From Cohaesibacter celericrescens (lineage in GTDB: Bacteria; Pseudomonadota; Alphaproteobacteria; Rhizobiales; Cohaesibacteraceae), in contig NZ_PKUQ01000042.1 in NCBI RefSeq assembly GCF_002866925.1, forward strand, positions 1 to 64,000: DNA of 64,000 nucleotides, in the 5' to 3' direction. The position numbers and the translations under genes are program-made. Under the pieces are notes generated by a model. It saw nothing but the letters and a program-made list of their open reading frames with translations, made no database searches and was not told the DNA's origin. Positions 1 to 64,000 of this stretch are shown here, in pieces. Positions within the stretch are counted from its first letter, which is position 1, and each line of letters starts with the position of its first letter.

Positions 1-503
1 GCAGCTCAGACCTATCTGGCGCCAATGGCCATAGAGGGCGGTAAGCGAACGTTCGCTGCACTTTTCACGAATTCATACACTGCGGACAAAAGCTGCCGTT
101 AGGTCTACAACTCTCCCTCCGCTGGTGGATATGAAAGGAAAACGAAAAATCTAAGTCGAAGGACTGTGTGTTGATAAATATTGGCACGATTAAGAGCAAA
201 TCTTCAATGCACTGCAAATTTGTTCAATCGTTCGGATGCCCGCTTCGTCTTTGATCCCGCGTTGGCAGCTCGTGTCCAGAGGAGAGGCCAACGAACAGAG
301 ACTATTGAGACAAGGCAGGTCCTACTGTGGTTCCTCAAGGTGAAGGAAACAATGGAGAGCTGACAGTCGCCATACCATGACACATCTGTGTCAGTAATGT
401 GTTTGTTTATCGCGAAGCCGATGCCTGTCCCCCAAGGTTGCGTCCGGCTAAGAATTGTTGCAAGTTGTAGAAATGAAGTTTTACATCTTTTTTGGGGGAA
501 TCA
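1..503. other. left flank with no supported gene
   Basis: I see no convincing gene here. The short open frames at 181-363 (TTG start) and 388-687 show no recognisable domain, and the second overlaps the real small gene beginning at 504. The stretch holds the presumed promoter of the 504-3488 operon and a perfect 16-bp palindrome at 378-393. A reading frame open from base 1 closes at 100-102 and is not recognisable. Confidence 0.5.
378..393. promoter_or_regulatory. perfect palindrome upstream of the cassette (candidate operator)
   Basis: TGACACA-TC-TGTGTCA is a perfect 7-2-7 inverted repeat 111 bp before the start at 504. Stem length and two-base spacer fit a dimeric regulator half-site pair better than a terminator, since no T-tract follows. 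No regulator gene lies in the visible cassette, so the cognate protein is unknown. It is similar to, but spaced differently from, the ATGACA-N4-TGTCAT sites at 8999, 9045 and 11252. Confidence 0.4.
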
Positions 504-866
504 ATGGGAAGTACCGGATCCGGCAATTTTTCAGATTATTCGGGCTCGCGGAACAATGACGGAACAGGAGGAACCAGCGGGGTCGATCGTTGTCGACAGG
601 CTTTCTCATGTTCTCTTGAAGAGATCGAGCTGTGTGATTACTTCAGAATGCACGCTGCCTTGCCTCCTGTTGGAACTGAGTTGGTGATAGTACACCAAAA
701 ACGTCTTTTTGCTGCAACTCAGCAGGGAGTAAAAGTTGGAGCATTACCTACCAGCTTTAATTATCTCGCAGCCTGCATGAAGGACGGTCTTTCCTATGTA
801 GGCGTCTTTACGGCTTCCACGATATTGCCAATACCAGTGGTATCTGCGGACTTCACAGCTCAGTGA
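504..866 (+). CDS. small protein with Met-Gly-Ser-rich N-terminal tail, first gene of the QueC-type cassette
   Basis: This 120-residue protein has two parts. The tail, about residues 1-27, is almost only Gly, Ser, Thr, Asn and Asp, starts MGSTGSG and carries an FSDYSGS element. The globular part, about 30-120, includes VGTELVIVHQKR and GALPTSFNYLAACMKDG. The ATG at 504 is preferred over an in-frame TTG at 492 because a G-rich ribosome-binding site (GGGGGA) sits about 5 bp upstream. It ends 9 bp before the PfkB fusion gene. I cannot assign a domain. I recall similar small proteins with a G/S-rich FSDY tail but cannot verify this. Removal of Met1 would expose Gly2, the kind of N-terminus I recall being modified by QueC-like enzymes in type IV CBASS and Qat. 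A substrate or effector role is therefore an inference. Confidence 0.7.
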   Translation: MGSTGSGNFSDYSGSRNNDGTGGTSGVDRCRQAFSCSLEEIELCDYFRMHAALPPVGTELVIVHQKRLFAATQQGVKVGALPTSFNYLAACMKDGLSYVGVFTASTILPIPVVSADFTAQ

Positions 867-875
867 GTATCTTAC

Positions 876-2198
876 ATGCTACCCCTATTGCTCGTCGGCG
901 AGATCATTGTCGACTTTACTGCAGCCCGCCCCGGCGCCGAATGTAAGTTACGACTGGGTGGTATTGTTCACGCAGCTCGTGGGTTATGGGCAAGCAGCAT
1001 TGATTATGCTGTTGCGGCTGTTTGCCCACATTATGTTGTTGATCAGGCAAAACGGTATCTCAACGCCCACGGTTGTCATGAATTCGTCTGGCTTGGAGAA
1101 GTAACCGGGTCTCCTGGTGTCATGGTGATTATTGACCCGACGGAGGTCGCTGATCAAGGATATGAGGATTTGCTCCGTGGTGAGAAAGAAATCACTATTA
1201 ACGAAGTCGGGAAATCGCTCGATGCGTATCGAGAGGTTCTGATTTTTCCAGGAGGCTTCGATCTCGCGCAGCTTCGAAGCATCTTTTCTAGTCAGGCACG
1301 CTTTAGTTTCGATATAGCATATGACACAGAGGATCTGTCCGTTCTGGCGCCGTTCGTGGGCAACATCAATGTGATCGTGATTTCGACGTCGTCTCCGCTC
1401 TTCATGCGCGTCGGATCAGAAAATATTGATAGTATGTTGCCCCTTATCGAAAAACTGGGTGCTGACGTTTTCCTCCTTAAAGAAAACCGGGGTGGGAGTC
1501 GTCTCTTCAACCTTTCAAACAGTTCTGTCGAAGCGATACCCGCTCAGTTGTCCGTCACGGTTAATTCCGTAGGAGTTGGCGATGTCTATACCGCCGTCAT
1601 GGTTGGGTTATCAGGGAGCTCATGGGAAGACGCCGCATGGAGGGGAGCCAGTGCTGCGACAGCCTATTCACAAACCACCTATCCGGATGATTTCAAGCGG
1701 GACTTGGAACGATCGTTCAGACTTTCTATAGATGAGCTACGCGATCTCGGAGGCACGATATTGCCGTGGCACACAAGGCGACAAACTTCCATTTATCTGG
1801 CCGCTCCAGATTTTTCGTATATTGACAAACCTGAAATCGATCGGACAATTGAAGCCCTGAGATACCACAACTTTAATGTGAGACGCCCCATCGAGGAGAA
1901 TGGCGAGCTTCCACTCGATAGCTCGGACGCTGTTTTAAGACAGACATTTTCTAAAGATCTTCGAATTCTTGACGAGTGTGCGGCCGTGTTTGCTGTTCCG
2001 CTGGGTAGAGATCCGGGAACCTTGGTTGAGATGGGCTACGCCGTTGCAAGGAAGCTGCCAGTTATTACGTTCGATCCACGCAGTGAGAACCATAACACAA
2101 TGGTCGTCGGCGGAAGCGTCTGCTATTCTGATAACTTGGATCAATGCTTGAACGGCCTGTTCGAAGCCGTTTCGAAACTCTGGATGGCACAGCAATGA
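876..2198 (+). CDS. PfkB-family nucleoside kinase fused to nucleoside 2-deoxyribosyltransferase
   Basis: A 440-residue two-domain protein. Residues about 1-290 resemble the PfkB/ribokinase fold: GG near 28-29 in the substrate lid region, and SVGVGDVYTA at 232-241 matching the DTxGAGD signature with the general-base Asp236 kept but the leading Asp replaced by Asn. Residues about 304-440 form a nucleoside 2-deoxyribosyltransferase-like domain: IYLAAP at 306-311 and DPGTLVEMGYA at 379-389, where Glu385 is the expected nucleophile. The first domain would phosphorylate a nucleoside and the second exchange or release the base of a 2'-deoxynucleoside. The stop overlaps the next start (ATGA), so translation with the QueC-like gene is probably coupled. 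The substrate is unknown. The fusion suggests base exchange and phosphorylation act on one intermediate. Confidence 0.8.
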   Translation: MLPLLLVGEIIVDFTAARPGAECKLRLGGIVHAARGLWASSIDYAVAAVCPHYVVDQAKRYLNAHGCHEFVWLGEVTGSPGVMVIIDPTEVADQGYEDLLRGEKEITINEVGKSLDAYREVLIFPGGFDLAQLRSIFSSQARFSFDIAYDTEDLSVLAPFVGNINVIVISTSSPLFMRVGSENIDSMLPLIEKLGADVFLLKENRGGSRLFNLSNSSVEAIPAQLSVTVNSVGVGDVYTAVMVGLSGSSWEDAAWRGASAATAYSQTTYPDDFKRDLERSFRLSIDELRDLGGTILPWHTRRQTSIYLAAPDFSYIDKPEIDRTIEALRYHNFNVRRPIEENGELPLDSSDAVLRQTFSKDLRILDECAAVFAVPLGRDPGTLVEMGYAVARKLPVITFDPRSENHNTMVVGGSVCYSDNLDQCLNGLFEAVSKLWMAQQ

Positions 2199-2836
2199 AA
2201 AAAGCGGTTCTCCTTGCTTCGGGCGGCCTCGACTCAACTACCGTCGCTTATGGTCTATTCGCAGATGGTATCGATGTGTTTCCTCTATTCTTTGACTACG
2301 GCCAGCACTGTGTCGAGACGGAATGGGGCAGGGTCAACGAAGTTCTACCACGCGACATGAGAAGCCCCGAACGCTGCGATATTTCCGATATTTTCAAAGG
2401 ATCTACATCTCGCCTTATAAAGGAAGCAAACCTTTGGCAAGACAACGTCGCTGACGACGATTTGTACGTGCCATATCGGACGCTGCTATTCTTCGCGGCG
2501 GCGGCGGCTCGAGCCCAAACGCTGGGTATTTTTGATGTTTATACGGGTTTCGTTAATAGTAACCACGCCAAGGAAATTGACTGCACCGCTGAGTTCATGA
2601 ACCAAATGGACGGCCTGATCGACAATATTGGTCCTGTCCGTTTCACCTCTCCATTCCGCTTTTCATCAAAAACCACTGTTGTCGAGGAGGCGCTGCGTCG
2701 CGGTGTTCCTATCGGCCGCACATTTTCGTGCCAAGCTGCAAGCGATTTCCCCTGTGGTGCCTGCCCGAATTGCGTCGAGCGCCTTCATGCGCTAAAGGAT
2801 GCTGCTGTCGTAATCTCTAAAGCTCAGGTCGACTAA
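2195..2836 (+). CDS. QueC-like 7-cyano-7-deazaguanine synthase, accessory copy
   Basis: 213 residues. QueC converts 7-carboxy-7-deazaguanine to preQ0 using ATP and ammonia. Visible signatures are the PP-loop SGGLDS at residues 9-14 and a C-terminal zinc site of four cysteines at 179, 187, 190 and 193 (C-x7-C-GA-C-PN-C). Both fit an intact enzyme. The ATG at 2195 overlaps the upstream stop by 4 bp and gives a normal N-terminus. No queD, queE, folE or tgt lies alongside, so this is not a plain queuosine operon. Company with a glycosylase-like protein, a deoxyribosyltransferase and a G/S-tailed small protein recalls the QueC-like enzymes of type IV CBASS and Qat. The exact product here could be preQ0 or a deazaguanine-protein adduct. 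Confidence 0.88.
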   Translation: MKKAVLLASGGLDSTTVAYGLFADGIDVFPLFFDYGQHCVETEWGRVNEVLPRDMRSPERCDISDIFKGSTSRLIKEANLWQDNVADDDLYVPYRTLLFFAAAAARAQTLGIFDVYTGFVNSNHAKEIDCTAEFMNQMDGLIDNIGPVRFTSPFRFSSKTTVVEEALRRGVPIGRTFSCQAASDFPCGACPNCVERLHALKDAAVVISKAQVD

Positions 2837-2837
2837 A

Positions 2838-3488
2838 ATGCATTCTTCTGCGATACATATGCTAGTTTCTGCTCGTCGCGTGGCGAATTACGCCCTTGAG
2901 GTCGGAGCCGATATCAACGGAGAGGCGGTTCGCCCCTCTTGCCAGCATATGGGTGCCATCTTAGCGGACTGCATTCTGCAGGCGGGCCTAAATTACAGGT
3001 CCGTAGTTCTTCCTCGCGTCTCGGCTATTCTAGAGGACTTTCCCGGTCTTGATTGCACTTCCGAACTGGTAGCTCTAGTTGGGCGAGGAGAAACCGACCG
3101 CTTCCTAAACTGGGACCATCACGAAAAGATCGATCGCTTCAAAGCGCTTGTCGGCTTCCTGAGCGAGCGCTCTGTAGAGAATGCGGCTACTTTAAAGGAT
3201 CATTTGCAAGACGCATCCTTCGTAGAAGCCTTGCTTGGCGTGAGGGGGGTAGGTCCGAAAACTGTTGACTATATGCAATGCTTGGTTGGTATCGACTCTA
3301 TTGCAGTTGATAGGCACGTACGAACCTTTGCCAAACGTGTCGGCGTCGTTGAGGAAGATTATGATTTCCTAAAATCGGTCTTCTGCTACGCCGCCGATCT
3401 GCTGTCGGTCTCCCGCCGTGAATTCGATGCATGGGTTTGGCGATGGGAGGCATCGGCAACTAACCCACAGTTAGGGTTTTCATTCTAA
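2838..3488 (+). CDS. helix-hairpin-helix DNA glycosylase/lyase-like protein
   Basis: 216 residues, starting one base after the QueC-like stop. The C-terminal half has the core of the endonuclease III/OGG superfamily: a helix-hairpin-helix at about 133-146 (LLGVRGVGPKTVDYM, with Lys141 where bifunctional enzymes carry the Schiff-base lysine) and AVDRHV at 156-161 giving the catalytic Asp158. There is no C-terminal four-Cys iron-sulfur loop, so it is nearer the OGG type than Nth or MutY. The first 120 residues are unlike common OGG N-termini. Expected activity is excision of a modified or unusual base, possibly with strand cleavage. In this operon a substrate related to 7-deazaguanine or another altered purine is plausible but unproven. 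Confidence 0.75.
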   Translation: MHSSAIHMLVSARRVANYALEVGADINGEAVRPSCQHMGAILADCILQAGLNYRSVVLPRVSAILEDFPGLDCTSELVALVGRGETDRFLNWDHHEKIDRFKALVGFLSERSVENAATLKDHLQDASFVEALLGVRGVGPKTVDYMQCLVGIDSIAVDRHVRTFAKRVGVVEEDYDFLKSVFCYAADLLSVSRREFDAWVWRWEASATNPQLGFSF

Positions 3489-3595
3489 CCGAAATCCGAG
3501 ATGCCTTCGAATCTTTCCGACATGCCATCGCATGGTAGTTCCACCAATATCTATATAGCAAAGTGGGGGGTCTCTATGCTGTCTACGTGTATAAA

Positions 3596-5017
3596 CTAGA
3601 TCGGCTTGAACATGCTTTCTGCAGAATCGGATCGGAGTCTCGCCCAAAACTCCACCGCGTACCTATCCGTCATACCAGCCACGAAATCGCAAATATGGCG
3701 CGCCTTCAGAGCCTCTCCATCCGCATCCTGAACAAGTCTACGCACGTCGTCAGGCATAAGTAGATAACCATTCTTTTTTTGTAGGGCATCAAAAATGTCG
3801 CTTACAAGCTCGGTGCCGCGATATTCGCCGAGCTTCACACGATTCGAGTAGATCGTTGACAGGTAGGTATACTGTTTGAGGACCTCTACTTTTATTCGAG
3901 TTTCCTTTTTCAGTTTAACTATTGAAAGCGCAGGAAGCTCCTCGTTCTTCGTCAGCACGACATCGTTGATGAATTCGTGTACCAATTCCGAAGACAACTT
4001 CATCCTATTGCCCGCATCCATGTTAAGATCGCGGGAAGCTTGCATCACACTGACGAAGTTAGCGATATCATCCTGTTTTCGTTCGTCATTGTCACCCAAA
4101 GTCTTAGATTTTTCGAAACTAAAAATATCGCCGAAGACATCAAAAAGTTTGGAGTGGACTTGAGCCTCAGTGACGGGTTCTCCCACGTCATCCTTCAGCT
4201 GCTCGGTAACTACTTTGGCAACCCGTTTCAACAACTCATGGTCGGTCGACAGTATAGAAGCTGGTGTCAGAAAGCCCGCCTTCAGACTGTCTTCTAGATC
4301 ATAAACTGAGTAGGCGATATCGTCAGCTATATCCATTATAGCACATTCAACCGTCTTGAACTTACGGCCTTCAGGCAGCTTCCTTTCTCCGATTACGTTC
4401 CGTTTTATTTCCTCGACTATATTCGCTTCAGAGGCGTAGTAACCCTTTTTCGGTTTGGAATCATCGGGTCTTTCAAAAGGGATCTCAAAGTCATATTTCA
4501 GAATAGACCCCAGAGTTCGAAAGCATAGATTCATGCCTGCGCGCGAGTCACCATCTTTCGGGTTCTTGTATTTTGCTTTTTTCTCGAGGCGGCTCAATAT
4601 GCGAAGCGTCTGAGCGTTTCCTTCAAACCCTCCATACATCCTCATCTTTTCGTCAAGCGCCCGCTCTCCGTTGTGACCGAACGGTGGATGCCCGATGTCG
4701 TGAATAAGACCAGCTGCCGCACACAGCCTGCTATCGATCTCCACGTTGCCTATATGCGTCTTGTAGACGTGATTTAGGCGGTCTGCGATACCTTCCGCGA
4801 TTTGCGCAACTTCAAGCGAATGCGTAAGCCGGTTCCGGAAGAAGTCAGACTCATGTCCCGGAAAAACTTGCGTTTTTCCTTGCAGTCGCCTAAAACTTGC
4901 ACTGTGAATGATCCTGCCGTAATCACGGACAAAAGCTGGCCTCCAAGGATCAGGCTTATCAACCTCGCCGTTCTGGCGTAGAAAGTCCCGCTCCCTGTAC
5001 ATCCTTGTAAGCATCAT
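3596..5017 (-). CDS. dGTPase-family HD-domain deoxynucleotide triphosphohydrolase
   Basis: About 473 residues. The family hydrolyses dGTP, or dNTPs more widely, to deoxynucleoside and tripolyphosphate. The HD metal site is clear: His in RLTHSLEV near residue 66 and His-Asp in LIHDIGHPPFGHNGE near 106-107, with the downstream ERPDD and YSVYDLEDSLKAG segments typical of Dgt. I chose the ATG at 5017 because an AGGT lies 6 bp upstream across the stop of the preceding small gene. ATG at 5014 or 5002 is also possible. It is last of three minus-strand genes and converges on the glycosylase gene 107 bp away. dGTPases that deplete nucleotides during phage infection are a known defence type, which fits the neighbourhood. 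Confidence 0.88.
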   Translation of the reverse strand: MMLTRMYRERDFLRQNGEVDKPDPWRPAFVRDYGRIIHSASFRRLQGKTQVFPGHESDFFRNRLTHSLEVAQIAEGIADRLNHVYKTHIGNVEIDSRLCAAAGLIHDIGHPPFGHNGERALDEKMRMYGGFEGNAQTLRILSRLEKKAKYKNPKDGDSRAGMNLCFRTLGSILKYDFEIPFERPDDSKPKKGYYASEANIVEEIKRNVIGERKLPEGRKFKTVECAIMDIADDIAYSVYDLEDSLKAGFLTPASILSTDHELLKRVAKVVTEQLKDDVGEPVTEAQVHSKLFDVFGDIFSFEKSKTLGDNDERKQDDIANFVSVMQASRDLNMDAGNRMKLSSELVHEFINDVVLTKNEELPALSIVKLKKETRIKVEVLKQYTYLSTIYSNRVKLGEYRGTELVSDIFDALQKKNGYLLMPDDVRRLVQDADGEALKARHICDFVAGMTDRYAVEFWARLRSDSAESMFKPI

Positions 5018-5025
5018 CAGAGTAC

Positions 5026-5160
5026 CTATGACCGCGCAGACACCAAGTTTTGAGCTTCCTTCTCGCGCTTGAGCTCTAGCCATAGCCGTACTGCTTCGCG
5101 AACACTCTCCTGATTAGCTTCTGCTGCCTTACGGGCTTCGATTACTGCTGTGTATGCCAT
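5026..5160 (-). CDS. 44-residue helical peptide upstream of the dGTPase gene
   Basis: A short gene starting with ATG at 5160 behind a good ribosome-binding site (AGGAG, 8 bp upstream) and ending 8 bp before the dGTPase start. The product is charged and looks like one or two amphipathic helices (MAYTAVIEARKAAEANQ at the start, then an Arg/Glu/Leu-rich stretch). No domain is recognised. Position suggests co-translation with the dGTPase; a regulatory or adaptor role for it is only a guess. Confidence 0.6.
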   Translation of the reverse strand: MAYTAVIEARKAAEANQESVREAVRLWLELKREKEAQNLVSARS

Positions 5161-5253
5161 GTTTTTGCTCCTACTCAGCGCTTGAGATGAGGTATAACGA
5201 ACCTGCGCCATCATTGGTTAACGATTGGTTTACTAAATCTATTTTGGCAAAGA

Positions 5254-6651
5254 CTATTGTGCACTGACTCGAGCTGGCACACCAGCCTTCCGCAAGACAT
5301 CCGCAATGTGGCTGGTTAGTCCGATTCTACGATCAAGCACAATGCCCGTGTTTGGTTTCAAATTGGCGGAAAGCAACCTTAGAGCTTCCAGTCCCTGAGA
5401 CACGTCGAAGTCCACCCATTCACTTGCATCTCCCGGCACAATGGTATCGCCGTTCGATATGCTAGCTCCACTATGCAGCTGGACGATCCAGAGTTCAGTC
5501 CCGTCAAAGACCCATTCAAACCTCGTCGCACCAAGAATGCCACGTAGTCGGCCATGAACTTCATACACACGCGAAAGAACGCGTTCGGGAACCGGTTCGG
5601 GGTTCGCTAGTCCAACCATGAAGCGGTCCCCGGTCCCTTTGATGCCCTCGACCACGAGGTCTCCATTTGACGTCTCGATGGCAGCGCCTGACCATTGAGC
5701 CGCTACGCCTTTCTGGGCAAGCACTGAAGAAATTGCGATACCGTCTGGATCCTCGCGCTGCAGTAAGGCGAACGGATCTTGCCACCCGCGCGCAGTGGTA
5801 AACTTTCCGGGTACCTGCTCACGCGGGCTCGTTCGTATCCAAATTTCCTCAAGGCCAGTTCCATGTCCAAATGAGAATGGCGCAACACGCCGGCCTATAA
5901 CGGTGGTTCTTGGAACGGGAAAGCCGCTCATATCAGCGATCAACAGCCCATAAGCTTTATCACCGATCATACGACTGAAATCGTTTGGCCACTCTACCTT
6001 GATAGATCCAGTAGGAAAAAAGTCGTCGGAACGCTCCCAGAAGATTACATTATCCTGCTTCCAACCTCTAGGCTTGGGGTGCAGACTAAATTCGAGTCGT
6101 CCTTTTCGGCCACCGGAGAAATCGACATCTATTCCGTACACTGTCTTGAAAAGATGAATGGCCCACTCAGTTGGAAGACGTGCGAAACCAGGCTTTTCGA
6201 CGCCACGGGGTGTCATGTCAGGACGGAATTCGACAACGTCGCCCATCACAACACCAGATACGCCGCCATCCGAAACATCGATCGTCTCGTTGACGATCGT
6301 GAACGCCCCCTCGTCAGTGAAGCGCTTAACCGCGTCGACAGCAGCATCGGCATTGTCTACGCCATAGAGGAACTCCCTGCTTTGGGATTGTTCAGCACTG
6401 AAGCTGCGAACGTTAACCGTTCCCTCGGAACTGCGCTCGAAAAGAATCTGTATTGCCTCGGCGACTGATTCGAACCGGTGGTTCGCTTCGATATCAGCGA
6501 TGCGGCAGAATTGCTGTTCTGGTCCGTACTCCGCAGGAGCGAAGCTGACGAACTGAGCGACGTTGAACGTTTCCGCCAACCGATCCAACGTTTTGTCTTT
6601 TCTGAAAGCCCATACGTTTGGTTGATTAAATTTCTTGTGCGAACTGTTCAA
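5254..6651 (-). CDS. protein resembling the ATP-grasp region of PEP synthase/pyruvate phosphate dikinase
   Basis: About 465 residues, not identified with certainty. NVRSFSAEQSQSREFLYGV near residues 80-98 is placed like the RSSAxxEDxxxxSFAG strand of PEP synthase-type ATP-grasp domains. DVSDGGVSGVVMGDVVEF a little later resembles the strand that precedes their GVMFT element. ELWIVQLHSG near 390 resembles the WxxQxRP strand that closes the nucleotide site. No phosphohistidine or PEP-binding domain is visible, so any activity would be ATP-dependent ligation or phosphotransfer without the full dikinase cycle. An in-frame GTG at 6657 is too close to AAGGAA; TTG at 6651 has better spacing and was chosen. 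It leads the minus-strand set with the 44-residue peptide and dGTPase. Confidence 0.55.
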   Translation of the reverse strand: MNSSHKKFNQPNVWAFRKDKTLDRLAETFNVAQFVSFAPAEYGPEQQFCRIADIEANHRFESVAEAIQILFERSSEGTVNVRSFSAEQSQSREFLYGVDNADAAVDAVKRFTDEGAFTIVNETIDVSDGGVSGVVMGDVVEFRPDMTPRGVEKPGFARLPTEWAIHLFKTVYGIDVDFSGGRKGRLEFSLHPKPRGWKQDNVIFWERSDDFFPTGSIKVEWPNDFSRMIGDKAYGLLIADMSGFPVPRTTVIGRRVAPFSFGHGTGLEEIWIRTSPREQVPGKFTTARGWQDPFALLQREDPDGIAISSVLAQKGVAAQWSGAAIETSNGDLVVEGIKGTGDRFMVGLANPEPVPERVLSRVYEVHGRLRGILGATRFEWVFDGTELWIVQLHSGASISNGDTIVPGDASEWVDFDVSQGLEALRLLSANLKPNTGIVLDRRIGLTSHIADVLRKAGVPARVSAQ

Positions 6652-7289
6652 AGTCACTTCCTTTGATTCGACGATACCTCAACACGTGGTTCGTGCCTAT
6701 CTGGTGCATCCTATTCGTCCGTTTCGAAATGGCCAAATGACATTGGGTTACATCTTCGAAGTCTCCCCAGCTTTATAAATAGAACTAACCTGTGCTGATG
6801 TGCAACAATGCTACTAGCGCGTACTCAGCAAGAGGAAGCCGTTTTCCGCCTGACGGTCGCAAAAATGGAACAACAAGGTCACGTGTAAATGGTTCCAGTT
6901 TGCGTGCCATTTTCTGGTTTCTCTAGCTGGTTTAATCTTGAGTGCCTTCCTCAGGACAGTTGGTGACATCTGCTTTCGAGACGCTCGCCATGAATGAAAG
7001 AATGACGCGAAGTGTTCACTATTACTCGCAAATTGAATGGCAACTACGGGGTAGGGAGTGACCATTCCGTAATTGTGTATGAACGACGGCTCTGGGCCGT
7101 TCTGTTGAATTCAAATGGCCCCAAAATTCCACGTTGTATTGCGCTGCATTAGGCCGGTTAGAGCCCAAAACGTCTATTCTAGATGAGGGCTTGTGAGCGA
7201 AAGAAGGATGCCTGAATTGCGTAAGAACAATCTTTCGCAAGTTTAGAGAGGCGAAAGACAGGCGATTGCGGCAAGGGGGGTAATCATTC
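6652..7289. other. about 640 bp without a supported gene
   Basis: The stretch separates the nucleotide-chemistry cassette from the YHYH gene. Short minus-strand frames (6814-7065, 7022-7408) have no recognisable protein, and the second runs into the YHYH gene in another frame. It should contain the promoter of the minus-strand set near 6660-6760. I see no strong hairpin, repeat or RNA gene. Confidence 0.5.
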
Positions 7290-8252
7290 TCAGCGGCAAT
7301 ATTCTCCTCTTTGGATGTTTCCATTGTTGGTGACGGTTTTTGTTTCAAACTGAAAGCAACCCGTCTTCTCTGTTGGCGTGTAGCGGATGTAATAGTCTTC
7401 ACCCTCATAGCTGTAGGTCATACTGCGTGTGCCATCATCCTGTGAAGAAAACACAAGATTTTCAACGCCGCCACGTGGGGGACGTCCTGCGGAAGCACCT
7501 TTGCCATTTGATGCTTTGAGAGGATGCACTCTTGGTACGTTGTCTATGTCGGGAACTTCGCCCATCAGGCACTGCACAATATAGGGTGCACCGGTCGAGG
7601 TATGATAACGATAACCGAATTCGGCATCGGCTTGACCGTTGCAGATGTCGAGGTTGTCCGCCAAGATCTTGGTGCCATCTGGATTGTTGTCGCCATAGAT
7701 AGGAAAGCCATCAAAGGCCCAGCCAATGATGGCATCGTCTCCTTTGTTCTTCATCTGGTCTATCATGCAGGTTGGTTTGACATGATAATGATAATCATCA
7801 CCTCGACCGGCATGACCGCCACATTCATCCAATTGGCCAGTCTGTAAGGTGTCATGAAGCGCCTGATGATGTGCCAAATCCTGTTGGCTCATCTCGCCGC
7901 CGCCGGTATAATCATAAATAGGCACACCATTAACGGCAACACCAAGGGCAGCATCCCGTGTCAACGGTGTGGTGCCCAATGTCGGGTTCAAAATGATGGG
8001 GGCAGCATAGTCCGCGGGCACCGGCACCTGTTCATTGGTCCCCACTATGCCTGTCATTTTTTCGTGATCCGGATAGGTGTCGGACTGGATAATGGCGTGG
8101 CTTTCGGTGCAGGTAACCTTGACGCTGCTGTCAAACCCCGCCTCTCTGACAGATGTGGCAACAGCCTCGCAATGATCATCATGCGCCGATACAGTCGAAA
8201 TGCTTGCTGCAATGAGGGTCGCGGTCAGAAGGCATAACTTGGTCTGTTTCAT
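7290..8252 (-). CDS. exported YHYH-domain protein
   Basis: About 320 residues with an N-terminal signal peptide (hydrophobic LCLLTATLIAASISTVSA, probable cleavage before HDDHC). The diagnostic YHYH motif is near residues 154-157 within a Gly/His/Asp-rich segment, followed by the WAFDGFPIYG element usual for the family. The biochemical role of YHYH proteins is not established; histidines and acidic residues suggest metal binding. The start at 8252 has a weak GGA site; ATG at 8264 is the alternative. It lies 44 bp downstream of another secreted-protein gene and probably forms an operon controlled from the 8939-9124 region. Confidence 0.8.
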   Translation of the reverse strand: MKQTKLCLLTATLIAASISTVSAHDDHCEAVATSVREAGFDSSVKVTCTESHAIIQSDTYPDHEKMTGIVGTNEQVPVPADYAAPIILNPTLGTTPLTRDAALGVAVNGVPIYDYTGGGEMSQQDLAHHQALHDTLQTGQLDECGGHAGRGDDYHYHVKPTCMIDQMKNKGDDAIIGWAFDGFPIYGDNNPDGTKILADNLDICNGQADAEFGYRYHTSTGAPYIVQCLMGEVPDIDNVPRVHPLKASNGKGASAGRPPRGGVENLVFSSQDDGTRSMTYSYEGEDYYIRYTPTEKTGCFQFETKTVTNNGNIQRGEYCR

Positions 8253-8296
8253 CTTGGTGTCCATCGTTTTGGGTTGAGAGGTCGGAACGGCAGCGT

Positions 8297-8938
8297 CTAC
8301 TTGACGGTAAACCGACAAAGCATGGTGTTGCTTTGTTCGAGATCCGGTCCCCAGATTAGCTTTGCGTTGCTTGACCAGCTAATTTTGTCATATCCGTCTT
8401 TAGGCCGAACTTCTTGTTCAGAATAGACATGGGCCTGAGGCCAGTCTGAAGCGTCAAATCCTGGTTGATCCCAATTGACTGGTGCCTCTAAGGCTTGGAA
8501 TGTACAAAGCCCATCACCAGCTTGCGGGTCGCTTTCCTGAGCGCAAGATTTGTCTAAAGGGGCAGAGTGAATGACCAAACATTTCAAAGCGTCATCACTG
8601 ACGGCAACGTCGGCACCCATGGCATCCTTGATTTGAAAAATAATGCCCCCGTCACCCATCTGTTGACGCCGAGTTCCAATATACTCAAGCCCGGTATCAT
8701 TTTCCTTGAAATCCTTGGCGACGATGCCAACGACAAAAGGCCTCTCAGTCTCGAATTGAAAGCTTTCAGCATTGAAAGATCGTTCGGTTGTGATCGGTAC
8801 GCTGTCTTCAGCGACCAAAACACCATTGATCCGCATATCGAACCAGTTGTCTGCCCAAACATCAGCGGAGAATGTGTCCGCTGTTGCCGCAACTGGCAGC
8901 AAAGGCAAGAATGCTAAAACAGCAAGAGAACGCAACAT
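8297..8938 (-). CDS. secreted protein of unknown function, first gene of the YHYH operon
   Basis: 213 residues with a clear signal peptide (MLRSLAVLAFLPLLPVAATA) and a strong ribosome-binding site (AGGAGC) before the ATG at 8938. The mature part looks beta-rich and ends with Asn/Trp-containing segments (DQPGFDASDWPQAHVY, SSNAKLIWGPD), resembling jelly-roll carbohydrate-binding-like domains of secreted proteins; this is only pattern similarity. It contains cysteines that could form disulfides in the periplasm. It is divergent from the response regulator gene, and the shared intergenic region carries two copies of a palindrome, so control by that regulator is likely. Confidence 0.75.
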   Translation of the reverse strand: MLRSLAVLAFLPLLPVAATADTFSADVWADNWFDMRINGVLVAEDSVPITTERSFNAESFQFETERPFVVGIVAKDFKENDTGLEYIGTRRQQMGDGGIIFQIKDAMGADVAVSDDALKCLVIHSAPLDKSCAQESDPQAGDGLCTFQALEAPVNWDQPGFDASDWPQAHVYSEQEVRPKDGYDKISWSSNAKLIWGPDLEQSNTMLCRFTVK

Positions 8939-8998
8939 GAATAGCTCCTTGGATTAAAGATCAGTATTTTCACTATACTCATTTGCTCGCGATGGTAG

Positions 8999-9014
8999 AT
9001 GACATCTTTGTCAT
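8999..9014. promoter_or_regulatory. palindromic operator copy 1, ATGACA-N4-TGTCAT
   Basis: Perfect 6-4-6 inverted repeat (spacer TCTT), 61 bp upstream of the 8938 start in the divergent intergenic region. Identical half-sites recur at 9045-9060 and 11252-11267, flanking the same two-component and efflux genes. The probable ligand is the response regulator encoded at 9125. Confidence 0.65.
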
Positions 9015-9044
9015 TCTTGAATGCGGTGGAATTTTGAGCGGAAG

Positions 9045-9060
9045 ATGACAGAAATGTCAT
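9045..9060. promoter_or_regulatory. palindromic operator copy 2, ATGACA-N4-TGTCAT
   Basis: Second perfect copy (spacer GAAA), centred 46 bp from copy 1 and 65 bp before the response regulator start. Forty-six bp is between four and five helical turns. Placement suits autoregulation of the two-component operon. Confidence 0.65.
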
Positions 9061-9124
9061 ACAGACCGATGGGGTTCATTGTGTAATATTCACGTCAGAG
9101 TGAGGGACATAGATTGGTGCAAAG

Positions 9125-9808
9125 ATGAAAATTCTAGTAGTCGAAGATGAGCGCAAGATTGCGGATATCATTTGCGCTGGTTTGACCGACAATGGTTTCG
9201 ACGTCACGCATTGCGCCGATGGACATAGTGGCTACAAGAAAGCCAGTGAGGGGGATCAGGATCTGATCGTCCTTGATATTATGCTGCCCGGCCGTGACGG
9301 GTTGGATATTTTGCGTTCAATCCGCAAAGAGGAAATCGACACGCCGGTTATTCTATTGACCGCTCGGAATGAATTGGGAGACCGGATCAAGGGTCTCGAG
9401 CAAGGGGCCGATGATTATCTGGCCAAGCCATTTTACGTCGAAGAATTGGTCGCGCGCATTCTTGCTCTTCAGCGCCGTCATCACGGTGTCAGACGGTATA
9501 GTCTGCAAATGGGGGCTTTGCGTCTGGATTGCATTGCCCGACAAGCAGGATATAACGACCAGAATATTGACCTAACATCCCGTGAATTCAACCTGCTGGA
9601 ATACTTGATGCGATCGGCGGGACAGGTTTTTTCAAGAGGTCAGATTCTGGAGCATGTCTGGGGTTATGATTTTGACCCCGGTACCAATGTCGTCGACGTC
9701 TGTATAAAACGGATCAGGAAAAAAATTGCTGCCATTGATGAGGCGGGTGATTTGAAACATCTGATTGAATCAGTGCGCGGCACGGGCTACCGGATTCCAT
9801 CGGAATGA
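9125..9808 (+). CDS. OmpR-family response regulator
   Basis: 227 residues. The receiver domain has the acidic pocket (VVEDE near residues 5-9), the phosphoacceptor Asp in LIVLDIMLPGRDG near 51, the Thr of LLTAR and the Lys of YLAKPF. The C-terminal winged helix contains LTSREFNLLEYLM and GTNVVDVCIKRIRKK. The protein should bind DNA as a dimer after phosphorylation by the kinase encoded immediately downstream, with which it overlaps by 4 bp. Three perfect palindromes around this locus are the likely targets, pointing to control of the YHYH operon, itself and the RND pump. The inducing signal is unknown. Confidence 0.93.
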   Translation: MKILVVEDERKIADIICAGLTDNGFDVTHCADGHSGYKKASEGDQDLIVLDIMLPGRDGLDILRSIRKEEIDTPVILLTARNELGDRIKGLEQGADDYLAKPFYVEELVARILALQRRHHGVRRYSLQMGALRLDCIARQAGYNDQNIDLTSREFNLLEYLMRSAGQVFSRGQILEHVWGYDFDPGTNVVDVCIKRIRKKIAAIDEAGDLKHLIESVRGTGYRIPSE

Positions 9809-11232
9809 CCGCAATTTGGAGCCCTGTTTTGAGACTGAACATGTCCTTCCGCACACGCATCTTCGTTATCTCTTGCCTGATCGTTGGTGCCGTTCTGGCT
9901 GTCGTAATGGGGTTGACTTGGACACGTATTGTACAGGGAGAAGCAGATCGTCTTGACGATCGTATGTGTATCGAAGCGAAGGGACTGGCATCCCTTCCTG
10001 CAAACGATACCAATGGAATGAACAGGGTAAGCGATCTTGCTATGAAATTGCGAGTAAATGACCCCATTCAACTGTTGCTACAGGTTCATTCACAACAGAA
10101 TGGTGTCCTATTGCAGAGTGCCTATTGGCAAGACAGCTTATCGCTGGAAAAAATCGACTGGTCAAAGGCCGTCCAGTCAACGGGGCTGAGTGAAAACGAA
10201 AATCAGCCGACTGAGTCGTGCAAATTGGGTGATTTTGAGCATCAAGAGCGCCGGTGGCGCGCCGCTCTCTTTACCCGTTCTGATATTCGTTCATTTATCG
10301 CAACAGACCGCTCCAGTACGACGCAGGACTTGCGCCAAGCGGTTCAGTCGGCATTGGTCGTCGTCATCCCGTTGGCTTTGCTGCTGAGTGCTTTTGCCGC
10401 TTGGTTGTTGGCCAATGTTGCGACCCGTCCGGTCAATCGCCTGTCGAGCGCGATGGAGACGGTAACGCAAAAGGATCTTCATCATCGCCTGCCAAATGAG
10501 GGCGAAGATCGTGAGTTCAAACAACTGATCGAAACCTACAACGCCATGCTTGATAGGCTGGAACGCAGCTTCCAGCAGGCTTCACGTTTTTCCGCTGACG
10601 CGGCTCATGAACTAAAAACGCCTCTGACCATCTTGCGCGGGCAGTTGGAGCAGGTTGCCAGAAGCGATGATCCCAATCGACTCGATCTCAGCAGTCTTCT
10701 GGATGAGGTCGGAAAGCTCTCTTCGATCACCCGCAAATTACTCCTGCTGTCGCAAGCCGATGCAGGACGTTTGTCGCTTCATTCTGTAGCGATGAACCTA
10801 GATATCACATTGAGAGAATTGATCGAAGATTTGGATGAGTTGCCAAATGGCAAAATCCTTAAATGCTCCATTGGGTCGACGTTGCGCTTTGACGGGGATG
10901 ACGTCCTTATTCACCAGCTGTTCAATAATCTTATCAGCAATGCTATTCGCTATAGTACACCCGGCGCGGCCATTGAACTCTCTGCCCATATGGTCAATTG
11001 GACCATTGAAATAATTATCACCAACCCTTGTGCACCGCTGACGGATGAGACCCGAAAACAGCTTTTTGATCGCTTTTTTCGGGGCGATCCAGCCCATAAC
11101 AGCTATGTCGAAGGCAGCGGGCTTGGGCTGAGCCTTGCCCGCGAAATTGCCCGCGCCCATAGAGGCGATCTGGTCTTGCTCCCAAGTTCTGACGACCGAG
11201 TGAGCATGAAACTGACCCTGCCAACAGTCTGA
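9805..11232 (+). CDS. sensor histidine kinase partner of the OmpR-type regulator
   Basis: 475 residues beginning at an ATG overlapping the regulator stop; an internal Met at 9841 begins the hydrophobic segment and is an alternative start. Order: transmembrane helix about residues 17-37, periplasmic sensor of about 140 residues, second transmembrane helix near 185-205, HAMP, HisKA with FSADAAHELKTP (phosphoacceptor His), then HATPase with an N box near LFNNLISNAIRYS and a GSGLGLSLAREI G box. The periplasmic domain shows no recognisable ligand signature. Its neighbours suggest it senses an envelope stress or a compound exported by the adjacent pump. Confidence 0.92.
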   Translation: MTAIWSPVLRLNMSFRTRIFVISCLIVGAVLAVVMGLTWTRIVQGEADRLDDRMCIEAKGLASLPANDTNGMNRVSDLAMKLRVNDPIQLLLQVHSQQNGVLLQSAYWQDSLSLEKIDWSKAVQSTGLSENENQPTESCKLGDFEHQERRWRAALFTRSDIRSFIATDRSSTTQDLRQAVQSALVVVIPLALLLSAFAAWLLANVATRPVNRLSSAMETVTQKDLHHRLPNEGEDREFKQLIETYNAMLDRLERSFQQASRFSADAAHELKTPLTILRGQLEQVARSDDPNRLDLSSLLDEVGKLSSITRKLLLLSQADAGRLSLHSVAMNLDITLRELIEDLDELPNGKILKCSIGSTLRFDGDDVLIHQLFNNLISNAIRYSTPGAAIELSAHMVNWTIEIIITNPCAPLTDETRKQLFDRFFRGDPAHNSYVEGSGLGLSLAREIARAHRGDLVLLPSSDDRVSMKLTLPTV

Positions 11233-11251
11233 TTACCCTACGCGCCTATGA

Positions 11252-11267
11252 ATGACAAAGATGTCAT
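11252..11267. promoter_or_regulatory. palindromic operator copy 3, ATGACA-N4-TGTCAT
   Basis: Third perfect copy (spacer AAGA), lying in the 115-bp gap between the kinase stop and the membrane fusion protein start, 81 bp upstream of that start. Its presence argues that the pump genes have their own regulated promoter rather than depending only on read-through. Confidence 0.65.
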
Positions 11268-11347
11268 TCATCTCCTCTCGTCACCCGATAGGGTAAGGGC
11301 AACAAGACCCCTTTTAGGGTCTATTGCTCCTATCGAGACGATACCCG

Positions 11348-12577
11348 ATGAAACATCTTTACAGCATTCTCATTGCCTCAATTTTGATCGCGGCGGCCTA
11401 TCTCTATCAGTACGGATTGCCAACCTTTGAAAGTGCCTCTCTGCAGGTTCAAGGGGAACAGGTACCATCCAGCCAGCCCGCCAATGGTCAGGCAGCGACG
11501 GAACCGTCATCTCCCGCCCCAGGGGCACAATTGCCCGCCAAGGATGATGGAAGGCCAAGGCCCGAACCTCGAATTGTTTCGGTTACAGTGGCTGAAGTTG
11601 ATTTCAAACCGTATGAAGTCACCTACAGTGCGATTGGCACGGCTGAAGCGCTACAGAGTGTGTCTGTCGTCTCGGAAGTCTCGGGCCAGATTGAAAAGAT
11701 CCATTTTGATGGAACCCAGAGCGTTTCAAAAGGCGATGTTCTGATTGAGCTGGAATCTGTCACCGAGCAACTCAATGTCGAAATTGCCAAAGCCAATTTC
11801 ACCAAAGCTGAAGAAAGCCTGAAACGCTATCAACTCCTACGCGAGCGCAATTCAGGGGTGGTCACCGATGTCACCATGACAGAGCAGGAAGCGACAACTT
11901 CGGTTGCGCGCAGCAATCTTGCGCTGGCGGAAGCCAACCTGACGGAGCGGACCATCCTCGCCCCCATCTCTGGAAAACTGGGCCTTTCTGATTTGCAGCA
12001 GGGAGATTATCTGGCTGACGAAACAGCAATCGTAACCATAAACAATACCGAGACCATATTAGTTACCTTTAGTTTGCCAGAAAAAGCCATCGATATTCTG
12101 TCCATTGGCAAAGAGATTGAAACCAGCACGCCGGCAAAACCAGGCATGGTCTTCAAGGGCAAGGTCACCGCTTTCGACAGTCAGATTGACGAGTCTACTC
12201 GAACCGTGACCGTGAGAGCAGCCATAGACAACAAAGATAGGCTGCTTTGGCCCGGTATGACTTTCTCTGTAAGCCTTTTTGAAGAAAGTGATCCGATGGC
12301 CGTTATTCCTTCCATGGCGCTCGCCTGGACACGAGAGGGCACACAGGTCTGGCTTGCTGAAGGAGACACAGTCAGGCCCGTTCCGGTCACGTTCCGCCAT
12401 CGCCGGGATGACACGATTTGGATTGAAGGCGATTTGCAACAGGGCACCCAGGTTGTCGTCGACGGGGTGCATAAACTGCGTCCGGGCTTCCAAATAGCTG
12501 TCGTTGATGGCGATAGCTCAAGCATTAGTTCTTCCGCCCATTCAAGTCAGAAAAGCAACCAAGAAGCGGCCCAATGA
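11348..12577 (+). CDS. RND efflux periplasmic adaptor (membrane fusion protein)
   Basis: 409 residues. An N-terminal membrane anchor (LYSILIASILIAAAYLYQYG) is followed by a Pro/Gln/Ser-rich linker of about 60 residues, longer than usual. Then come the lipoyl-like half motif (VVSEVSGQIEKIHFDGTQSV), an alpha-helical hairpin with SGVVTDVTMTEQEATTSVARSN, the second lipoyl half (TILAPISGKLGLS) and beta-barrel domains. It links the inner-membrane pump to an outer-membrane channel. The ATG at 11348 precedes the hydrophobic anchor directly. The gene overlaps the transporter gene by 4 bp. No TolC-type gene is adjacent, so a channel encoded elsewhere must be used. Confidence 0.93.
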   Translation: MKHLYSILIASILIAAAYLYQYGLPTFESASLQVQGEQVPSSQPANGQAATEPSSPAPGAQLPAKDDGRPRPEPRIVSVTVAEVDFKPYEVTYSAIGTAEALQSVSVVSEVSGQIEKIHFDGTQSVSKGDVLIELESVTEQLNVEIAKANFTKAEESLKRYQLLRERNSGVVTDVTMTEQEATTSVARSNLALAEANLTERTILAPISGKLGLSDLQQGDYLADETAIVTINNTETILVTFSLPEKAIDILSIGKEIETSTPAKPGMVFKGKVTAFDSQIDESTRTVTVRAAIDNKDRLLWPGMTFSVSLFEESDPMAVIPSMALAWTREGTQVWLAEGDTVRPVPVTFRHRRDDTIWIEGDLQQGTQVVVDGVHKLRPGFQIAVVDGDSSSISSSAHSSQKSNQEAAQ

Positions 12578-15500
12578 AACATTCTATCACTGGTTTGACG
12601 CGCCTTTTTGTAGCGCGGCCTACACTTGCCTTTGTTCTTAATCTGCTCATCATCATTGCGGGCATTGCCGCTCTTTTGGCCGTGGAAATCCGCGAAATGC
12701 CAGATGTGGACCAGCCATCCTTGAATGTCAGTGTCAGGTATGACGGTGCACCGGCCGAGGTGGTCGACAGTCAGGTCACTGCGGTTTTGGAAGATGCGTT
12801 TGCAGCCCTTGACGGGGTCGAGACCATTTCTTCCAAATCTGAATATGGCTTGAGTCGGATCATGCTCGATCTTTCCAATGACACCGACATTGACGTGGCG
12901 GCCAACGAGGCTCGCGAGATTGTCTCGGAAAGCGTGCGGGATCTGCCCGCGGATATTGATGATCCGGAAGTCAAAAAGAGTGATGGGGATGGGGAACCCA
13001 TTATGCGGCTGGCCATTTCCGGCTCGCAAAGCATCGCGGAAATGACAACGCTGGCTGAAGGCCTGATCTCAGACCGTTTGAACCTCGTTGACGGAATTGC
13101 CGAAATCACCGTGACCGGTGGACAGGCCGACGAGTTTCGCCTCACGGTATCCATGCCATCTTTGTTGGCACGAGGGCTATCATTAAGCGATATCAGTAGT
13201 ACGCTAAAAACCCTTCGGAATGACTATGCCCTTGGCTCTGTTGACAGTGACAACACAACGACCATTCTGCGCTCGGTCAGCCCGGACGTGACCGTAGAAC
13301 GCATTGCTCAGCTTCGGCTAAATGACAAGACTTACATTTCTGACGTGGCCGATGTTCAACTGACTGGGCGAGACGTGGATCAATATGCCCGCATCAATGG
13401 CCTTCCGTCTATCGGCATAGACATCGTGCGCCAGTCGCTTGGCAACACTCTAACCATTTCGCAAAATGTACGCCAAGCCGTTGAAGAACTGCGCCCTCTG
13501 ATGCCTGAAGGAGTCGAAATTGCCATCCCGTCCGATGATGGCATCTTTATTGAAGGCTCCATCAGTGAAGTGACCAAATCGATCATGCTGGCAATTGTGA
13601 TTGTTGTGGTGGTGATTTTTCTGTTTCTTCGGTCATGGCGCGCGACAGTGATTCCCGCCATTGCGATCCCGGTGGCTCTTGTTGGCACCATCGCAGCCAT
13701 ATGGCTGGTCGGTTTTTCTATCAACACAATCTCTCTTTTGGCTCTGGTTCTGGCGACCGGCATGGTGGTGGATGATGCCATCGTGGTGGTGGAGAATATC
13801 GTCCGCCGCAGGCAAAACGGCGAAGGAGCCCGCGCTGCGGCTGTTTCCGGTTCTCACGAAGTCTTCTTCGCTGTCATTTCCACTACGGCGACTTTGGCTG
13901 CGGTCTTCATTCCGATCTCGTTTTTGCCCGGCTCGGCAGGTGATGTCTTTTCTGAATTCGGCTTTGTGCTGGCTTTTTGCGTCACGCTCTCGTCGGTTGT
14001 CGCGCTTAGCATGGCACCGATGCTCGCCTCCATACTCGATCCCGGCAAACCCTCGGCCAAGCAGGAAGCTATCGAGACGAGAGCCACTCCGATCACCGAT
14101 TGGTTTGTAAAAGTAATCGACCAATCCATTCGCATGCCATTCCTAACCATTGGCTCAGCACTGGCATTCGCGGTCTTTGCAATTGGTGCATCACAGACCC
14201 TCACCAGTACCCTGACGCCGGTGGAGGATCGTGCAGGCTTCTTCATCGAAGCCTCTACTCCCACAGGAGCAACCAATGACTATATGAGCGATCAGATCAG
14301 TCAGGTCGAAACCATGCTCGAATCCTATCAGCAAAGCGGCGAGATTACGTCGCTTCTCACTCTGATTGGTCGAGGTGGTAGTACACGGGCCTTTGTTGTG
14401 GTACGGCTGGCCGGTTGGGCCGATCGTGAACGTGACCAGGATACGATCGCAGAAGAATTGAGCGATAAGCTGGAAGCCATTCCCGGCATCCGCGTTCAGG
14501 TTCGCTCTCCCAATTCCCTTGGTATTCGGGGTGGTGGATCAGGACTTTCCTTCGCTGTGAGCGGCACCAGTTATGCCAAATTGGTAGAAGGGGCCGATAG
14601 TCTGCTCGCCGCCATGGAGCAAGATGCAACCTTCTTCCGGCCCAACTTGGCCGAAGATGAAACCACTCCTCAGGTAAGTGTCGATATCGACCGTGATCGT
14701 GCTTTGGAATTGGGTATCTCTGCGGATGATATTGCAAGCGCCATTGCCGCGGTCACCGAAGGCATCAATCCAACTTCCGTCTTTGTCGATGGCGAAGAGA
14801 TCGAACTTCGTCTCACTCCCGGAGACAGGCCTATTGATGACTTCGGCGATCTTGATGGCGTTTTTATTCGCACCAATGATGGCAATATCATCCCGCTTTC
14901 TTCAGTCGCTAGCTTTACGCAAAGCCTTAGCCAGTCGGCCTATACCCGCGAGCATGGATCTTTGGCCGTATCCCTTCGTGCAGACCTGCCGACAGGCGTA
15001 GAACTAGGTGAAGCCATTGCACAGGTTCGTTTGCTCGCAAAAGAGATCCTTCCCAGTGGGGCCTATGTCACGATGCTTGGGGATGCCGCTGAACTGGAGG
15101 CTGGAGGCAATGAGACAGTGACGATTTTCATCATTGCAGGGCTGATCGTGCTTTTGGTGCTTGCTGCACAATTTGAAAGCTTTATCTCGGCACTTATCAT
15201 CATGTTGACGGTTCCCTTTGGCCTCGCAGCAGCCATGATGGCCATCACCCTGACCGGCGGATCGCTCAACTATTACAGCCAGATCGGCCTTGTCATATTG
15301 ATCGGCGTTATGGCCAAAAATGGCATTCTGATCGTCGAATTCGCCAACCAACTGCGTTCAAAAGGACAGGATATCGACAGCGCCATTCGCGATGCTGTTC
15401 GGCTACGCCTCCGCCCCGTCATGATGACCATTACTTCGACCGTGCTTGGCGGTGTTCCTCTGATTTTAACATCAGGAGCAGGAGCAGAAGCACGCATGGC

Positions 15501-15657
15501 TGTCGGCTGGGTCATCGTAGGTGGTCTGGGCTTTGCCACCCTCTTCACCATGTTTCTTATTCCTGTCCTCTATCGATATCTGGCCCCACTAGGCACGACA
15601 CCTGGTTTTGCCGAACGGAAGCTGAATGAGGAGACAGGACAAGAAGCCATTGTTTGA
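12574..15657 (+). CDS. RND-family multidrug efflux inner-membrane transporter
   Basis: 1027 residues, the normal size for the HAE1 branch of RND pumps such as AcrB and MdtB. Visible features are the first transmembrane helix (AFVLNLLIIIAGIAALLAV), the proton-relay helix GMVVDDAIVVVENI with paired aspartates in TM4, the two large periplasmic loops and the duplicated C-terminal membrane half (LVILIGVMAKNGILIVEFANQL). Export is driven by the proton gradient; substrates cannot be told from sequence. It is coupled to the adaptor gene by an ATGA overlap and probably induced through the upstream two-component system. Confidence 0.95.
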   Translation: MKHSITGLTRLFVARPTLAFVLNLLIIIAGIAALLAVEIREMPDVDQPSLNVSVRYDGAPAEVVDSQVTAVLEDAFAALDGVETISSKSEYGLSRIMLDLSNDTDIDVAANEAREIVSESVRDLPADIDDPEVKKSDGDGEPIMRLAISGSQSIAEMTTLAEGLISDRLNLVDGIAEITVTGGQADEFRLTVSMPSLLARGLSLSDISSTLKTLRNDYALGSVDSDNTTTILRSVSPDVTVERIAQLRLNDKTYISDVADVQLTGRDVDQYARINGLPSIGIDIVRQSLGNTLTISQNVRQAVEELRPLMPEGVEIAIPSDDGIFIEGSISEVTKSIMLAIVIVVVVIFLFLRSWRATVIPAIAIPVALVGTIAAIWLVGFSINTISLLALVLATGMVVDDAIVVVENIVRRRQNGEGARAAAVSGSHEVFFAVISTTATLAAVFIPISFLPGSAGDVFSEFGFVLAFCVTLSSVVALSMAPMLASILDPGKPSAKQEAIETRATPITDWFVKVIDQSIRMPFLTIGSALAFAVFAIGASQTLTSTLTPVEDRAGFFIEASTPTGATNDYMSDQISQVETMLESYQQSGEITSLLTLIGRGGSTRAFVVVRLAGWADRERDQDTIAEELSDKLEAIPGIRVQVRSPNSLGIRGGGSGLSFAVSGTSYAKLVEGADSLLAAMEQDATFFRPNLAEDETTPQVSVDIDRDRALELGISADDIASAIAAVTEGINPTSVFVDGEEIELRLTPGDRPIDDFGDLDGVFIRTNDGNIIPLSSVASFTQSLSQSAYTREHGSLAVSLRADLPTGVELGEAIAQVRLLAKEILPSGAYVTMLGDAAELEAGGNETVTIFIIAGLIVLLVLAAQFESFISALIIMLTVPFGLAAAMMAITLTGGSLNYYSQIGLVILIGVMAKNGILIVEFANQLRSKGQDIDSAIRDAVRLRLRPVMMTITSTVLGGVPLILTSGAGAEARMAVGWVIVGGLGFATLFTMFLIPVLYRYLAPLGTTPGFAERKLNEETGQEAIV

Positions 15658-16080
15658 GGAGGGTTGAGGAATGTGGCCATTCCAGAATGACCGAATGGCA
15701 GCTTCAATTTCTCTGGTATCGTGAAGGATAAGAGAGGCGAATTGGTAACTCAGGACCATTCTTTCTTGATGTGGCGACGCAGCGTTTTGAAAAACGGCGT
15801 CTTCACCAAGGTCTAGGAAGGGCCCACAGCTGCCGTTGGCCTGCGATCATCTGCTGCATTGGAGTTTTCTGGAAGCTGTCGTTCGTGCACTATGCAGCAT
15901 TTGAGCGCAAGGGACTGCAGCTCAGCGGACCTTGCGGTCATTTGCTGCAGCACAATATTTATTGAAAATCAAATCATCGTTGGGTCAAGGGCTTTCCTTG
16001 TTTTAAAGGAGGCGCATTTCTGCAATCGGCAATGTCAGACAAAACAAAGCGTTGCTCAAGAGTGCCATCATCCCTGCCTT
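15658..16080. other. 423 bp without a supported gene, between pump and IS remnant
   Basis: No open frame here has recognisable content. The stretch contains several AGCTGYCGTT- and CTGCAGC-like pieces resembling bases 34-102 at the window's left edge (for example AGCTGCCGTT in both). They may be debris of a dispersed repeat. No 5' part of the recombinase found at 16.7-16.9 kb is visible, so that part was lost. Confidence 0.45.
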
Positions 16081-16690
16081 CTATCCCGCACAAAGACCAA
16101 GCCACTCTGCGAGAGCGATGCTACGGTTCAGCTTGAAATTTAGTCTGCTGTAGAGGCCTCTTTCCTGATTGAAATGGTTGTAAACTGCTGCATGAATGGA
16201 AACAAAGTTCTGTAAAGTCCGCATGCGCCTGAAGCAGTTCATTGCACGTTCCCTTCGTCGGAATAGAAGGTGCGAATTCTCGGCCCTGTTATTCCGCCAG
16301 CGACCAGTCTCATGCCAATTGACGTTGCCTATTTCCTTCATCGCAGCACCGTAGGATCGCAAGACCTCTCCCTCATGATCGACGGCCCGCCAGAGATAGT
16401 GCGTTTCACCGTTGATTTTGACGAATACTTCGTCCATATGCCACTGCCCTTGTGTCCAGCATCTCGACCTTTGAACTCTTTTCCTCCTGATCTCTGAAGC
16501 AAATATTGGACCGAACCTGTTCCACCAAAACCGGATAGTTTCATAGCTCACGTCAATGCCGCGTTCGTGCAACAGGTCTTCAACATTACGGAGGGAAAGT
16601 GGAAACCGAACATAAAGCATCACCGCAAGGCGAATGATCTCAGGGCTGGTTTTGAAGTAGCGAAATGGAGAGTGTTTCGGGAGATTGCGC
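16081..16690 (-). pseudogene. IS6-family DDE transposase remnant lacking the second catalytic Asp
   Basis: The reading frame matches IS6/IS26-type transposases: PFRYFKTSPEIIRLAVMLYV at the start, SLRNVEDLLHERGIDVSYET, then WHMDEVFVKINGETHYLWR with the first catalytic Asp, and NNRAENSHLLFRRRERAM with the catalytic Glu. Between DHEGEVL and RSYGAAMKEIGN the usual roughly 35-residue block carrying the second catalytic Asp (the VTDGL region) is missing, an in-frame deletion that should abolish transposition. The normal initiator before PFRYFKTS is not visible; the frame continues upstream through recombinase DNA. Clean terminal inverted repeats were not found, so exact element ends are approximate. 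Confidence 0.85.
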
Positions 16691-16920
16691 AAGCCGCCAG
16701 TGTGCCAGACGGCATTGGGTCTAGAGACTTCCGCGCAGGAGGCATCTCCGAAGCCATGGATGCTGGCGCAAATATCGAACAGACGTGCCAACACACCACC
16801 CATACCGACATAAAAATGACCGGTCGATATAACAGGGGATCAGAAAACCAAACGGCCCAAGTAGCCCGCGCGCGTAATACTTGGAGAAAGAAACAAGAAT
16901 CGCACGAGAAAAAGGTGTGA
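16670..16920 (+). pseudogene. 3' remnant of a tyrosine recombinase (integrase) gene
   Basis: The plus-strand frame reads FREIAQAASVP, RDFRAGGISEAMDAGA and THTDIKMTGRYNRG before a stop at 918-920 of this kilobase. This is the C-terminal catalytic end of a phage/island-type tyrosine recombinase: the Arg of the second box, a conserved His/Trp-position residue, and the nucleophile Tyr in GRYNRG. Everything upstream is replaced by the IS6-type sequence on the opposite strand. The remnant points at the 3' end of the tRNA-Gly gene 65 bp away, the standard arrangement at an integration site. Confidence 0.75.
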
Positions 16921-16984
16921 AAACTTCTTTGAAAACTGTTGTTCTCTAGACACAAAAATCAGAACTAAGTCATTGAAAAATAAA

Positions 16985-17058
16985 TGGAGCGGGTGAAGGG
17001 AATCGAACCCTCGTCGTAAGCTTGGGAAGCTTCTGCTCTGCCATTGAGCTACACCCGC
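16985..17058 (-). tRNA. tRNA-Gly (anticodon CCC)
   Basis: 74 nt on the minus strand with acceptor GCGGGTG paired to CACCCGC, D arm GCTC-AATGGCA-GAGC, anticodon loop TTCCCAA giving CCC, T arm with GGTTCGATTCC, and encoded CCA end. The anticodon stem has one non-Watson-Crick outer pair. Its 3' end faces the recombinase remnant, so it is the probable attachment site of the island to its left. Confidence 0.95.
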
Positions 17059-17249
17059 AAAAAGCTAGGATCCCTGTCTATCATATTTACCTCCAACCTC
17101 AAGCCGTTCGAATGGCTTTTTGACATATTTTTGGTGATCTGCGATTTGAATTTCAGGACTGATGCAGTTGATCTGACTTTGCACTCGCTCTATATAGAGG
17201 CAAATTTGTAAGGGTTTATCCCGATTTTGCGCCATAGGATTACGACGCC

Positions 17250-18056
17250 ATGTTTGAGCGCCTGAAAGCTATTCTTGCTTCTCGCCCTTTTGAGAATGCC
17301 ATAACTGCGATCATTATTCTCAATGCCATCACTCTGGGCCTTGAAACATGGCCCGCTGCACAAGAACAATTTGGCACCTTGTTTCATTTTGTTGATGGCG
17401 CAATCTTGGTGATCTTCATTATCGAAATCAGCCTGCGCCTGATGATCCATCGCGCCCGATTTTTCAGCGATCCCTGGTCCATTTTTGATTTTGTTGTGGT
17501 GGCGATTGCTTTGTTACCAAGTGGCGGAGCGCTGTCCGTTTTGCGTGCCTTGCGGGTGCTGCGTGTTTTGCGGCTTATCAGCTTTGTTCCATCGCTCAAA
17601 CGGGTGGTTGGCGCCCTTCTGGAAGCCCTACCCGGTCTAGGATCAATCTCCTTGCTGCTAGGGCTGCTGTATTATGTCTTCGCTGTCATGGCAACCAAGT
17701 TGTATGGCAACGAATTCCCTGAATGGTTCGGCAGTCTGGGCGAGTCGGCCTATACGCTGTTTCAGGTTATGACGCTGGAAAGCTGGTCTATGGGTATTGT
17801 GCGTCCAGTTATGGAAGCCCACCCATATGCGTGGATTTTCTTCGTACCCTTTATCTTCACGACCTCTTTTACCGTGCTCAATCTTTTTATTGGTATCATC
17901 GTATCTGCAATGCAGTCCGAACATGAAGCCGAAGCCGTCGCGGATCGCGTCGCTTTGCATGAGGAAACCGAGAGCGTGGCAACCGAAGTGAAAGCATTAC
18001 GGCTTGAAATTGCAGAGTTGAAAGCATTGATCAGAGCACAAGGCGGCCAGACCTGA
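17250..18056 (+). CDS. bacterial voltage-gated sodium channel (ion transport protein)
   Basis: 268 residues with one six-helix domain, the size of NaChBac/NavAb-type channels that assemble as tetramers. S4 (residues about 96-120) has Arg at every third position in LRALRVLRVLRL. The pore loop holds TLESWSM at 175-181, identical to the sodium-selectivity filter of NavAb. S6 is FIFTTSFTVLNLFIGIIVSAM, and the tail (about 222-265) is a predicted coiled coil that would hold the tetramer. A role in motility, pH or sodium homeostasis is typical for marine bacteria but not shown here. The gene stands 190 bp from the tRNA and is followed by a GST-like gene on the same strand. Confidence 0.95.
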   Translation: MFERLKAILASRPFENAITAIIILNAITLGLETWPAAQEQFGTLFHFVDGAILVIFIIEISLRLMIHRARFFSDPWSIFDFVVVAIALLPSGGALSVLRALRVLRVLRLISFVPSLKRVVGALLEALPGLGSISLLLGLLYYVFAVMATKLYGNEFPEWFGSLGESAYTLFQVMTLESWSMGIVRPVMEAHPYAWIFFVPFIFTTSFTVLNLFIGIIVSAMQSEHEAEAVADRVALHEETESVATEVKALRLEIAELKALIRAQGGQT

Positions 18057-18141
18057 GGCTAGATAAATTGGCATGATGCCATTTTGCCGCCCAAATTGTG
18101 CCTTTGGCTTACCTCTTCCGCAACAGCAAGGATTGCCCCTT

Positions 18142-18807
18142 ATGCCAGAGCAACAGACACGCCCTCTACTCTATTCGTTTCGGCGCTGTCCCTATGCCAT
18201 GCGTGCACGGATGGGCCTTTTTGCGTCGGGTTTGGTTGTCGAATTGCGCGAGATTATCCTGCGCAATAAACCCGCCCCCATGTTAGAGGCCTCCCCCAAA
18301 GGAACCATCCCCGTGTTGGTTCTTTCTGATGGACATGTCATCGATGAAAGCTTGGATATTATGCTTTGGGCGTTGGAATGCAACGACCCCAGAGGCTGGC
18401 TGGCGCCAGAAACGGGCACGCTGAAAGAAATGCTTGCGCTGATCGAAGAAATAGATGGTAGTTTCAAGCATCATCTGGACCGCTATAAATATGCTACGCG
18501 CTATGATGATGCAGATGAAGTCGCGCACCGTGCAATGGCTATGGTTGCACTCGCTTCATTGATCGCACGCCTAGAAGTCAGCCAGCAATTGTTTGGTGAT
18601 CGGGTGAGTTTGGCCGATGTTGCACTGTTTCCGTTTGTTCGACAGTTTGCCAATACGGATCGGATTTGGTTCGACACCAACGCACCAAAGGTCCTGCTTC
18701 AGTGGCTAGAAGGCCATGAAACCTCAGATCTTTTTGCAAATATATTTTTGAAATGGCCTGTCTGGCAAGAAGGTGCATCTGTAACGCTATTCCCTGAGGC
18801 TGCATGA
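18142..18807 (+). CDS. glutathione S-transferase-like protein
   Basis: 221 residues. The N-terminal thioredoxin-like part has YSFRRCPYAMRARMGL, with Cys at the usual active-site turn, and SPKGTIPVLVLSDGHVIDES, the cis-Pro and glutathione-binding strand of the family. The C-terminal half is alpha-helical with VSLADVALFPFVRQFA. An upstream in-frame ATG at 18073 would add 23 unlikely residues; the ATG at 18142 has AAGGA about 9 bp upstream. Conjugation or reduction of an electrophile with glutathione is expected; the substrate is unknown. Confidence 0.88.
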   Translation: MPEQQTRPLLYSFRRCPYAMRARMGLFASGLVVELREIILRNKPAPMLEASPKGTIPVLVLSDGHVIDESLDIMLWALECNDPRGWLAPETGTLKEMLALIEEIDGSFKHHLDRYKYATRYDDADEVAHRAMAMVALASLIARLEVSQQLFGDRVSLADVALFPFVRQFANTDRIWFDTNAPKVLLQWLEGHETSDLFANIFLKWPVWQEGASVTLFPEAA

Positions 18808-18843
18808 AGGCATAGTCAGGGCTTTTTGCGACAACGGCCAAAC

Positions 18844-19932
18844 CTAGGACACCCAACGACGCACGCGTTCTGGGACATAGCGTTTTTGGGCCATGTCTGC
18901 CACGGTTCGGCCCATCTGACCTAACATGGAATGGGTGTGCCAAAGCGTGTAGATCGGAATCGGCTTGGTACCGAACTTTTGCTTATAGGGTTCGTCACCC
19001 ACGGTTAAATCAACCACAGACATGCCATCCTTGATGCAATCACGGAAAATGTCTTCGGTCATCAAAAGGCCGGGTGACCAGCGCCCCATACGGTCATAAT
19101 CAACGCCCATCATGAGATAAAAATACCGCTCCTCTTGGACTATTCCAAATTGAACGGCAACGATTTTGTCATCGAATGTGAATTGATAGATGCGGGCAAA
19201 ACCGCTCTCAGCCTGTTTGCAGGCCAGGTCTACGTAGAATTGAAAAGCGCCCTGATCTTGCATCATATCCTCGCCGGGACGATCGGCATAACGGGCTTTG
19301 TGAAAAACACGCAAATATTCAAAGGCTATACGGATTTCGAGCGGATCATGAAGGCGTTTCATTTGCCATTCGCCAGCACGCATCATGGCGCGGCGTTTTT
19401 TATCACGATGTTTGCGTTCGCTCTTAGAAATCGCCTCTTGTCGCCAGAGATCATAGTCCGGCCCAACTTTGGCGGCATGGGCAGAAAAATCGGCGCGCTC
19501 CATGACCGAATTGGGAAAGAGCTTCAGAATAAGAGGATTATCTATAGGCATATGCTTAATACGCAGCACATCATAAGAGCCGAGCGTTTTGTACAATTGC
19601 TCACTGAGGGTTTTGGTATCAGGAATCCATTGGAAGATGTCGTTATGCAGAGTTGGCATCGCATAATCAACCAGCCCCAAATTGGCATACTCCAAGATTG
19701 TTGCTCCCATTTTCTTACGGCTGATCAAAGGTACCAAAGCAACAAGCATTCCTGATTTCTTGCATCGCATCAGAAGGGTGCATTCTTTGATGCCTGAAAC
19801 TGAACGCAAATGGGCTTGCATTGCGCTTTGCCAGGCTGGGTGCTGAAAGGCGGTCACATCCGCATTGTCAAACAAGGCTTTATATTCGGCAGATTCATAA
19901 TCAAAATCCGAAGAAACGCTCAATTCCAACAT
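18844..19932 (-). CDS. GNAT-superfamily acyltransferase of the BioF2-like/FemAB type
   Basis: 362 residues. It resembles the two-lobed acetyltransferases formerly grouped as CelD/BioF2-like: an N-terminal lobe with FQHPAWQSAM and LVALVPLISRKK, a basic central helix (SERKHRDKKRRAM), and a C-terminal lobe with IYQFTFDDKIVAVQFGIV, MMGVDYDRMGRWSPGLLM and VVDLTVGDEPYKQKFG. Such proteins transfer acyl or aminoacyl groups, often to cell-envelope polymers or polyamines. The acceptor is not predictable. It converges on the GST-like gene with a 36-bp gap and no clear terminator hairpin. Confidence 0.8.
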   Translation of the reverse strand: MLELSVSSDFDYESAEYKALFDNADVTAFQHPAWQSAMQAHLRSVSGIKECTLLMRCKKSGMLVALVPLISRKKMGATILEYANLGLVDYAMPTLHNDIFQWIPDTKTLSEQLYKTLGSYDVLRIKHMPIDNPLILKLFPNSVMERADFSAHAAKVGPDYDLWRQEAISKSERKHRDKKRRAMMRAGEWQMKRLHDPLEIRIAFEYLRVFHKARYADRPGEDMMQDQGAFQFYVDLACKQAESGFARIYQFTFDDKIVAVQFGIVQEERYFYLMMGVDYDRMGRWSPGLLMTEDIFRDCIKDGMSVVDLTVGDEPYKQKFGTKPIPIYTLWHTHSMLGQMGRTVADMAQKRYVPERVRRWVS

Positions 19933-20092
19933 TGTCTATCGCAACCCCTAGTGCATTAAAGACCATTGACGCACCATGACATGGAGAAGATAAAGATTCG
20001 TGAATCAACAACAGGTTTCCACTCTGCACTTTGCCGCATGCCTTCAACCCTTTAAGACACCCTTTGTTTAGCTAAAGTTCGGCCAACTCCAC

Positions 20093-20677
20093 CTAGTAAA
20101 GATTGAGCTCCTGCATGAAAGCATCGAGTTCTTCGATAACCGATTGCGGGCCTTGAACGCTTATATCAACGCCTTCTGCGTGGTAACTGCGATCGAGGAT
20201 ATCCAGCTCTAAAAGCGAGAGCTGTCGTTCGATATCTGAGGTTTGATCAAACCGGCCAGTGATGGTTTCTTTCACAATCCGTTGCCACAGGCTTAGAGAG
20301 GCGGCATCAATTGCCATGCTGGCCGCGCCGGAATAGGCCCGAGCCAAGCCGCCTGCACCCAGTTTTGTGCCACCGAAATAGCGAACGACAATCACACCGC
20401 AGTTGATCAAATCACGACCGATCAAGACCTTGAGCATAGGCATACCGGAAGTGCCCGCTGGCTCGCCGTCGTCCTTGGCCCCTTCCTCGATATGGTCATC
20501 ATCATGGATGCGGCGAAAAGCTGTGACATGGTGGGAGGCCTTGCGATGCTCAATGCGCAATTCATCCAACCGTGTCGCAAATTGATCAATCGGGACAAGA
20601 AAGGCAAGAAAACGTGACTTTTTCTCTTCCAGCTCAGCAAAGGCTTCGGTTTGAACCGTTTGTGACATCGCTGTCAA
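20093..20677 (-). CDS. YigZ/IMPACT family protein
   Basis: 194 residues with the UPF0029/IMPACT N-terminal domain: KKSRFLAFLVPI at the start, DDGEPAGTSGMPML, and VVRYFGGTKLGAGGLARAYSGA, the family signature. YigZ relatives bind ribosome- or nucleic-acid-related partners; the precise activity in alphaproteobacteria is not settled. The ATG at 20677 overlaps the dcd stop by 4 bp, so the pair is probably translated together. Met at 20668 is an alternative start. Confidence 0.9.
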   Translation of the reverse strand: MTAMSQTVQTEAFAELEEKKSRFLAFLVPIDQFATRLDELRIEHRKASHHVTAFRRIHDDDHIEEGAKDDGEPAGTSGMPMLKVLIGRDLINCGVIVVRYFGGTKLGAGGLARAYSGAASMAIDAASLSLWQRIVKETITGRFDQTSDIERQLSLLELDILDRSYHAEGVDISVQGPQSVIEELDAFMQELNLY

Positions 20678-21777
20678 ACCGCCTTGAAATGCTTGGAGAG
20701 CTTGAGGCCTTGTGCTTGATAATTGGACCCGATGCCTGAGCCATAAAGGTGCGTAGGCTGGGCGCGCATGCGCTCATAGGCGAGGCGCCCAATGATTTGA
20801 CCATGTTCGACAATGAAGGGCACTTCGTGGCTGCGCACTTCCAGTACGGCGCGACTGCCGGTGCCGCCCGCTTCGGAGTGGCCAAAACCGGGGTCAAAAA
20901 AACCGGCATAATGCACACGGAACTCTCCAACCAATGGATCAAACGGCACCATTTCAGCGGCATAGAGCGGCGGCACATGTACGGCCTCGTTAGACACAAG
21001 AATATAAAACTCGTCCGGGTCGAGTACCAACTCACCCCTGCCCCGTCCATCAATCGGCTCCCAGAAATCAAGCAAGTCATGCGCATCGCGCTTGTCGACA
21101 TCAATTACGGCGGCATGGCGTTTGGCGCGATAGCCGATCACACCCTCACCTGCCAGATCGATTGACACGGCGATACCATTGGCGATGAAAGGAGCTTGGC
21201 TCGCCACCAAAGTCTCGGCCTCATGCAGGGCTAAATGCTCCGGATCAGTCAGCACCACACGACCGGAACGGAAGCGGATTTGTGTCAGGCGACTGCCCGC
21301 GCGTGCCAAAATAGGGAAAGTGCGCGGGCTGACTTCCAAATAAAGCGGGCCGTTGTATCCGGTCGGGATTTTGTCGAACTGCTGCGCACGGTCCGTGATC
21401 AAACGGGTGAAAATATCCAGCCGTCCTGTCGAGCTTTTCGGGTTTGCGGCAGCGGCAATGCCATCTGGCAACTCAAGGGTTTCCATCAAGGGGACGATAT
21501 AGACACAGCCGGTTTCCAGTACCGCACCATCGGTCAAATCGACCTGATGCAATTGCAAATGATCCAGCCGCTCTTTTACCATCCTGTTGGGGCCGGGCAA
21601 AAAAGACGCCCGCACGCGGTAGGCCGTCGAGCCTAGGCGCAAATCGAGACTGGCTGGCTGGATTTGGTCCTCATCCAGTGGCCGCTCGGACCCAATAGCT
21701 CCCGCCTCCACCAATGAGGTGATGTCGGCGTCATTGAGAATACCGGAACCGGAGAATGTGGAGGAGCTGGAAGTCAT
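20674..21777 (-). CDS. dcd: 2'-deoxycytidine 5'-triphosphate deaminase, long form
   Basis: 367 residues, the double-length Dcd form common in alphaproteobacteria. It deaminates dCTP to dUTP for thymidylate synthesis. The N-terminal half starts ILNDADITSLVEAGAIG with DQIQPASLDLRLG, the deaminase/dUTPase fold entry; the C-terminal half contains a second related jelly roll with FDPGFGHSEAGG and VPFIVEHGQIIGRLAYERM, typical of the trimeric family. Upstream of yigZ. A core gene, in contrast to the dGTPase of the accessory cassette. Confidence 0.92.
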   Translation of the reverse strand: MTSSSSTFSGSGILNDADITSLVEAGAIGSERPLDEDQIQPASLDLRLGSTAYRVRASFLPGPNRMVKERLDHLQLHQVDLTDGAVLETGCVYIVPLMETLELPDGIAAAANPKSSTGRLDIFTRLITDRAQQFDKIPTGYNGPLYLEVSPRTFPILARAGSRLTQIRFRSGRVVLTDPEHLALHEAETLVASQAPFIANGIAVSIDLAGEGVIGYRAKRHAAVIDVDKRDAHDLLDFWEPIDGRGRGELVLDPDEFYILVSNEAVHVPPLYAAEMVPFDPLVGEFRVHYAGFFDPGFGHSEAGGTGSRAVLEVRSHEVPFIVEHGQIIGRLAYERMRAQPTHLYGSGIGSNYQAQGLKLSKHFKAV

Positions 21778-22057
21778 GAATACCGCCTGTAATAATGCCT
21801 TTTGCGATCTTTAGCAGGACAGCAGCAGAGGCGCAACAAGCCCGACAGATCGAGGCTCTTCAGGCCGCAGATGTTTGATTTTCTCAACATGGGCCTTTAT
21901 ATCATCCATCGTAAAGGGCGAATGGATACGGGTTGTGCAGGCAGGATCGTCGGAAAGCCCAAATATTGTTTCAGTCGCCATACATTGGCGAGTTCATGGT
22001 GTGACAAATCTTTGTGACATAACTCACAGCTCTAGCGATACTCCAGCATGGAGTGTC
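21778..22057. other. 280-bp intergenic stretch upstream of dcd
   Basis: Short frames here are not convincing. It should carry the dcd promoter and the 3' end of the FecR-domain transcript. No strong terminator hairpin was found by eye. Confidence 0.4.
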
Positions 22058-23137
22058 CTAAAATAACCCTGTTGCGGATGTGACTGAGCTTACTGCACTG
22101 GACACAGTATCTGCCACACCGCCAACCGCACCACCAACGGAACTGCTGCTGGCTGTGCTGGACCCAGAGTCATTTGTCTCAGAACTACTTGTCTCAGAGC
22201 TGCTCGTGCCAGGATCACTTGTTTCGGAACTCGCAGTATTGGAGCTTGAACCGGATGTCACCGAGCTCACGGTGCTTGATACGGTCTGGGAGACGCTTTG
22301 ACTGACAGTGCTAGCTACGGCTTCAACCTCCCCGATCTCTTTTTGCGCTTGCTCTGCCGTTGCCCGAAGCAGGTTTCGTTGGCTGATTGTTAGCAATTTG
22401 ATGGATTCAATCGGTGCTGTTTTTTTCAACGATCCCGGCTGCAGTGCCAGCGTCTTGCCTCCGGTTTTAACCGTCGCATAGAAGTTTGGTTTTTTGATAT
22501 TTTTCTTGTATTTGCGCACCTTGATCTTTTGGCCTTTGGTCGCGACTGTCCCGTCGAAGGTCATCGTTGAAGTGCCGTTTGTCGACTTCTTAACGGTCAC
22601 GGTTTGACCGCGGGTGATGTCTGTTGTCTCTCCAGAGCTATTATTTGAGACTTCAACTCTGCCCGAACTGACCGATACAACAGAGCGGCCCTCGCGCACG
22701 TCAACCCAGAAGGTCGTCCCCTTAACTGTTGCAACCAGATAAGGGGTTTTCACGGAGAAATGCTTCGCCCTTCGCTTGTTAACTGTCAAATCCAAACGAC
22801 CGCTTTGATGCAGAATCAGGGTTTTACCCGGCTTGTTATATTTTGCGGGAGGCAGGGCCATGATGGCCCCCGATCCCACTTGAATACGTTCTTTGCCGCG
22901 CACTAGCAGCAATCGGGTCCGCGCTCGGGTGGATAGCGTTTGTCCTGGCTCCAATGCCATACCACGCCGTACTTTGATGGCTTTAGCGTCTTTTTGGGCG
23001 ATATAGGCGGAGCCTTGGAGTTTAGCAACGATCCACGCATGTCCGGATTGGATGTGGTTCTGGCTACGGCTCTGGGCACCGGCCTGAAACGACAGTGCCA
23101 CTAGGGTAATAAACACAAGAACACGCAATACAGACAT
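22058..23137 (-). CDS. exported FecR-domain protein with Ser/Thr-rich tail
   Basis: 359 residues. A signal peptide (VLVFITLVALSFQAGAQS) is followed by a FecR-type beta domain at about 35-190, with LSTRARTRLLLVRGKERIQVG, SVKTPYLVATVKGTTFWV and VVSVSSGRVEVSN, the typical sequence of repeated strands. A basic linker follows, then about 90 residues consisting almost only of Ser, Thr, Val, Gly and Asp. There is no anti-sigma transmembrane arrangement and no sigma factor beside it, so it is more likely a surface or periplasmic structural protein than a FecIR-type regulator. Confidence 0.82.
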   Translation of the reverse strand: MSVLRVLVFITLVALSFQAGAQSRSQNHIQSGHAWIVAKLQGSAYIAQKDAKAIKVRRGMALEPGQTLSTRARTRLLLVRGKERIQVGSGAIMALPPAKYNKPGKTLILHQSGRLDLTVNKRRAKHFSVKTPYLVATVKGTTFWVDVREGRSVVSVSSGRVEVSNNSSGETTDITRGQTVTVKKSTNGTSTMTFDGTVATKGQKIKVRKYKKNIKKPNFYATVKTGGKTLALQPGSLKKTAPIESIKLLTISQRNLLRATAEQAQKEIGEVEAVASTVSQSVSQTVSSTVSSVTSGSSSNTASSETSDPGTSSSETSSSETNDSGSSTASSSSVGGAVGGVADTVSSAVSSVTSATGLF

Positions 23138-23280
23138 GAGTTTTTCACCAATATTTTGACCAATTCCTTGGGAAAATACTTATCAGGCATGTATAAAATA
23201 CTAATTTTTAGTGAGAGCTTCTACATTTTACCACGCACCTAGGTATAGGGAGGGTGACTCAATCGACGTTTTTTGCCTTG

Positions 23281-23607
23281 TTACATTTGAAAATCGGATG
23301 AGAATTTCATCAGTAGCAAGCCGCCGACAATCAGTATGGCCGCAATTATTCGTGCCGGGCTGATGAGTTCGCCCAAGAACAGAATACCGACAATAAAAGT
23401 ACCAACGGCGCCGATTCCGGTCCAAATTCCATATGCGGTACCGAGGGGAAGCGTGCGCATGGACAATGACAGCAATCCGAAACTACCAATCATTGTGACG
23501 ACGGTTATTGCAGAAGGAACAAGCAGCGAGAAGCCATCAGATTGCTTCAGCATATAGGCCCAGATTATTTCGAGAATTCCGGCGAGAACAAGATAGACCC
23601 AAGCCAT
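23281..23607 (-). CDS. gdx: SMR-family guanidinium exporter (Gdx/SugE)
   Basis: 108 residues with four transmembrane helices. The essential Glu of SMR proteins lies in helix 1 (LAGILEIIWAYMLKQSDGF, Glu13), and the Trp and Lys around it match the SugE/Gdx subgroup rather than the EmrE drug exporters. LPLGTAYGIWTGIGAVGTF forms the conserved helix 3. Gdx proteins export guanidinium in exchange for protons. The ATG at 23607 follows AGGAG by a normal distance; this Shine-Dalgarno lies just after the second hairpin of the guanidine-II riboswitch at 23625-23670, which makes the substrate assignment strong. Confidence 0.95.
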   Translation of the reverse strand: MAWVYLVLAGILEIIWAYMLKQSDGFSLLVPSAITVVTMIGSFGLLSLSMRTLPLGTAYGIWTGIGAVGTFIVGILFLGELISPARIIAAILIVGGLLLMKFSSDFQM

Positions 23608-23624
23608 AATTGGCTCCTGATAAT

Positions 23625-23670
23625 TTGGGTCGTCCCAAGTCACTGGTCCCGTTATGGGGAGGTCGTCCTC
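23625..23670 (-). promoter_or_regulatory. guanidine-II (mini-ykkC) riboswitch controlling gdx
   Basis: Reading the minus strand, two small hairpins with identical ACGA loops occur: GAGG-ACGA-CCTC (23670-23659) and TTGGG-ACGA-CCCAA (23638-23625). Twin stems with ACGR tetraloops are the defining form of the mini-ykkC class, which binds two guanidinium ions by loop-loop pairing and frees the following Shine-Dalgarno. The second hairpin is 5 bp from AGGAG and 17 bp from the gdx ATG. Confidence 0.93.
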
Positions 23671-23772
23671 TTACATTTTATATAGAGGGACCTCCGCCAC
23701 TTTCAAGGCATATCCTTAAAAACGGCAGGGCACGAAATGAGACCTATGAGGCCCCCTTGCCACTCTCCTATT

Positions 23773-25050
23773 TCACCTATCAGGCAAATGCCAATCGCTT
23801 TCCACGGCTTTGCGCCGGTTTAAGCGCAGAGCAAGGCCAACGGATACGCCCACTCCAATGGCCACCGTCAAATCAACCACGACAGTGAGCACAAGCGTGA
23901 GCAACAGAAGCAATATATCGCTTTTCCTGCCGCGCGCATATTCTGCCCATTTTTCTGGCTCAGTCATATTCCACGCGGTAAGAACCAAAAGCGCAGCGAG
24001 GGCTGGCATAGCCAGATAACTTGCCAAAGGTGCAGCGAGTATCATGACCAGCAGAATCACGATCGCATGAACAATGCCTGCGACAGGCGTTTTGCCGCCC
24101 GCCTTAATGTTGGTGGCTGTGCGTGCAATGGCACCGGTTGCAGGCAGGCCCGTGAACAATGCCGAGCCAATATTGGCGATACCTTGAGCCGTCAGTTCAG
24201 CATTTGGCCGGTGCTGACCCTCTATCATTTTATCGGCGACCATCGCTGACAAAAGCGATTCAACCGCAGCGAGGAATGCAATGATAAATGCAGAAGGAAG
24301 GAGATCAACGATTCGCGACAATGAAAGATCCGGCAATTGCGGCCAAGGGAGCTGACTGGGCAAATCACCAAATCGGGAGCCAAGCGTATCGACGGGCAAA
24401 GACCAAAAGGCAACGAGAGCTGACCCAACCCCGACAGCCACAATGAGACCGGGAAAGCGCGGCGCCATTCGCCGCAAAAATACGATCAGGATGAGGGTAC
24501 AAAGTGCGATAGAAAAAGTCGCCAAACTAAATGTTTGCCGGACTTGCCAAAGTGCCGGGATTTTTTCCAAGAAATCAGCAGGCACCTTATCGAGATCCAA
24601 GCCAAGAAAATCTTTCAATTGGCTGGTCGCAATGATCACGCCAATTCCAATTGTGAACCCGTTCACCACGGCTTCCGGAACAAACGCAATTAGATTACCG
24701 GCTCGAAAATAGCCACCTATAAGCAAGATAATACCTGCCATGAAGGTTGCCAACACAAGGCCATCATAACCATATTGAGCGATCACCCCAAAGACAACGA
24801 CGATGAATGCCCCGGTGGGACCTCCGACCTGAACTCGGCTGCCCCCAAACAAAGAAATCAACAACCCACCAACAATAGCGGTAACAACCCCTTTGGCTGG
24901 ATCCGCTCCAGACGCAATTGCAATGGCCAGACTAAGCGGCAGAGCAACCATAGCAACGGTTGCCCCTGCCAGCACGTCACCCATAAAAATTTGCCAGCTG
25001 TAAGTCTTTATTGTCGTGAGAATTTTTGGTTGTCGCATTTCCATTCCCAT
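23773..25050 (-). CDS. SulP-family anion transporter without STAS domain
   Basis: 425 residues. The SulP signature region is present near the start (GDVLAGATVAMVALPLSLAIAIASGADPAKGV), followed by VGGPTGAFIVVVFGVIAQYG and NIKAGGKTPVAGIVHAIVIL. The protein stops soon after the last membrane helices (VSVGLALRLNRRKA), so the usual C-terminal STAS regulatory domain of about 110 residues is absent. Substrate could be sulfate, bicarbonate or another anion. Start is uncertain: the Met codons at positions 1, 3 and 5 are all possible. It lies 32 bp downstream of a small XRE regulator and probably forms an operon with it. Confidence 0.9.
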   Translation of the reverse strand: MGMEMRQPKILTTIKTYSWQIFMGDVLAGATVAMVALPLSLAIAIASGADPAKGVVTAIVGGLLISLFGGSRVQVGGPTGAFIVVVFGVIAQYGYDGLVLATFMAGIILLIGGYFRAGNLIAFVPEAVVNGFTIGIGVIIATSQLKDFLGLDLDKVPADFLEKIPALWQVRQTFSLATFSIALCTLILIVFLRRMAPRFPGLIVAVGVGSALVAFWSLPVDTLGSRFGDLPSQLPWPQLPDLSLSRIVDLLPSAFIIAFLAAVESLLSAMVADKMIEGQHRPNAELTAQGIANIGSALFTGLPATGAIARTATNIKAGGKTPVAGIVHAIVILLVMILAAPLASYLAMPALAALLVLTAWNMTEPEKWAEYARGRKSDILLLLLTLVLTVVVDLTVAIGVGVSVGLALRLNRRKAVESDWHLPDR

Positions 25051-25082
25051 CGTAAAATTTGCGATATTTTGTTTTTGAAAGC

Positions 25083-25340
25083 CTATAGAGCCTCTGAATT
25101 TTTAAGTCTGACGCCCCGTCCACCAGTGTCGCTCCGGGCTCCATCCCCGATCAGTTCGATCCCCGCCTTGTCCAGCGCTTCCACAACCTTGATGAGGGTG
25201 TCGATGTTGCCCCGAACATTGCCGTCGCTGGCTTCCATCCTTTGCACTGTAGGCAGGGAAACACCTGCCAACGTTGCGAATGTTTTTTGATCTATTCCAA
25301 GAAGAGATCGCGCGGCGCGCAATTGCGGAGCGGTGATCAT
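25083..25340 (-). CDS. small XRE-family HTH regulator preceding the SulP gene
   Basis: 85 residues. The helix-turn-helix covers LRAARSLLGIDQKTFATLAGVSLPTVQRME at about residues 7-36, followed by a dimerisation helix VVEALDKAGIELIGDG and a basic tail. It is first in a two-gene unit with the short SulP transporter. Likely an autorepressor that also controls the transporter; the effector is unknown. Confidence 0.85.
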   Translation of the reverse strand: MITAPQLRAARSLLGIDQKTFATLAGVSLPTVQRMEASDGNVRGNIDTLIKVVEALDKAGIELIGDGARSDTGGRGVRLKNSEAL

Positions 25341-25498
25341 GGATCTATCCTCTAACGTCAGGGCTTATCTACAGAATGAAGTGCTCATGATATATTAAAC
25401 ATGAATAATAATATACTGACTATTAGAATAAGGTTATATTTCTTCTAAATCTGCACTACTGGCTAAAAGACGCGGTTCCAAAAGAACCAATATTGGCT

Positions 25499-26251
25499 TC
25501 ACTGAGAAGGCAGCAATCGCCAGAAGAACACTATACTCATAGAAAATCCGACCAAGGCAATGAGTATGCGGACAGTAGATTTGGGCAACGCTCGGGCGAT
25601 GGGGGCACCAGCGTAGCCACCCAGAGTGGACGCGACCATCATGCCAAGGGCATGCTGCCATTCCACCAGACCACCGATAGCGAATACAGCAACCGAGATG
25701 GCAGACAAGGCTAAGGACAGTCCGTTTTTCAAAGCATTCATTTCGTGGATATTGATCATGCCCCAAAGAGCAAAAAGCGCTAACAAGACAATGCCCAATC
25801 CGCCATTGAAATAGCCGCCATAGATGCTAACCAGCAACAGGCCCACAGCGCCATGCGGTGATACGGCTCGGTCTTTTTTCTCTGCCCAAGTACGGATCGT
25901 ATCCCCAAACAGAAACGCAAGCGTCGCCCCGAATAACAAAAACGGAACGACAATCGAGAAAGCCTTGTTGGAGGAAACAAACAACAACAACGAGCCAATC
26001 AGACCGCCGAACAGTGTGATAAAACACAGTCTAAGGATTTGCTTCTTATCGAAATGGCCCAACTCGGTACGAAAGCCGTATGCCCCCCCAAGGTAACCGG
26101 GAAAGACGGCCACTGCGCTGGTGGCATTTGCCGCGACGGGAGGAACACCGATAAAAACCAGTGCAGGAAAGGTCAAAAATGTACCGCCCCCAGCGATCGT
26201 ATTCAAAATACCGGCGCAAAATGCCGCGAATAAGATTACTGTGATGTCCAT
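25499..26251 (-). CDS. TauE/SafE-family sulfite/organosulfonate exporter-like protein
   Basis: 250 residues with about eight transmembrane helices in two repeats. The first repeat shows AAFCAGILNTIAGGGTFLTFPALVFIGVPPVAANATSAVAVFPG, the family hallmark; the second shows YFNGGLGIVLLALFALWG and MVASTLGGYAGAPIARALP. The start has a strong purine-rich ribosome-binding site (GGGGAGAGGGGG). The family exports sulfite or sulfoacetate and related anions. Sulfur-linked neighbours (SulP, metZ, YedE, rhodanese) support a sulfur role, by inference. Confidence 0.9.
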   Translation of the reverse strand: MDITVILFAAFCAGILNTIAGGGTFLTFPALVFIGVPPVAANATSAVAVFPGYLGGAYGFRTELGHFDKKQILRLCFITLFGGLIGSLLLFVSSNKAFSIVVPFLLFGATLAFLFGDTIRTWAEKKDRAVSPHGAVGLLLVSIYGGYFNGGLGIVLLALFALWGMINIHEMNALKNGLSLALSAISVAVFAIGGLVEWQHALGMMVASTLGGYAGAPIARALPKSTVRILIALVGFSMSIVFFWRLLPSQ

Positions 26252-26825
26252 AGCTACCCCCTCTCCCCTTTAGTCTATTTCATAGAACCGTAACGCGGGT
26301 TCAATCTCTGGCGTCAAATTTGGCAGCAAATCCGATCGATACACATGCAAAATCAGTCACTCGTGGTTTGATTCAGACGTTCCAAACCATAAGCGTTCTC
26401 GTTTTGGCAAAGGAATGCAAACTCACGAAGCGCGGCCTTGCCGTTGATACCACTCACATGGATTTTTCGCTGGCCCTGTATGCCGAAGGAGAAAAGCAAT
26501 AAGCCGGCAGTCGCCGATAGCAAACTCTTGTTTTTGTCATTTTGGTGGTCCCCGACAGCAAAGATGGATCGCATGCCTTCAATGATCTGCATAATAAATA
26601 GTTGGTCGTAGAATTGAGGCCAGCGCGTCAGTCATATGTTGCAAAACAAAGGCTGACATAGACTTGTATATTATCGCAGAATGCTAGCAAAGTGATCGGG
26701 TACGTACAATCCCTCTCATCCTAACACCCAGACCCTAACCCACTTGCGGCTCCGTTTGAAGTCACCCTCTTTCCAGCTCATGACAGATTGACGCAGAAAG
26801 AAAATAGGCGTAAAAATATTTTATT
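26252..26825. other. about 570 bp without a supported gene
   Basis: Between the TauE gene and the SAM-II riboswitch. Short frames at 26320-26502 (plus) and 26353-26592 (minus) overlap each other and show no family resemblance. The metZ promoter is expected within the last 100 bp. Confidence 0.45.
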
Positions 26826-26880
26826 CGTGGTCATTTGAGCCGACCGGCTTGCCGCCACGTTAAACAAGGTTGCTAAAAGG
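26826..26880 (+). promoter_or_regulatory. SAM-II riboswitch upstream of metZ
   Basis: The stem CGTGG (26826-26830) pairs with CCACG (26855-26859), enclosing a loop with TCATTTGAGCC. It is followed by GTTAAACAAGG and the conserved GCTAAAAGG (26872-26880). Stem, loop and 3' pseudoknot strand match the SAM-II (metA) class, which is largely confined to alphaproteobacteria and represses methionine-synthesis genes when S-adenosylmethionine is abundant. It lies 100 bp before the metZ ATG. Confidence 0.88.
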
Positions 26881-26979
26881 TCGGGGGGCAAGTTTTTTTG
26901 AACCCGGCCATGCTTTTGCATCGCTGGGTTTTGTTATATTCAGGCCCGGTAACGCCCAGAGACGAGACAGGATAGACAG

Positions 26980-28179
26980 ATGTCAGAGACCAAGAAGCCC
27001 GATGCCAATCAACTCCGCCCAGCAACGCAAATGGTGCATGGAGGCGTCATGCGTTCGCAGTTTGGCGAAACATCCGAGGCGCTTTTTATGACACAGGGTT
27101 ATGTCTATGACAGCGCAGAAAGTCAGGAAGCGCGCTTTAAGGGCGACGAACCGGGCTTTATTTATTCGCGTTATGCCAACCCGACCATTTCCATGTTTGA
27201 AGAACGTATGGCCCTGTTGGAAGGAGCCGAAGCCGCACGCGGCACAGCCTCTGGCATGGCAGCAGTAACGGCGGCAATGCTGTCCTGTGTCAAAGCAGGT
27301 GATCATGTAGTAGCCGCCAGCGCTTTGTTTGGTTCTTGCCTCTATATTGTTTCTGAGCTGCTGCCCCGCTTTGGTGTTGAATGCACTCTGGTGGATGGAA
27401 CAGACCTCTCGGCCTGGAAAGCTGCGATGCAACCCAATACTCGTGCCTGTTTCCTTGAAAGCCCCACCAATCCGGTGTTGTCTGTCCTTGATATCGCCGG
27501 TGTGGCAGACATTGCCCATGAGGCGGGAGCCAAACTGGTGGTCGACAATGTGTTTGCCACAGCCCTTTGGCAAAGCCCTCTGGCGCTGGGTGCTGATGTT
27601 GTGATCTATTCTGCGACCAAACATATTGACGGTCAGGGGCGTTGTTTGGGCGGCGTGGTGCTGTCTGACGCACAATTCATCGAAGAAGAGTTCAAAGACA
27701 TCCACCGCCACACCGGCCCGTCTCTATCCCCTTTCAATGCTTGGGTGATGCTTAAAGGATTGGAGACTTTCCCGCTGCGTGTCAAAGCCCAGACCGAAGC
27801 TGCACGGATTTTGGCCGACCGGTTGGCTGAGCATAAAGCCATTGCCCGTGTTTATTATCCCGGCCGCGCGGACCATCCGCAGGCCGACGTGGTGGCCAAA
27901 CAGATGCGCGGCGGTTCCACCATGGTGGCCATTGATGTTGTCGGTGGTAAAGGCAACGCTTTCGCGCTGGAAAATGCCCTCAAGGTTATACAGATATCCA
28001 ACAATCTGGGCGATGCTAAAAGCCTGATCACCCATCCGGCCACCACAACGCACCAGCGGCTCAATGACGATCAGTTGGCCGCTGCGGGCATCGGCCAAGG
28101 CACGTTGCGTCTGTCGGTAGGCCTGGAAGATATTGAAGATTTGTGGGAAGATTTCGAGCAGGCTTTCAGCAGCCTATAG
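26980..28179 (+). CDS. metZ: O-succinylhomoserine sulfhydrylase
   Basis: 399 residues of the Cys/Met-metabolism PLP family. It joins O-succinylhomoserine and sulfide to give homocysteine. Landmarks: YSRYANPTISMFEERMALLEGAE, the cofactor-phosphate region GTASGMAAVTAAML, and YSATKHIDGQGRCLGG with the PLP-binding Lys. The start has AGGA upstream. Control by the SAM-II riboswitch and the absence of cystathionine-type features support MetZ over MetB. A strong terminator hairpin follows 16 bp after the stop. Confidence 0.95.
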   Translation: MSETKKPDANQLRPATQMVHGGVMRSQFGETSEALFMTQGYVYDSAESQEARFKGDEPGFIYSRYANPTISMFEERMALLEGAEAARGTASGMAAVTAAMLSCVKAGDHVVAASALFGSCLYIVSELLPRFGVECTLVDGTDLSAWKAAMQPNTRACFLESPTNPVLSVLDIAGVADIAHEAGAKLVVDNVFATALWQSPLALGADVVIYSATKHIDGQGRCLGGVVLSDAQFIEEEFKDIHRHTGPSLSPFNAWVMLKGLETFPLRVKAQTEAARILADRLAEHKAIARVYYPGRADHPQADVVAKQMRGGSTMVAIDVVGGKGNAFALENALKVIQISNNLGDAKSLITHPATTTHQRLNDDQLAAAGIGQGTLRLSVGLEDIEDLWEDFEQAFSSL

Positions 28180-28195
28180 ATCTCACTTCATGACA

Positions 28196-28232
28196 AAAAG
28201 CCCGGCTTGCATCATCAGGCCGGGCTTTTTTG
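28196..28232 (+). terminator. terminator after metZ
   Basis: Inverted repeat AAAAGCCCGGC ... GCCGGGCTTTT with a 12-base loop followed by a T-run. It is AT-flanked on both sides, so it could also stop minus-strand transcription coming from the YedE operon at 28245. Confidence 0.9.
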
Positions 28233-28244
28233 TTTTTGCGGGTG

Positions 28245-28433
28245 TTATTTCTTAGGTGGTACCAAGGCACAGAAAGCGCCGCTGGCAGCTTCATCAGACC
28301 CCAATGCGATCGCCGCTGGGGCGCTGTAAGGGTTCAGCGGTTTGCTATGGCCCAGGTCATAGATTAACAATCCGGTCAGGGCGATTAGCACCGCAAATAC
28401 CGATGTCGCACGACTGGTGATGAATGTGGTCAT
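28245..28433 (-). CDS. 62-residue single-pass membrane protein of the YedE operon
   Basis: Start ATG at 28433, one base past the end of the YedE gene, implying coupled translation. One transmembrane helix (SVFAVLIALTGLLIYDLG) and a short Pro/Ser/Ala-rich outer segment with one Cys near the C-terminus. No known domain. Such a small partner may stabilise or help the transporter; a longer frame reading upstream is just a shadow of YedE. Confidence 0.65.
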   Translation of the reverse strand: MTTFITSRATSVFAVLIALTGLLIYDLGHSKPLNPYSAPAAIALGSDEAASGAFCALVPPKK

Positions 28434-28434
28434 A

Positions 28435-29562
28435 TCAGCCCTCCAGTCCCAATGGTTTGCGCAAGCGGATACCGACAAAGGATCCGGCAAAAGCCGCGAT
28501 GAACCAAGCCCAACCATGCAAACTGCCGGTGGAAATGCCGGAGAAGAAGGCACCGACATTGCAGCCCAACGCCAACCGAGATGCATAACCCAGCAAAAAT
28601 CCGGCAACAATGGTTGCGATCCATGCGCGCAATGGCAGAGATGGAATCTTGGCACTGAGGCCAGACCGCCAGACAGCAACGATGAAGGCACCAAGAATAA
28701 TGCCCAGATTGGTCAGTGACGTTGTATCGGTTAGCAGACTATGGGCCAGTCTCTCCTGATGCACTTCGCTAGCCCAGAAGGCCGAAGCGCTGAGATCTGC
28801 GCCAAATCCGGTTGCAACTTTGGCACCCCAAAGCCCCAAGCCATAGACCACGCCCCAAGGCTGTCCGGCAACCACAAAATTGGCAATTGCAAGCAACGCA
28901 ATCAGAGCAGCTGCGATCCAAAGGCGGCGGGGTACGCGTCGAGCTTCTTTCGGTGCCAATTTCAAAGCGACCAAAGCTACGGCCAACAGAGCAACAAGAG
29001 TGATGGCCAAACCAGACGAGCCTTCCAGCACCACTAGCGGTGCGGTACCTAGCTCAACCCACCACAGCAAATGGTAAGATCCAGCAAACGCTCCCAAAAC
29101 AAAGAAGGGCAAAGCCAGCGCGCTAACAGGATTGCCGCTACCTGCATTGACCAGGGTTCCAGAGCCACAGCCCAGGACCACTTGCATGGCGGCACCAAAA
29201 ACAAAGGCGCCACCGAGCATGGCCCAACCGACCGAAGCATGAGCCCCGATCAATTCGGGATGATCCCCAGCCAAAAGCGGAAAGGCAACGACGGCAACCA
29301 ATCCGATGGCAAACAGTTGCGCGATCAAGCCCGCAGGCTCACGGCGCAAGATCATCGCACGCCAAGGACCCGCAAAGCCGAACCGAAGCCCTTCCAAGGT
29401 CAGACCAAAGCCCACACCGATTGCAAGAATGAGACCATAACGGACGCCTGCTGCGGCCATCAGGGCCAGAACAACGAACAAGGCCAACCCGACAAGGCTG
29501 GCTCTTGTGAGATAGCGAGACCCCTTTTTCGGGGTCTCGATTGCCGTGCTTAATGCGGTCAT
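28435..29562 (-). CDS. YeeE/YedE-family sulfur-compound (thiosulfate-type) transporter
   Basis: 375 residues, about ten transmembrane helices. Two repeats carry conserved glycine- and cysteine-containing elements: GAAMQVVLGCGSGTLVNAGSG and GFLLGYASRLALGCNVGAFFSG. These cysteines match those that pass thiosulfate through TsuA-type channels. Gene order (periplasmic rhodanese, YedE, small membrane protein) supports uptake and processing of thiosulfate or another reduced sulfur species. Confidence 0.88.
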   Translation of the reverse strand: MTALSTAIETPKKGSRYLTRASLVGLALFVVLALMAAAGVRYGLILAIGVGFGLTLEGLRFGFAGPWRAMILRREPAGLIAQLFAIGLVAVVAFPLLAGDHPELIGAHASVGWAMLGGAFVFGAAMQVVLGCGSGTLVNAGSGNPVSALALPFFVLGAFAGSYHLLWWVELGTAPLVVLEGSSGLAITLVALLAVALVALKLAPKEARRVPRRLWIAAALIALLAIANFVVAGQPWGVVYGLGLWGAKVATGFGADLSASAFWASEVHQERLAHSLLTDTTSLTNLGIILGAFIVAVWRSGLSAKIPSLPLRAWIATIVAGFLLGYASRLALGCNVGAFFSGISTGSLHGWAWFIAAFAGSFVGIRLRKPLGLEG

Positions 29563-29566
29563 CTGA

Positions 29567-30511
29567 TTAGCTGCCTGTGACCTGTTTGATCAGGGTTTTG
29601 AACAGACCCGGTGTGTTTGCCATTTCATGACCGGCATTGGAATAGCCAACCATCGATTCGGGATAGAGTTTGACATTGTCCAGCTCGGCCAACTCAGACA
29701 AAGCGAACCAGTTGGTCGCGGCCCAGTGACCGGTGTTGCAGAAGCTCACAAGTGCTTCACCATTTTTAAACCCGCCTGCAGCTGCCAATTTTTTGACCTT
29801 TGCAGCGTCAGCAATGACCGGCTTATTGTCGAACCAACTGGAATGCACAAAATATTCCGACTGTGGCAAGGTGCCGGGCCGCGCAGCAGCAGGGTGTTTC
29901 TTTTCGCCATTCCAGAAGTCTTCTGGACGCGCGTCGATAAGACGGGCTTTCTGATCGCCATTGACGATTTTCAGTACATCATCAGTGGTCGCCAGCCATT
30001 GGTCAGAAAAAGTCACTTCAATAGAGCTTGGTGTTAAAACGGCTTTGCCACTTTCCAATGGCAGACCAGCCAGTTTCCAGTTGTCGATGCCGCCATTGAG
30101 CAGGGACAGGTCGGTAAAACCAGCCGACTTCAAAGTCCAGTAAACGCGAGCAGCCGCGCCAAAGTCAGAGATGTCTTTGCCCTGATATGCCACAACGGTT
30201 GGGCGGTCTTTGTCCGCACCAATGTCGCGCAAGACTTTTTGCAAGGAATCAGCAGAAATCAACTGACCGGGGTTATCGCTGGGGCCACGAAAAAGGCCGT
30301 ATGGTGCGTTGACGGCACCTGCAATGTGACCGGCTTCAAACAGGCTTTCGCCTTTGTCGTTGTTGCCGCGTATGTCAATGATCAACGGCTTGGACGCAGC
30401 CTCAATGGCTTCCAGTGCCTGAGGGCTTACCAACGGGCCTAATTTATCGGCGAATGCCGGTGCTGCCAGCCAAGCAAATGCCAAAGCGGCAAGGGTTACA
30501 AGCTGTTTCAT
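29567..30511 (-). CDS. periplasmic tandem-rhodanese sulfurtransferase
   Basis: 314 residues. Signal peptide (LVTLAALAFAWLAAPAFA), then two rhodanese domains. In the first (about 30-160) the active loop reads VVAYQGKD, with no cysteine, so it is a structural copy. In the second (about 175-300) the loop is VSFCNTGHWAATNW with the catalytic Cys. It would transfer sulfur from thiosulfate to an acceptor such as cyanide or a thiol. The ATG at 30511 follows GGAGA with proper spacing. Four bp before the YedE gene; a shared operon is likely. Confidence 0.92.
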   Translation of the reverse strand: MKQLVTLAALAFAWLAAPAFADKLGPLVSPQALEAIEAASKPLIIDIRGNNDKGESLFEAGHIAGAVNAPYGLFRGPSDNPGQLISADSLQKVLRDIGADKDRPTVVAYQGKDISDFGAAARVYWTLKSAGFTDLSLLNGGIDNWKLAGLPLESGKAVLTPSSIEVTFSDQWLATTDDVLKIVNGDQKARLIDARPEDFWNGEKKHPAAARPGTLPQSEYFVHSSWFDNKPVIADAAKVKKLAAAGGFKNGEALVSFCNTGHWAATNWFALSELAELDNVKLYPESMVGYSNAGHEMANTPGLFKTLIKQVTGS

Positions 30512-30862
30512 GGTGTTCTCCAGACAACGTATCCTGTTCTTTCCCGATGGGAGAAGCGAAAAAGAGATACGTGTAAAAATGCAATTTGAAGCGCTTATTC
30601 TGCCTATCACACTCCACTTTGCAAGAAAGCCGTTGGCGGAGTTTTGAGGCAAAGGAAAATTTCTTTTCAAGGTCTGCCTATTTTGGAGAAGCCGTTACCC
30701 GAAAAGTTCTTTGCATGTTTAAAGCCGATTTATAAGGGCACATTTTCGCGTCACGCAGATCTAATTACGGTTTTATTCAAGAAGCAGTTTTTCCCCTTGT
30801 CAGTGGGCTTTGGAGCTCTGCTAAGCTCACAAAAGAATCACTCTTATGCATTGGAGCTGTTT
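30512..30862. other. 351-bp divergent intergenic region
   Basis: Separates the minus-strand sulfur operon from the plus-strand VOC gene. Frames running through it have no recognisable content. Promoters for both directions are expected; I see no repeat or hairpin of note. Confidence 0.4.
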
Positions 30863-31291
30863 ATGGAAGCGCGTATTTCACTCGTCACCCTAGGTGTAAA
30901 GGATCTAGAGCGATCTGTTGCCTTTTACCGTGATGGTCTGGGTTGGGAAACAGCTTATGAAGTAGGGCAAGGAGTCGCCTTTTTCAAAACAAAAGGCACT
31001 GTGTTTGCACTCTACCCAATCGATCAACTGGCCGAAGAAGTGCCTGATACGGATTTCAAGCCGACCGCAGGCCCGTGCGGCATAACACTGGCGCATAATT
31101 GCCGCGAGCGTTCTGAAGTGGACGTAGCGTTGGATCTGGCGGCCAAAGCAGGAGCCGTCATCAAGAAGCCGGGCGCTGACACCTTTTGGGGTGGCTACAG
31201 CGGCTATTTTTCTGACCCTGACGGCTATCTCTGGGAAGTGGCCCACGGAGCCTTCCCTCTAGATAAAGACGGGCATTTGGTGTTGCCATAG
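30863..31291 (+). CDS. VOC-family (glyoxalase/bleomycin resistance-type) protein
   Basis: 142 residues forming one glyoxalase-fold unit of paired beta-alpha-beta modules: ISLVTLGVKDLERSVAFYRDGLGWE at the start and FSDPDGYLWEVAHG at the end with the usual metal-ligand Glu. Start at ATG 30863 with GGAG 7 bp upstream. Function within VOC (dioxygenase, isomerase or resistance) cannot be fixed from sequence. Confidence 0.88.
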   Translation: MEARISLVTLGVKDLERSVAFYRDGLGWETAYEVGQGVAFFKTKGTVFALYPIDQLAEEVPDTDFKPTAGPCGITLAHNCRERSEVDVALDLAAKAGAVIKKPGADTFWGGYSGYFSDPDGYLWEVAHGAFPLDKDGHLVLP

Positions 31292-31296
31292 GCCAG

Positions 31297-31839
31297 TCAG
31301 GCGCAACCGCAGTTTGCCAACTCTTCTGCCGTGGGTCGCTGCGGACAATCATTGGGCCAGTTTTGAGATGTCTGTGTACGCAAGTAACCGAGCAAATCAA
31401 ACAGGGCTTGCGGGCTATAGACATGTGGATTGGGAAGACCAATCAGCTCTGCACAGAATTCAGAACAGAACCAGCGTTCGTCTGAATGGCGGTTAAGCGA
31501 GACCACATGATTGAGCAGAATGGCGGGATAGTCATATTTTGCCCCTGCCGATAGGATAAGAAGATGTTTGGCGTGCTGCTCATCAAAAAAGCAGTAGGGC
31601 AAATGCACCAGATCCCACAAGTCGGGTCGCAGGATAATCGACTTGGAGCGAACCCCTCCATCGCGAGCCGAGGCAGAATGACACAGCACTTCTTCTTGCG
31701 CCTCCGCCAGAGAGAAAATCACTTCACAATGCGAATAGATCGAATTGGTGGCCTTACGCACAATCCAGTTTCGCCAATCGCCCTTTGCCTTGTAGAAAGC
31801 AAAAGTCAATCCGTCTGTTGGCTTGTCGGACAGTTTCAT
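31297..31839 (-). CDS. putative papain-like cysteine hydrolase (YiiX/NlpC-like)
   Basis: 180 residues. SIYSHCEVIFSL and DERWFCSEFCAELIGLP look like the His- and Cys-containing segments of permuted NlpC/P60 or YiiX-type proteins, which act as amidases or thioesterases. I infer this only from these two elements. The stop-proximal end is Cys-rich (ANCGCA). ATG at 31839 overlaps the stop of the CDP-alcohol phosphotransferase gene upstream by 4 bp, so the two are co-translated and may act on lipids or the envelope. Confidence 0.6.
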   Translation of the reverse strand: MKLSDKPTDGLTFAFYKAKGDWRNWIVRKATNSIYSHCEVIFSLAEAQEEVLCHSASARDGGVRSKSIILRPDLWDLVHLPYCFFDEQHAKHLLILSAGAKYDYPAILLNHVVSLNRHSDERWFCSEFCAELIGLPNPHVYSPQALFDLLGYLRTQTSQNWPNDCPQRPTAEELANCGCA

Positions 31840-32516
31840 TCTTTATCGGCCCCTTCATCACGCGCGGTGCCTATTGATACGGCAGAATCCTCTTTTGGGT
31901 CATCAAACACTTGGATAGCAAGGATAATACGCGAGATTGTTGTTAAGGCTGTGACGGCAGCAAATCCGTATGCGATCCAGCCAAAGACATTAGGGAAGAG
32001 ACAGAAGGCGGCAAAAACCGCAAAGGTTTCGCCCGCTTCAGCCAGGCCACCCGTAAAATAGAGAGATTTGGAGCCGTGGCTTGCTGTGGTGATATTGCGT
32101 TTTTCAGCCATAATGGAATAGGCAAGAAAGCTTGCTCCATTGGCATAGAAGGCCATCAGCAGCACCGCTGCAGGCAGCGCATTTTCTGGCCGCGCGAAGG
32201 CAAAACTAAGGGGAATCAAACCATAGAAAATGAAATCAAAGACGATATCAAGATATCCGCCCAGATCGGTTTTATGGCTGGCGCGAGCCACAGCGCCGTC
32301 CAACCCGTCCATCAGGCGACTGACCAGCAGAATGACGAGACCAAGCCAATAGGCCTCGAATGATATTGCCAATCCGGCCAACACACCCAGCAACAGACCA
32401 AATGACGTGATCTGATTGGCAGTTATGCCCCGTCCCGCCAACCAGTGGCCGGTCTTATTGAGCGGAGGATCAATCAAGTGGCGCAATCTGGCGTCAAACA
32501 TCACAATTACTTTCAT
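31836..32516 (-). CDS. CDP-alcohol phosphatidyltransferase-family membrane protein
   Basis: 226 residues, several transmembrane helices. The catalytic CDP-alcohol motif is DGLDGAVARASHKTDLGGYLDIVFD, with the conserved DG, AR, G, D and D residues. Such enzymes exchange CMP of a CDP-lipid for a polar alcohol. Start uncertain: ATG 32516 or 32501, neither with a strong ribosome-binding site. Overlaps the papain-like gene by 4 bp. Partner alcohol unknown. Confidence 0.88.
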   Translation of the reverse strand: MKVIVMFDARLRHLIDPPLNKTGHWLAGRGITANQITSFGLLLGVLAGLAISFEAYWLGLVILLVSRLMDGLDGAVARASHKTDLGGYLDIVFDFIFYGLIPLSFAFARPENALPAAVLLMAFYANGASFLAYSIMAEKRNITTASHGSKSLYFTGGLAEAGETFAVFAAFCLFPNVFGWIAYGFAAVTALTTISRIILAIQVFDDPKEDSAVSIGTARDEGADKE

Positions 32517-32765
32517 GGCGAGCAGAGCTGCAAGCTTCACTATTTGGGCTGTGCCCCTTTCGATTACAAACACCAAAAGGAAAAAACAGATGCGCACAAC
32601 ATGTTTCTGTGCGCTATAAAGACGCGAACAACAGAAATTGCCAACCACTTTTGGTCACTTTTTCGCTAGCCGGACTTGAAGCCTGCAAACTTTTCTGTCT
32701 GGTTTGAGGGGATAGAATGACGGCAGCTAAGAGTAAGCGGACCAAATCGGGCTCAAGGACAAAAC

Positions 32766-33164
32766 GTGTATAGATATAAAGCCATTACCGGAACAGTACA
32801 GGTCGTAGTCAAACCGGAATATCAACCGCACCGGTCAGTTCCGAACACGGGACAACATGTTTGGGCCTACCATGTGGAGATTTGCAATCTGGGACAATCC
32901 GATATTCAGTTGCGGTCTCGTTACTGGCGAATCATCGACGCGCACGGCCGTGTACAGGAAGTGCGCGGGCGCGGGGTCGTTGGTGAAGAACCTCTCATCG
33001 AGGCGGGAGATTGCTACAGCTATAGTTCGGGGTGCCCTTTGGATACTGATTCCGGCATTATGTCGGGGCATTTCGAAATGGAAGCCGACGACGGGCATAA
33101 ATTTGAGGTCACTATCCCTACATTTTCCCTTGATATCCCGGACCGAACGATCATTCTGAACTAA
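32766..33164 (+). CDS. apaG: ApaG protein
   Basis: 132 residues, the full length of ApaG. Core motifs GQHVWAYHVEICNLG, RSRYWRIIDAHGRVQEVRGRGVVGEEP and YSSGCPLDTDSGIMSGHF match the immunoglobulin-like ApaG fold. It begins with GTG, supported by AAGGA 7 bp upstream. Function remains poorly defined (linked to diadenosine polyphosphate phenotypes in enterobacteria). Confidence 0.95.
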   Translation: MYRYKAITGTVQVVVKPEYQPHRSVPNTGQHVWAYHVEICNLGQSDIQLRSRYWRIIDAHGRVQEVRGRGVVGEEPLIEAGDCYSYSSGCPLDTDSGIMSGHFEMEADDGHKFEVTIPTFSLDIPDRTIILN

Positions 33165-33245
33165 GCATTTTATAAAGACCCAGTCATTTACTCTTAGCGA
33201 AGATCCGGTCACAGTTGGATCATAAACAGAAGGCCACGCCATTTC

Positions 33246-34697
33246 ATGTTGCTCGATATAAGGCCTGTCCTGCTGGTGATTGGCGCGCTGTTGTCCGTTC
33301 TGGGTGTGGCGATGTTTATTCCTGCTCTGATCGATCTGGCATTGGGTGATGCGCAATGGCGTGTTTTCGCCGCTTCTGGCGCTGTCACATTATTTGTCGG
33401 TGGCGGTCTCTGGCTGGCGACCCGCAAGGGCCGAGTTGAGTTCACCCGTAGGCAGGCCTTCATGATGACCGTGTTGACATGGGCGTCTCTGTCGGCCTTT
33501 GGTGCTTTGCCCTTTTTGTGGTCGGGCGTGGTACCCACCTATACGGATGCTTTTTTTGAAAGCATGTCCGGCATCACAACGACAGGGTCTACCGTCATGT
33601 CCGGCCTTGATGGCATGCAGGCAGGCATCCTGCTTTGGCGCGGCATTCTGCAATGGCTGGGCGGTTTGGGGGTGATTGTCATGGCGATTGCTGTATTGCC
33701 CATGCTTCAGGTGGGCGGAATGCAACTGTTTCAGGCTGAATCCTTCAGCACCGCCGAAAAAATTCTGCCCCGTGCGACACAAATCTCGGCGGGCTTGACG
33801 GCGCTGTATATTCTTTTCACCGTAATATGTGGGTCGCTTTATTACAGTGCGGGAATGACGGCGCTCGATGCAACCGTACACGGCATGACCACGGTTGCCA
33901 CCGGAGGTTTGTCTTCCCATGATGCGTCGATCGGCCATTATGGCAGCGCGCGCATCGAGCTGATCGCCATTGTCTTTATGATTTTGGGGTCCCTGCCCTT
34001 CATTTTGTATATTCAAGCCATGCGGGGCCAGTGGAAACGGTTGTTTATCGATTCTGAGATCCGTACCTTCTTTATGTTATTGGCTTTGTTTATTTCCATT
34101 GCGACATTTTATGCCATCGAAACCAATACATTTACAGGTATTGAGGCTTTGCGCCATTCTGCATTCAACGTCGTCTCGGTGATGACCGGCACAGGCTATG
34201 CCTCGACTGACTATCAGCTTTGGGGACCTTTCACGATCGCCTTTTTCTTTTTCATTATGTTCATTGGCGGATGTCAGGGTTCGACTGCCTGCGGGTTGAA
34301 AGTTTTTCGCCTACAGGTGATGTTTCAGGTTCTCAAACAGCATATCAACAGGATTGTTTTCCCCAACGGTGTGTTTGTAAAACGCTATAGTGGCTACCCA
34401 CTCGCCGACAATGTGTCTGCAGCTGTGATGAGCTATTTCTTTCTGTATGTGGTGAGTTTCCTTGTTCTCGCTATTCTATTACAAATGACTGGCTTGGATT
34501 TTGTCACCTCGCTTTCGGGTGCAGGAACAGCCATTGCCAATGTCGGCCCAGGGGTTGGGCACATCATCGGACCATCGGGAAACTTCCAACCGCTCAATGA
34601 TGTCGCAAAATGGTTGCTTGCTTTTGGCATGCTGTTGGGGCGGCTTGAATTGCTGACCGTTCTGGTCCTCTTCTTGCCCAGTTTTTGGAGAGAATAA
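33246..34697 (+). CDS. TrkH-family potassium uptake protein
   Basis: 483 residues with repeated membrane-pore-membrane units. Pore loops with filter-like segments are SGITTTGSTVMSG, GMTTVATGGLSSHD, VVSVMTGTGYASTDYQ and TAIANVGPGVG; the third, MTGTGYAST, is close to the TrkH potassium filter. It usually works with a TrkA gating subunit not encoded nearby. It ends 6 bp before phoR, so read-through into the phosphate kinase gene is likely, an unusual pairing. Confidence 0.92.
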   Translation: MLLDIRPVLLVIGALLSVLGVAMFIPALIDLALGDAQWRVFAASGAVTLFVGGGLWLATRKGRVEFTRRQAFMMTVLTWASLSAFGALPFLWSGVVPTYTDAFFESMSGITTTGSTVMSGLDGMQAGILLWRGILQWLGGLGVIVMAIAVLPMLQVGGMQLFQAESFSTAEKILPRATQISAGLTALYILFTVICGSLYYSAGMTALDATVHGMTTVATGGLSSHDASIGHYGSARIELIAIVFMILGSLPFILYIQAMRGQWKRLFIDSEIRTFFMLLALFISIATFYAIETNTFTGIEALRHSAFNVVSVMTGTGYASTDYQLWGPFTIAFFFFIMFIGGCQGSTACGLKVFRLQVMFQVLKQHINRIVFPNGVFVKRYSGYPLADNVSAAVMSYFFLYVVSFLVLAILLQMTGLDFVTSLSGAGTAIANVGPGVGHIIGPSGNFQPLNDVAKWLLAFGMLLGRLELLTVLVLFLPSFWRE

Positions 34698-34703
34698 ACC
34701 GCC

Positions 34704-36044
34704 ATGGTCGATGACAGTAAATCACCTAAATCTGATAAGCCTCTCAATGCAGACCAAATTCTGGATAGTGGCCCCCTGCACCGTCTGCAACAAGCAAGAT
34801 GGGTCTTGATTGTCACCGCTATCGGGCTTGTTTGGATGGTGATGCAAACCGACGGGGAAATCTGGCGTGCAGTTGCTGTATTGTCTGCGGTTTTGTTAGC
34901 TACCCTTTTCTTGCCAAGACGACGCAAGGTCACCCGCTTACGCGCAAAAGCGGAGGCACGTCGGCGCACCACCATACCAAACCGCCATATGCGAAAACTG
35001 GCAGCCGCCCTGCCCGATCCCTGTTTTATCCTTGATCAGCGGGGCATTGTCCGCTTCATCAATAAAGCGGGATCATCAATTTTTGGCAATGTTAATGAAG
35101 GGGATCCGCTTTCCTTCAGGGTACGACAACCAGACATGCTGGCTGCTCTTGAAAATGTTCTTGACGGCGGCCCCTTGGAAAAAATCGACTATGTCCTCAA
35201 AAGCCATACAGACCATCATTATGAAGCTTGGGTCACACCCATTCATTTATCCAAGGAACGTTCCAAAGGTACACAACCCGATTTTATCTTGCTGCTTCTG
35301 CATGATCAGACCGAACAAAAAAACATAGAACGAATGCGTGCTGATTTTGTGGCCAATGCCAGCCACGAGCTGCGAACTCCACTTGCCTCGGTCATTGGCT
35401 TCATCGAAACGCTGCAAGGCCCCGCCAAAGGGGATGCTGCCGTAACGGACCGTTTTTTGGGCATAATGCTGGACCAATCAGAACGCATGTCACGATTGAT
35501 ATCTGATCTGCTGTCTCTTTCTCGCATTGAAATGAAGGCACATGTTCTGCCAGACACCCAAGTGGACTTGAGCAAAATACTCCTCCATGTCATGGACGCG
35601 CTGGCACCGTTGGCCGAAGAGAATAAAATCAAGATAAAGAGTCACAGCTGCGACGAAAGCCGGTGGGTGTCTGGTGATCGGGATGAACTGATTCAGGTTT
35701 TTGAAAATCTGGTAGAGAATGCTTTGAAATATGGCCGGAACGGCGAAAAGATAGAAATTGGCTGTGATGACATTGTCGATCCGACTGATGGCAAGGCCTA
35801 CTATTCGATCAGCATCCGCGACTTTGGTGAAGGCATACCTGCCCAGCATTTGCCACGCCTGACCGAGCGCTTCTACCGAATCGACGTCGCCTCTTCGCGC
35901 GAACAAAAAGGCACAGGACTTGGGCTTGCCATCGTCAAACACATCCTCACACGACACCGGGGCAAGCTGTTGATCGAGAGTGTTGCAGGGCAAGGGGCCA
36001 CCTTCCATGTCCAACTTCCGACATGCGAGTCTTCCATTTTATGA
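34704..36044 (+). CDS. phoR: phosphate regulon sensor kinase PhoR-like
   Basis: 446 residues: two N-terminal membrane helices (WVLIVTAIGLVWMVM and VAVLSAVLLATLFLP), a PAS domain at about 95-215, HisKA with FVANASHELRTPLASVIGF, N box QVFENLVENALKYG and G box KGTGLGLAIVKHIL. The short periplasmic loop and PAS arrangement match PhoR. It sits directly upstream of the Pho box and pst genes and about 6 kb from its expected partner phoB, consistent with phosphate sensing through the PstSCAB-PhoU complex. Confidence 0.92.
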   Translation: MVDDSKSPKSDKPLNADQILDSGPLHRLQQARWVLIVTAIGLVWMVMQTDGEIWRAVAVLSAVLLATLFLPRRRKVTRLRAKAEARRRTTIPNRHMRKLAAALPDPCFILDQRGIVRFINKAGSSIFGNVNEGDPLSFRVRQPDMLAALENVLDGGPLEKIDYVLKSHTDHHYEAWVTPIHLSKERSKGTQPDFILLLLHDQTEQKNIERMRADFVANASHELRTPLASVIGFIETLQGPAKGDAAVTDRFLGIMLDQSERMSRLISDLLSLSRIEMKAHVLPDTQVDLSKILLHVMDALAPLAEENKIKIKSHSCDESRWVSGDRDELIQVFENLVENALKYGRNGEKIEIGCDDIVDPTDGKAYYSISIRDFGEGIPAQHLPRLTERFYRIDVASSREQKGTGLGLAIVKHILTRHRGKLLIESVAGQGATFHVQLPTCESSIL

Positions 36045-36093
36045 CGCCCGTGTGAATCAGTGTTTTTTATTCCTTTTATTTCAATATCTTATA

Positions 36094-36133
36094 TTGTCAC
36101 AATACTGAAATATAAGTGTCATATACCCATCAC
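36094..36133 (+). promoter_or_regulatory. Pho box with four direct repeats upstream of pstS
   Basis: Four 7-bp units at an 11-bp period with AT-rich 4-bp spacers: TTGTCAC-AATA-CTGAAAT-ATAA-GTGTCAT-ATAC-CCATCAC. The consensus CTGTCAT and period are those of PhoB-binding boxes. Located 160 bp before the pstS start, so the pst operon should be induced by PhoB-P in low phosphate. Confidence 0.85.
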
Positions 36134-36292
36134 ATATCAGCGATAGTTTCCGCCGTGTACTGAGTTTTCCTGTTCTTTGATCCGCACCAATGCGGTGCTG
36201 GATCAGGCGGAATTCGGTCTTGTCTCGGCGGGTTTGAAAGGGTCATTGCGTGATCTACTCGCTTTAAAAAAACTGACTCATGGAGAGTTCAA

Positions 36293-37333
36293 GTGAAATT
36301 CGCATCTTTTGCTAGCGCAGCTGCTCTTGCTGCCACTACTATCCTCGCAGGCACCGCAGCACAGGCACGTGATCAGGTTCAGGTTGCTGGGTCTTCCACC
36401 GTTCTTCCTTACGCAACCATCGTTGCTGAATCCTTTGGTGAAAACTATCCAGACTTCAAAACCCCAATCGTTGAATCTGGTGGCTCTTCTGCTGGCCTTA
36501 AAGAATTCTGTAAAGGCACCGGCCCGAAAACAATCGACATTGCCAACGCATCGCGCAAGATCAAAGACAGCGAAGTCGAAAAATGTGCTGAAAATGGCGT
36601 TTCCGAAATCATCGAAGTAAAAATCGGTTACGACGGCATCGTGTTCGCTTCTGACGTAAACGGCGTTGATTTTGCTTTTGAGCCGATCCACTGGTTCAAT
36701 GCTTTGGCTCCTAAAATTGTTGTAGACGGCAAGCTGGTCGACAACACCAACACCAAATGGTCGGACGTCGATGCTTCGTTCCCAGACTGGGAAATTGCAG
36801 CTTACATTCCTGGCGAAAAACACGGTACGCGTGAAGTTTTCGAAACCAAAGTACTGGCTAACGGCTGTAAAGCGGCTGGTGCACTGGACCTTTACATGGC
36901 TGCTGGCTTGGACAAAAAAGCTGCTGGTAAAGAGTGCTTCAAAGTACGCAAAGACGGCAAAGCTGTAGACATTGATGGCGATTACACCGAAACACTGGCC
37001 CGCATCGACAGCAACAAAACCGGCATTGGCGTGTTTGGTCTGGCGTTCTATGAGAACAACACAGATAAACTGAAAGTAGCGACCGTTTCCGACATCGCTC
37101 CTAACGCTGAAGTGATCGCTGATGGCACATACCCTGTCTCTCGTCCGCTTTACTTCTACGTGAAAAAAGCTCATCTGGGTGTGATCCCTGGCCTTAAAGA
37201 ATATGTCGACTTCTTTATGTCAGACGACATGACTGGCGAAGGCTCACCTACTGCTGAATATGGTCTGGTTCCTGCTCCTGAAGCTGAGCGTGAAGCAATC
37301 CACGAAGCAATCGAAGAAGGCAAAACCCTTTAA
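36293..37333 (+). CDS. pstS: phosphate ABC transporter periplasmic binding protein
   Basis: 346 residues. Signal peptide with ALAATTILAGTAAQA, mature protein starting RDQVQVAGSSTVLPY, the phosphate-binding strand; ESGGSSAGLKEFC forms the second ligand loop. GTG start at 36293 with GGAGAG 8 bp upstream. Codons are unusually biased toward GCT, GGC and AAA-type choices, fitting high expression. A strong hairpin with T-run follows 14 bp after the stop, so pstS is made in excess over pstCAB. Confidence 0.95.
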   Translation: MKFASFASAAALAATTILAGTAAQARDQVQVAGSSTVLPYATIVAESFGENYPDFKTPIVESGGSSAGLKEFCKGTGPKTIDIANASRKIKDSEVEKCAENGVSEIIEVKIGYDGIVFASDVNGVDFAFEPIHWFNALAPKIVVDGKLVDNTNTKWSDVDASFPDWEIAAYIPGEKHGTREVFETKVLANGCKAAGALDLYMAAGLDKKAAGKECFKVRKDGKAVDIDGDYTETLARIDSNKTGIGVFGLAFYENNTDKLKVATVSDIAPNAEVIADGTYPVSRPLYFYVKKAHLGVIPGLKEYVDFFMSDDMTGEGSPTAEYGLVPAPEAEREAIHEAIEEGKTL

Positions 37334-37346
37334 GGTTGACCTTTCG

Positions 37347-37380
37347 GACCATGCGCACGTCACTGCGCATGGTCTTTTAT
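37347..37380 (+). terminator. terminator/attenuator between pstS and pstC
   Basis: Perfect 11-bp stem GACCATGCGCA ... TGCGCATGGTC with 6-base loop CGTCAC, followed by TTTTATTT. It lies in the 249-bp gap between pstS and pstC. Partial termination here would set the usual excess of binding protein over permease. Confidence 0.9.
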
Positions 37381-37582
37381 TTGTGAATCCGGCTGAAGAT
37401 CCTGTTGTGCAGTTCATAACTCTATTTTGAAACCGAATGGTTCAATTGACGTGTGTGCATCAACTAAGCTGTTTCTGACAATGTCCGCACCTTTCCTCGA
37501 AGAAAGGACCCAAAAGGACAGATCAGGGATTTCCATATTTATTTGACTGCGATTATTCGCATCGCTCAAGGGGCAGGTCGCT

Positions 37583-39133
37583 ATGAGCCCGTTATGGCTT
37601 CTGGCAGTTATTCTCATCGTCGCATTGGCAGGTGCCCTACTGGGACGCAACCGTGCCATCGCATGCGTGAATGGGAAAGTAGCTGAACTTCACTCTCAAC
37701 CCGGATATTACGGCTCTTACGTTTTTATCTGGACGGCAATTCCGGCGATCGGCTTTATGATCGCAGTGCTTTTCGCCCAGCCTTTCGTCAATAGATCAGT
37801 TGTCGACGGGGAATTGCGCAGCAGTTATACCGAAGCCTGTGCCCGCGAAATGTCGCGGATCGAAGGCGAGGCCGGTGCTGAAGAACCCAAAATCTGTCTC
37901 GATAAAAAAGACTATGAGGCGCTGGATACACGCCGTGCCCTGATGCAAGGCGTTGTCAGCAATGTTGCAAGCGGCTTGACGATGCTGTCTGACGAAGAAC
38001 TCAAGCAACTGCGTTCTGGTTTGATTGCCGTGCGACCGACGCTTGCCAAACATGGCGTTGCACTGGCAGAAAATGTCAACAATTCTATCGTCGGTGCCGG
38101 CTATAAGCTCAACGAGTCACGCGAAGTTTTCGACTATATTTTGATGGGTGGTGTCGCGGCCCTGTTGGCCTTGGGGTTTGGTCTTTCCTATCGACGTATT
38201 TCTGCTCCACTGCGGGCGAGAAACCGGGTTGAGTCCAATATCAAGATCGCCTTGATCTTTGCTTCTTCAATCGCAATTCTGACCACTGTCGGCATTGTGT
38301 TTTCCATGCTGTTCGAATCCATTCATTTCTTTGGACATGTCGATCTGCTCGACTTTTTCTTTGGCACAACTTGGGACCCACGCTTCTCATCGGTTGGCCG
38401 TCAGGTCGACTCCGAGGGCGGGACCTTCGGTCTTATCCCATTGCTTTGGGGCACACTGTATATCTCGTTGGTTGCCCTGCTTGTAGCGGTGCCGATCGGT
38501 TTGTTCGCAGCCATATATATGGCTGAATATGCGAGCCGTCCCTTGCGCGCTATTGCCAAGCCTCTGCTGGAGATTCTGGCCGGCATTCCAACCATCGTTT
38601 ATGGTTTCTTCGCGCTGGTAACGATCGGGCCTTTCTTTCGGGATGCGGGCGCAACTATCGGGCTGACAATCTCGGCCAATTCCGTTCTGACGGCCGGGTT
38701 TGTGATGGGCATCATGCTTATTCCTTTCATATCTTCGCTGTCAGACGACATTATTTCAGCGGTGCCTCAATCCCTGCGTGATGGTTCTCTTGGACTGGGT
38801 GCCACCCGGTCAGAAACAATCAAACGTGTTATTTTGCCTGCGGCACTACCCGGCATTGTCGGATCCATCCTACTGGCCGCTTCGCGCGCCATCGGGGAGA
38901 CCATGATCGTGGTGATGGCCGCTGGAATCGCGGCCAACCTCACAGCCAATCCATTCGAAGCGGTGACCACTGTTACTGTAAAAATCGTCAGCCAGCTGAC
39001 AGGTGATCTTGAGTTCAACTCGCCACAAACCCTTGTGGCCTTTGCGCTCGGTATCACACTGTTTTTCATCACGCTGTGCCTGAACATCTTCGCCTTGCAC
39101 ATCGTAAGGAAATATCGGGAGCAGTATGACTGA
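37583..39133 (+). CDS. pstC: phosphate ABC transporter permease PstC, long N-terminal form
   Basis: 516 residues, about 200 more than the E. coli protein. The extension holds two membrane helices and a soluble region rich in charged residues (residues about 55-185), typical of alphaproteobacterial PstC. The permease core has the EAA-type loop LRDGSLGLGATRSETIKRVILPAALPGI. Stop and next start overlap by one base (TGATG), so pstA is translationally coupled. Confidence 0.95.
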   Translation: MSPLWLLAVILIVALAGALLGRNRAIACVNGKVAELHSQPGYYGSYVFIWTAIPAIGFMIAVLFAQPFVNRSVVDGELRSSYTEACAREMSRIEGEAGAEEPKICLDKKDYEALDTRRALMQGVVSNVASGLTMLSDEELKQLRSGLIAVRPTLAKHGVALAENVNNSIVGAGYKLNESREVFDYILMGGVAALLALGFGLSYRRISAPLRARNRVESNIKIALIFASSIAILTTVGIVFSMLFESIHFFGHVDLLDFFFGTTWDPRFSSVGRQVDSEGGTFGLIPLLWGTLYISLVALLVAVPIGLFAAIYMAEYASRPLRAIAKPLLEILAGIPTIVYGFFALVTIGPFFRDAGATIGLTISANSVLTAGFVMGIMLIPFISSLSDDIISAVPQSLRDGSLGLGATRSETIKRVILPAALPGIVGSILLAASRAIGETMIVVMAAGIAANLTANPFEAVTTVTVKIVSQLTGDLEFNSPQTLVAFALGITLFFITLCLNIFALHIVRKYREQYD

Positions 39134-40455
39134 TGACTGATACACTTCAATCTTCAGGCGACAAGATCGCACAAAACCATGTTCGCGATTTGGGGCTCAA
39201 GCGCCGATACGCGAAGGAAAAACGTTTCCGACTGGCTGGCATTGTCGCCATCTCAATGGGCATTCTGTTCTTGTTTTTGTTGTTTTGGTCCATTGTATCG
39301 AAGGGCTACACTGCCTTTGAACAAACCAAAATCAAACTGGATTTGTATCTGCAAGAACAAGTTCTTGACCCCAGCGGAACACGCAGTCGCGATGAGCTGC
39401 AGAAGGCCATTCGCTACAACAAGATTATCGAACCGGCGTTGTATAAAGCTCTTGGCATTGATCTGACTGACAAAAAGCAAAAGTCTGATAGAAGACTGGC
39501 CAAAAAGCTTCTATCTCGCGGGTCGGCGATTGAGTTGCGTGATATGGTTCTTGCCAATCCAGATTTGATTGGCAAAAAACAGACCATTTGGGTGTTGGCA
39601 GCCGGTGACGTTGACAGCTTTGTCAAAGGGCAGGTTCCCCGGGACACGCCAGAGAAGCGGCGCAAGATCAAGAATAAGCAGATTGTCTGGATCGATGACC
39701 TTATCGAACGGGGCGTTATGGAGAAGAAATTCAACACCGGCTTGTTCACATTTGGTGCATCATCCCGCGCCGAAACAGCTGGCATCGGTGTGGCTGCGAT
39801 TGGTTCAATCTTTATGATGGCGATCGTTCTGCTGTTGGCTTTGCCAATTGGCGTTGCTGCCTCCATCTATTTGGAAGAATTTGCACCCAAAAACCGTTGG
39901 ACTGATCTGATCGAGGTCAACATCAACAATTTGGCTGCGGTGCCGTCCATCGTGTTTGGTTTGCTTGGCTTGGCGGTGTTCATCAACTTTGCTGGCCTGC
40001 CTCGCTCGGCTTCAATTGTTGGTGGATTGGTGCTGACCCTGATGACCTTGCCGACCATCATCATTGCCACCCGATCTGCACTGAAAGCTGTGCCACCATC
40101 CATACGTGAAGCAGCATTGGGTATTGGAGCATCCAAAACACAAGCTATTTTCCACCATGTCTTGCCACTTGCCACTCCAGGCATTCTGACCGGCACCATT
40201 ATTGGGCTTGCACAGGCTCTTGGTGAAACAGCACCACTTTTGATGATCGGTATGGTGGCCTTTGTGAAGGACTTCCCGCTGAGCCCATTTGATCCCGCGA
40301 CCGCACTTCCTGTGCAGATCTACATGTGGGCTGGTGCGGCGGAACGTGCCTTTGTGGAACGGACATCTGCTGCCATCATGATCCTCTTGGCGTTTCTCGC
40401 CGTTATGAATATTTCTGCGGTGCTTCTGCGTCGCCGCTTCGAGCGCCGTTGGTAA
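39133..40455 (+). CDS. pstA: phosphate ABC transporter permease PstA
   Basis: 440 residues, again longer than the E. coli protein owing to a soluble insertion after the first membrane helix (about residues 60-190, Lys/Arg/Glu-rich). The core shows IREAALGIGASKTQAIFHHVLPLATPGI, the ATPase-contact loop. With PstC it forms the membrane channel driven by PstB. Ends 94 bp before the pstB ATG. Confidence 0.95.
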   Translation: MTDTLQSSGDKIAQNHVRDLGLKRRYAKEKRFRLAGIVAISMGILFLFLLFWSIVSKGYTAFEQTKIKLDLYLQEQVLDPSGTRSRDELQKAIRYNKIIEPALYKALGIDLTDKKQKSDRRLAKKLLSRGSAIELRDMVLANPDLIGKKQTIWVLAAGDVDSFVKGQVPRDTPEKRRKIKNKQIVWIDDLIERGVMEKKFNTGLFTFGASSRAETAGIGVAAIGSIFMMAIVLLLALPIGVAASIYLEEFAPKNRWTDLIEVNINNLAAVPSIVFGLLGLAVFINFAGLPRSASIVGGLVLTLMTLPTIIIATRSALKAVPPSIREAALGIGASKTQAIFHHVLPLATPGILTGTIIGLAQALGETAPLLMIGMVAFVKDFPLSPFDPATALPVQIYMWAGAAERAFVERTSAAIMILLAFLAVMNISAVLLRRRFERRW

Positions 40456-40548
40456 CCGCTGCGCATTGAAACAAAAAGATTGTACAGCCCGATTGGCGAT
40501 GAACCGCCACAAAAACAGGCTCACAACAGGACAAAGAAAGTATCGACT

Positions 40549-41361
40549 ATGCAGGATACGAACCTAAATATTCAGGGAAGCGATCTCCTTTCCAAATCGG
40601 CGCATCCGATTAAGATGTCAGGTGAAAAAGTTAACGTTCATTACGGTACCAAACAGGCACTGTTCGACGTCGATTTGCAGGTTAATGAAAATCAAGTCAC
40701 GTCACTGATTGGCCCTTCGGGGTGTGGCAAGTCGACCTTCTTGCGTTGCCTTAACCGCATGAATGACACCATCGATATTTGTAATGTCACGGGTCTGATT
40801 AAGCTGGGAGACCAAGACATCTATGATCCCAACATTGATGTGGTTGAATTGCGTGCGCGTGTCGGCATGGTGTTTCAAAAGCCCAATCCATTCCCAAAAA
40901 GCATTTTTGAGAATGTGGTTTATGGACCACGCATTCATGGCCTGTGCCGCACAAAAGCCGAAATGGAAGAAGTCGTTGTTTCTTCTCTGCAAAAGGCCGG
41001 TTTGTTCGAGGAAGTAAAAGATCGTCTGGATGAGCCCGGTACGGGGCTTTCAGGCGGACAGCAACAGCGCTTGTGCATTGCGCGTGCCATTGCAGTGAGC
41101 CCCGAAGTGATCCTGATGGATGAGCCCTGTTCAGCGCTTGACCCGATAGCAACGGCCAAAGTGGAAGAACTGATTGATGAGTTGCGGGAAAATTATACCA
41201 TCGTTATCGTAACCCACTCTATGCAGCAAGCTGCGCGCGTTTCCCAACGCACCGCTTTCTTCCACATGGGCACTCTGGTTGAAGAAGGCCAGACCGATCA
41301 GATCTTTACCAACCCCAAAGATCAGCGGACCCAGGATTATATTACCGGCCGTTTCGGCTAA
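40549..41361 (+). CDS. pstB: phosphate ABC transporter ATP-binding protein
   Basis: 270 residues. Walker [11 protein letters not shown] loop [17 protein letters not shown] (with the Pst-specific NPFPKSI), signature [14 protein letters not shown], Walker [14 protein letters not shown] and switch His in [10 protein letters not shown]. The ATG at 40549 gives a normal N-terminal tail; a longer frame upstream is not used. Drives phosphate import through PstCA and is required for signalling to PhoR. Confidence 0.96.
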
Positions 41362-41440
41362 GTTTTGGTTCGCCTTCTTTCATACGCCGGATTGTATATT
41401 TACCGGCGGTCAGAGACGCGAACGCGAGGAGAAATTGGAT

Positions 41441-42112
41441 ATGTCCGATCATATTGTGACATCATACGACGATGATTTGCGCGAGCTAACCGGTCGAATT
41501 GCCGAAATGGGTGGCCACGCTGAACGCATGGTTGAGGAAGCTGTGAGTGCACTGGTTCGTAAGGATCTCGATGCCGCGCAGGCAACAATCGAAAAAGACC
41601 AGATCATCAACAAACTTGATCAGGAAATTGAAGAAAAGGCTGTTCTGACCATCGCGCGTCGTCAGCCGATGGCGCAGGACCTTCGTCACATTGTGGCTGC
41701 CTTGCGCATTTCCATTGATCTGGAACGGGTTGCTGATTTGGGTAAAAATATTGCCCGCAATGCTTTGGCGTTGGAAGGCAGAAGCCAGCCAAAACAACTT
41801 ACCCATGGCCTAGAGCATATGGCAGAGATTACGCTCGACCAACTGCGCATGGTTTTAGATGCCTATACCGCGCTGGACGAGAATGCTGCCTTGGCTGTGG
41901 TTCAAAAAGACAAAGATATTGATGCAATTTACAATTCTTTGTTCCGTGAATTCCTGACCTACATGATGGAAGATCCACGCAATATTACTTTCTGCACCAA
42001 CTTTTTGTTTGCGGCAAAGCATCTTGAGCGCGTCGGCGATCACGCCACCAACATCGCCGAAACCATCTACTATGTCAAAACCGGCGTCACGCTGGAAAAT
42101 CGCACTTTGTAG
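41441..42112 (+). CDS. phoU: phosphate transport regulator PhoU
   Basis: 223 residues, two copies of a three-helix PhoU unit (DDDLRELTGRIAEMGGHAERMVEEA and MLEHMAEITLDQ-type repeats) with metal-site ExxxD motifs such as DLERVADLGKNIAR and HLERVGDHATNIAE. ATG at 41441 follows AGGAG. It restrains PhoR when phosphate is plentiful through the Pst complex. The start lies 79 bp after pstB. Confidence 0.95.
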   Translation: MSDHIVTSYDDDLRELTGRIAEMGGHAERMVEEAVSALVRKDLDAAQATIEKDQIINKLDQEIEEKAVLTIARRQPMAQDLRHIVAALRISIDLERVADLGKNIARNALALEGRSQPKQLTHGLEHMAEITLDQLRMVLDAYTALDENAALAVVQKDKDIDAIYNSLFREFLTYMMEDPRNITFCTNFLFAAKHLERVGDHATNIAETIYYVKTGVTLENRTL

Positions 42113-42271
42113 GCGTATCTGGGCAGGGCCAAGGTCCGAACCGATATTTGAAACGAAAAAACCAAGGGTGAGACGGAGAACCGACAGGTTCTGTCTCACC
42201 TGAATTAAGCTCCGATCTGGACAGTAATAAAGCAAATTCAATCCTAGTTCAGATCCCCAATATGCGGAAAA

Positions 42272-42976
42272 ATGGCGATGAGCCCCAAAGTCATGATCGT
42301 GGAAGATGAAGAAGCCCTCAGTCTTCTCTTGCGTTACAATCTGGAAGCTGAGGGGTATCAAGTTGAAGTGATCACTCGTGGCGATGAGGCCGAAGGCCGC
42401 TTGCAGGAAACACTGCCTGACCTTTTGCTTCTTGACTGGATGTTACCCGGCCTATCTGGCATTGAACTATGTAGGCGCCTTCGTGCCAAACCCAAGACCC
42501 TCAAACTTCCCGTCATCATGCTGACAGCGCGCGGAGAAGAATCTGAACGCATTCGCGGTCTGTCTACCGGCGCAGATGATTATGTCGTCAAGCCCTTCTC
42601 TGTGCCTGAACTGATGGCCCGTGTGCGTGCGATTCTGCGCCGAGCGAGCCCCGATCTAGTTGCCACGGTACTGACTGCGGGTGACCTTGAATTGAACCGC
42701 GAAACACACCGGGTCAAACGCTCCAACCGTGAGATCACTCTTGGACCGACCGAATATAGATTGTTGGAATTTTTGATGCAGAACCCGGGTCGCGTCTATT
42801 CACGCGAGCAACTTCTGGACGGAGTTTGGGGGCACGACGTATATGTTGATGAGCGCACCGTCGATGTGCATGTCGGCCGGTTGCGTAAAACCATCAATCG
42901 CGGACGAGCCAAAGACCCCATTCGCACGGTTCGTGGATCTGGCTATAGCTTTGATGATCATTTCTCGGCTGAGTAG
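42272..42976 (+). CDS. phoB: phosphate regulon response regulator PhoB
   Basis: 234 residues, OmpR family. Receiver has VEDEEAL, phosphoacceptor Asp in DLLLLDWMLPG, Thr of IMLTARG and Lys of VVKPFS; the winged helix has LGPTEYRLLEFLMQNPGRVYSREQLLDGVWG and DERTVDVHVGRLRK, close to PhoB. Start at 42272 or the next Met at 42278. It is last in the phosphate cluster and is the predicted ligand of the box at 36094. Confidence 0.94.
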   Translation: MAMSPKVMIVEDEEALSLLLRYNLEAEGYQVEVITRGDEAEGRLQETLPDLLLLDWMLPGLSGIELCRRLRAKPKTLKLPVIMLTARGEESERIRGLSTGADDYVVKPFSVPELMARVRAILRRASPDLVATVLTAGDLELNRETHRVKRSNREITLGPTEYRLLEFLMQNPGRVYSREQLLDGVWGHDVYVDERTVDVHVGRLRKTINRGRAKDPIRTVRGSGYSFDDHFSAE

Positions 42977-43007
42977 ATTGCTCGTGTCCAGGCACTAGAT
43001 CCTGATA

Positions 43008-43042
43008 AAAACCCTGATCTGTTCAACAGATCAGGGTTTTTT
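43008..43042. terminator. bidirectional terminator between phoB and the L,D-transpeptidase gene
   Basis: Stem AAAACCCTGATCTG ... CAGATCAGGGTTTT (14 bp, loop TTCAA), with T-runs on the plus strand and a matching A-run upstream. It lies between two convergent genes and can stop both. Confidence 0.92.
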
Positions 43043-43093
43043 CTTGATCATTTTCACGCCTGAACTTCTTTATTCAGAATCCGCGTAAAATTC

Positions 43094-44605
43094 CTAGCTA
43101 CTGCTCTTTTTCTTTTTAAAAAAAGAGAAAATCGTTTGTGTTTTTGGCTTTGCTGATTTTTTGGCTTTTTGAGCGGCCACTTTGCGTTCTGTTGCGCTAT
43201 TGCGCGCGGCCACGGCTTTTCTTTTGACCGTATTTTTCGTTTTGGCAACCGCTCTGGTTGGTATCGATGGTTTGGTCAAAACAATGAAGTCCGTGCCCAC
43301 GTCCGTTGTCTCACGGCTAAAGCCACGGTCAGAGATGGTCAAGGATGCGCCGATTTTTATCAGATGGTTGATTTGCGCACGCACGTTGTCCGGAATGGTA
43401 ATGCGGTTTAGCACATCAGTTGACGCGACAATTCCGGTATCTTCTTTGGCCTGTTTCACGCCAAGCCGCGATTGCAGATCCTGCGAAAATTTGTCGCCCA
43501 AATTCACAGCGAGCCAATCGAGCTGCCCTTCGTTAACGTCGGAAGCACTGGCCGTAAAAAGATGGGCACCCAAAGGGGTGTCTGGATTTGAAATCTGAAT
43601 GGGCGCATCGAACAAGGGTTTGAAATTGTGGCGGACAAAAAGATGCCCAGTCGGAACCTTGCCCTTGCCAGCCGCTTGATAGAGTTGATCCAGCAGCGCC
43701 TGATTGATGCGCGGTGTCGTCCCGTACATGCGGGCTTCAATACTGCCTTGCTTGGAGGCCAAAAACGCCCTTACAGCAGCATTGGTGGCTTTGCCAACTC
43801 TGCCATCTGGCGTGCCAGCGTCAAAGCCCAGAGTATTCAGAGTGACTTGAATTTCACGCACCAAATTGCCGCGTGCTTGTCGCGTAATAAAAATGCGGAG
43901 CGGTTTTTTGCTCTTTTTGATCTCGTTAAACTGGTTCATGCGTTTGGCAACCAGATGCGCCACATCGTCCTGTGCCGGACGGTCAGACAGCAATGTGATT
44001 TTACCCAAACCTTGCACAGGATTCATCAGACTTGGGTCGAGCCCTGATAGCTTGTCGGATACATCTACTTCTTGAGGCTGAAAAAGCATCTGGTGTTGAA
44101 TCTGTTGAGGCGTAGCATCGCGATTGGCGATTATAACATGTGCACCGCGCTCGGTAAGACTGAACAGCTTTTTAGCAAATCCACGCGGCAGCCGGACACA
44201 TCCATGCGAAGCGGGATAACTGGGAACGGAATTGGACTCATGCAGAGCAATACCTGACCAAGTCAGACGCTGCATATAAGGCATGGGAGCGCTATTGTAT
44301 ATATTGGAAAAATGCCGTTTGCGCTTTTCCAATATGGAGAAGATTCCGGTTGGGGTGGTATGTCCGCGCTTACCAGTCGATACCTTGGACTTTGCAATTT
44401 CTTGGTTGCCACGAAACACACGAAGGCTTTGATCCTTGCGTGAAATAATAATCTGAACAGGTGCATTTTCAGACATTTTGATCGCAGCAGCAGATTTCGA
44501 GGCGACTGGCGCTTGTTCAAGCGTTGTTTCATTAGCCGTGGTCAAACCACTACTCGAAAGCAAAATGCTAATTGTCAGACCGACATATCCGGTTGTTGAC
44601 TTCAT
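43094..44605 (-). CDS. exported L,D-transpeptidase (YkuD) with C-terminal peptidoglycan-binding domain
   Basis: 503 residues. Signal peptide, then a YkuD catalytic domain at about 45-180 with IALHESNSVPSYPASHGCVRLP, whose His and Cys in HGCVRL are the catalytic pair. Around residue 260-300 a peptidoglycan-binding-like helix bundle shows REIQVTLNTLGFDAGTPDGRVGKATNAAVRAFL. The C-terminal 60 residues are Lys/Arg/Ala-rich and low-complexity. It forms 3-3 cross-links or anchors proteins to the wall. ATG at 44605 has GGAG upstream; a frame beginning at 44683 adds residues without a signal sequence. Confidence 0.92.
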   Translation of the reverse strand: MKSTTGYVGLTISILLSSSGLTTANETTLEQAPVASKSAAAIKMSENAPVQIIISRKDQSLRVFRGNQEIAKSKVSTGKRGHTTPTGIFSILEKRKRHFSNIYNSAPMPYMQRLTWSGIALHESNSVPSYPASHGCVRLPRGFAKKLFSLTERGAHVIIANRDATPQQIQHQMLFQPQEVDVSDKLSGLDPSLMNPVQGLGKITLLSDRPAQDDVAHLVAKRMNQFNEIKKSKKPLRIFITRQARGNLVREIQVTLNTLGFDAGTPDGRVGKATNAAVRAFLASKQGSIEARMYGTTPRINQALLDQLYQAAGKGKVPTGHLFVRHNFKPLFDAPIQISNPDTPLGAHLFTASASDVNEGQLDWLAVNLGDKFSQDLQSRLGVKQAKEDTGIVASTDVLNRITIPDNVRAQINHLIKIGASLTISDRGFSRETTDVGTDFIVLTKPSIPTRAVAKTKNTVKRKAVAARNSATERKVAAQKAKKSAKPKTQTIFSFFKKKKSSS

Positions 44606-45174
44606 ATGACCCAATCTCCGTATCCCCAAAACAAAAAACAAAAATTTATACATCAAACCAATACTAATCAGTATATCCCTCATAAAATCAGGAGCAACCC
44701 TATTTGAACAAGCTTGGACACAAGAGAGAAAATATTCCTAATTCCCTCCCAAACCGTTAGAATTATCGCCTATTCGCTTGCTTTTTTAACAGAATATCTG
44801 AACGATGACACTGCAGATCAAAATTTGAAATCGAAATTTATACTTGCGCAGCACTGAACATTCTTTTTGTTAGTCTGTCCCAAATGATATCAATCTTTCC
44901 GGATCAACGACATTTGTGTAATTGTGGTTTGATGAAACCGTATCCCCAGAATAATAGTTGAACCTAAATATTCTCTTTATAGCGTCTCAATGGTCAAACA
45001 TGCGCGTCTGGGTAAGCCATGCTACAAAAAGAAGCGCTCTTAGCATCGTATCTTTGATTGACTTCACAAGCTGGTTGCTTATGGTTTGCGCCATTATTCG
45101 GGCGGTGTGGATGACCTTTCGATCCGCCAAGCAGAAACAATTCCAAACCCTATGAGAAGCCGAAAGCGAGAGAC
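44606..45174. other. about 570 bp divergent region before dapD
   Basis: No supported gene. A plus-strand frame at 44958-45155 (TTG start) shows no domain. AT-rich and probably carrying promoters for both the transpeptidase gene and dapD. Confidence 0.4.
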
Positions 45175-46029
45175 ATGACCCAAGTTGATCTGGCCGTGCT
45201 AAAAAGCACCATTGAAGCGAGCTTTGAGGTGCGTGATACCATCAGCACCAGCACCCAAGGCGACATACGCGAAGCCGTTGACAAGGCCCTAACGCTTATG
45301 GACAACGGCCATGTTCGTGTGGCTGAGAAAGGCGCTGATGGCAATTGGGTTGTCAATCAATGGCTCAAAATGGCGGTTCTTTTGTCTTTCCGGCTCAACC
45401 CGATGGAAATTATCAAAGGCGGCCCTGGGGATGCAACCTGGTGGGACAAGGTTCCTTCCAAATTTGACGGTTGGGGTGGTCTTGATTTTGAAAAAGCCGG
45501 TTTCCGTGCTGTTCCAAACTGCATTGTGCGTCGCTCGGCCTACATCGGCAAAGGCGTAGTGCTTATGCCATCCTTCGTCAATTTGGGCGCCTATGTAGGC
45601 GACAACGCCATGATCGACACTTGGGCAACCGTTGGCTCCTGTGCGCAGATCGGCAAAAATGTGCATATTTCTGGCGGTGCTGGGATTGGCGGAGTGTTAG
45701 AGCCGTTACAGGCAGGCCCCGTTATCATTGAAGATAATTGCTTCATCGGCGCTCGTGCCGAAGTTGCGGAAGGCGTGATCGTTCGTGAAGGGTCTGTTCT
45801 GTCGATGGGGGTTTACATCGGCGCTTCAACCAAGATTGTCGACCGCGCAACGGGCGAAGTTTTCATGGGCGAAGTTCCTGCCTATTCCGTTGTGGTCCCC
45901 GGCGCGTTACCAGGCAAGCCATTGCCTGACGGCACCCCTGGCCCAAGCCTCTATTGCGCTGTCATCGTCAAGCGCGTGGATGCAAAGACCCGTTCCAAAA
46001 CCTCGATCAACGAGCTGCTGCGCGACTGA
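45175..46029 (+). CDS. dapD: 2,3,4,5-tetrahydropyridine-2,6-dicarboxylate N-succinyltransferase
   Basis: 284 residues. Left-handed beta-helix hexapeptide repeats run from about residue 110 to 230 ([40 protein letters not shown]), the family core. The enzyme adds succinyl from succinyl-CoA in the lysine/diaminopimelate pathway; dapE lies 2 kb downstream. A terminator follows at 46054. Confidence 0.96.
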
Positions 46030-46053
46030 TCCGACCTTCCATCTTTAAAAGTC

Positions 46054-46085
46054 AAAACCCTGTAGCGCCCGCTGCAGGGTTTTTC
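46054..46085 (+). terminator. terminator after dapD
   Basis: Stem AAAACCCTG ... CAGGGTTTT around a 12-base interior that itself can pair (AGCG/CGCT), followed by a T-run. Confidence 0.88.
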
Positions 46086-46114
46086 TTTGTCGACAGAAAA
46101 GTCAAGAAAAGCGC

Positions 46115-46145
46115 TTGACCTAGAGTGCACTCTAACAATTAAATG
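46115..46145 (+). promoter_or_regulatory. MerR-type promoter with palindromic operator
   Basis: -35 element TTGACC at 46115-46120, perfect palindrome TAGAGTGCACTCTA at 46121-46134 lying in the spacer, and a -10-like TTAAAT at 46139-46144, giving an 18-bp or longer spacer. A dyad between overlong-spaced -35 and -10 boxes is the hallmark of MerR-activated promoters. The regulator encoded at 46324 is the expected ligand. Confidence 0.8.
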
Positions 46146-46179
46146 ATGAGGTCGGACCTCTCAACAAAAGGATGAGATC

Positions 46180-46305
46180 ATGACCGACGTTAAAATATAT
46201 TCCCATTTCCCCTCGCGTGCTCGCTGCGACCAGATAGTGATTGCCCCGATGGCTTGTACTGCCGATGCCCGCATGTGTCGCGACGGCAGCCACGCGCAAA
46301 CATAA
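46180..46305 (+). CDS. 41-residue ORF between MerR promoter and merR-type gene
   Basis: ATG at 46180 preceded by AAAAGGATGA and ended by TAA at 46303. The C-terminal part reads MACTADARMCRDGSHAQT, which resembles the CTxDxxxCPDGSxVGR element of small bacterial secreted proteins, but it stops right where the element would continue. No signal peptide. It may be a remnant or a leader peptide; translation is not shown. Confidence 0.45.
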   Translation: MTDVKIYSHFPSRARCDQIVIAPMACTADARMCRDGSHAQT

Positions 46306-46323
46306 CACTTGTGGAGGGATTGC

Positions 46324-46731
46324 ATGAAGATCGGCGATTTGGCCAACCTATCCGGACTTTCGGTCCATACCATTCGTTACTACGAAAAAGTGGGCCTTTT
46401 GCCCCCTGCCCATCGGGATACTGGCGGGCAGCGGCAATATAGTTCAGAGATTGCGGGCTGGCTTCGGTTTCTCAGACATCTCAAGTCCACGGGCATGGGG
46501 ATTTCTGACATGGTCCGCTATGCGCAATTGCGCGCTAAGGGCACGGAAACAGCGCAAGAGCGTCGTCAAATGCTGGAAATTCAGCGCGACAAGGTCGTTC
46601 AACAAATCGCCCTATTGCAGTCAACACTCCCCATTCTTGACAAGAAGATAGACATATATCGCGATATGGAACGAGCCCATATCATGGAGGCAGACCATGA
46701 CAATCGAAGTAAACCCAAGAAACGCGTCTGA
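46324..46731 (+). CDS. MerR-family transcriptional regulator
   Basis: 135 residues. Winged helix MKIGDLANLSGLSVHTIRYYEKVGLLPPAHR at 1-31, then a dimerisation coiled coil ending DKKIDIYRDMERAHIME. It has no cysteine cluster, so it is not a metal sensor of the MerR/CueR type and fits the group regulating redox or organic-compound responses. ATG at 46324 follows GGAGG. Overlaps the next gene by 35 bp. Confidence 0.92.
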   Translation: MKIGDLANLSGLSVHTIRYYEKVGLLPPAHRDTGGQRQYSSEIAGWLRFLRHLKSTGMGISDMVRYAQLRAKGTETAQERRQMLEIQRDKVVQQIALLQSTLPILDKKIDIYRDMERAHIMEADHDNRSKPKKRV

Positions 46732-47116
46732 AAATAATCTCGAAGCTTTAGAACGAGGTCGCGCCTATTGTGCCGCACATCATCCACATCTGGAAGCGGC
46801 CTTGGCGGATCGGTATGATGCGCGCCTTCCCGGCTTTTCCCAAAGTTTGGTGGAGTGGGCCTATGGACGGCATTATTCCCGCGGTGGGGTAGACGCAAAG
46901 ACCCGCCAGCTGGCAACCATAGCGGCGCTGACTGCGCTGGGTGGCCAGACTGCACCACAGTTGAAAATCAATATTGAGCACAGCCTTGCTGTAGGTGCAA
47001 CTGAACGAGAGATCGTCGAGATCATTTGGCAAATGGCCGTTTATGGCGGACTTCCTGCTGCAATCAATGGCCTCAATGCCGCTATGGATGTTTTTGACGC
47101 GCAGAATGAACAATAA
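46697..47116 (+). CDS. carboxymuconolactone decarboxylase/AhpD-fold protein
   Basis: 139 residues. CMD-domain core WAYGRHYSRGGVDAKTRQLATIAALTALGGQTAPQLKINIEHSLAVGATEREIVEIIWQMAVYGGLPAAINGL. There is no CxxC, so not an AhpD-type peroxidase partner; more like a small decarboxylase-like protein of unknown substrate. Co-translated with the MerR regulator, making it the likely regulated activity. Confidence 0.88.
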   Translation: MTIEVNPRNASENNLEALERGRAYCAAHHPHLEAALADRYDARLPGFSQSLVEWAYGRHYSRGGVDAKTRQLATIAALTALGGQTAPQLKINIEHSLAVGATEREIVEIIWQMAVYGGLPAAINGLNAAMDVFDAQNEQ

Positions 47117-47330
47117 AACTATTGCCACCCGTGGCCATAAGCCAATCGGGCGGCTGTGTCCAACAATCGGAGTCTACAGTGGGGAAAGAGGCAACTCTTT
47201 CTCCATTTCTTTGGAAAAACACTCTATCGTATGAAGGATCATAGACGGTATAGATGAAGCGGGATTAAACTTCATCCAAAGCCTTGAGCCGCTATTCCTT
47301 TTAGAGCGGCAAAGATAATGGGACACTTGC

Positions 47331-47807
47331 ATGACTTTCGACCAGTTGCTGTTCGACAGCCGAGGCACAATCAACCGCAAACAATTCTGGATTGCCCATC
47401 TGCTGCTTTTCCCGCTTGAAATTGGCGCCGCATTTCTATTTCGTGTGCACGAAAATTATCTCTGCTCGATGGACCCCTTCACAACATTGGGTCAGGCCTA
47501 TTATGGCGCATTGGGTGTTATGGCACTGACCTTTTTCTTCATGTGGTATTGTGTAGTGATCAAACGCTTGCGCGCCAGCGGCCGAGGCCATCTCAGCTTT
47601 TTCGCCTATGCCATTCCGATTTTGGTAACGCTCACCGCGTTGGCACCGCACTTCCCGCTGTCTTGTAGTGTCGGCATTGGCGAGCGTGCTATTTATCTGC
47701 TAGCGATCCTTCCCTTCTGGCTTGTCTATTTTATTGATCTGGGCGTGCGAAAAGGGAAAGGCGAAAGGAACCCAAACACACTGGCTCCATCCCCGGATCA
47801 GAATTAG
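47331..47807 (+). CDS. DUF805-like membrane protein
   Basis: 158 residues with four transmembrane helices. The N-terminal FDSRGTINRKQFWIAHLLLFP and IKRLRASGRGHLSFFAYAIP resemble the DUF805 family (the GRINRxxFW and RRLHDxGxSGW elements). Function unknown. Confidence 0.75.
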   Translation: MTFDQLLFDSRGTINRKQFWIAHLLLFPLEIGAAFLFRVHENYLCSMDPFTTLGQAYYGALGVMALTFFFMWYCVVIKRLRASGRGHLSFFAYAIPILVTLTALAPHFPLSCSVGIGERAIYLLAILPFWLVYFIDLGVRKGKGERNPNTLAPSPDQN

Positions 47808-48053
47808 CCGGTTCAACTTTAGACAACCACGGCCTATATCCATCGCAGGCACAAAAGAATGAGGCCGCTGGACATTCTTTGCATGTCGACTTTTCGACAC
47901 CTCGTGCACCGTTTATCAAGACCTCCACCCAAGAGTGTGTTCTTGAAAAGCACTTTTCCAGTTTCGATTGGAATAGGTAACAAACTATAACTTGAAGTAG
48001 TTTTCGCGAGCCCAACCTCGCAAAAATTGCTTTAGATGAAAGCGCTCATAGAC
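47808..48053. other. 246-bp intergenic region before dapE
   Basis: No gene or clear signal seen. Confidence 0.35.
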
Positions 48054-49229
48054 ATGACCAACGCCCCTTCCGCTCTGGATATCGCCCGTAAATTGGTTCA
48101 ATGCCCAAGTGTCACACCTGAAGAGGGCGGTGCACTGGCCTATTTGGATACGCTCTTGAGCCCCGTAGGCTTTCAGGTCCATCGCCCTGTTTTCTCTGAA
48201 AGCGGGACGCCCGATGTGGAAAATCTGTTTGCCAAACTTTCGCATGGCAAAGGCCCACACTTGGTCTTTGCTGGCCACACAGATGTTGTTCCCACTGGCG
48301 ACGAAGGCCTTTGGACTTTGCCCCCTTTCTCAGGTGAAGTAAAAGAAGGCATGCTTTATGGCCGAGGCACTGCCGACATGAAGGGGGGCATTGCTGCTTT
48401 TTCTGCCGCCGTTTTGCAGTATCTAGCAGAGCACGGCGAGCCAGAAGGCAGCATTTCCTTCCTGATCACGGGCGATGAAGAAGGACCGGCGACGAATGGC
48501 ACGGTCAAACTGCTCCAATGGGCTGCCGACAAAGGCGAACACTTTTCTGACGCGATCGTCGGTGAACCAACAAACCCCGACGCAATGGGGGATGCCATCA
48601 AGATCGGCCGTCGTGGTAGCCTGTCCGGGACAATCACAGTGACGGGACATCAGGGCCATGTGGCCTACCCCCATTTAGCCCACAACCCCGTTACCATCAT
48701 GGCGCAAATTGTGTCCAAGATCAGCGCCGCTGTTCTTGACCACGGTACGGATCATTTCCAACCCACCAATCTGGAGTTTATCTCTATAGACGTGGGCAAT
48801 GAGGCCTGGAATTTGATCCCCAAAAAAGCCACGGCTCGCTTTAACGTGCGCCATAATGACCTGTGGGACGCCCAAAAATTGTCCGATTTTGTCATGAAAA
48901 ATGCAAAAGACTGCATTCCATCTTCGGATTTTGACGTGACACTGGGCCTGATACCCAGCAATGCAGACGCCTTCCTGACCCGTTCGGATACATTGATCCA
49001 GAGCTTCAGCGAGTCCGTTAAAAAAATCACCGGAAGAACACCAGAGCATTCCACCGATGGCGGAACATCGGATGCGCGTTTCATCAAGAATTATTGCCCG
49101 GTCATCGAGTTCGGACTTGTCGGCAAAACCATGCATATGATTGATGAACATATCGCCGTCGATGATCTCAAAACCTTGACCGATATCTATTATGATTTTC
49201 TGATGCGCTATTTCCCTCCAAAGGGATAA
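48054..49229 (+). CDS. dapE: succinyl-diaminopimelate desuccinylase
   Basis: 391 residues of the M20 metallopeptidase family. Metal and catalytic residues appear in LVFAGHTDVVPTGD, YGRGTADMKGG, FLITGDEEGPATNGT and the distal HSTDGGTSDARF. Start at 48054 is preferred for similarity in length to DapE; ATG at 48036 is possible. Removes succinate to give LL-diaminopimelate, completing with dapD the succinylase route. Confidence 0.94.
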   Translation: MTNAPSALDIARKLVQCPSVTPEEGGALAYLDTLLSPVGFQVHRPVFSESGTPDVENLFAKLSHGKGPHLVFAGHTDVVPTGDEGLWTLPPFSGEVKEGMLYGRGTADMKGGIAAFSAAVLQYLAEHGEPEGSISFLITGDEEGPATNGTVKLLQWAADKGEHFSDAIVGEPTNPDAMGDAIKIGRRGSLSGTITVTGHQGHVAYPHLAHNPVTIMAQIVSKISAAVLDHGTDHFQPTNLEFISIDVGNEAWNLIPKKATARFNVRHNDLWDAQKLSDFVMKNAKDCIPSSDFDVTLGLIPSNADAFLTRSDTLIQSFSESVKKITGRTPEHSTDGGTSDARFIKNYCPVIEFGLVGKTMHMIDEHIAVDDLKTLTDIYYDFLMRYFPPKG

Positions 49230-49253
49230 ATAGATCGTCAATTGATTAAGCGG

Positions 49254-49284
49254 CGGGGCCTTTTTGCTGGCCCCGTTGTTTTTG
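49254..49284 (+). terminator. terminator after dapE
   Basis: Stem CGGGGCC ... GGCCCCG with loop TTTTTGCT, followed by TTGTTTTTG. Confidence 0.85.
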
Positions 49285-49391
49285 TATCCTTACAGACGCA
49301 TTGGGGAAGAGGTGCTAATGTCTTCTCTTTATCCAGATAGGCTGTTACACAAGCATTCTTGACATGCCAACGCCACGCAACCGGAGCCACG

Positions 49392-49961
49392 ATGCATTAT
49401 ATTCTTTACCATCTGGAACTGGTTTGGGCCTTTGTGCGCGGCAAGGATGAAGCGCTTTATCACATTGATGCCACCCCGCGCGGGCTAAAACTATCGTTTC
49501 TGGCAATCCTGATCGTTGAGCCGCTCGGTTTGTTTTACGCGGCTTTGTTTGGGCATCTCGATAGAGTGCTTTTGTTCCGCGAAGGCGGGTTTTCCTACTA
49601 TATTTTGCAGCTGTTTCTGGATTGGGGCCTTGCTCCGCTCCTCTTTTTTGCCTTCTGCACTGCTTTTGGTTTTCGTGACCGGCTCATCCCGCTGATTGTC
49701 AGCTACAACTGGCTGAGTGTGATCGTTCTGATGATCACTCTGCTCCCCGGAGCGTTGATGACTTCCAATATGGTTGGAGTGGGTATGGCGCTGATGTTGA
49801 TGGTGGCTGTCTATGGCTTTGCGATCTGGGTTTCTTACCGGCTTTACCGCTTTGTGCTGGAGTGCCCACCCACCATGGCGCTGGGGCTATCGATCCTATT
49901 GCTGATCCTGAGCATTGCGTCCGCAGTCATTTTGTCCGATATCACAGAGACCCTGACCTAG
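49392..49961 (+). CDS. conserved membrane protein between dapE and truA
   Basis: 189 residues with about five transmembrane helices (for example LSFLAILIVEPLGLFYAALFG and MALGLSILLLILSIASAVIL) and no known domain. ATG at 49392 follows GGAG by 6 bp. Its 3' end overlaps the end of truA by 4 bp on the other strand. The placement between dapE and truA appears typical for this order; role unknown. Confidence 0.75.
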   Translation: MHYILYHLELVWAFVRGKDEALYHIDATPRGLKLSFLAILIVEPLGLFYAALFGHLDRVLLFREGGFSYYILQLFLDWGLAPLLFFAFCTAFGFRDRLIPLIVSYNWLSVIVLMITLLPGALMTSNMVGVGMALMLMVAVYGFAIWVSYRLYRFVLECPPTMALGLSILLLILSIASAVILSDITETLT

Positions 49962-50752
49962 GCTTTTGGGTGCTCTTCCCATGGCTTTTCAGCAATTACA
50001 TAGTCAGCAGCGTCGGGATAATCAATCTTTTTGAGATAGAGCCCATCGGGTGGGCAAACCGGACCGCATGCACGGCGATCACAGGCTTGCAGTATCTCGG
50101 TAATCCATTCGACAGGCTTGCGGCCAGACCCGACTTCGACCAGAGAGCCAACGAATGAGCGGATCTGGTTATGCAAGAAGGCTCGCGCCGTAGCGTCCAG
50201 AAAGACCCATTCCCCTTCGCGGCTGACCGTTAGTTTTTCCATGGTCCGCATGGGGCTTTTTGCCTGGCAGGCGGTGGCGCGGAAGGTGGTGAAGTCATGA
50301 TGGCCAATTAGCTGGTCAGCGCCCTTTTGCATTAAGTCGATATTGATAGGATAACTATATTGCCACGCGCGGCCCAACTCATAGGTTAGTGGTGCACGGC
50401 GATTGCAAATGCGATAGCGATAGTAACGCTTGGTGGCCGAAAAACGGGCATCAAACTCATCGGTGACCTTCCAACTGTCCAGAATGGCAACCCCGGTATC
50501 CTTGAGGAAATGGTTCAGCGCCTCGCGGATTTTCTCGCTATGCCAGTCGCGTTGCAAATCAAAATGGGCCACTTGCCCATCGGCGTGGACACCAGAATCG
50601 GTCCGCCCCGCGCCAAACACCACGGTCTCTTCGCGGGTGAATTTAAGCAAGGATTTCTCTATCAACCCCATGACACTGGGTGCATTGTCCTGACGTTGCC
50701 ATCCCGAGAAAGGTCGGCCGTCATATTCGATCAGAAGCTTGAAGCGAGGCAT
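49958..50752 (-). CDS. truA: tRNA pseudouridine(38-40) synthase
   Basis: 264 residues. Signature catalytic motif GAGRTDSGVHADGQVAHF with the nucleophile Asp, and the second RYYRYRICNRRAPLTYELGRAW strand. ATG at 50752 sits one base after the fmt stop, implying coupled translation. Isomerises uridines in the anticodon arm. Confidence 0.95.
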   Translation of the reverse strand: MPRFKLLIEYDGRPFSGWQRQDNAPSVMGLIEKSLLKFTREETVVFGAGRTDSGVHADGQVAHFDLQRDWHSEKIREALNHFLKDTGVAILDSWKVTDEFDARFSATKRYYRYRICNRRAPLTYELGRAWQYSYPINIDLMQKGADQLIGHHDFTTFRATACQAKSPMRTMEKLTVSREGEWVFLDATARAFLHNQIRSFVGSLVEVGSGRKPVEWITEILQACDRRACGPVCPPDGLYLKKIDYPDAADYVIAEKPWEEHPKA

Positions 50753-50753
50753 A

Positions 50754-51683
50754 TCAGGCGATGACCTCACCGACCTTGAGATCGGCACCGCGTTGGAAAA
50801 CGTCGGCCTTCATTGCGCCCTTGCCTGCCCGTTGCAGCTCAATGAGACGTACAGCCCCATCGCCGCACGCAACCGTCATCGCTCCGTCAAGCAACGTGCC
50901 TGGCGCACCGGTGCCATCGACCAATTCCGAGCGCAACAGCTTGACGCGCAGAGGCTTGCCCCGAATGGTCATTTCCACCCATGCACCAGGGAACGGCGAC
51001 AGGCCGCGAATGATGTTGTGCACCTCGGCTGCCGGTTTTGAAAAATCAATCCGGCTTTCGGTTTTGTCAATTTTTTTAGCATAGGTCACACCGTCTTCAA
51101 GCTGAGGTTTGGACCCAAGAGCCTCACGGGATAAGGCAGCCAAAGCACGCCCCATCAGGTCTGCACCCAGCACCATCATATGGTCATGCAGATCCTGTGC
51201 GGTCATGGCTTGGCCAATCGCAATGGTCTCTGACATGCAGACATCGCCGGTGTCCAAGCCCACATCCATGCGCATCACCTGCACGGCGGTCTCGGCATCG
51301 CCAGCCATAATGGCACGTTGGATCGGTGCGGCCCCACGCCAGCGCGGCAATTTGGAGCCATGCAGATTGAGGCAGCCATCACGGGGGGCATCCAAAATGG
51401 CTTTGGGTAGCAGCAAACCATAGGCGACCACCACTGCGACATCAACATCCAAAGCGCGGAACTTTTCCTGCTCTTCCTCTGATTTCAATGAGGACGGCGT
51501 GAAAACCGGCAAGCCTAGTTTCTCAGCCGCTTGATGCACGGGGCTTTTGCGTTCTTCCATGCCACGACCGGCGGGACGCGGCGGCTGGCTGTAGACCGCA
51601 ACCACTTCATGGCCCTGACCGACAATTTCCATCAGTGTGGGAACGGAAAAATCCGGGGTGCCCATAAACACGACGCGCAGCAT
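50754..51683 (-). CDS. fmt: methionyl-tRNA formyltransferase
   Basis: 309 residues. N-terminal formyltransferase fold with [16 protein letters not shown], the catalytic segment [21 protein letters not shown] (Asn/His), and D of MDVGLDTGD; a C-terminal OB-like part for tRNA. Makes fMet-tRNA for initiation; lies between def and truA. Confidence 0.96.
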
Positions 51684-51726
51684 GGCTCATCCTTGCAGTT
51701 AGTGAAGCGGCAAGATCGAAGGGTGG

Positions 51727-52251
51727 CTAGAGAACACCCTTGTCTTTTTGTTTGGCCAGCTTGGTGAATTTTTTGATCACGCGGTCACGGCGCAGCTTGG
51801 AAATATAGTCGATGAACAAAGCACCATTGAGATGATCCAGTTCATGCTGGGCGCAGGTGGCCAGCAGACCATCGCACATCAATTCTTGATCCTTGCCGAA
51901 CTGATCCAGGAATTTGATCTTGATTTCAGCGGGGCGATCCACCTCGGCATAATATTCAGGGATCGACAAACAACCCTCTTCATAGGTGCTGATCTCGTCC
52001 GAGGACCAGATGATCTCGGGGTTGATCATGCAAATGGGCGACTTCTCCCCCTCCTCTTTGGCACAATCAAGTGTGAAGAGACGACGGCGCACACCGACCT
52101 GTATTCCCGCAAGGCCAATGCCTGGCGCGTCATACATCGTTTCAAACATATTTTCGACGAGACGACGCAAATCATCATCTACGCGTTCGACCGGTGCCGA
52201 TTGCTCTCGCAAGATCGGGTCCGGCAATGTTACTATATCCATTACAGCCAT
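51727..52251 (-). CDS. def: peptide deformylase
   Basis: 174 residues with all three deformylase motifs: [10 protein letters not shown] (GxGxAAxQ type), [10 protein letters not shown] and QHELDHLNG with metal ligands Cys, His, His. ATG at 52251 gives the usual eight residues before LPDP; starts further upstream are possible. Removes the formyl group; paired with fmt. Confidence 0.95.
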
Positions 52252-52417
52252 AAAAAGTGACATAAGGCTTTCACGCTGGATCGTCAATCAAAAGGCGATG
52301 TTAAATCCGCGTTTTCTCTCCTTTTAGCGCATTCCTCAACAAGCCCTTTGACGCGTAGCGGCGATCTATGTTCACACTTTGTTTCAATGGGATGCCGAAT
52401 CAATCTATAGTTCCATT

Positions 52418-53689
52418 ATGAATGAAACTGTGATCACTCTTGGCCAACATGGCTTTACTGTCTTTCAGGTGCTAATCGGAGCGATTGGCTTGGTCGGGCT
52501 TTTGCTGGTCGGACTGCTGATCTCACTGTCGCGACAAAGCACCTTGCGCAGCCAAGAGCTCTACGAGGCACAGGAACAGGCGCGAATGCAATCTTTGCAG
52601 GTGGAGGAATTGTCGCGCCTGCAAGCCGCCATGACCGGTCGCATGCAGACAATGTCCGAGATTTTTTCCAGTCGCCAGAGTGAGATGGCGCAAGTGCTTA
52701 CCAATCGCATGGATGGCATGGGACATCGTTTGACCCAGACCGTTAGCAAAAGCTTGACGGATCAGCAAAAAGCCACCGGCGACAACTTGCGAGCGCTGCA
52801 TGAGCGATTGGCCGTCATAGACAAGGCACAAGGCAACATCACCGAGCTTTCTGGGCGGGTGGTCGAATTACAGCAAATCCTTGCCAACAAACAGACACGC
52901 GGCACCTTTGGTCAAGGGCGGATGGAGGCCATTGTCGAGGATGCGCTGCCACCCCACGCCTATGATTTCCAATATACCCTGTCAAACGGCAAACGCCCTG
53001 ATTGTGTCATTCACATTCCCAGTGACAATGCTGTTTTGGTGATTGATGCCAAGTTTCCGCTGGAAGGCTGGAGCGCAGTGAAAGAGGCACAGACACCGGA
53101 AGAAGACAAACAGGCACGCACGCGCTTTCGCAACGATGTCAAAGTGCATATCAAGGCGATTGCCGAGCGCTATTTCATCACTGGAGAGACACAAGAAACC
53201 GCCTTTATGTTTGTACCATCCGAGAGCCTGTTCGCAGATCTGCATGAGCAATTTGAAGACATCGTGCAACTGTCTCATCGCACACGGGTGGTGATTGTCT
53301 CACCCTCTCTGCTGACCCTGTCCATTCAGGTGGTGCAATCCATTCTCAAAGATGCGCGCATGCGTGAGCAGGCCCATATCATTCAGCGCGAGGTCGCATT
53401 GTTGGTCGATGATGTGTCTCGGCTCGACGATAGAGTCAGCAAACTTCAGGCCCACTTTGGTCAAACCGCCAAAGATATAGACCAGATCCTCACATCGACG
53501 GGCAAGATCATCAAGCGGGGGCGTAAGATTGAGGATATTGATGTCAGCGAGGCCGAGCTGGCCGCTGAAACCGTCAGAGCAAGTGAGGCGATTGAAAAAC
53601 CATCTGACATGTCCGAGGCATCTCCCTTTGAAGCCCCGGCGCCCGAACCAGCCAGATCAGGACCATTCGGCATAGCAGGGCCTAAATAG
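52418..53689 (+). CDS. rmuC: RmuC-family DNA recombination protein
   Basis: 423 residues. N-terminal membrane anchor (VFQVLIGAIGLVGLLLVGLLI), a coiled coil of about 130 residues, then the nuclease-like RmuC core: GTFGQGRMEAIVEDALP, DCVIHIPSDNAVLVIDAKFPLEGW (putative Asp and Lys of a PD-(D/E)xK-type site) and MFVPSESLFADLHEQ. The tail is Ala/Glu/Pro-rich. Limits inversions in E. coli; divergent from def with a 166-bp gap. Confidence 0.92.
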   Translation: MNETVITLGQHGFTVFQVLIGAIGLVGLLLVGLLISLSRQSTLRSQELYEAQEQARMQSLQVEELSRLQAAMTGRMQTMSEIFSSRQSEMAQVLTNRMDGMGHRLTQTVSKSLTDQQKATGDNLRALHERLAVIDKAQGNITELSGRVVELQQILANKQTRGTFGQGRMEAIVEDALPPHAYDFQYTLSNGKRPDCVIHIPSDNAVLVIDAKFPLEGWSAVKEAQTPEEDKQARTRFRNDVKVHIKAIAERYFITGETQETAFMFVPSESLFADLHEQFEDIVQLSHRTRVVIVSPSLLTLSIQVVQSILKDARMREQAHIIQREVALLVDDVSRLDDRVSKLQAHFGQTAKDIDQILTSTGKIIKRGRKIEDIDVSEAELAAETVRASEAIEKPSDMSEASPFEAPAPEPARSGPFGIAGPK

Positions 53690-53806
53690 TCATAAAACTG
53701 CAAAGTTTGAAGGGTATTGAGCTACGGGGAGACACCTTGATCCATTTTTTGTGTTTCCATCCGGTGGCTTCCCAATTTCTACTCTTGATTAGAACTGGTG
53801 TGTGTC

Positions 53807-54520
53807 ATGGCTCTTCAAAACCTACCCAAGCATTTGCATTCATTTTCTCAAACGCTTGATACCAGTCCATTGTATCATCTGGGGCGGCGCTACAGCTCTG
53901 ATGGCGTTTTCCTGCCCGAGCCAGGCAATACAGTTGTCTGCCACATCGTCAAGGATTCTATGTCCGCTGAAGCCGTGATTGATGCACGCAGACGCATGCA
54001 AAGCTTGCCGGAATCCGAGAAACTGGCTTATACGGCGGTGTCCAGTCTACATATGACTCTTTTCCAAGGCATCATTGAGTATCGCCGGCACCTACCCTAT
54101 TGGCCGGAGACAATAACGCTAGACACCCCCATTGATGACATGACCACTTTGTTTAAGCGCCGGTTGCACGATTTTGAAAGTCCAGGTCCATTTCAAGTGG
54201 AAGTTGTTGGTGCAACACCGAACGGATTGGAGGTCGCAGGCATTTCGTCGCAAGACCGAGCGGTTATGAAATGCTGGCGCGACCGGTTCGCTGATATTTT
54301 TGGCTATCGTCATCCGGATCACGAGTCCTACAGTTTCCACATCACCTTTGCCTATGTTCTGGACCGATTCAGCGATGACGCGATTGAGATCTGGCAAAAG
54401 GGACTAGCGGAAATTGTCGAAAATCTTCAGGAATGTGCCCCGGTCATTGAACTAGAACCGCCTGCATTTTGCAGCTTCAATGATATGAACCATTTTGAGA
54501 AATTGCAGGTCTTCGAATGA
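53807..54520 (+). CDS. 2H phosphoesterase-like protein (DUF1868 type)
   Basis: 237 residues. Two H-x-T motifs, HMTLFQGI near 81 and HITFAYVL near 181, define the 2H phosphoesterase fold that cleaves cyclic phosphodiester or RNA ends. The N-terminal segment YHLGRRYSSDGVFLPEPGNTVVCH matches the DUF1868 type. ATG at 53807 chosen over an upstream in-frame start. No operon partner. Confidence 0.82.
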   Translation: MALQNLPKHLHSFSQTLDTSPLYHLGRRYSSDGVFLPEPGNTVVCHIVKDSMSAEAVIDARRRMQSLPESEKLAYTAVSSLHMTLFQGIIEYRRHLPYWPETITLDTPIDDMTTLFKRRLHDFESPGPFQVEVVGATPNGLEVAGISSQDRAVMKCWRDRFADIFGYRHPDHESYSFHITFAYVLDRFSDDAIEIWQKGLAEIVENLQECAPVIELEPPAFCSFNDMNHFEKLQVFE

Positions 54521-54585
54521 CGTTGGCTTGTATTGCAGATGTCGCCGCACAGCTGAGCTTAGCAAAACCGGTGGCACATGTTTGA

Positions 54586-55230
54586 TTATGAGAATTCCTT
54601 GCGGCTGCGCATGGCTTGCAACAAGGTGCCCTCGTCCAGATAGTCCAATTCGCCGCCAATGGGAACCCCGTGGGCCAATTGTGATATTTTGATTGGCTGG
54701 AAATCTGGATTGATAACGGAGGCTTGTTTTGCCTGCGCCTGAAGCTGATCGGTGATGTAATGCGCGGTAGTCTGCCCCTCCACCGTCGCATTGACGGCCA
54801 GAATAATCTCCTTGATCTCACCTTTGTCCGTACGGGCTAGCAGACCTCCGATATTGAGATCATCCGGCCCGATGCCATCGAGTGGAGACAACGTGCCGCC
54901 AAGCACGTGATACGCGGCGTTCAGGACTGATGCACGCTCAAGGGCCCAAAGATCAGACACATCTTCGACCACCACCAGCAAACTGGGATCGCGACGCGCA
55001 TCGGTACAAATGGTGCAGGGGTTGGCGCTGTCGACATTGCCACACGTCTCACAAACCTGAATTTTATCGACTGCGGTGGCCATCGCATCGGACAGCGGGA
55101 TCAGCAATTGGTCTTTGTTCTTGATTAGATGCAAGGCGACACGGCGCGCTGAGCGCTGCCCCAGACCGGGTAAACGCGCCAGCAGTTTGATCAGCTTTTC
55201 AATTTCCGGCCCTGCCACATGATTGGCCAT
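54586..55230 (-). CDS. recR: recombination protein RecR
   Basis: 214 residues. N-terminal HhH ([19 protein letters not shown]), C4 zinc finger [16 protein letters not shown], Toprim domain with [14 protein letters not shown], and the C-terminal Walker-like [16 protein letters not shown] at 55230 has GGAG 8 bp upstream. Works with RecF/RecO in gap repair; last gene of the dnaX cluster. Confidence 0.96.
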
Positions 55231-55268
55231 GCCCACACTCCTGCCGCCTTGTTATTTGGTATTCAACC

Positions 55269-55589
55269 TTAGAATGGCAGTTTCATGCCAGCAGGAAGGC
55301 CCAAATCGCCAGTCATATCCTGCATTTTGTCTTGCATGGCCGTTTCAACCTTGCCTTTGGCGTCATTGTGGGCGGCGATGATGAGATCTTCAAGAATTTC
55401 GGCGTCATCGGCATTGATCAAAGACGGATCAATTGCCAGACTTTTCATTTCGCCCTTGCCGGTCAAGGTTACTTTGACCAAATCACCACCCGCTACACCG
55501 GTGGCCTCCATCTCGGCCACTTCTTCCTGCATCTGAGCCATTTTGGCCTGCATTTCCTTGGCCTTTTTCATCATCTTCATCATATCCAT
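55269..55589 (-). CDS. YbaB/EbfC nucleoid-associated protein
   Basis: 106 residues. Met/Lys-rich N-terminal helix, then [36 protein letters not shown], the family core, and a Gly/Pro-rich C-terminus. Binds DNA as a dimer. Located between dnaX and recR as in most bacteria; 38 bp before recR. Confidence 0.95.
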
Positions 55590-55965
55590 GATGCTTGTCC
55601 TTATTTATGTTGCTCGCCTCCGGCTGCCCAATCGGCGCCAGATCGTCCGTTTTCAATAATCCCACCTGCTTTATTTCAGAAAAGATGGAAGCGGGAAAGT
55701 CAGGATTTGTGTCATTCAGAGAAATGGGGACACAAGAGACCAAAGTCAATTGCCGCGCGCCATCCCGCCTCAAAGATGGCTCAGAGTCGCGAGGATAATC
55801 CCAAGCAACAAAGCCAAAACGGATAGAGCACAACCTTGGAAGCCCGCATAATTTTGAGGTTTCACACGATAGGCCATTCAATATTTTGATCGTTCTATCC
55901 ACCGAAAAATGCCTAGTGGTTTGGGCGCTAGAATCACACCACCAGCACGCTAGCTATTTTGCCCT
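55590..55965. other. 376-bp gap between dnaX and ybaB
   Basis: Longer than usual for this cluster. Frames here run antisense or out of frame with no domain. A separate ybaB promoter is plausible; no clear terminator seen. Confidence 0.4.
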
Positions 55966-57945
55966 TCAGCGGTCATCATCCAAGTCAGAAGCATCAGGCA
56001 TACTTAGGGAAAGACTGATGTCTTCATCCAAAAGATCTTCCACCGGAGGGGCGAGAAACTCTTCTTCGAAATCTCGATTGATGCGGACATCAACCACTTT
56101 GGAACCGGGGAAGATCGAACGCACCGCTTCAACCAGCGGATGTCCGTCGGCCTCTTCGCGAACCTGACGCTCGCGTTCTTCTTTGCGTTCGGACAAGGTT
56201 GCCCCACCGGCGTCTCCCGAGAGTTCAACATGCCAACGCTCACCGGTCCATTCAGCCAGTTTGCGACCGAGTTTGTGTTGCAATGCTTCGCCATCAACAC
56301 CGTCATAGCTAATCACCACACGGCCTTGTTCAAGGCTCACAGGGCGGACGGATGATTCTAGCTGGAATTTAAGCGCAATATCGCGGTGTTTGTTGGCCAA
56401 CGCGATGATTTGCTCAAACCGCGTGATCACGGGCTTAATTTCTGGTTTAGCAACCGTCTTGTCTTGCTCAGCCCCAGCTACCGACTGAGGGGTGGGCGGC
56501 GTGCGAACCGCCATTTGTTCGTCGCTCTGGCTGGCAACAAGCCGCAGATTCGCCTTCTCGGTTTTTGCCGGTTCGGCATGCCCGACATCCAGATCAGGTG
56601 CGGAATGGGCGACGCCCAAGTTTGCCCCGCTCTGCAATGCGGTCGGAGCATTGGAGGACGGACTGCCACCACTATGCGGGCTGCCTTGTGCCTCTGCCGA
56701 AGTAGAAACAGTGGCATCTGGGGGCGTTGAAGGGCCTGAACCTGCTCCCGATGGCATCGGGGGACGATAGTCTTTGTTAGCCAACAACCGCAGCGCCTCA
56801 TCTGGCGTTGGCAGGTCTGCGGCATATGCCAACCGCACCAAGACCATCTCGGCAGAAGCCAACGGACGCGGTGATGATTGGACTTCCGCCAAGCCCTTCA
56901 GCAGCATTTGCCAAGCCCGAGACAAGACACGCACAGAAAGCTGGCCGGAGAAATCGCGTCCGCGTATCTTTTCCGACTCTGTGGCCGCGGCGTCAGAATG
57001 GGCGTCGGGGGTCAATTTGAGGCGAGTGACGAGGTGCACGAAGTCTGCAAGATCGGACAGCACCACAGCGGGCTCTGCACCGATATCATATTGCGCCTTC
57101 AATTCATCCAGAGCGATACCAATGTCGCCTTTCATTACCGCTTCGAACAAATCGATGACGCGGGCCCTGTCAGCAAGGCCCAGCATTTGGCGTGTGGTCT
57201 CGGAGGTGATTTTGCCTGCGCCATGAGCAATGGCCTGATCCAGAAGCGACAGCGAGTCACGCGCGGAGCCTTCACCAGCTCGGGCGATCATTTGCAAGGC
57301 GTCATCTTCGATTTCAACCTGTTCTTTTTCACAAATGGTCCGCATGTAAGTGGCCATTTCCACCGCATCAATACGACGCAAATCAAAGCGCTGACAGCGA
57401 GACAGAACGGTAACAGGAACTTTGCGAATCTCGGTGGTCGCAAAAATAAACTTCACATGCTCAGGCGGCTCTTCGAGCGTTTTCAACAATCCATTAAAAG
57501 CTGCGGTCGAAAGCATATGGACCTCATCGATGACATAGACCTTGTAGCGAGCGCTGACAGGTTTGTAGCGAGCGGCTTCGATAATCTCGCGAATGTCATT
57601 GATAGAGGTGTGAGAGGCCGCATCCATTTCCATAATGTCCACATGGCGACCTTCCATGATGGCCTGACAATGCACCCCCAGTCGCGGCATATCAATGGTG
57701 GGTTCGTCGATTTCTCCGGGGATCTCATAATTGAGGGCGCGGGCCAAAATACGGGCTGTGGTTGTTTTGCCCACGCCGCGCACACCGGTCATCATGTAGG
57801 CTTGCGCTATCCTGCCGGAAGAGAAAGCATTGGTCAGGGTGCGGATCATCGGGTCCTGACCAATCATGTCATCAAAGCTCGCGGGGCGGTATTTGCGTGC
57901 TAATACGCGATAGCCTTCGGCTGTCTGATGATCCTGACCGTCCAT
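55966..57945 (-). CDS. dnaX: DNA polymerase III subunits gamma/tau
   Basis: 659 residues. AAA+ domain with Walker A GVRGVGKTT (residue about 54), Walker B YVIDEVHMLS and sensor FIFATTEIRKVP; the usual four-Cys zinc module is reduced to one Cys in GVHCQAIMEGRHVD, as in alphaproteobacteria. A Ser/Pro/Ala-rich linker (about 420-510) precedes the tau-specific C-terminal domain (ITRFEQIIALANKHRD onward). I see no strong slippery A-run of the E. coli type, so a separate gamma product is not predicted. Confidence 0.95.
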   Translation of the reverse strand: MDGQDHQTAEGYRVLARKYRPASFDDMIGQDPMIRTLTNAFSSGRIAQAYMMTGVRGVGKTTTARILARALNYEIPGEIDEPTIDMPRLGVHCQAIMEGRHVDIMEMDAASHTSINDIREIIEAARYKPVSARYKVYVIDEVHMLSTAAFNGLLKTLEEPPEHVKFIFATTEIRKVPVTVLSRCQRFDLRRIDAVEMATYMRTICEKEQVEIEDDALQMIARAGEGSARDSLSLLDQAIAHGAGKITSETTRQMLGLADRARVIDLFEAVMKGDIGIALDELKAQYDIGAEPAVVLSDLADFVHLVTRLKLTPDAHSDAAATESEKIRGRDFSGQLSVRVLSRAWQMLLKGLAEVQSSPRPLASAEMVLVRLAYAADLPTPDEALRLLANKDYRPPMPSGAGSGPSTPPDATVSTSAEAQGSPHSGGSPSSNAPTALQSGANLGVAHSAPDLDVGHAEPAKTEKANLRLVASQSDEQMAVRTPPTPQSVAGAEQDKTVAKPEIKPVITRFEQIIALANKHRDIALKFQLESSVRPVSLEQGRVVISYDGVDGEALQHKLGRKLAEWTGERWHVELSGDAGGATLSERKEERERQVREEADGHPLVEAVRSIFPGSKVVDVRINRDFEEEFLAPPVEDLLDEDISLSLSMPDASDLDDDR

Positions 57946-58127
57946 CGGAATATCCCTGACTTATGTGACCTTGAAAAAACCTGTACCATCCATAGCAGAG
58001 GGAAGGCCGCGTCGTCACCCGTCTTGTGACCGCAGCATCCTACCTGTTGACAGGGTGAGGCTTGGTTGCACGAATGCAGCAGTTTGACCGCGCATGAAAC
58101 CATATAATCTGAAATAGGAGGGGATAA

Positions 58128-58228
58128 GTGGAAGGCTGAACAGATGACCCGCTCTGTAACTCGTTAGGGCTGCTTCCTTCCGGACCTGACCCAGTTGGCG
58201 AGGGGAACGTCCATTGCCAACCTTCCAC
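58128..58228 (-). ncRNA. ffs: signal recognition particle RNA, small bacterial (4.5S) type
   Basis: About 100 nt on the minus strand, folding end-to-end (GTGGAAGG pairs CCTTCCAC). The apical region contains GGTCAGGTCCGGAAGGAAGC, the SRP54 (Ffh)-binding symmetric and asymmetric loops capped by a GGAA tetraloop. Position directly upstream of dnaX is typical. Confidence 0.96.
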
Positions 58229-58302
58229 TGGTTCATATGTCACTTGTTGCGTGCTAAAGCAAGGGGCAGATATGATTCATTTTGACTAAATGGAGCGGAA
58301 AC

Positions 58303-58710
58303 ATGGTCGATTTCATACTTGATCCCCAGCTAAAGGCCGACAGCCTACCTCTCGCGGAGCTGGAGCTGTGCACTGTACGGCTAATGAATGACACACATTT
58401 TCCGTGGCTTCTGATGGTGCCCAAATATAACGGATTGGAAGAATTGATCGACTTAGCTCGTCAGGATCAGCACCGTTTAATGGACGAGATGCTTATGGTA
58501 TCCAACGCATTACAGGATGCGACCGGTTGCGACAAGCTCAATGTCGCAGCGCTTGGCAACATGGTGCGACAACTGCACGTGCATGTGGTTGCCCGCTTTG
58601 AAGGGGACGCAGCATGGCCAGGACCCATTTGGGGTAAAGTCCCCATGCATCCCTATGAAGAGGCCAAGGCGAACAATCTGATCACGACATTACAGACCGC
58701 TTTGCTTTAG
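58303..58710 (+). CDS. HIT-family protein with a reduced triad
   Basis: 135 residues. FPWLLMVPKYNGLEELIDL forms the N-terminal core and QLHVHVVARFEGDAAWPGPIWG the triad region. The motif has the first two histidines (the middle one is the nucleophile in Hint-type enzymes), but the third position is Val. AMP-lysine or dinucleotide hydrolysis is the expected kind of activity. Start ATG 58303 with GGAG upstream; divergent from the SRP RNA. Confidence 0.9.
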   Translation: MVDFILDPQLKADSLPLAELELCTVRLMNDTHFPWLLMVPKYNGLEELIDLARQDQHRLMDEMLMVSNALQDATGCDKLNVAALGNMVRQLHVHVVARFEGDAAWPGPIWGKVPMHPYEEAKANNLITTLQTALL

Positions 58711-58721
58711 ATGCGTTTGCC

Positions 58722-58765
58722 AACATCGGACTTCGTATATGTAAACATCGGACTTCGTATATGTA
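58722..58765. repeat. perfect 22-bp tandem duplication
   Basis: Unit AACATCGGACTTCGTATATG plus TA, present twice without a gap between the HIT and nudC genes. Most likely a recent slippage duplication; it may change nudC promoter or leader spacing. Confidence 0.9.
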
Positions 58766-58857
58766 TATGAAGCCCCAAAAGTTGATTTTGTATTTTATAA
58801 ACCGGCAGCAAGGCCTATGTTGCAGGCAAAAGCTTTCAAATATCGGATTGGTTATTC

Positions 58858-59850
58858 ATGGACATTTTTTCTGGCTCGGACGTTTTTGCCGAGACCCGCA
58901 CCCTGCCCTCTTTTGATAAGTTGGGATATGCACATAATCGACTGGACCGTGACACAGAACATCGCGATGAAAACAGCCTTGGCACGATGGTTCAACAGAC
59001 CCAGGCACGTTATTATTTACTTCATGACGACAATGTGTTGTTGCGGATCAAGGACGGGCAGCAGACTGCTTTGTTCTGTTTAGAAAGAGCCCAAAAGCTT
59101 GGCGCAGATATGGATCGGGTCATCCTGCTGGGCACCGACCCTGAGGAAGACAATGCCCCCCGCCTTGCCGTTCCACTGACCGATCAGGCCATCGAGGCGT
59201 TGGCAACCAATGAAGAGTATGTGGTTGAAGGGATTCGTGCGGTTGGGCTGAAAGACCTCTTGCCACCGGATCAACTGGGCGCGATCGCACAGGCTCGCAG
59301 TTTGCTAACCTGGCATGTGAATCATCAATTTTGCTCAAAATGCGGCGCATCAACCGTGGTTGCACTGGCTGGCGCACGACGAGATTGTCCGTCCTGCTCG
59401 GCGGTTCATTTCCCGCGCACGGATCCAGTGGTGATCATGCTGGCCATTCACAGGGATGAAAGCGGTGTCGAGCGCTGTTTGTTGGGGCACCATGCACGCT
59501 TTGATACGCCTATGTATTCCACGCTTGCCGGTTTCATGGAACATGGCGAGACTCTGGAGGCGGCTGTCCGACGGGAAATTTTGGAGGAATCATGTATCAA
59601 AATTGGCGCGGTTCGATATCTGACCAGCCAACCGTGGCCATTTCCCTCATCTTTGATGTTGGGCTGCTTTGCTGAGGCCCTGTCTTCGAATATTCAGATC
59701 GACGAGACCGAACTAACAGAAGCCCGTTGGTTCACACGGCAAGAGGTGCGCGAGATGATGGCGCGACCAGCCGGAGATGAATTGCCCCATATACCGGGTC
59801 GTTTTTCCATTGCAGCTTGGTTGATCCGCTTTTGGGTGGACGCCGGCTAG
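58858..59850 (+). CDS. nudC: NAD(H) pyrophosphatase / deNADding Nudix hydrolase
   Basis: 330 residues. N-terminal domain, a zinc ribbon (CSKCG and CPSC at about 159-177), then a Nudix box GFMEHGETLEAAVRREILEESCI in which the usual Gly after the EE pair is Cys, and the NudC-specific SQPWPFPSSLM that recognises NAD(H). Hydrolyses NADH and removes NAD caps from RNA. Converges on the acyltransferase gene with no gap. Confidence 0.94.
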   Translation: MDIFSGSDVFAETRTLPSFDKLGYAHNRLDRDTEHRDENSLGTMVQQTQARYYLLHDDNVLLRIKDGQQTALFCLERAQKLGADMDRVILLGTDPEEDNAPRLAVPLTDQAIEALATNEEYVVEGIRAVGLKDLLPPDQLGAIAQARSLLTWHVNHQFCSKCGASTVVALAGARRDCPSCSAVHFPRTDPVVIMLAIHRDESGVERCLLGHHARFDTPMYSTLAGFMEHGETLEAAVRREILEESCIKIGAVRYLTSQPWPFPSSLMLGCFAEALSSNIQIDETELTEARWFTRQEVREMMARPAGDELPHIPGRFSIAAWLIRFWVDAG

Positions 59851-60975
59851 TTATTCGGCAGGAACCGGTGCAGCTTTTCGTTTTTTCTTTTTAATCTCGC
59901 GTTTCTCAACAAAAGAAAGAATGGTCTTGCGCACCGGAGCCTCAAAGAAACGAGCTGACAGCACAGCCACCAACACCGTCAGAATCATCGCAGCTATAAT
60001 CGCCATATAAAAAGACCCGATCTCCATTGGTTTTAAAATCCGGTTCCATGCCACGCCAATCACGATACTGGCCAACACCGGATGCCAAAGATAAATACCG
60101 AACGAGGCAGCGGCAAAGGGCATGAATGGCTTGTAAAACGGGGATGTTGAGGGCGCGTTGAACTCGACTTGCGCCGCGATATAGATTGCAAAAGATATCG
60201 CAAGAATCGGACCATATTCCCATGAGGGATTTGTAAGCATATATCCCACGGCAGCAGCAAACACGCCCCATGCCAGTGCATGGCTGCGAATTTTTAGCAG
60301 GCGCCGAGATGCCAAATCAGCAACAATCGCACCGATTAAAAAATCAGCGAAGACGCGATATGCCCCCCATGTGTTGGCGTGCATCCACGTAGAGAAGGGC
60401 GTAACCCCAGCATCGCTCAGAACATCCATGATTTGAGTGTAAATCACCAGCAGGGCAATCAGCGCAAAAACACCCCACTTGCGCCAAACAAACAAAATGG
60501 CAGGAAACAACAAATAACAGAACCACTCCGCAGACAAGGACCAGGAAACAAAGTTGAATGTCAGCACATCAGACACACCCCAAGCGTTGATGAGCAGCAG
60601 TTCGTTAATAAGTTCTACCAGCGAATAGGTCTCGGTCATGCGCGATGAAACCACCCCCGCAGACACCGCCAACCAAACCATGCAGAAGAATGATAGCGTT
60701 AGAATATGCAACGGATAGAGCCGCGCAAGACGCCGTATCAAAAAGATTTTATAATCCGCTATGGACTTCATGCGATCAGCATAATGAACGGAAATGAGAA
60801 AGCCGGAAACCATGAAGAACATGTCCAGCAATGGCGTCAACAGCTCCAGATCAACCGCAAACTTAGCATAGGCAGGCGGGCCATACTGACAAAAATGATA
60901 CAACATGACCAACAAGGCAGCCAATAGGCGCCAGGTTGCAAACATTAAGAAATTTGGCCTGCTTTTGACACTCAT
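59851..60975 (-). CDS. acyltransferase-3 family membrane protein
   Basis: 374 residues with about ten membrane helices. The family entry FATWRLLAALLVMLYHFCQYG contains the conserved His and Arg-type pattern (R-x10-H), followed by MVSGFLISVHYADR and SWSLSAEWFCYLLFPAI. These proteins O-acetylate surface or secreted carbohydrates. The cytoplasmic tail is very basic (KKKKRKAAPVPAE). Substrate unknown. Confidence 0.93.
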   Translation of the reverse strand: MSVKSRPNFLMFATWRLLAALLVMLYHFCQYGPPAYAKFAVDLELLTPLLDMFFMVSGFLISVHYADRMKSIADYKIFLIRRLARLYPLHILTLSFFCMVWLAVSAGVVSSRMTETYSLVELINELLLINAWGVSDVLTFNFVSWSLSAEWFCYLLFPAILFVWRKWGVFALIALLVIYTQIMDVLSDAGVTPFSTWMHANTWGAYRVFADFLIGAIVADLASRRLLKIRSHALAWGVFAAAVGYMLTNPSWEYGPILAISFAIYIAAQVEFNAPSTSPFYKPFMPFAAASFGIYLWHPVLASIVIGVAWNRILKPMEIGSFYMAIIAAMILTVLVAVLSARFFEAPVRKTILSFVEKREIKKKKRKAAPVPAE

Positions 60976-61265
60976 GTGTGTTTTTGAACCTATCGATTTG
61001 ACCGTCGTTTGCGCAATATAATATCAAGCAAGCCCTCTCATTTTCCTAATATGCTGAATAGTTTTGATTAGCGTTAATCACTGATTACCGCAGCGGTGAA
61101 GGTCCTTCCCAAGCGACTTGTCCTCACAAACAATTGTTTTGATCGCTTTGTGGTCTCAATGCAGTCTCACAACGTAGAAATCCTTACTCAACAGGGTCCT
61201 GCGCTTTTCAAAAAAGCGAGAGTTAACGAACGGGCATTTCCAGTGCACCAATGAGGAGAAGAGAT

Positions 61266-62189
61266 TTGAGCATTTCAATTGATCGTCGCACAGCATTGCT
61301 GGCAGCTGTCGGAGCGACCGGAGCGATGATGGCTCCCCGTGTCGGTTTTGCAGCAGACAAACCCAAGGCGATGTTGCCCATGGCAAAGGCGCGCGGGTTT
61401 AAAATCGGTTCCATGGACGTGGTAGCCCTACTGGCCGGATCAGTGCCACGCGACAATCCGCACGGGATTTTTGGCCTCAATGTTTCTGATGAAGAATTTA
61501 GCAATGTCAGTGACGCCAATTTCATCAGCACAGACATGGCGCAATTCTATTTTACTCCATCTCTGGTGCGCGTCGGGGACAATGTTATTTTGTTTGATAC
61601 CGGTCTCAATGCAGGGGGCATTCGTGCTGCACTGTCAGAGGCAGGGGTGACGCCGGATCAGGTAACGCATGTTGTGCTCACCCACATGCATGGCGATCAT
61701 ATCGGCGGGCTGATAGACGAAGGCAAACCGACATTTGCCAATGCGGTTTATCTAACGGGTCAGAAAGAATATGATCACTGGGCCAAGAGCGGCAACAAAG
61801 GCTTCGATAGCAATGTCAAACCTCTGGCTGAAAAAATGACATTCTTGTCCGATGGAGACAGTGTTGCATCGGGTATCACAGCGATGAATGCCTTTGGCCA
61901 TACGCCCGGGCACATGGCCTACATGTTAGAAAGCGATGGCAAACAGTTGCTGTTGATGGCAGATTTGGCCAATCACTATGTCTGGTCACTTGCTTATCCA
62001 GACTGGGAGGTCAAATTTGACATGGACAAAGCAATGGCAGCCCAATCGCGCCGGAAAATTTTGGGCATGTTGGCAGCGGATCGTGTGCCGATGATCGGCT
62101 ATCACATGCCATTCCCTGCTGCCGGCTTTGTGGAACAAAAAGACAGCGGCTTCCGCTATGTACCCGTCAGCTATCAATTGACCGCTTAA
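61266..62189 (+). CDS. Tat-exported metallo-beta-lactamase-fold hydrolase
   Basis: 307 residues. The start is taken as TTG at 61266 because GAGGAG lies 6 bp upstream; the ATG at 61251 overlaps that ribosome-binding site and has none of its own. A twin-arginine-type signal (IDRRTALLAAVGATGAMM) precedes the mature part. The zinc motif THMHGDHIGG and later GHTPGHMAYMLES, DLANHY and GYHMPFP give the MBL metal ligands. Substrate unknown (lactonase or organophosphate-type members are similar). Confidence 0.9.
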   Translation: MSISIDRRTALLAAVGATGAMMAPRVGFAADKPKAMLPMAKARGFKIGSMDVVALLAGSVPRDNPHGIFGLNVSDEEFSNVSDANFISTDMAQFYFTPSLVRVGDNVILFDTGLNAGGIRAALSEAGVTPDQVTHVVLTHMHGDHIGGLIDEGKPTFANAVYLTGQKEYDHWAKSGNKGFDSNVKPLAEKMTFLSDGDSVASGITAMNAFGHTPGHMAYMLESDGKQLLLMADLANHYVWSLAYPDWEVKFDMDKAMAAQSRRKILGMLAADRVPMIGYHMPFPAAGFVEQKDSGFRYVPVSYQLTA

Positions 62190-62209
62190 TAACGCAAGCA
62201 GAAATGCCT

Positions 62210-62238
62210 GAGGGGCCCCACGTTCGGGGCCTCTTTTT
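62210..62238 (+). terminator. terminator after the MBL-fold gene
   Basis: GAGG/GGCCCC arm with CGGGGCCTC arm around ACGTT, then a T5 run. Lies between convergent genes. Confidence 0.85.
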
Positions 62239-62277
62239 ATTACTGAGAACGATAAAAACGCCTATCTTAATGGCTTC

Positions 62278-64000
62278 TTACGAGACGTTGGCAACAATTC
62301 TTTGTTCACTATCAACGGAGTGATCCTTAACAAAGTCCACCCGATTCATCGGGCGCGAGAATGCGAATCCCTGAAGTATATCGACCCCCATGATGCGCAA
62401 TATCTCTGCATGCTCCATGCTTTCCACCCCTTCGGCTACGGTACCAATTCCAAGGGTGCGCCCAATGTGAATGATGGAATGCACCAACTCGCGCTGATCG
62501 GCACTGTCGATCACCGGTTGGATGAGTTGACGGTCGATTTTCAACCGGTTGGGCAACAAGTGCGTCAGACTAACAATCGAGGCATATGCCGTGCCGAAAT
62601 CGTCAATTTCAATATCGATACCCATTTCCCTGATCTGTCGGATGTTTGCCGCCACTTGCGCATCACTGCGATCAAGGAAAGTGGACTCGACCAATTCAAA
62701 AGTCAGCGTCCTAAGATCGCAATCCATTTTTTCGAGGTTGGCAATCAACTCTTTGTCACCCAATCGCTTGGCCGACACATTGACCGACACGCGAGGAACA
62801 GAAAAGTCTAGCTTTGTCCAGTATTTTTGGGTCTCGGCAGCATGGTCCAGAATCATGGCGTCAATTGCCCCCATGACGCCGAGGCTCTCAGCTAACTCTA
62901 CAAATTCGGACGGTGCCAATACCCCTCTTTCAGGATGTTCCCAACGCGCCAGAGCTTCTGTACCGACCAAGGCATGGGTATGAGCACAATATTGGCCTTG
63001 ATAGAATGCTATAAACTCACGGTTTTCGATGCCGCGCAAAAGATCATCCGCCAATTGGCGCTGATGACGCGCACTTTGAGACATGGATTGACTGAAGAAA
63101 GTTACACAGCCCTTGCCATCCTGTTTGGATTGATAGAGCGCCATATCCGCGTTAGAGAGCAGTTTGTCCGAGTCTTTTTCTGCTTCTAAACCACAAGCGA
63201 CCCCAATGCTTGCCCCAAGGCGACAGGTGCGTCCCTTGTACACAATCGGCACTTGGATTTTCTCGATGAGCTGACGTGCCAGTTCGGCCGGCCGCTGATC
63301 GTTCATGCCGGAGCAGCAAAGGACAATAAACTCATCTCCACCAACACGGGCAGCAAACTCATCATTGATAATCAACTGATTCAGAATTTTGGCTACGTTG
63401 ACAAGCATTGCATCACCGGCAGCATGGCCAAAATTGTCGTTGACCTCCTTAAACCCATCAAGATCGATCTTCATCAGGTAGGTTGTATCTTCCATCAAAC
63501 ATGTGTTGCCATGATTGCCGTTCAGCTTGTCGTCAAGATAGCGTCGGTTGGGAAGACCAGTTAAAAAATCATGCAGAGAGTTGTTTTCAATGCGCGCTTT
63601 GGCGATCTCGAGCTCCTGATAGCGCCGATCGCTCTCCGCTCGTGCATCACAGAGATCTTTTTCGCGAGCCACATCTTCCGAAATATCCCAGTTCACGCCC
63701 ACCAACCGTTGCTCATCAAGATCATTGCTCATCATAGAGCCAACGGTACGAATAGTCCTTTCTTTACCATCTGGTAAAATCACCCGAAATTCAGATTTGT
63801 ACATGCCGCTCTCCTGAGACACGCCCTGTACTTCTGAATTAACCCGTTCACGATCATCTGGGTGCAGACACGCAATCCATTGCTCACCTGTAATGGCATG
63901 GTCTTGAGGAAATCCATAAAGCTCGTTCATACGGCCATCCCAAGACGTCTTGCCGGTTTTGGGTTCAAACTCCCAAACACCGATCTGCGAGGTCTCAAGA
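62278..64000 (-). CDS. PAS-GGDEF-EAL cyclic di-GMP protein, 5' end beyond the window
   Basis: At least 574 residues; the frame is open to the right edge. From there, a PAS fold (IGVWEFEPKTGKTSWDGR, DDRERVNSEV, PDGKERTIRTVG), then a GGDEF domain with ARVGGDEFIVLC (the signature is GGDEF, so the cyclase is probably active) and an EAL domain with EALARWEHPERGVLAPSEFVELAE, whose opening reads EAL and is followed by NVS, ELVES and DDFGTAYAS. Both synthesis and hydrolysis of c-di-GMP are possible. Met at 63930 is inside the PAS domain and is not the start. Confidence 0.9.
   Translation of the reverse strand, partial: LETSQIGVWEFEPKTGKTSWDGRMNELYGFPQDHAITGEQWIACLHPDDRERVNSEVQGVSQESGMYKSEFRVILPDGKERTIRTVGSMMSNDLDEQRLVGVNWDISEDVAREKDLCDARAESDRRYQELEIAKARIENNSLHDFLTGLPNRRYLDDKLNGNHGNTCLMEDTTYLMKIDLDGFKEVNDNFGHAAGDAMLVNVAKILNQLIINDEFAARVGGDEFIVLCCSGMNDQRPAELARQLIEKIQVPIVYKGRTCRLGASIGVACGLEAEKDSDKLLSNADMALYQSKQDGKGCVTFFSQSMSQSARHQRQLADDLLRGIENREFIAFYQGQYCAHTHALVGTEALARWEHPERGVLAPSEFVELAESLGVMGAIDAMILDHAAETQKYWTKLDFSVPRVSVNVSAKRLGDKELIANLEKMDCDLRTLTFELVESTFLDRSDAQVAANIRQIREMGIDIEIDDFGTAYASIVSLTHLLPNRLKIDRQLIQPVIDSADQRELVHSIIHIGRTLGIGTVAEGVESMEHAEILRIMGVDILQGFAFSRPMNRVDFVKDHSVDSEQRIVANVS

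Follow-up and report, generated by a model that had tools for sequence, protein, structure and literature searches.

A conserved four-gene operon in Cohaesibacter celericrescens as a candidate anti-phage module resembling the conjugation arm of type IV CBASS

Organisation of the locus

The window analysed here is a stretch of 64,000 nucleotides from Cohaesibacter celericrescens, near the left end of which an earlier note had proposed a seven-gene nucleobase-chemistry defence cassette. Each of the seven genes is located in the window, and the features are as follows:

504 to 866, plus strand: small protein (120 aa) with the N-terminal tail MGSTGSGNFSDY and a predicted HIRAN-fold domain
876 to 2198, plus strand: fusion of a PfkB-like kinase and a nucleoside 2-deoxyribosyltransferase (NDT), 440 aa (PF05014)
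2195 to 2836, plus strand: predicted QueC-like ATP-dependent ligase, 213 aa (PF06508)
2838 to 3488, plus strand: predicted HhH-GPD (OGG/endonuclease III-like) glycosylase/lyase, 216 aa (PADLOC OGG)
3596 to 5002, minus strand: dGTPase with an HD domain, anti-phage dGTPase family (NF041026)
5026 to 5160, minus strand: 44-residue peptide p6, conserved between p7 and the dGTPase in rhizobial relatives
5254 to 6657, minus strand: 467-aa protein p7 with a GLTSH motif at its end, a modular dGTPase partner
92 to 7101: mobile unit of about 7 kb, DNA common to two same-genus genomes with differing flanks

The view of the earlier note is largely correct, but the core consists of four genes instead of seven, namely the plus-strand operon of the small protein, the PfkB-like/deoxyribosyltransferase fusion, the QueC-like ligase and the HhH-GPD glycosylase. 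The dGTPase is optional, and the 44-aa and 467-aa genes go with dGTPases in rhizobial relatives.

Distribution and genomic context

The expected co-occurrence in unrelated genomes is borne out for the core: of 58 proteobacterial and Bacteroidota loci, 53 carry its four genes co-directionally and in the same arrangement, and the operon is found on plasmids, viral contigs and in defence islands of many unrelated bacteria, with versions in Neotabrizicola, Halomonas and Marinobacter, for instance. No match to the PfkB–NDT fusion is found by tblastn in 50,697 phage records, nor in E. coli by a DNA-level search. The anticipated defence neighbours are also present. The 99 immediate neighbours give 364 PADLOC model matches, a count inflated by overlapping models that match the same proteins, against seven for 99 control genes. 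These controls were taken at nine places in a single genome, that of the window, and the neighbours come from many genomes.

The unit of about 7 kb (window positions 92–7101, approximately) is mobile: it shares 88–95% DNA identity with two same-genus genomes, in which the flanks are different. An adjacent integration site is not confirmed: the only tRNA of the window lies at 16985; the left flank is outside view because the window starts at the contig end.

Conserved features of the core proteins

Concerning the small protein, the glycine/serine tail described by the earlier note exists but is N-terminal. Its consensus is mostly MGS[ST]xSGxx[ST]DY, and all 61 distinct small proteins start with Met-Gly. 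The tail has low pLDDT in the predicted model and is probably disordered, so that the N-terminus would, after Met removal, resemble that of deazaguanylation partners, whose disordered tails begin with an accessible Gly. The tails of a related B version of the core (the window carries the A version) begin mostly with MSG, i.e. with Ser2. The remainder of the protein is predicted to adopt a HIRAN fold, based on a VIA-align comparison of the predicted model. HIRAN domains bind DNA ends. In the PDB, the small-protein profile hits an S-layer protein (0.0018), which was judged to be due to chance.

The NDT part of the fusion matches PF05014 (3.4e-14), while the PfkB part reaches 12.5 bits, below its cut-off of 25.8; the GVGD motif and the NDT Glu (E385) are conserved. 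The HhH protein has no match in Pfam and matches PADLOC OGG at 5.4e-4 over 165 residues, with K141 and D158 conserved in 65/65 sequences.

The QueC-like protein matches PF06508 (1.9e-28) and PADLOC QueC (3.6e-24) and contains the motifs SGGLDS, YGQ(x)5E and C(x)7CxxCxxC. The Asp aligned with the Watson–Crick-edge reader of Cap9, the QueC-like enzyme of type IV CBASS, is retained (D129) in all 56 A-version proteins. The protein has the features expected of a Cap9-like QueC, yet the base-stacking Tyr is replaced by Glu (E127), again in 56/56, and canonical QueC (2pg3, 6.6e-11) scores as well as Cap9 (9nto, 1.8e-10). The N- and C-terminal extensions and the Thr/Thr substrate site of QatC are absent (213 aa; D129 kept in 56/56), and the NF041925 QatC model gives 17.5 bits against a cut-off of 280. 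In the QueC tree the A version forms a separate clade with a support of 0.93 under midpoint rooting, a rooting under which canonical QueC, one of whose 14 rows is badly aligned, is not monophyletic. Cap9 sequences for this tree were sought through PADLOC OGG; the neighbourhoods of four of the ten matching genomes were examined, and none of them contains a QueC, OGG, NDT or small-protein profile match. These four were dropped, and the tree therefore contains neither Cap9 nor QatC.

The dGTPase and its partners

The dGTPase contains the HD motif and scores 405 bits against the anti-phage dGTPase model NF041026 (curated cut-off 400). Its reading frame is open to 5083, and a start near 5002 is likely from comparison with homologues. 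p7 matches no family in Pfam, PADLOC or NCBIfam and has no match in the PDB; read by eye, it may be a PEP-synthase-like ATP-grasp protein with a phosphohistidine swivel domain. It is found with dGTPases attached to both A- and B-version cores.

dGTPases are known as stand-alone anti-phage enzymes. The two strand sets could accordingly be separate defence systems in one island, with the dGTPase/p7 pair acting alone, which we regard as conceivable but somewhat improbable. It agrees with the family name of NF041026 and with the low frequency of the enzyme beside the core: 13 of 68 loci have one in the flanks examined and most A-version loci do not, which means that the core does not require this effector beside it, nor the reverse. 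Also, a 17 kb locus (L118) carries p7–p6–dGTPase without the core. Against separate systems, the dGTPase appears to have been acquired repeatedly and at various positions. It lies 22 and 11 bp downstream of the core on the same strand in loci L064 and L074, respectively, and overlaps the B-version QueC in locus L015. In addition, p7 genes beside a dGTPase adjoin the core in six of seven cases and those without a dGTPase in none of seven (p = 0.005; p7-anchored searches covering 7/7 matching genomes and a non-random pick of 7/13 plasmid records). When the window's genus is counted once, the figures are 4/5 and 0/7 (p about 0.01, by hand). The independence of the strand sets, named in the earlier note as grounds for refutation, is therefore found only in part: the sets are associated with each other but also occur apart.

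Comparison with known systems

Type IV CBASS comprises a CD-NTase, the QueC-like Cap9, the TGT-like Cap10 and an OGG-like protein. The locus resembles it in having a QueC-like protein with Cap9-type zinc spacing, a base-exchange-type glycosyltransferase, an HhH-GPD protein and a partner that carries an MG-S tail at its N-terminus. It differs in that the operon contains no CD-NTase, NDT–PfkB replaces TGT, the putative tag would be on a HIRAN protein and the stacking Tyr is Glu. In line with the earlier note, searches of the seven window proteins against Pfam, PADLOC and NCBIfam recover neither a CD-NTase nor a TGT. A CD-NTase (PF18144) adjoins the cassette in only one of 42 host genomes, a Mucilaginibacter locus (L076), where it is on the opposite strand and its start has no MG tail. 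Type IV CBASS proper is thus rejected. PfkB–NDT occupies the place that a TGT-family protein has in CBASS.

The qatABCD system likewise pairs a QueC-family enzyme (QatC) with a partner (QatB) whose unstructured tail starts with MG[TS]S. However, the seven window genes include neither QatA nor QatD, the QueC of 213 aa lacks the QatC extensions, the Asp is kept where QatC has Thr, and the partner has a predicted HIRAN fold instead of the helical QatB. The window dGTPase resembles the stand-alone enzymes of NF041026 in passing the curated cut-off but adjoins a putative nucleobase-conjugation core, together with p6 and p7.

In QueC Cluster 4 (Libby et al. 2026, PMC13329287), for which the main text proposes purine salvage, a QueC-like gene adjoins a PF00294–PF05014 fusion. 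The fusion neighbour and motifs read by eye suggest, by our assignment, that the B version corresponds to this cluster, whereas the A version of the window is a separate clade marked by E127 and by a C(x)7C spacing of the zinc ligands. The main text of that paper mentions neither 'HIRAN' nor 'OGG', and the papers listed in the literature searches yielded no description of the operon, save for this QueC/PfkB–NDT linkage.

Host 7-deazaguanine pathway

Of the 42 hosts, 11 lack QueD, which equals the background frequency in control genomes (51/199). The QueD-less hosts include the window's genome and a 99%-complete congener, in both of which the PF06508 match of the cassette is the only full-length one. 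It is thus unlikely that every host relies on carboxy-deazaguanine of its own making as the substrate. Salvage of a deazaguanine base through YhhQ is possible in these hosts; YhhQ is present in 11/11 of them and in 40/51 QueD-less controls, a difference that is not significant (p = 0.19). Dependence on host 7-deazaguanine synthesis found no support: all 42 hosts have QueD or YhhQ, but this is no evidence, since 188 of 199 same-phylum controls also have either (p = 0.22; the overlap of the control listings was tallied by hand, and the control sample includes genome G000).

Proposed mechanism and alternatives

We lean towards reading the cassette as a mobile anti-phage module that would work in the manner of type IV CBASS conjugation but on its own substrate. 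The conservation of the operon, the invariant N-terminus, the conserved catalytic residues, the defence and mobile context and the linkage to dGTPases support this, as does the predicted HIRAN fold. Against it stand the QueD-less hosts, which speak against simple chemistry of the Cap9 type, the replacement of the stacking Tyr, the mostly Ser2 tails of the B version and the majority of A-version loci with no dGTPase in the flanks examined. By analogy with the CD-NTase of type IV CBASS and with QatB, we infer that the small protein is a nucleobase-conjugation substrate, and we propose it as a candidate sensor as well.

In the proposed mechanism, the small protein would lose its Met and Gly2 of the disordered tail would enter the QueC-like enzyme, which would adenylate a guanine-like nucleobase and couple it to the N-terminal amine. 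The NDT domain would transfer deoxyribose onto the protein-bound base (or remove the base), and the PfkB-like domain would phosphorylate the sugar, so that the protein ends up carrying a nucleoside or nucleotide; the fusion would thus act in place of Cap10. The HIRAN domain would hold free DNA ends arising from phage replication or host-DNA degradation and bring the tagged tip to DNA, where the HhH-GPD lyase may excise a base, cut DNA at the tagged site or edit the tag. A variable effector would then stop phage replication, here the dGTPase by depleting dGTP, and its product deoxyguanosine could serve as the deoxyribose donor.

A defence based on DNA modification appears unlikely. Here QueC, NDT and PfkB would produce a modified deoxynucleotide for incorporation into DNA, and the HhH protein would take it out of invading or host DNA; HIRAN would recruit the machinery to ends, and the tail would only be a docking peptide. 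In its favour, the expected product of NDT and PfkB is a deoxynucleoside 5'-phosphate, the HhH protein retains its Lys/Asp pair, the predicted HIRAN fold suits a DNA-end binder, and 7-deazaguanine DNA modification occurs in phages (PMC6884629). However, no DNA transglycosylase such as DpdA is found near the core among the matches listed, and the invariant Met-Gly start suits a protein that is modified at its N-terminus, like QatB and CD-NTase. An operon for purine or 7-deazapurine salvage, recycling unusual nucleosides with no immune role as in the main-text account of Cluster 4 (PMC13329287), is improbable: kinase and deoxyribosyltransferase are salvage-type enzymes and a YhhQ-type transporter adjoins one B-version core (locus L013), but the distribution is patchy and includes plasmids, viral contigs and the 7 kb mobile unit, the neighbours include defence genes, a cousin version of the core has a TIR protein, the invariant tail of the HIRAN protein has no salvage role, and the presence of the operon is independent of the host 7-deazaguanine pathway.

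Returning to the conjugation module, a more tentative extension is a novel class of immunity: a nucleobase, not necessarily 7-deazaguanine, would be placed on the N-terminus of the HIRAN sensor and converted by NDT and the kinase to a protein-linked deoxynucleotide. The wider QueC group may then tag interchangeable partners (CD-NTase, QatB, HIRAN and TIR proteins), and the 'nucleobase-tagged effector' could be a general principle of prokaryotic immunity.

Biological significance

Conjugation of nucleobases to proteins is reported in type IV CBASS (PMC11996544) and proposed in Qat (PMC13279940). If the proposal is true, this recently discovered type of protein modification would reach another immune architecture, and its substrates would extend to a HIRAN DNA-end binder and, in the cousin version, a TIR protein. 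The role of the second enzyme would be hinted at, as base-exchange chemistry by TGT or NDT, and anti-phage dGTPases would be tied to nucleobase-conjugation chemistry. The analysis also offers an alternative reading of QueC Cluster 4, which the main text of PMC13329287 currently classes as purine salvage, and the compact four-gene loci provide a direct test bed for both the chemistry and the trigger.

Distribution and organisation of the four-gene core

The seven genes that the earlier note had placed in two convergent sets are present (window 504–6657), and the closest named cassettes are those of Mesorhizobium and Phyllobacterium (81–82% protein identity), which makes an alphaproteobacterial source probable. 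Family scans of the seven proteins recognise the nucleoside 2-deoxyribosyltransferase (NDT) domain, QueC and the dGTPase. The matches of the HhH protein are confined to PADLOC OGG and weak glycosylase models, and the small protein, the 44-aa peptide (p6) and the 467-aa protein (p7, or P0007) have no informative match in these scans. The PfkB half of the PfkB–NDT fusion is weak in Pfam (12.5 bits); a six-sequence profile of the fusion matches ribokinase (0.0012) and deoxyribosyltransferases (1.7e-7) in the PDB.

The four plus-strand genes (small protein, fusion, QueC-like, HhH) form a real, widespread operon, referred to as the core or version A. With the fusion protein as query against the genomes of 84,980 species, 58 loci were obtained; their record titles name genera or bins of the Alpha-, Beta-, Gamma- and Deltaproteobacteria, and Bacteroidota. 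The core is complete, in this order and on one strand, in 53 of the 58 (including L037, whose HhH ORF is split), and its longest ORFs lie no more than 16 bp apart. The remaining five are truncated by contig ends (L059, L067) or have partial cores (L072, L078, L079). In the plasmid collection the same four genes are found in three records (Cupriavidus pENH92, a Neotabrizicola plasmid and a chromosome-sized Proteus record), and an Agrobacterium plasmid carries a remnant. All four are also found in four of seven IMG/VR contigs; in the others the fusion gene is split (L086) or the contig stops short of the HhH gene (L080, L082).

Besides the window's own genome, 2 of 17 same-genus genomes (G002 and G003) carry the core. 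About 7 kb (window ~92–7101) is common to all three at 88–95% identity with differing flanks, and so constitutes a mobile unit. A palindrome, AGCGAACGTTCGCT, present in part in G002 and G003 as well, lies near its left end (window 36–103).

Related cores

Two related cores are found elsewhere. Version B has the order small protein, NDT, QueC, and an HhH gene often lies close by; from its PfkB-PF05014 neighbour and motifs it is putatively assigned to QueC Cluster 4 of PMC13329287. Additional genes include a dGTPase (L015, L089, L092, L112, L119), a restriction endonuclease (L012, L016, L112), a DNA adenine methylase, TIR and a YhhQ-type transporter. Several version B QueC genes are followed by a nitroreductase-like gene (L087 6789–7478, L090 6827–7453, L092 6792–7466; annotated as nitroreductase, hypothetical or dehydrogenase), which faces the HhH gene and a DNA adenine methylase in convergent orientation. 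Bacterial ubiquitin-like conjugation genes (multiubiquitin/ThiF/DUF6527 clusters) adjoin version B cores in Rhizobium and Synechocystis (L089 7681–9978, L090 1471–4279).

The version B small proteins mostly start with MSG; those of two haloarchaeal plasmids start with MGGG and MCGG. The haloarchaeal proteins (L091 3916–5004, L093 4345–5004) apparently contain two small-domain copies behind a Gly/Ser-rich tail (MGGGSGG..., MCGGGS...), which in L091 is long and acidic. Across six version A and two version B small proteins, 13 of 141 aligned columns are invariant.

Version C (L094 4953–9364, L095 4995–9359; rhizobial plasmids) comprises an NDT fusion, a TIR protein, an HhH lyase, a QueC-like protein and a second TIR protein starting MGGGSSGSW. 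Its NDT and HhH proteins are only distantly related to those of version A (about 50 and 17 bits), and it is possibly a separate immune system with a tagged TIR protein. The Gly-Ser tail is thus borne by different partners beside the same kinds of enzyme, which we rate the strongest argument that the tail would be the substrate of the core's chemistry.

Conserved residues of the core enzymes

The Lys/Asp pair of the HhH protein is intact in 65 of 65 sequences; in the fusion, GVGD is found in all 68 sequences and the NDT Glu in 66 of them, all of which we take to be catalytic. The QueC-like protein contains the motifs SGGLDS, YGQ(x)5E and C(x)7CxxCxxC. By these residues, all three enzymes look competent. 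PDB matches of the QueC-like protein are E. coli QueC (6.6e-11), Cap9, the QueC-like ligase of type IV CBASS (1.8e-10), and B. subtilis QueC (1.9e-5), and PMC13329287 reports the same motif spacings for Cap9. In Cap9, according to PMC13279940, one Tyr stacks on the base and one Asp reads its Watson–Crick edge. The aligned Asp is retained in versions A, B and C. The Tyr site is occupied by Glu in version A (56/56), His in version B (15/15) and Phe in version C (2/2), vs Tyr in 13 of 14 canonical QueC rows (a gap in one).

As to a possible need for 7-deazaguanine, QueD is present in 31 of 42 hosts; in the window's genome and in G002 it is missing, and the sole full-length QueC is the core's own. 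Its absence is equally frequent in hosts (11/42) and control genomes (51/199; p = 1), and among genomes without it YhhQ is found in 11/11 hosts vs 40/51 controls (p = 0.19). The base may therefore be salvaged, or differ from the Cap9 substrate; the Tyr-to-Glu change in version A points the same way.

Defence context

The core lies near known defence genes: 99 immediate neighbours of version A cores match 364 PADLOC models, many of them overlapping ATPase models. Members among the first 25 of these models are dGTPase (8), AbiLi (3), Septu PtuA (3) and type III restriction (2). A control set of 99 genes, taken from nine stretches of a single genome (the window's), which limits the comparison, matches seven models and includes no dGTPase (8 vs 0, p = 0.007). 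The generic model mad3 is found in both sets (neighbours 4, controls 3). Pfam matches listed for the neighbours include integrase domains and, in four members, DUF6441, presumably a phage gene.

dGTPase is the commonest recurrent neighbour of the core (13/68 loci; 11 of the 58 genome loci, near-identical Mesorhizobium loci each counted singly), in five arrangements, upstream or downstream and on either strand. In Mesorhizobium and Phyllobacterium, as in the window's genus, the set p7–p6–dGTPase adjoins the core; Rhizobium CC1099 and CB3060 have it beside version B cores. In L119, p7 and dGTPase adjoin a version B core and p6 is not called.

P0007-anchored searches matched 7 of 397 same-order genomes and 13 plasmid records, and the loci examined were those of the seven genomes and of seven plasmid records, not a random draw and including L089, already found through the core search. 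A core lies beside p7 with dGTPase in 6 of 7 loci vs 0 of 7 for p7 without dGTPase within flanks of 5–8 kb (p = 0.005); counting the window's genus (three of the seven genomes) once gives 4/5 vs 0/7. The plus- and minus-strand sets of the earlier note are thus linked beyond chance, yet separable. Adenylosuccinate synthetase is found near three p7 genes without dGTPase (L113, L114, L116), which suggests that in rhizobia p7 partners defence enzymes of nucleotide metabolism in general.

Relationship to known systems

The four-gene core is probably immune in role and would act like a protein–nucleobase conjugation system. It belongs neither to type IV CBASS nor to Qat (qatABCD). Because enzymes of the QueC family are already known to tag an N-terminal glycine, we place the core within a known kind; new are its partner (predicted HIRAN), its second enzyme (NDT–PfkB) and perhaps the base.
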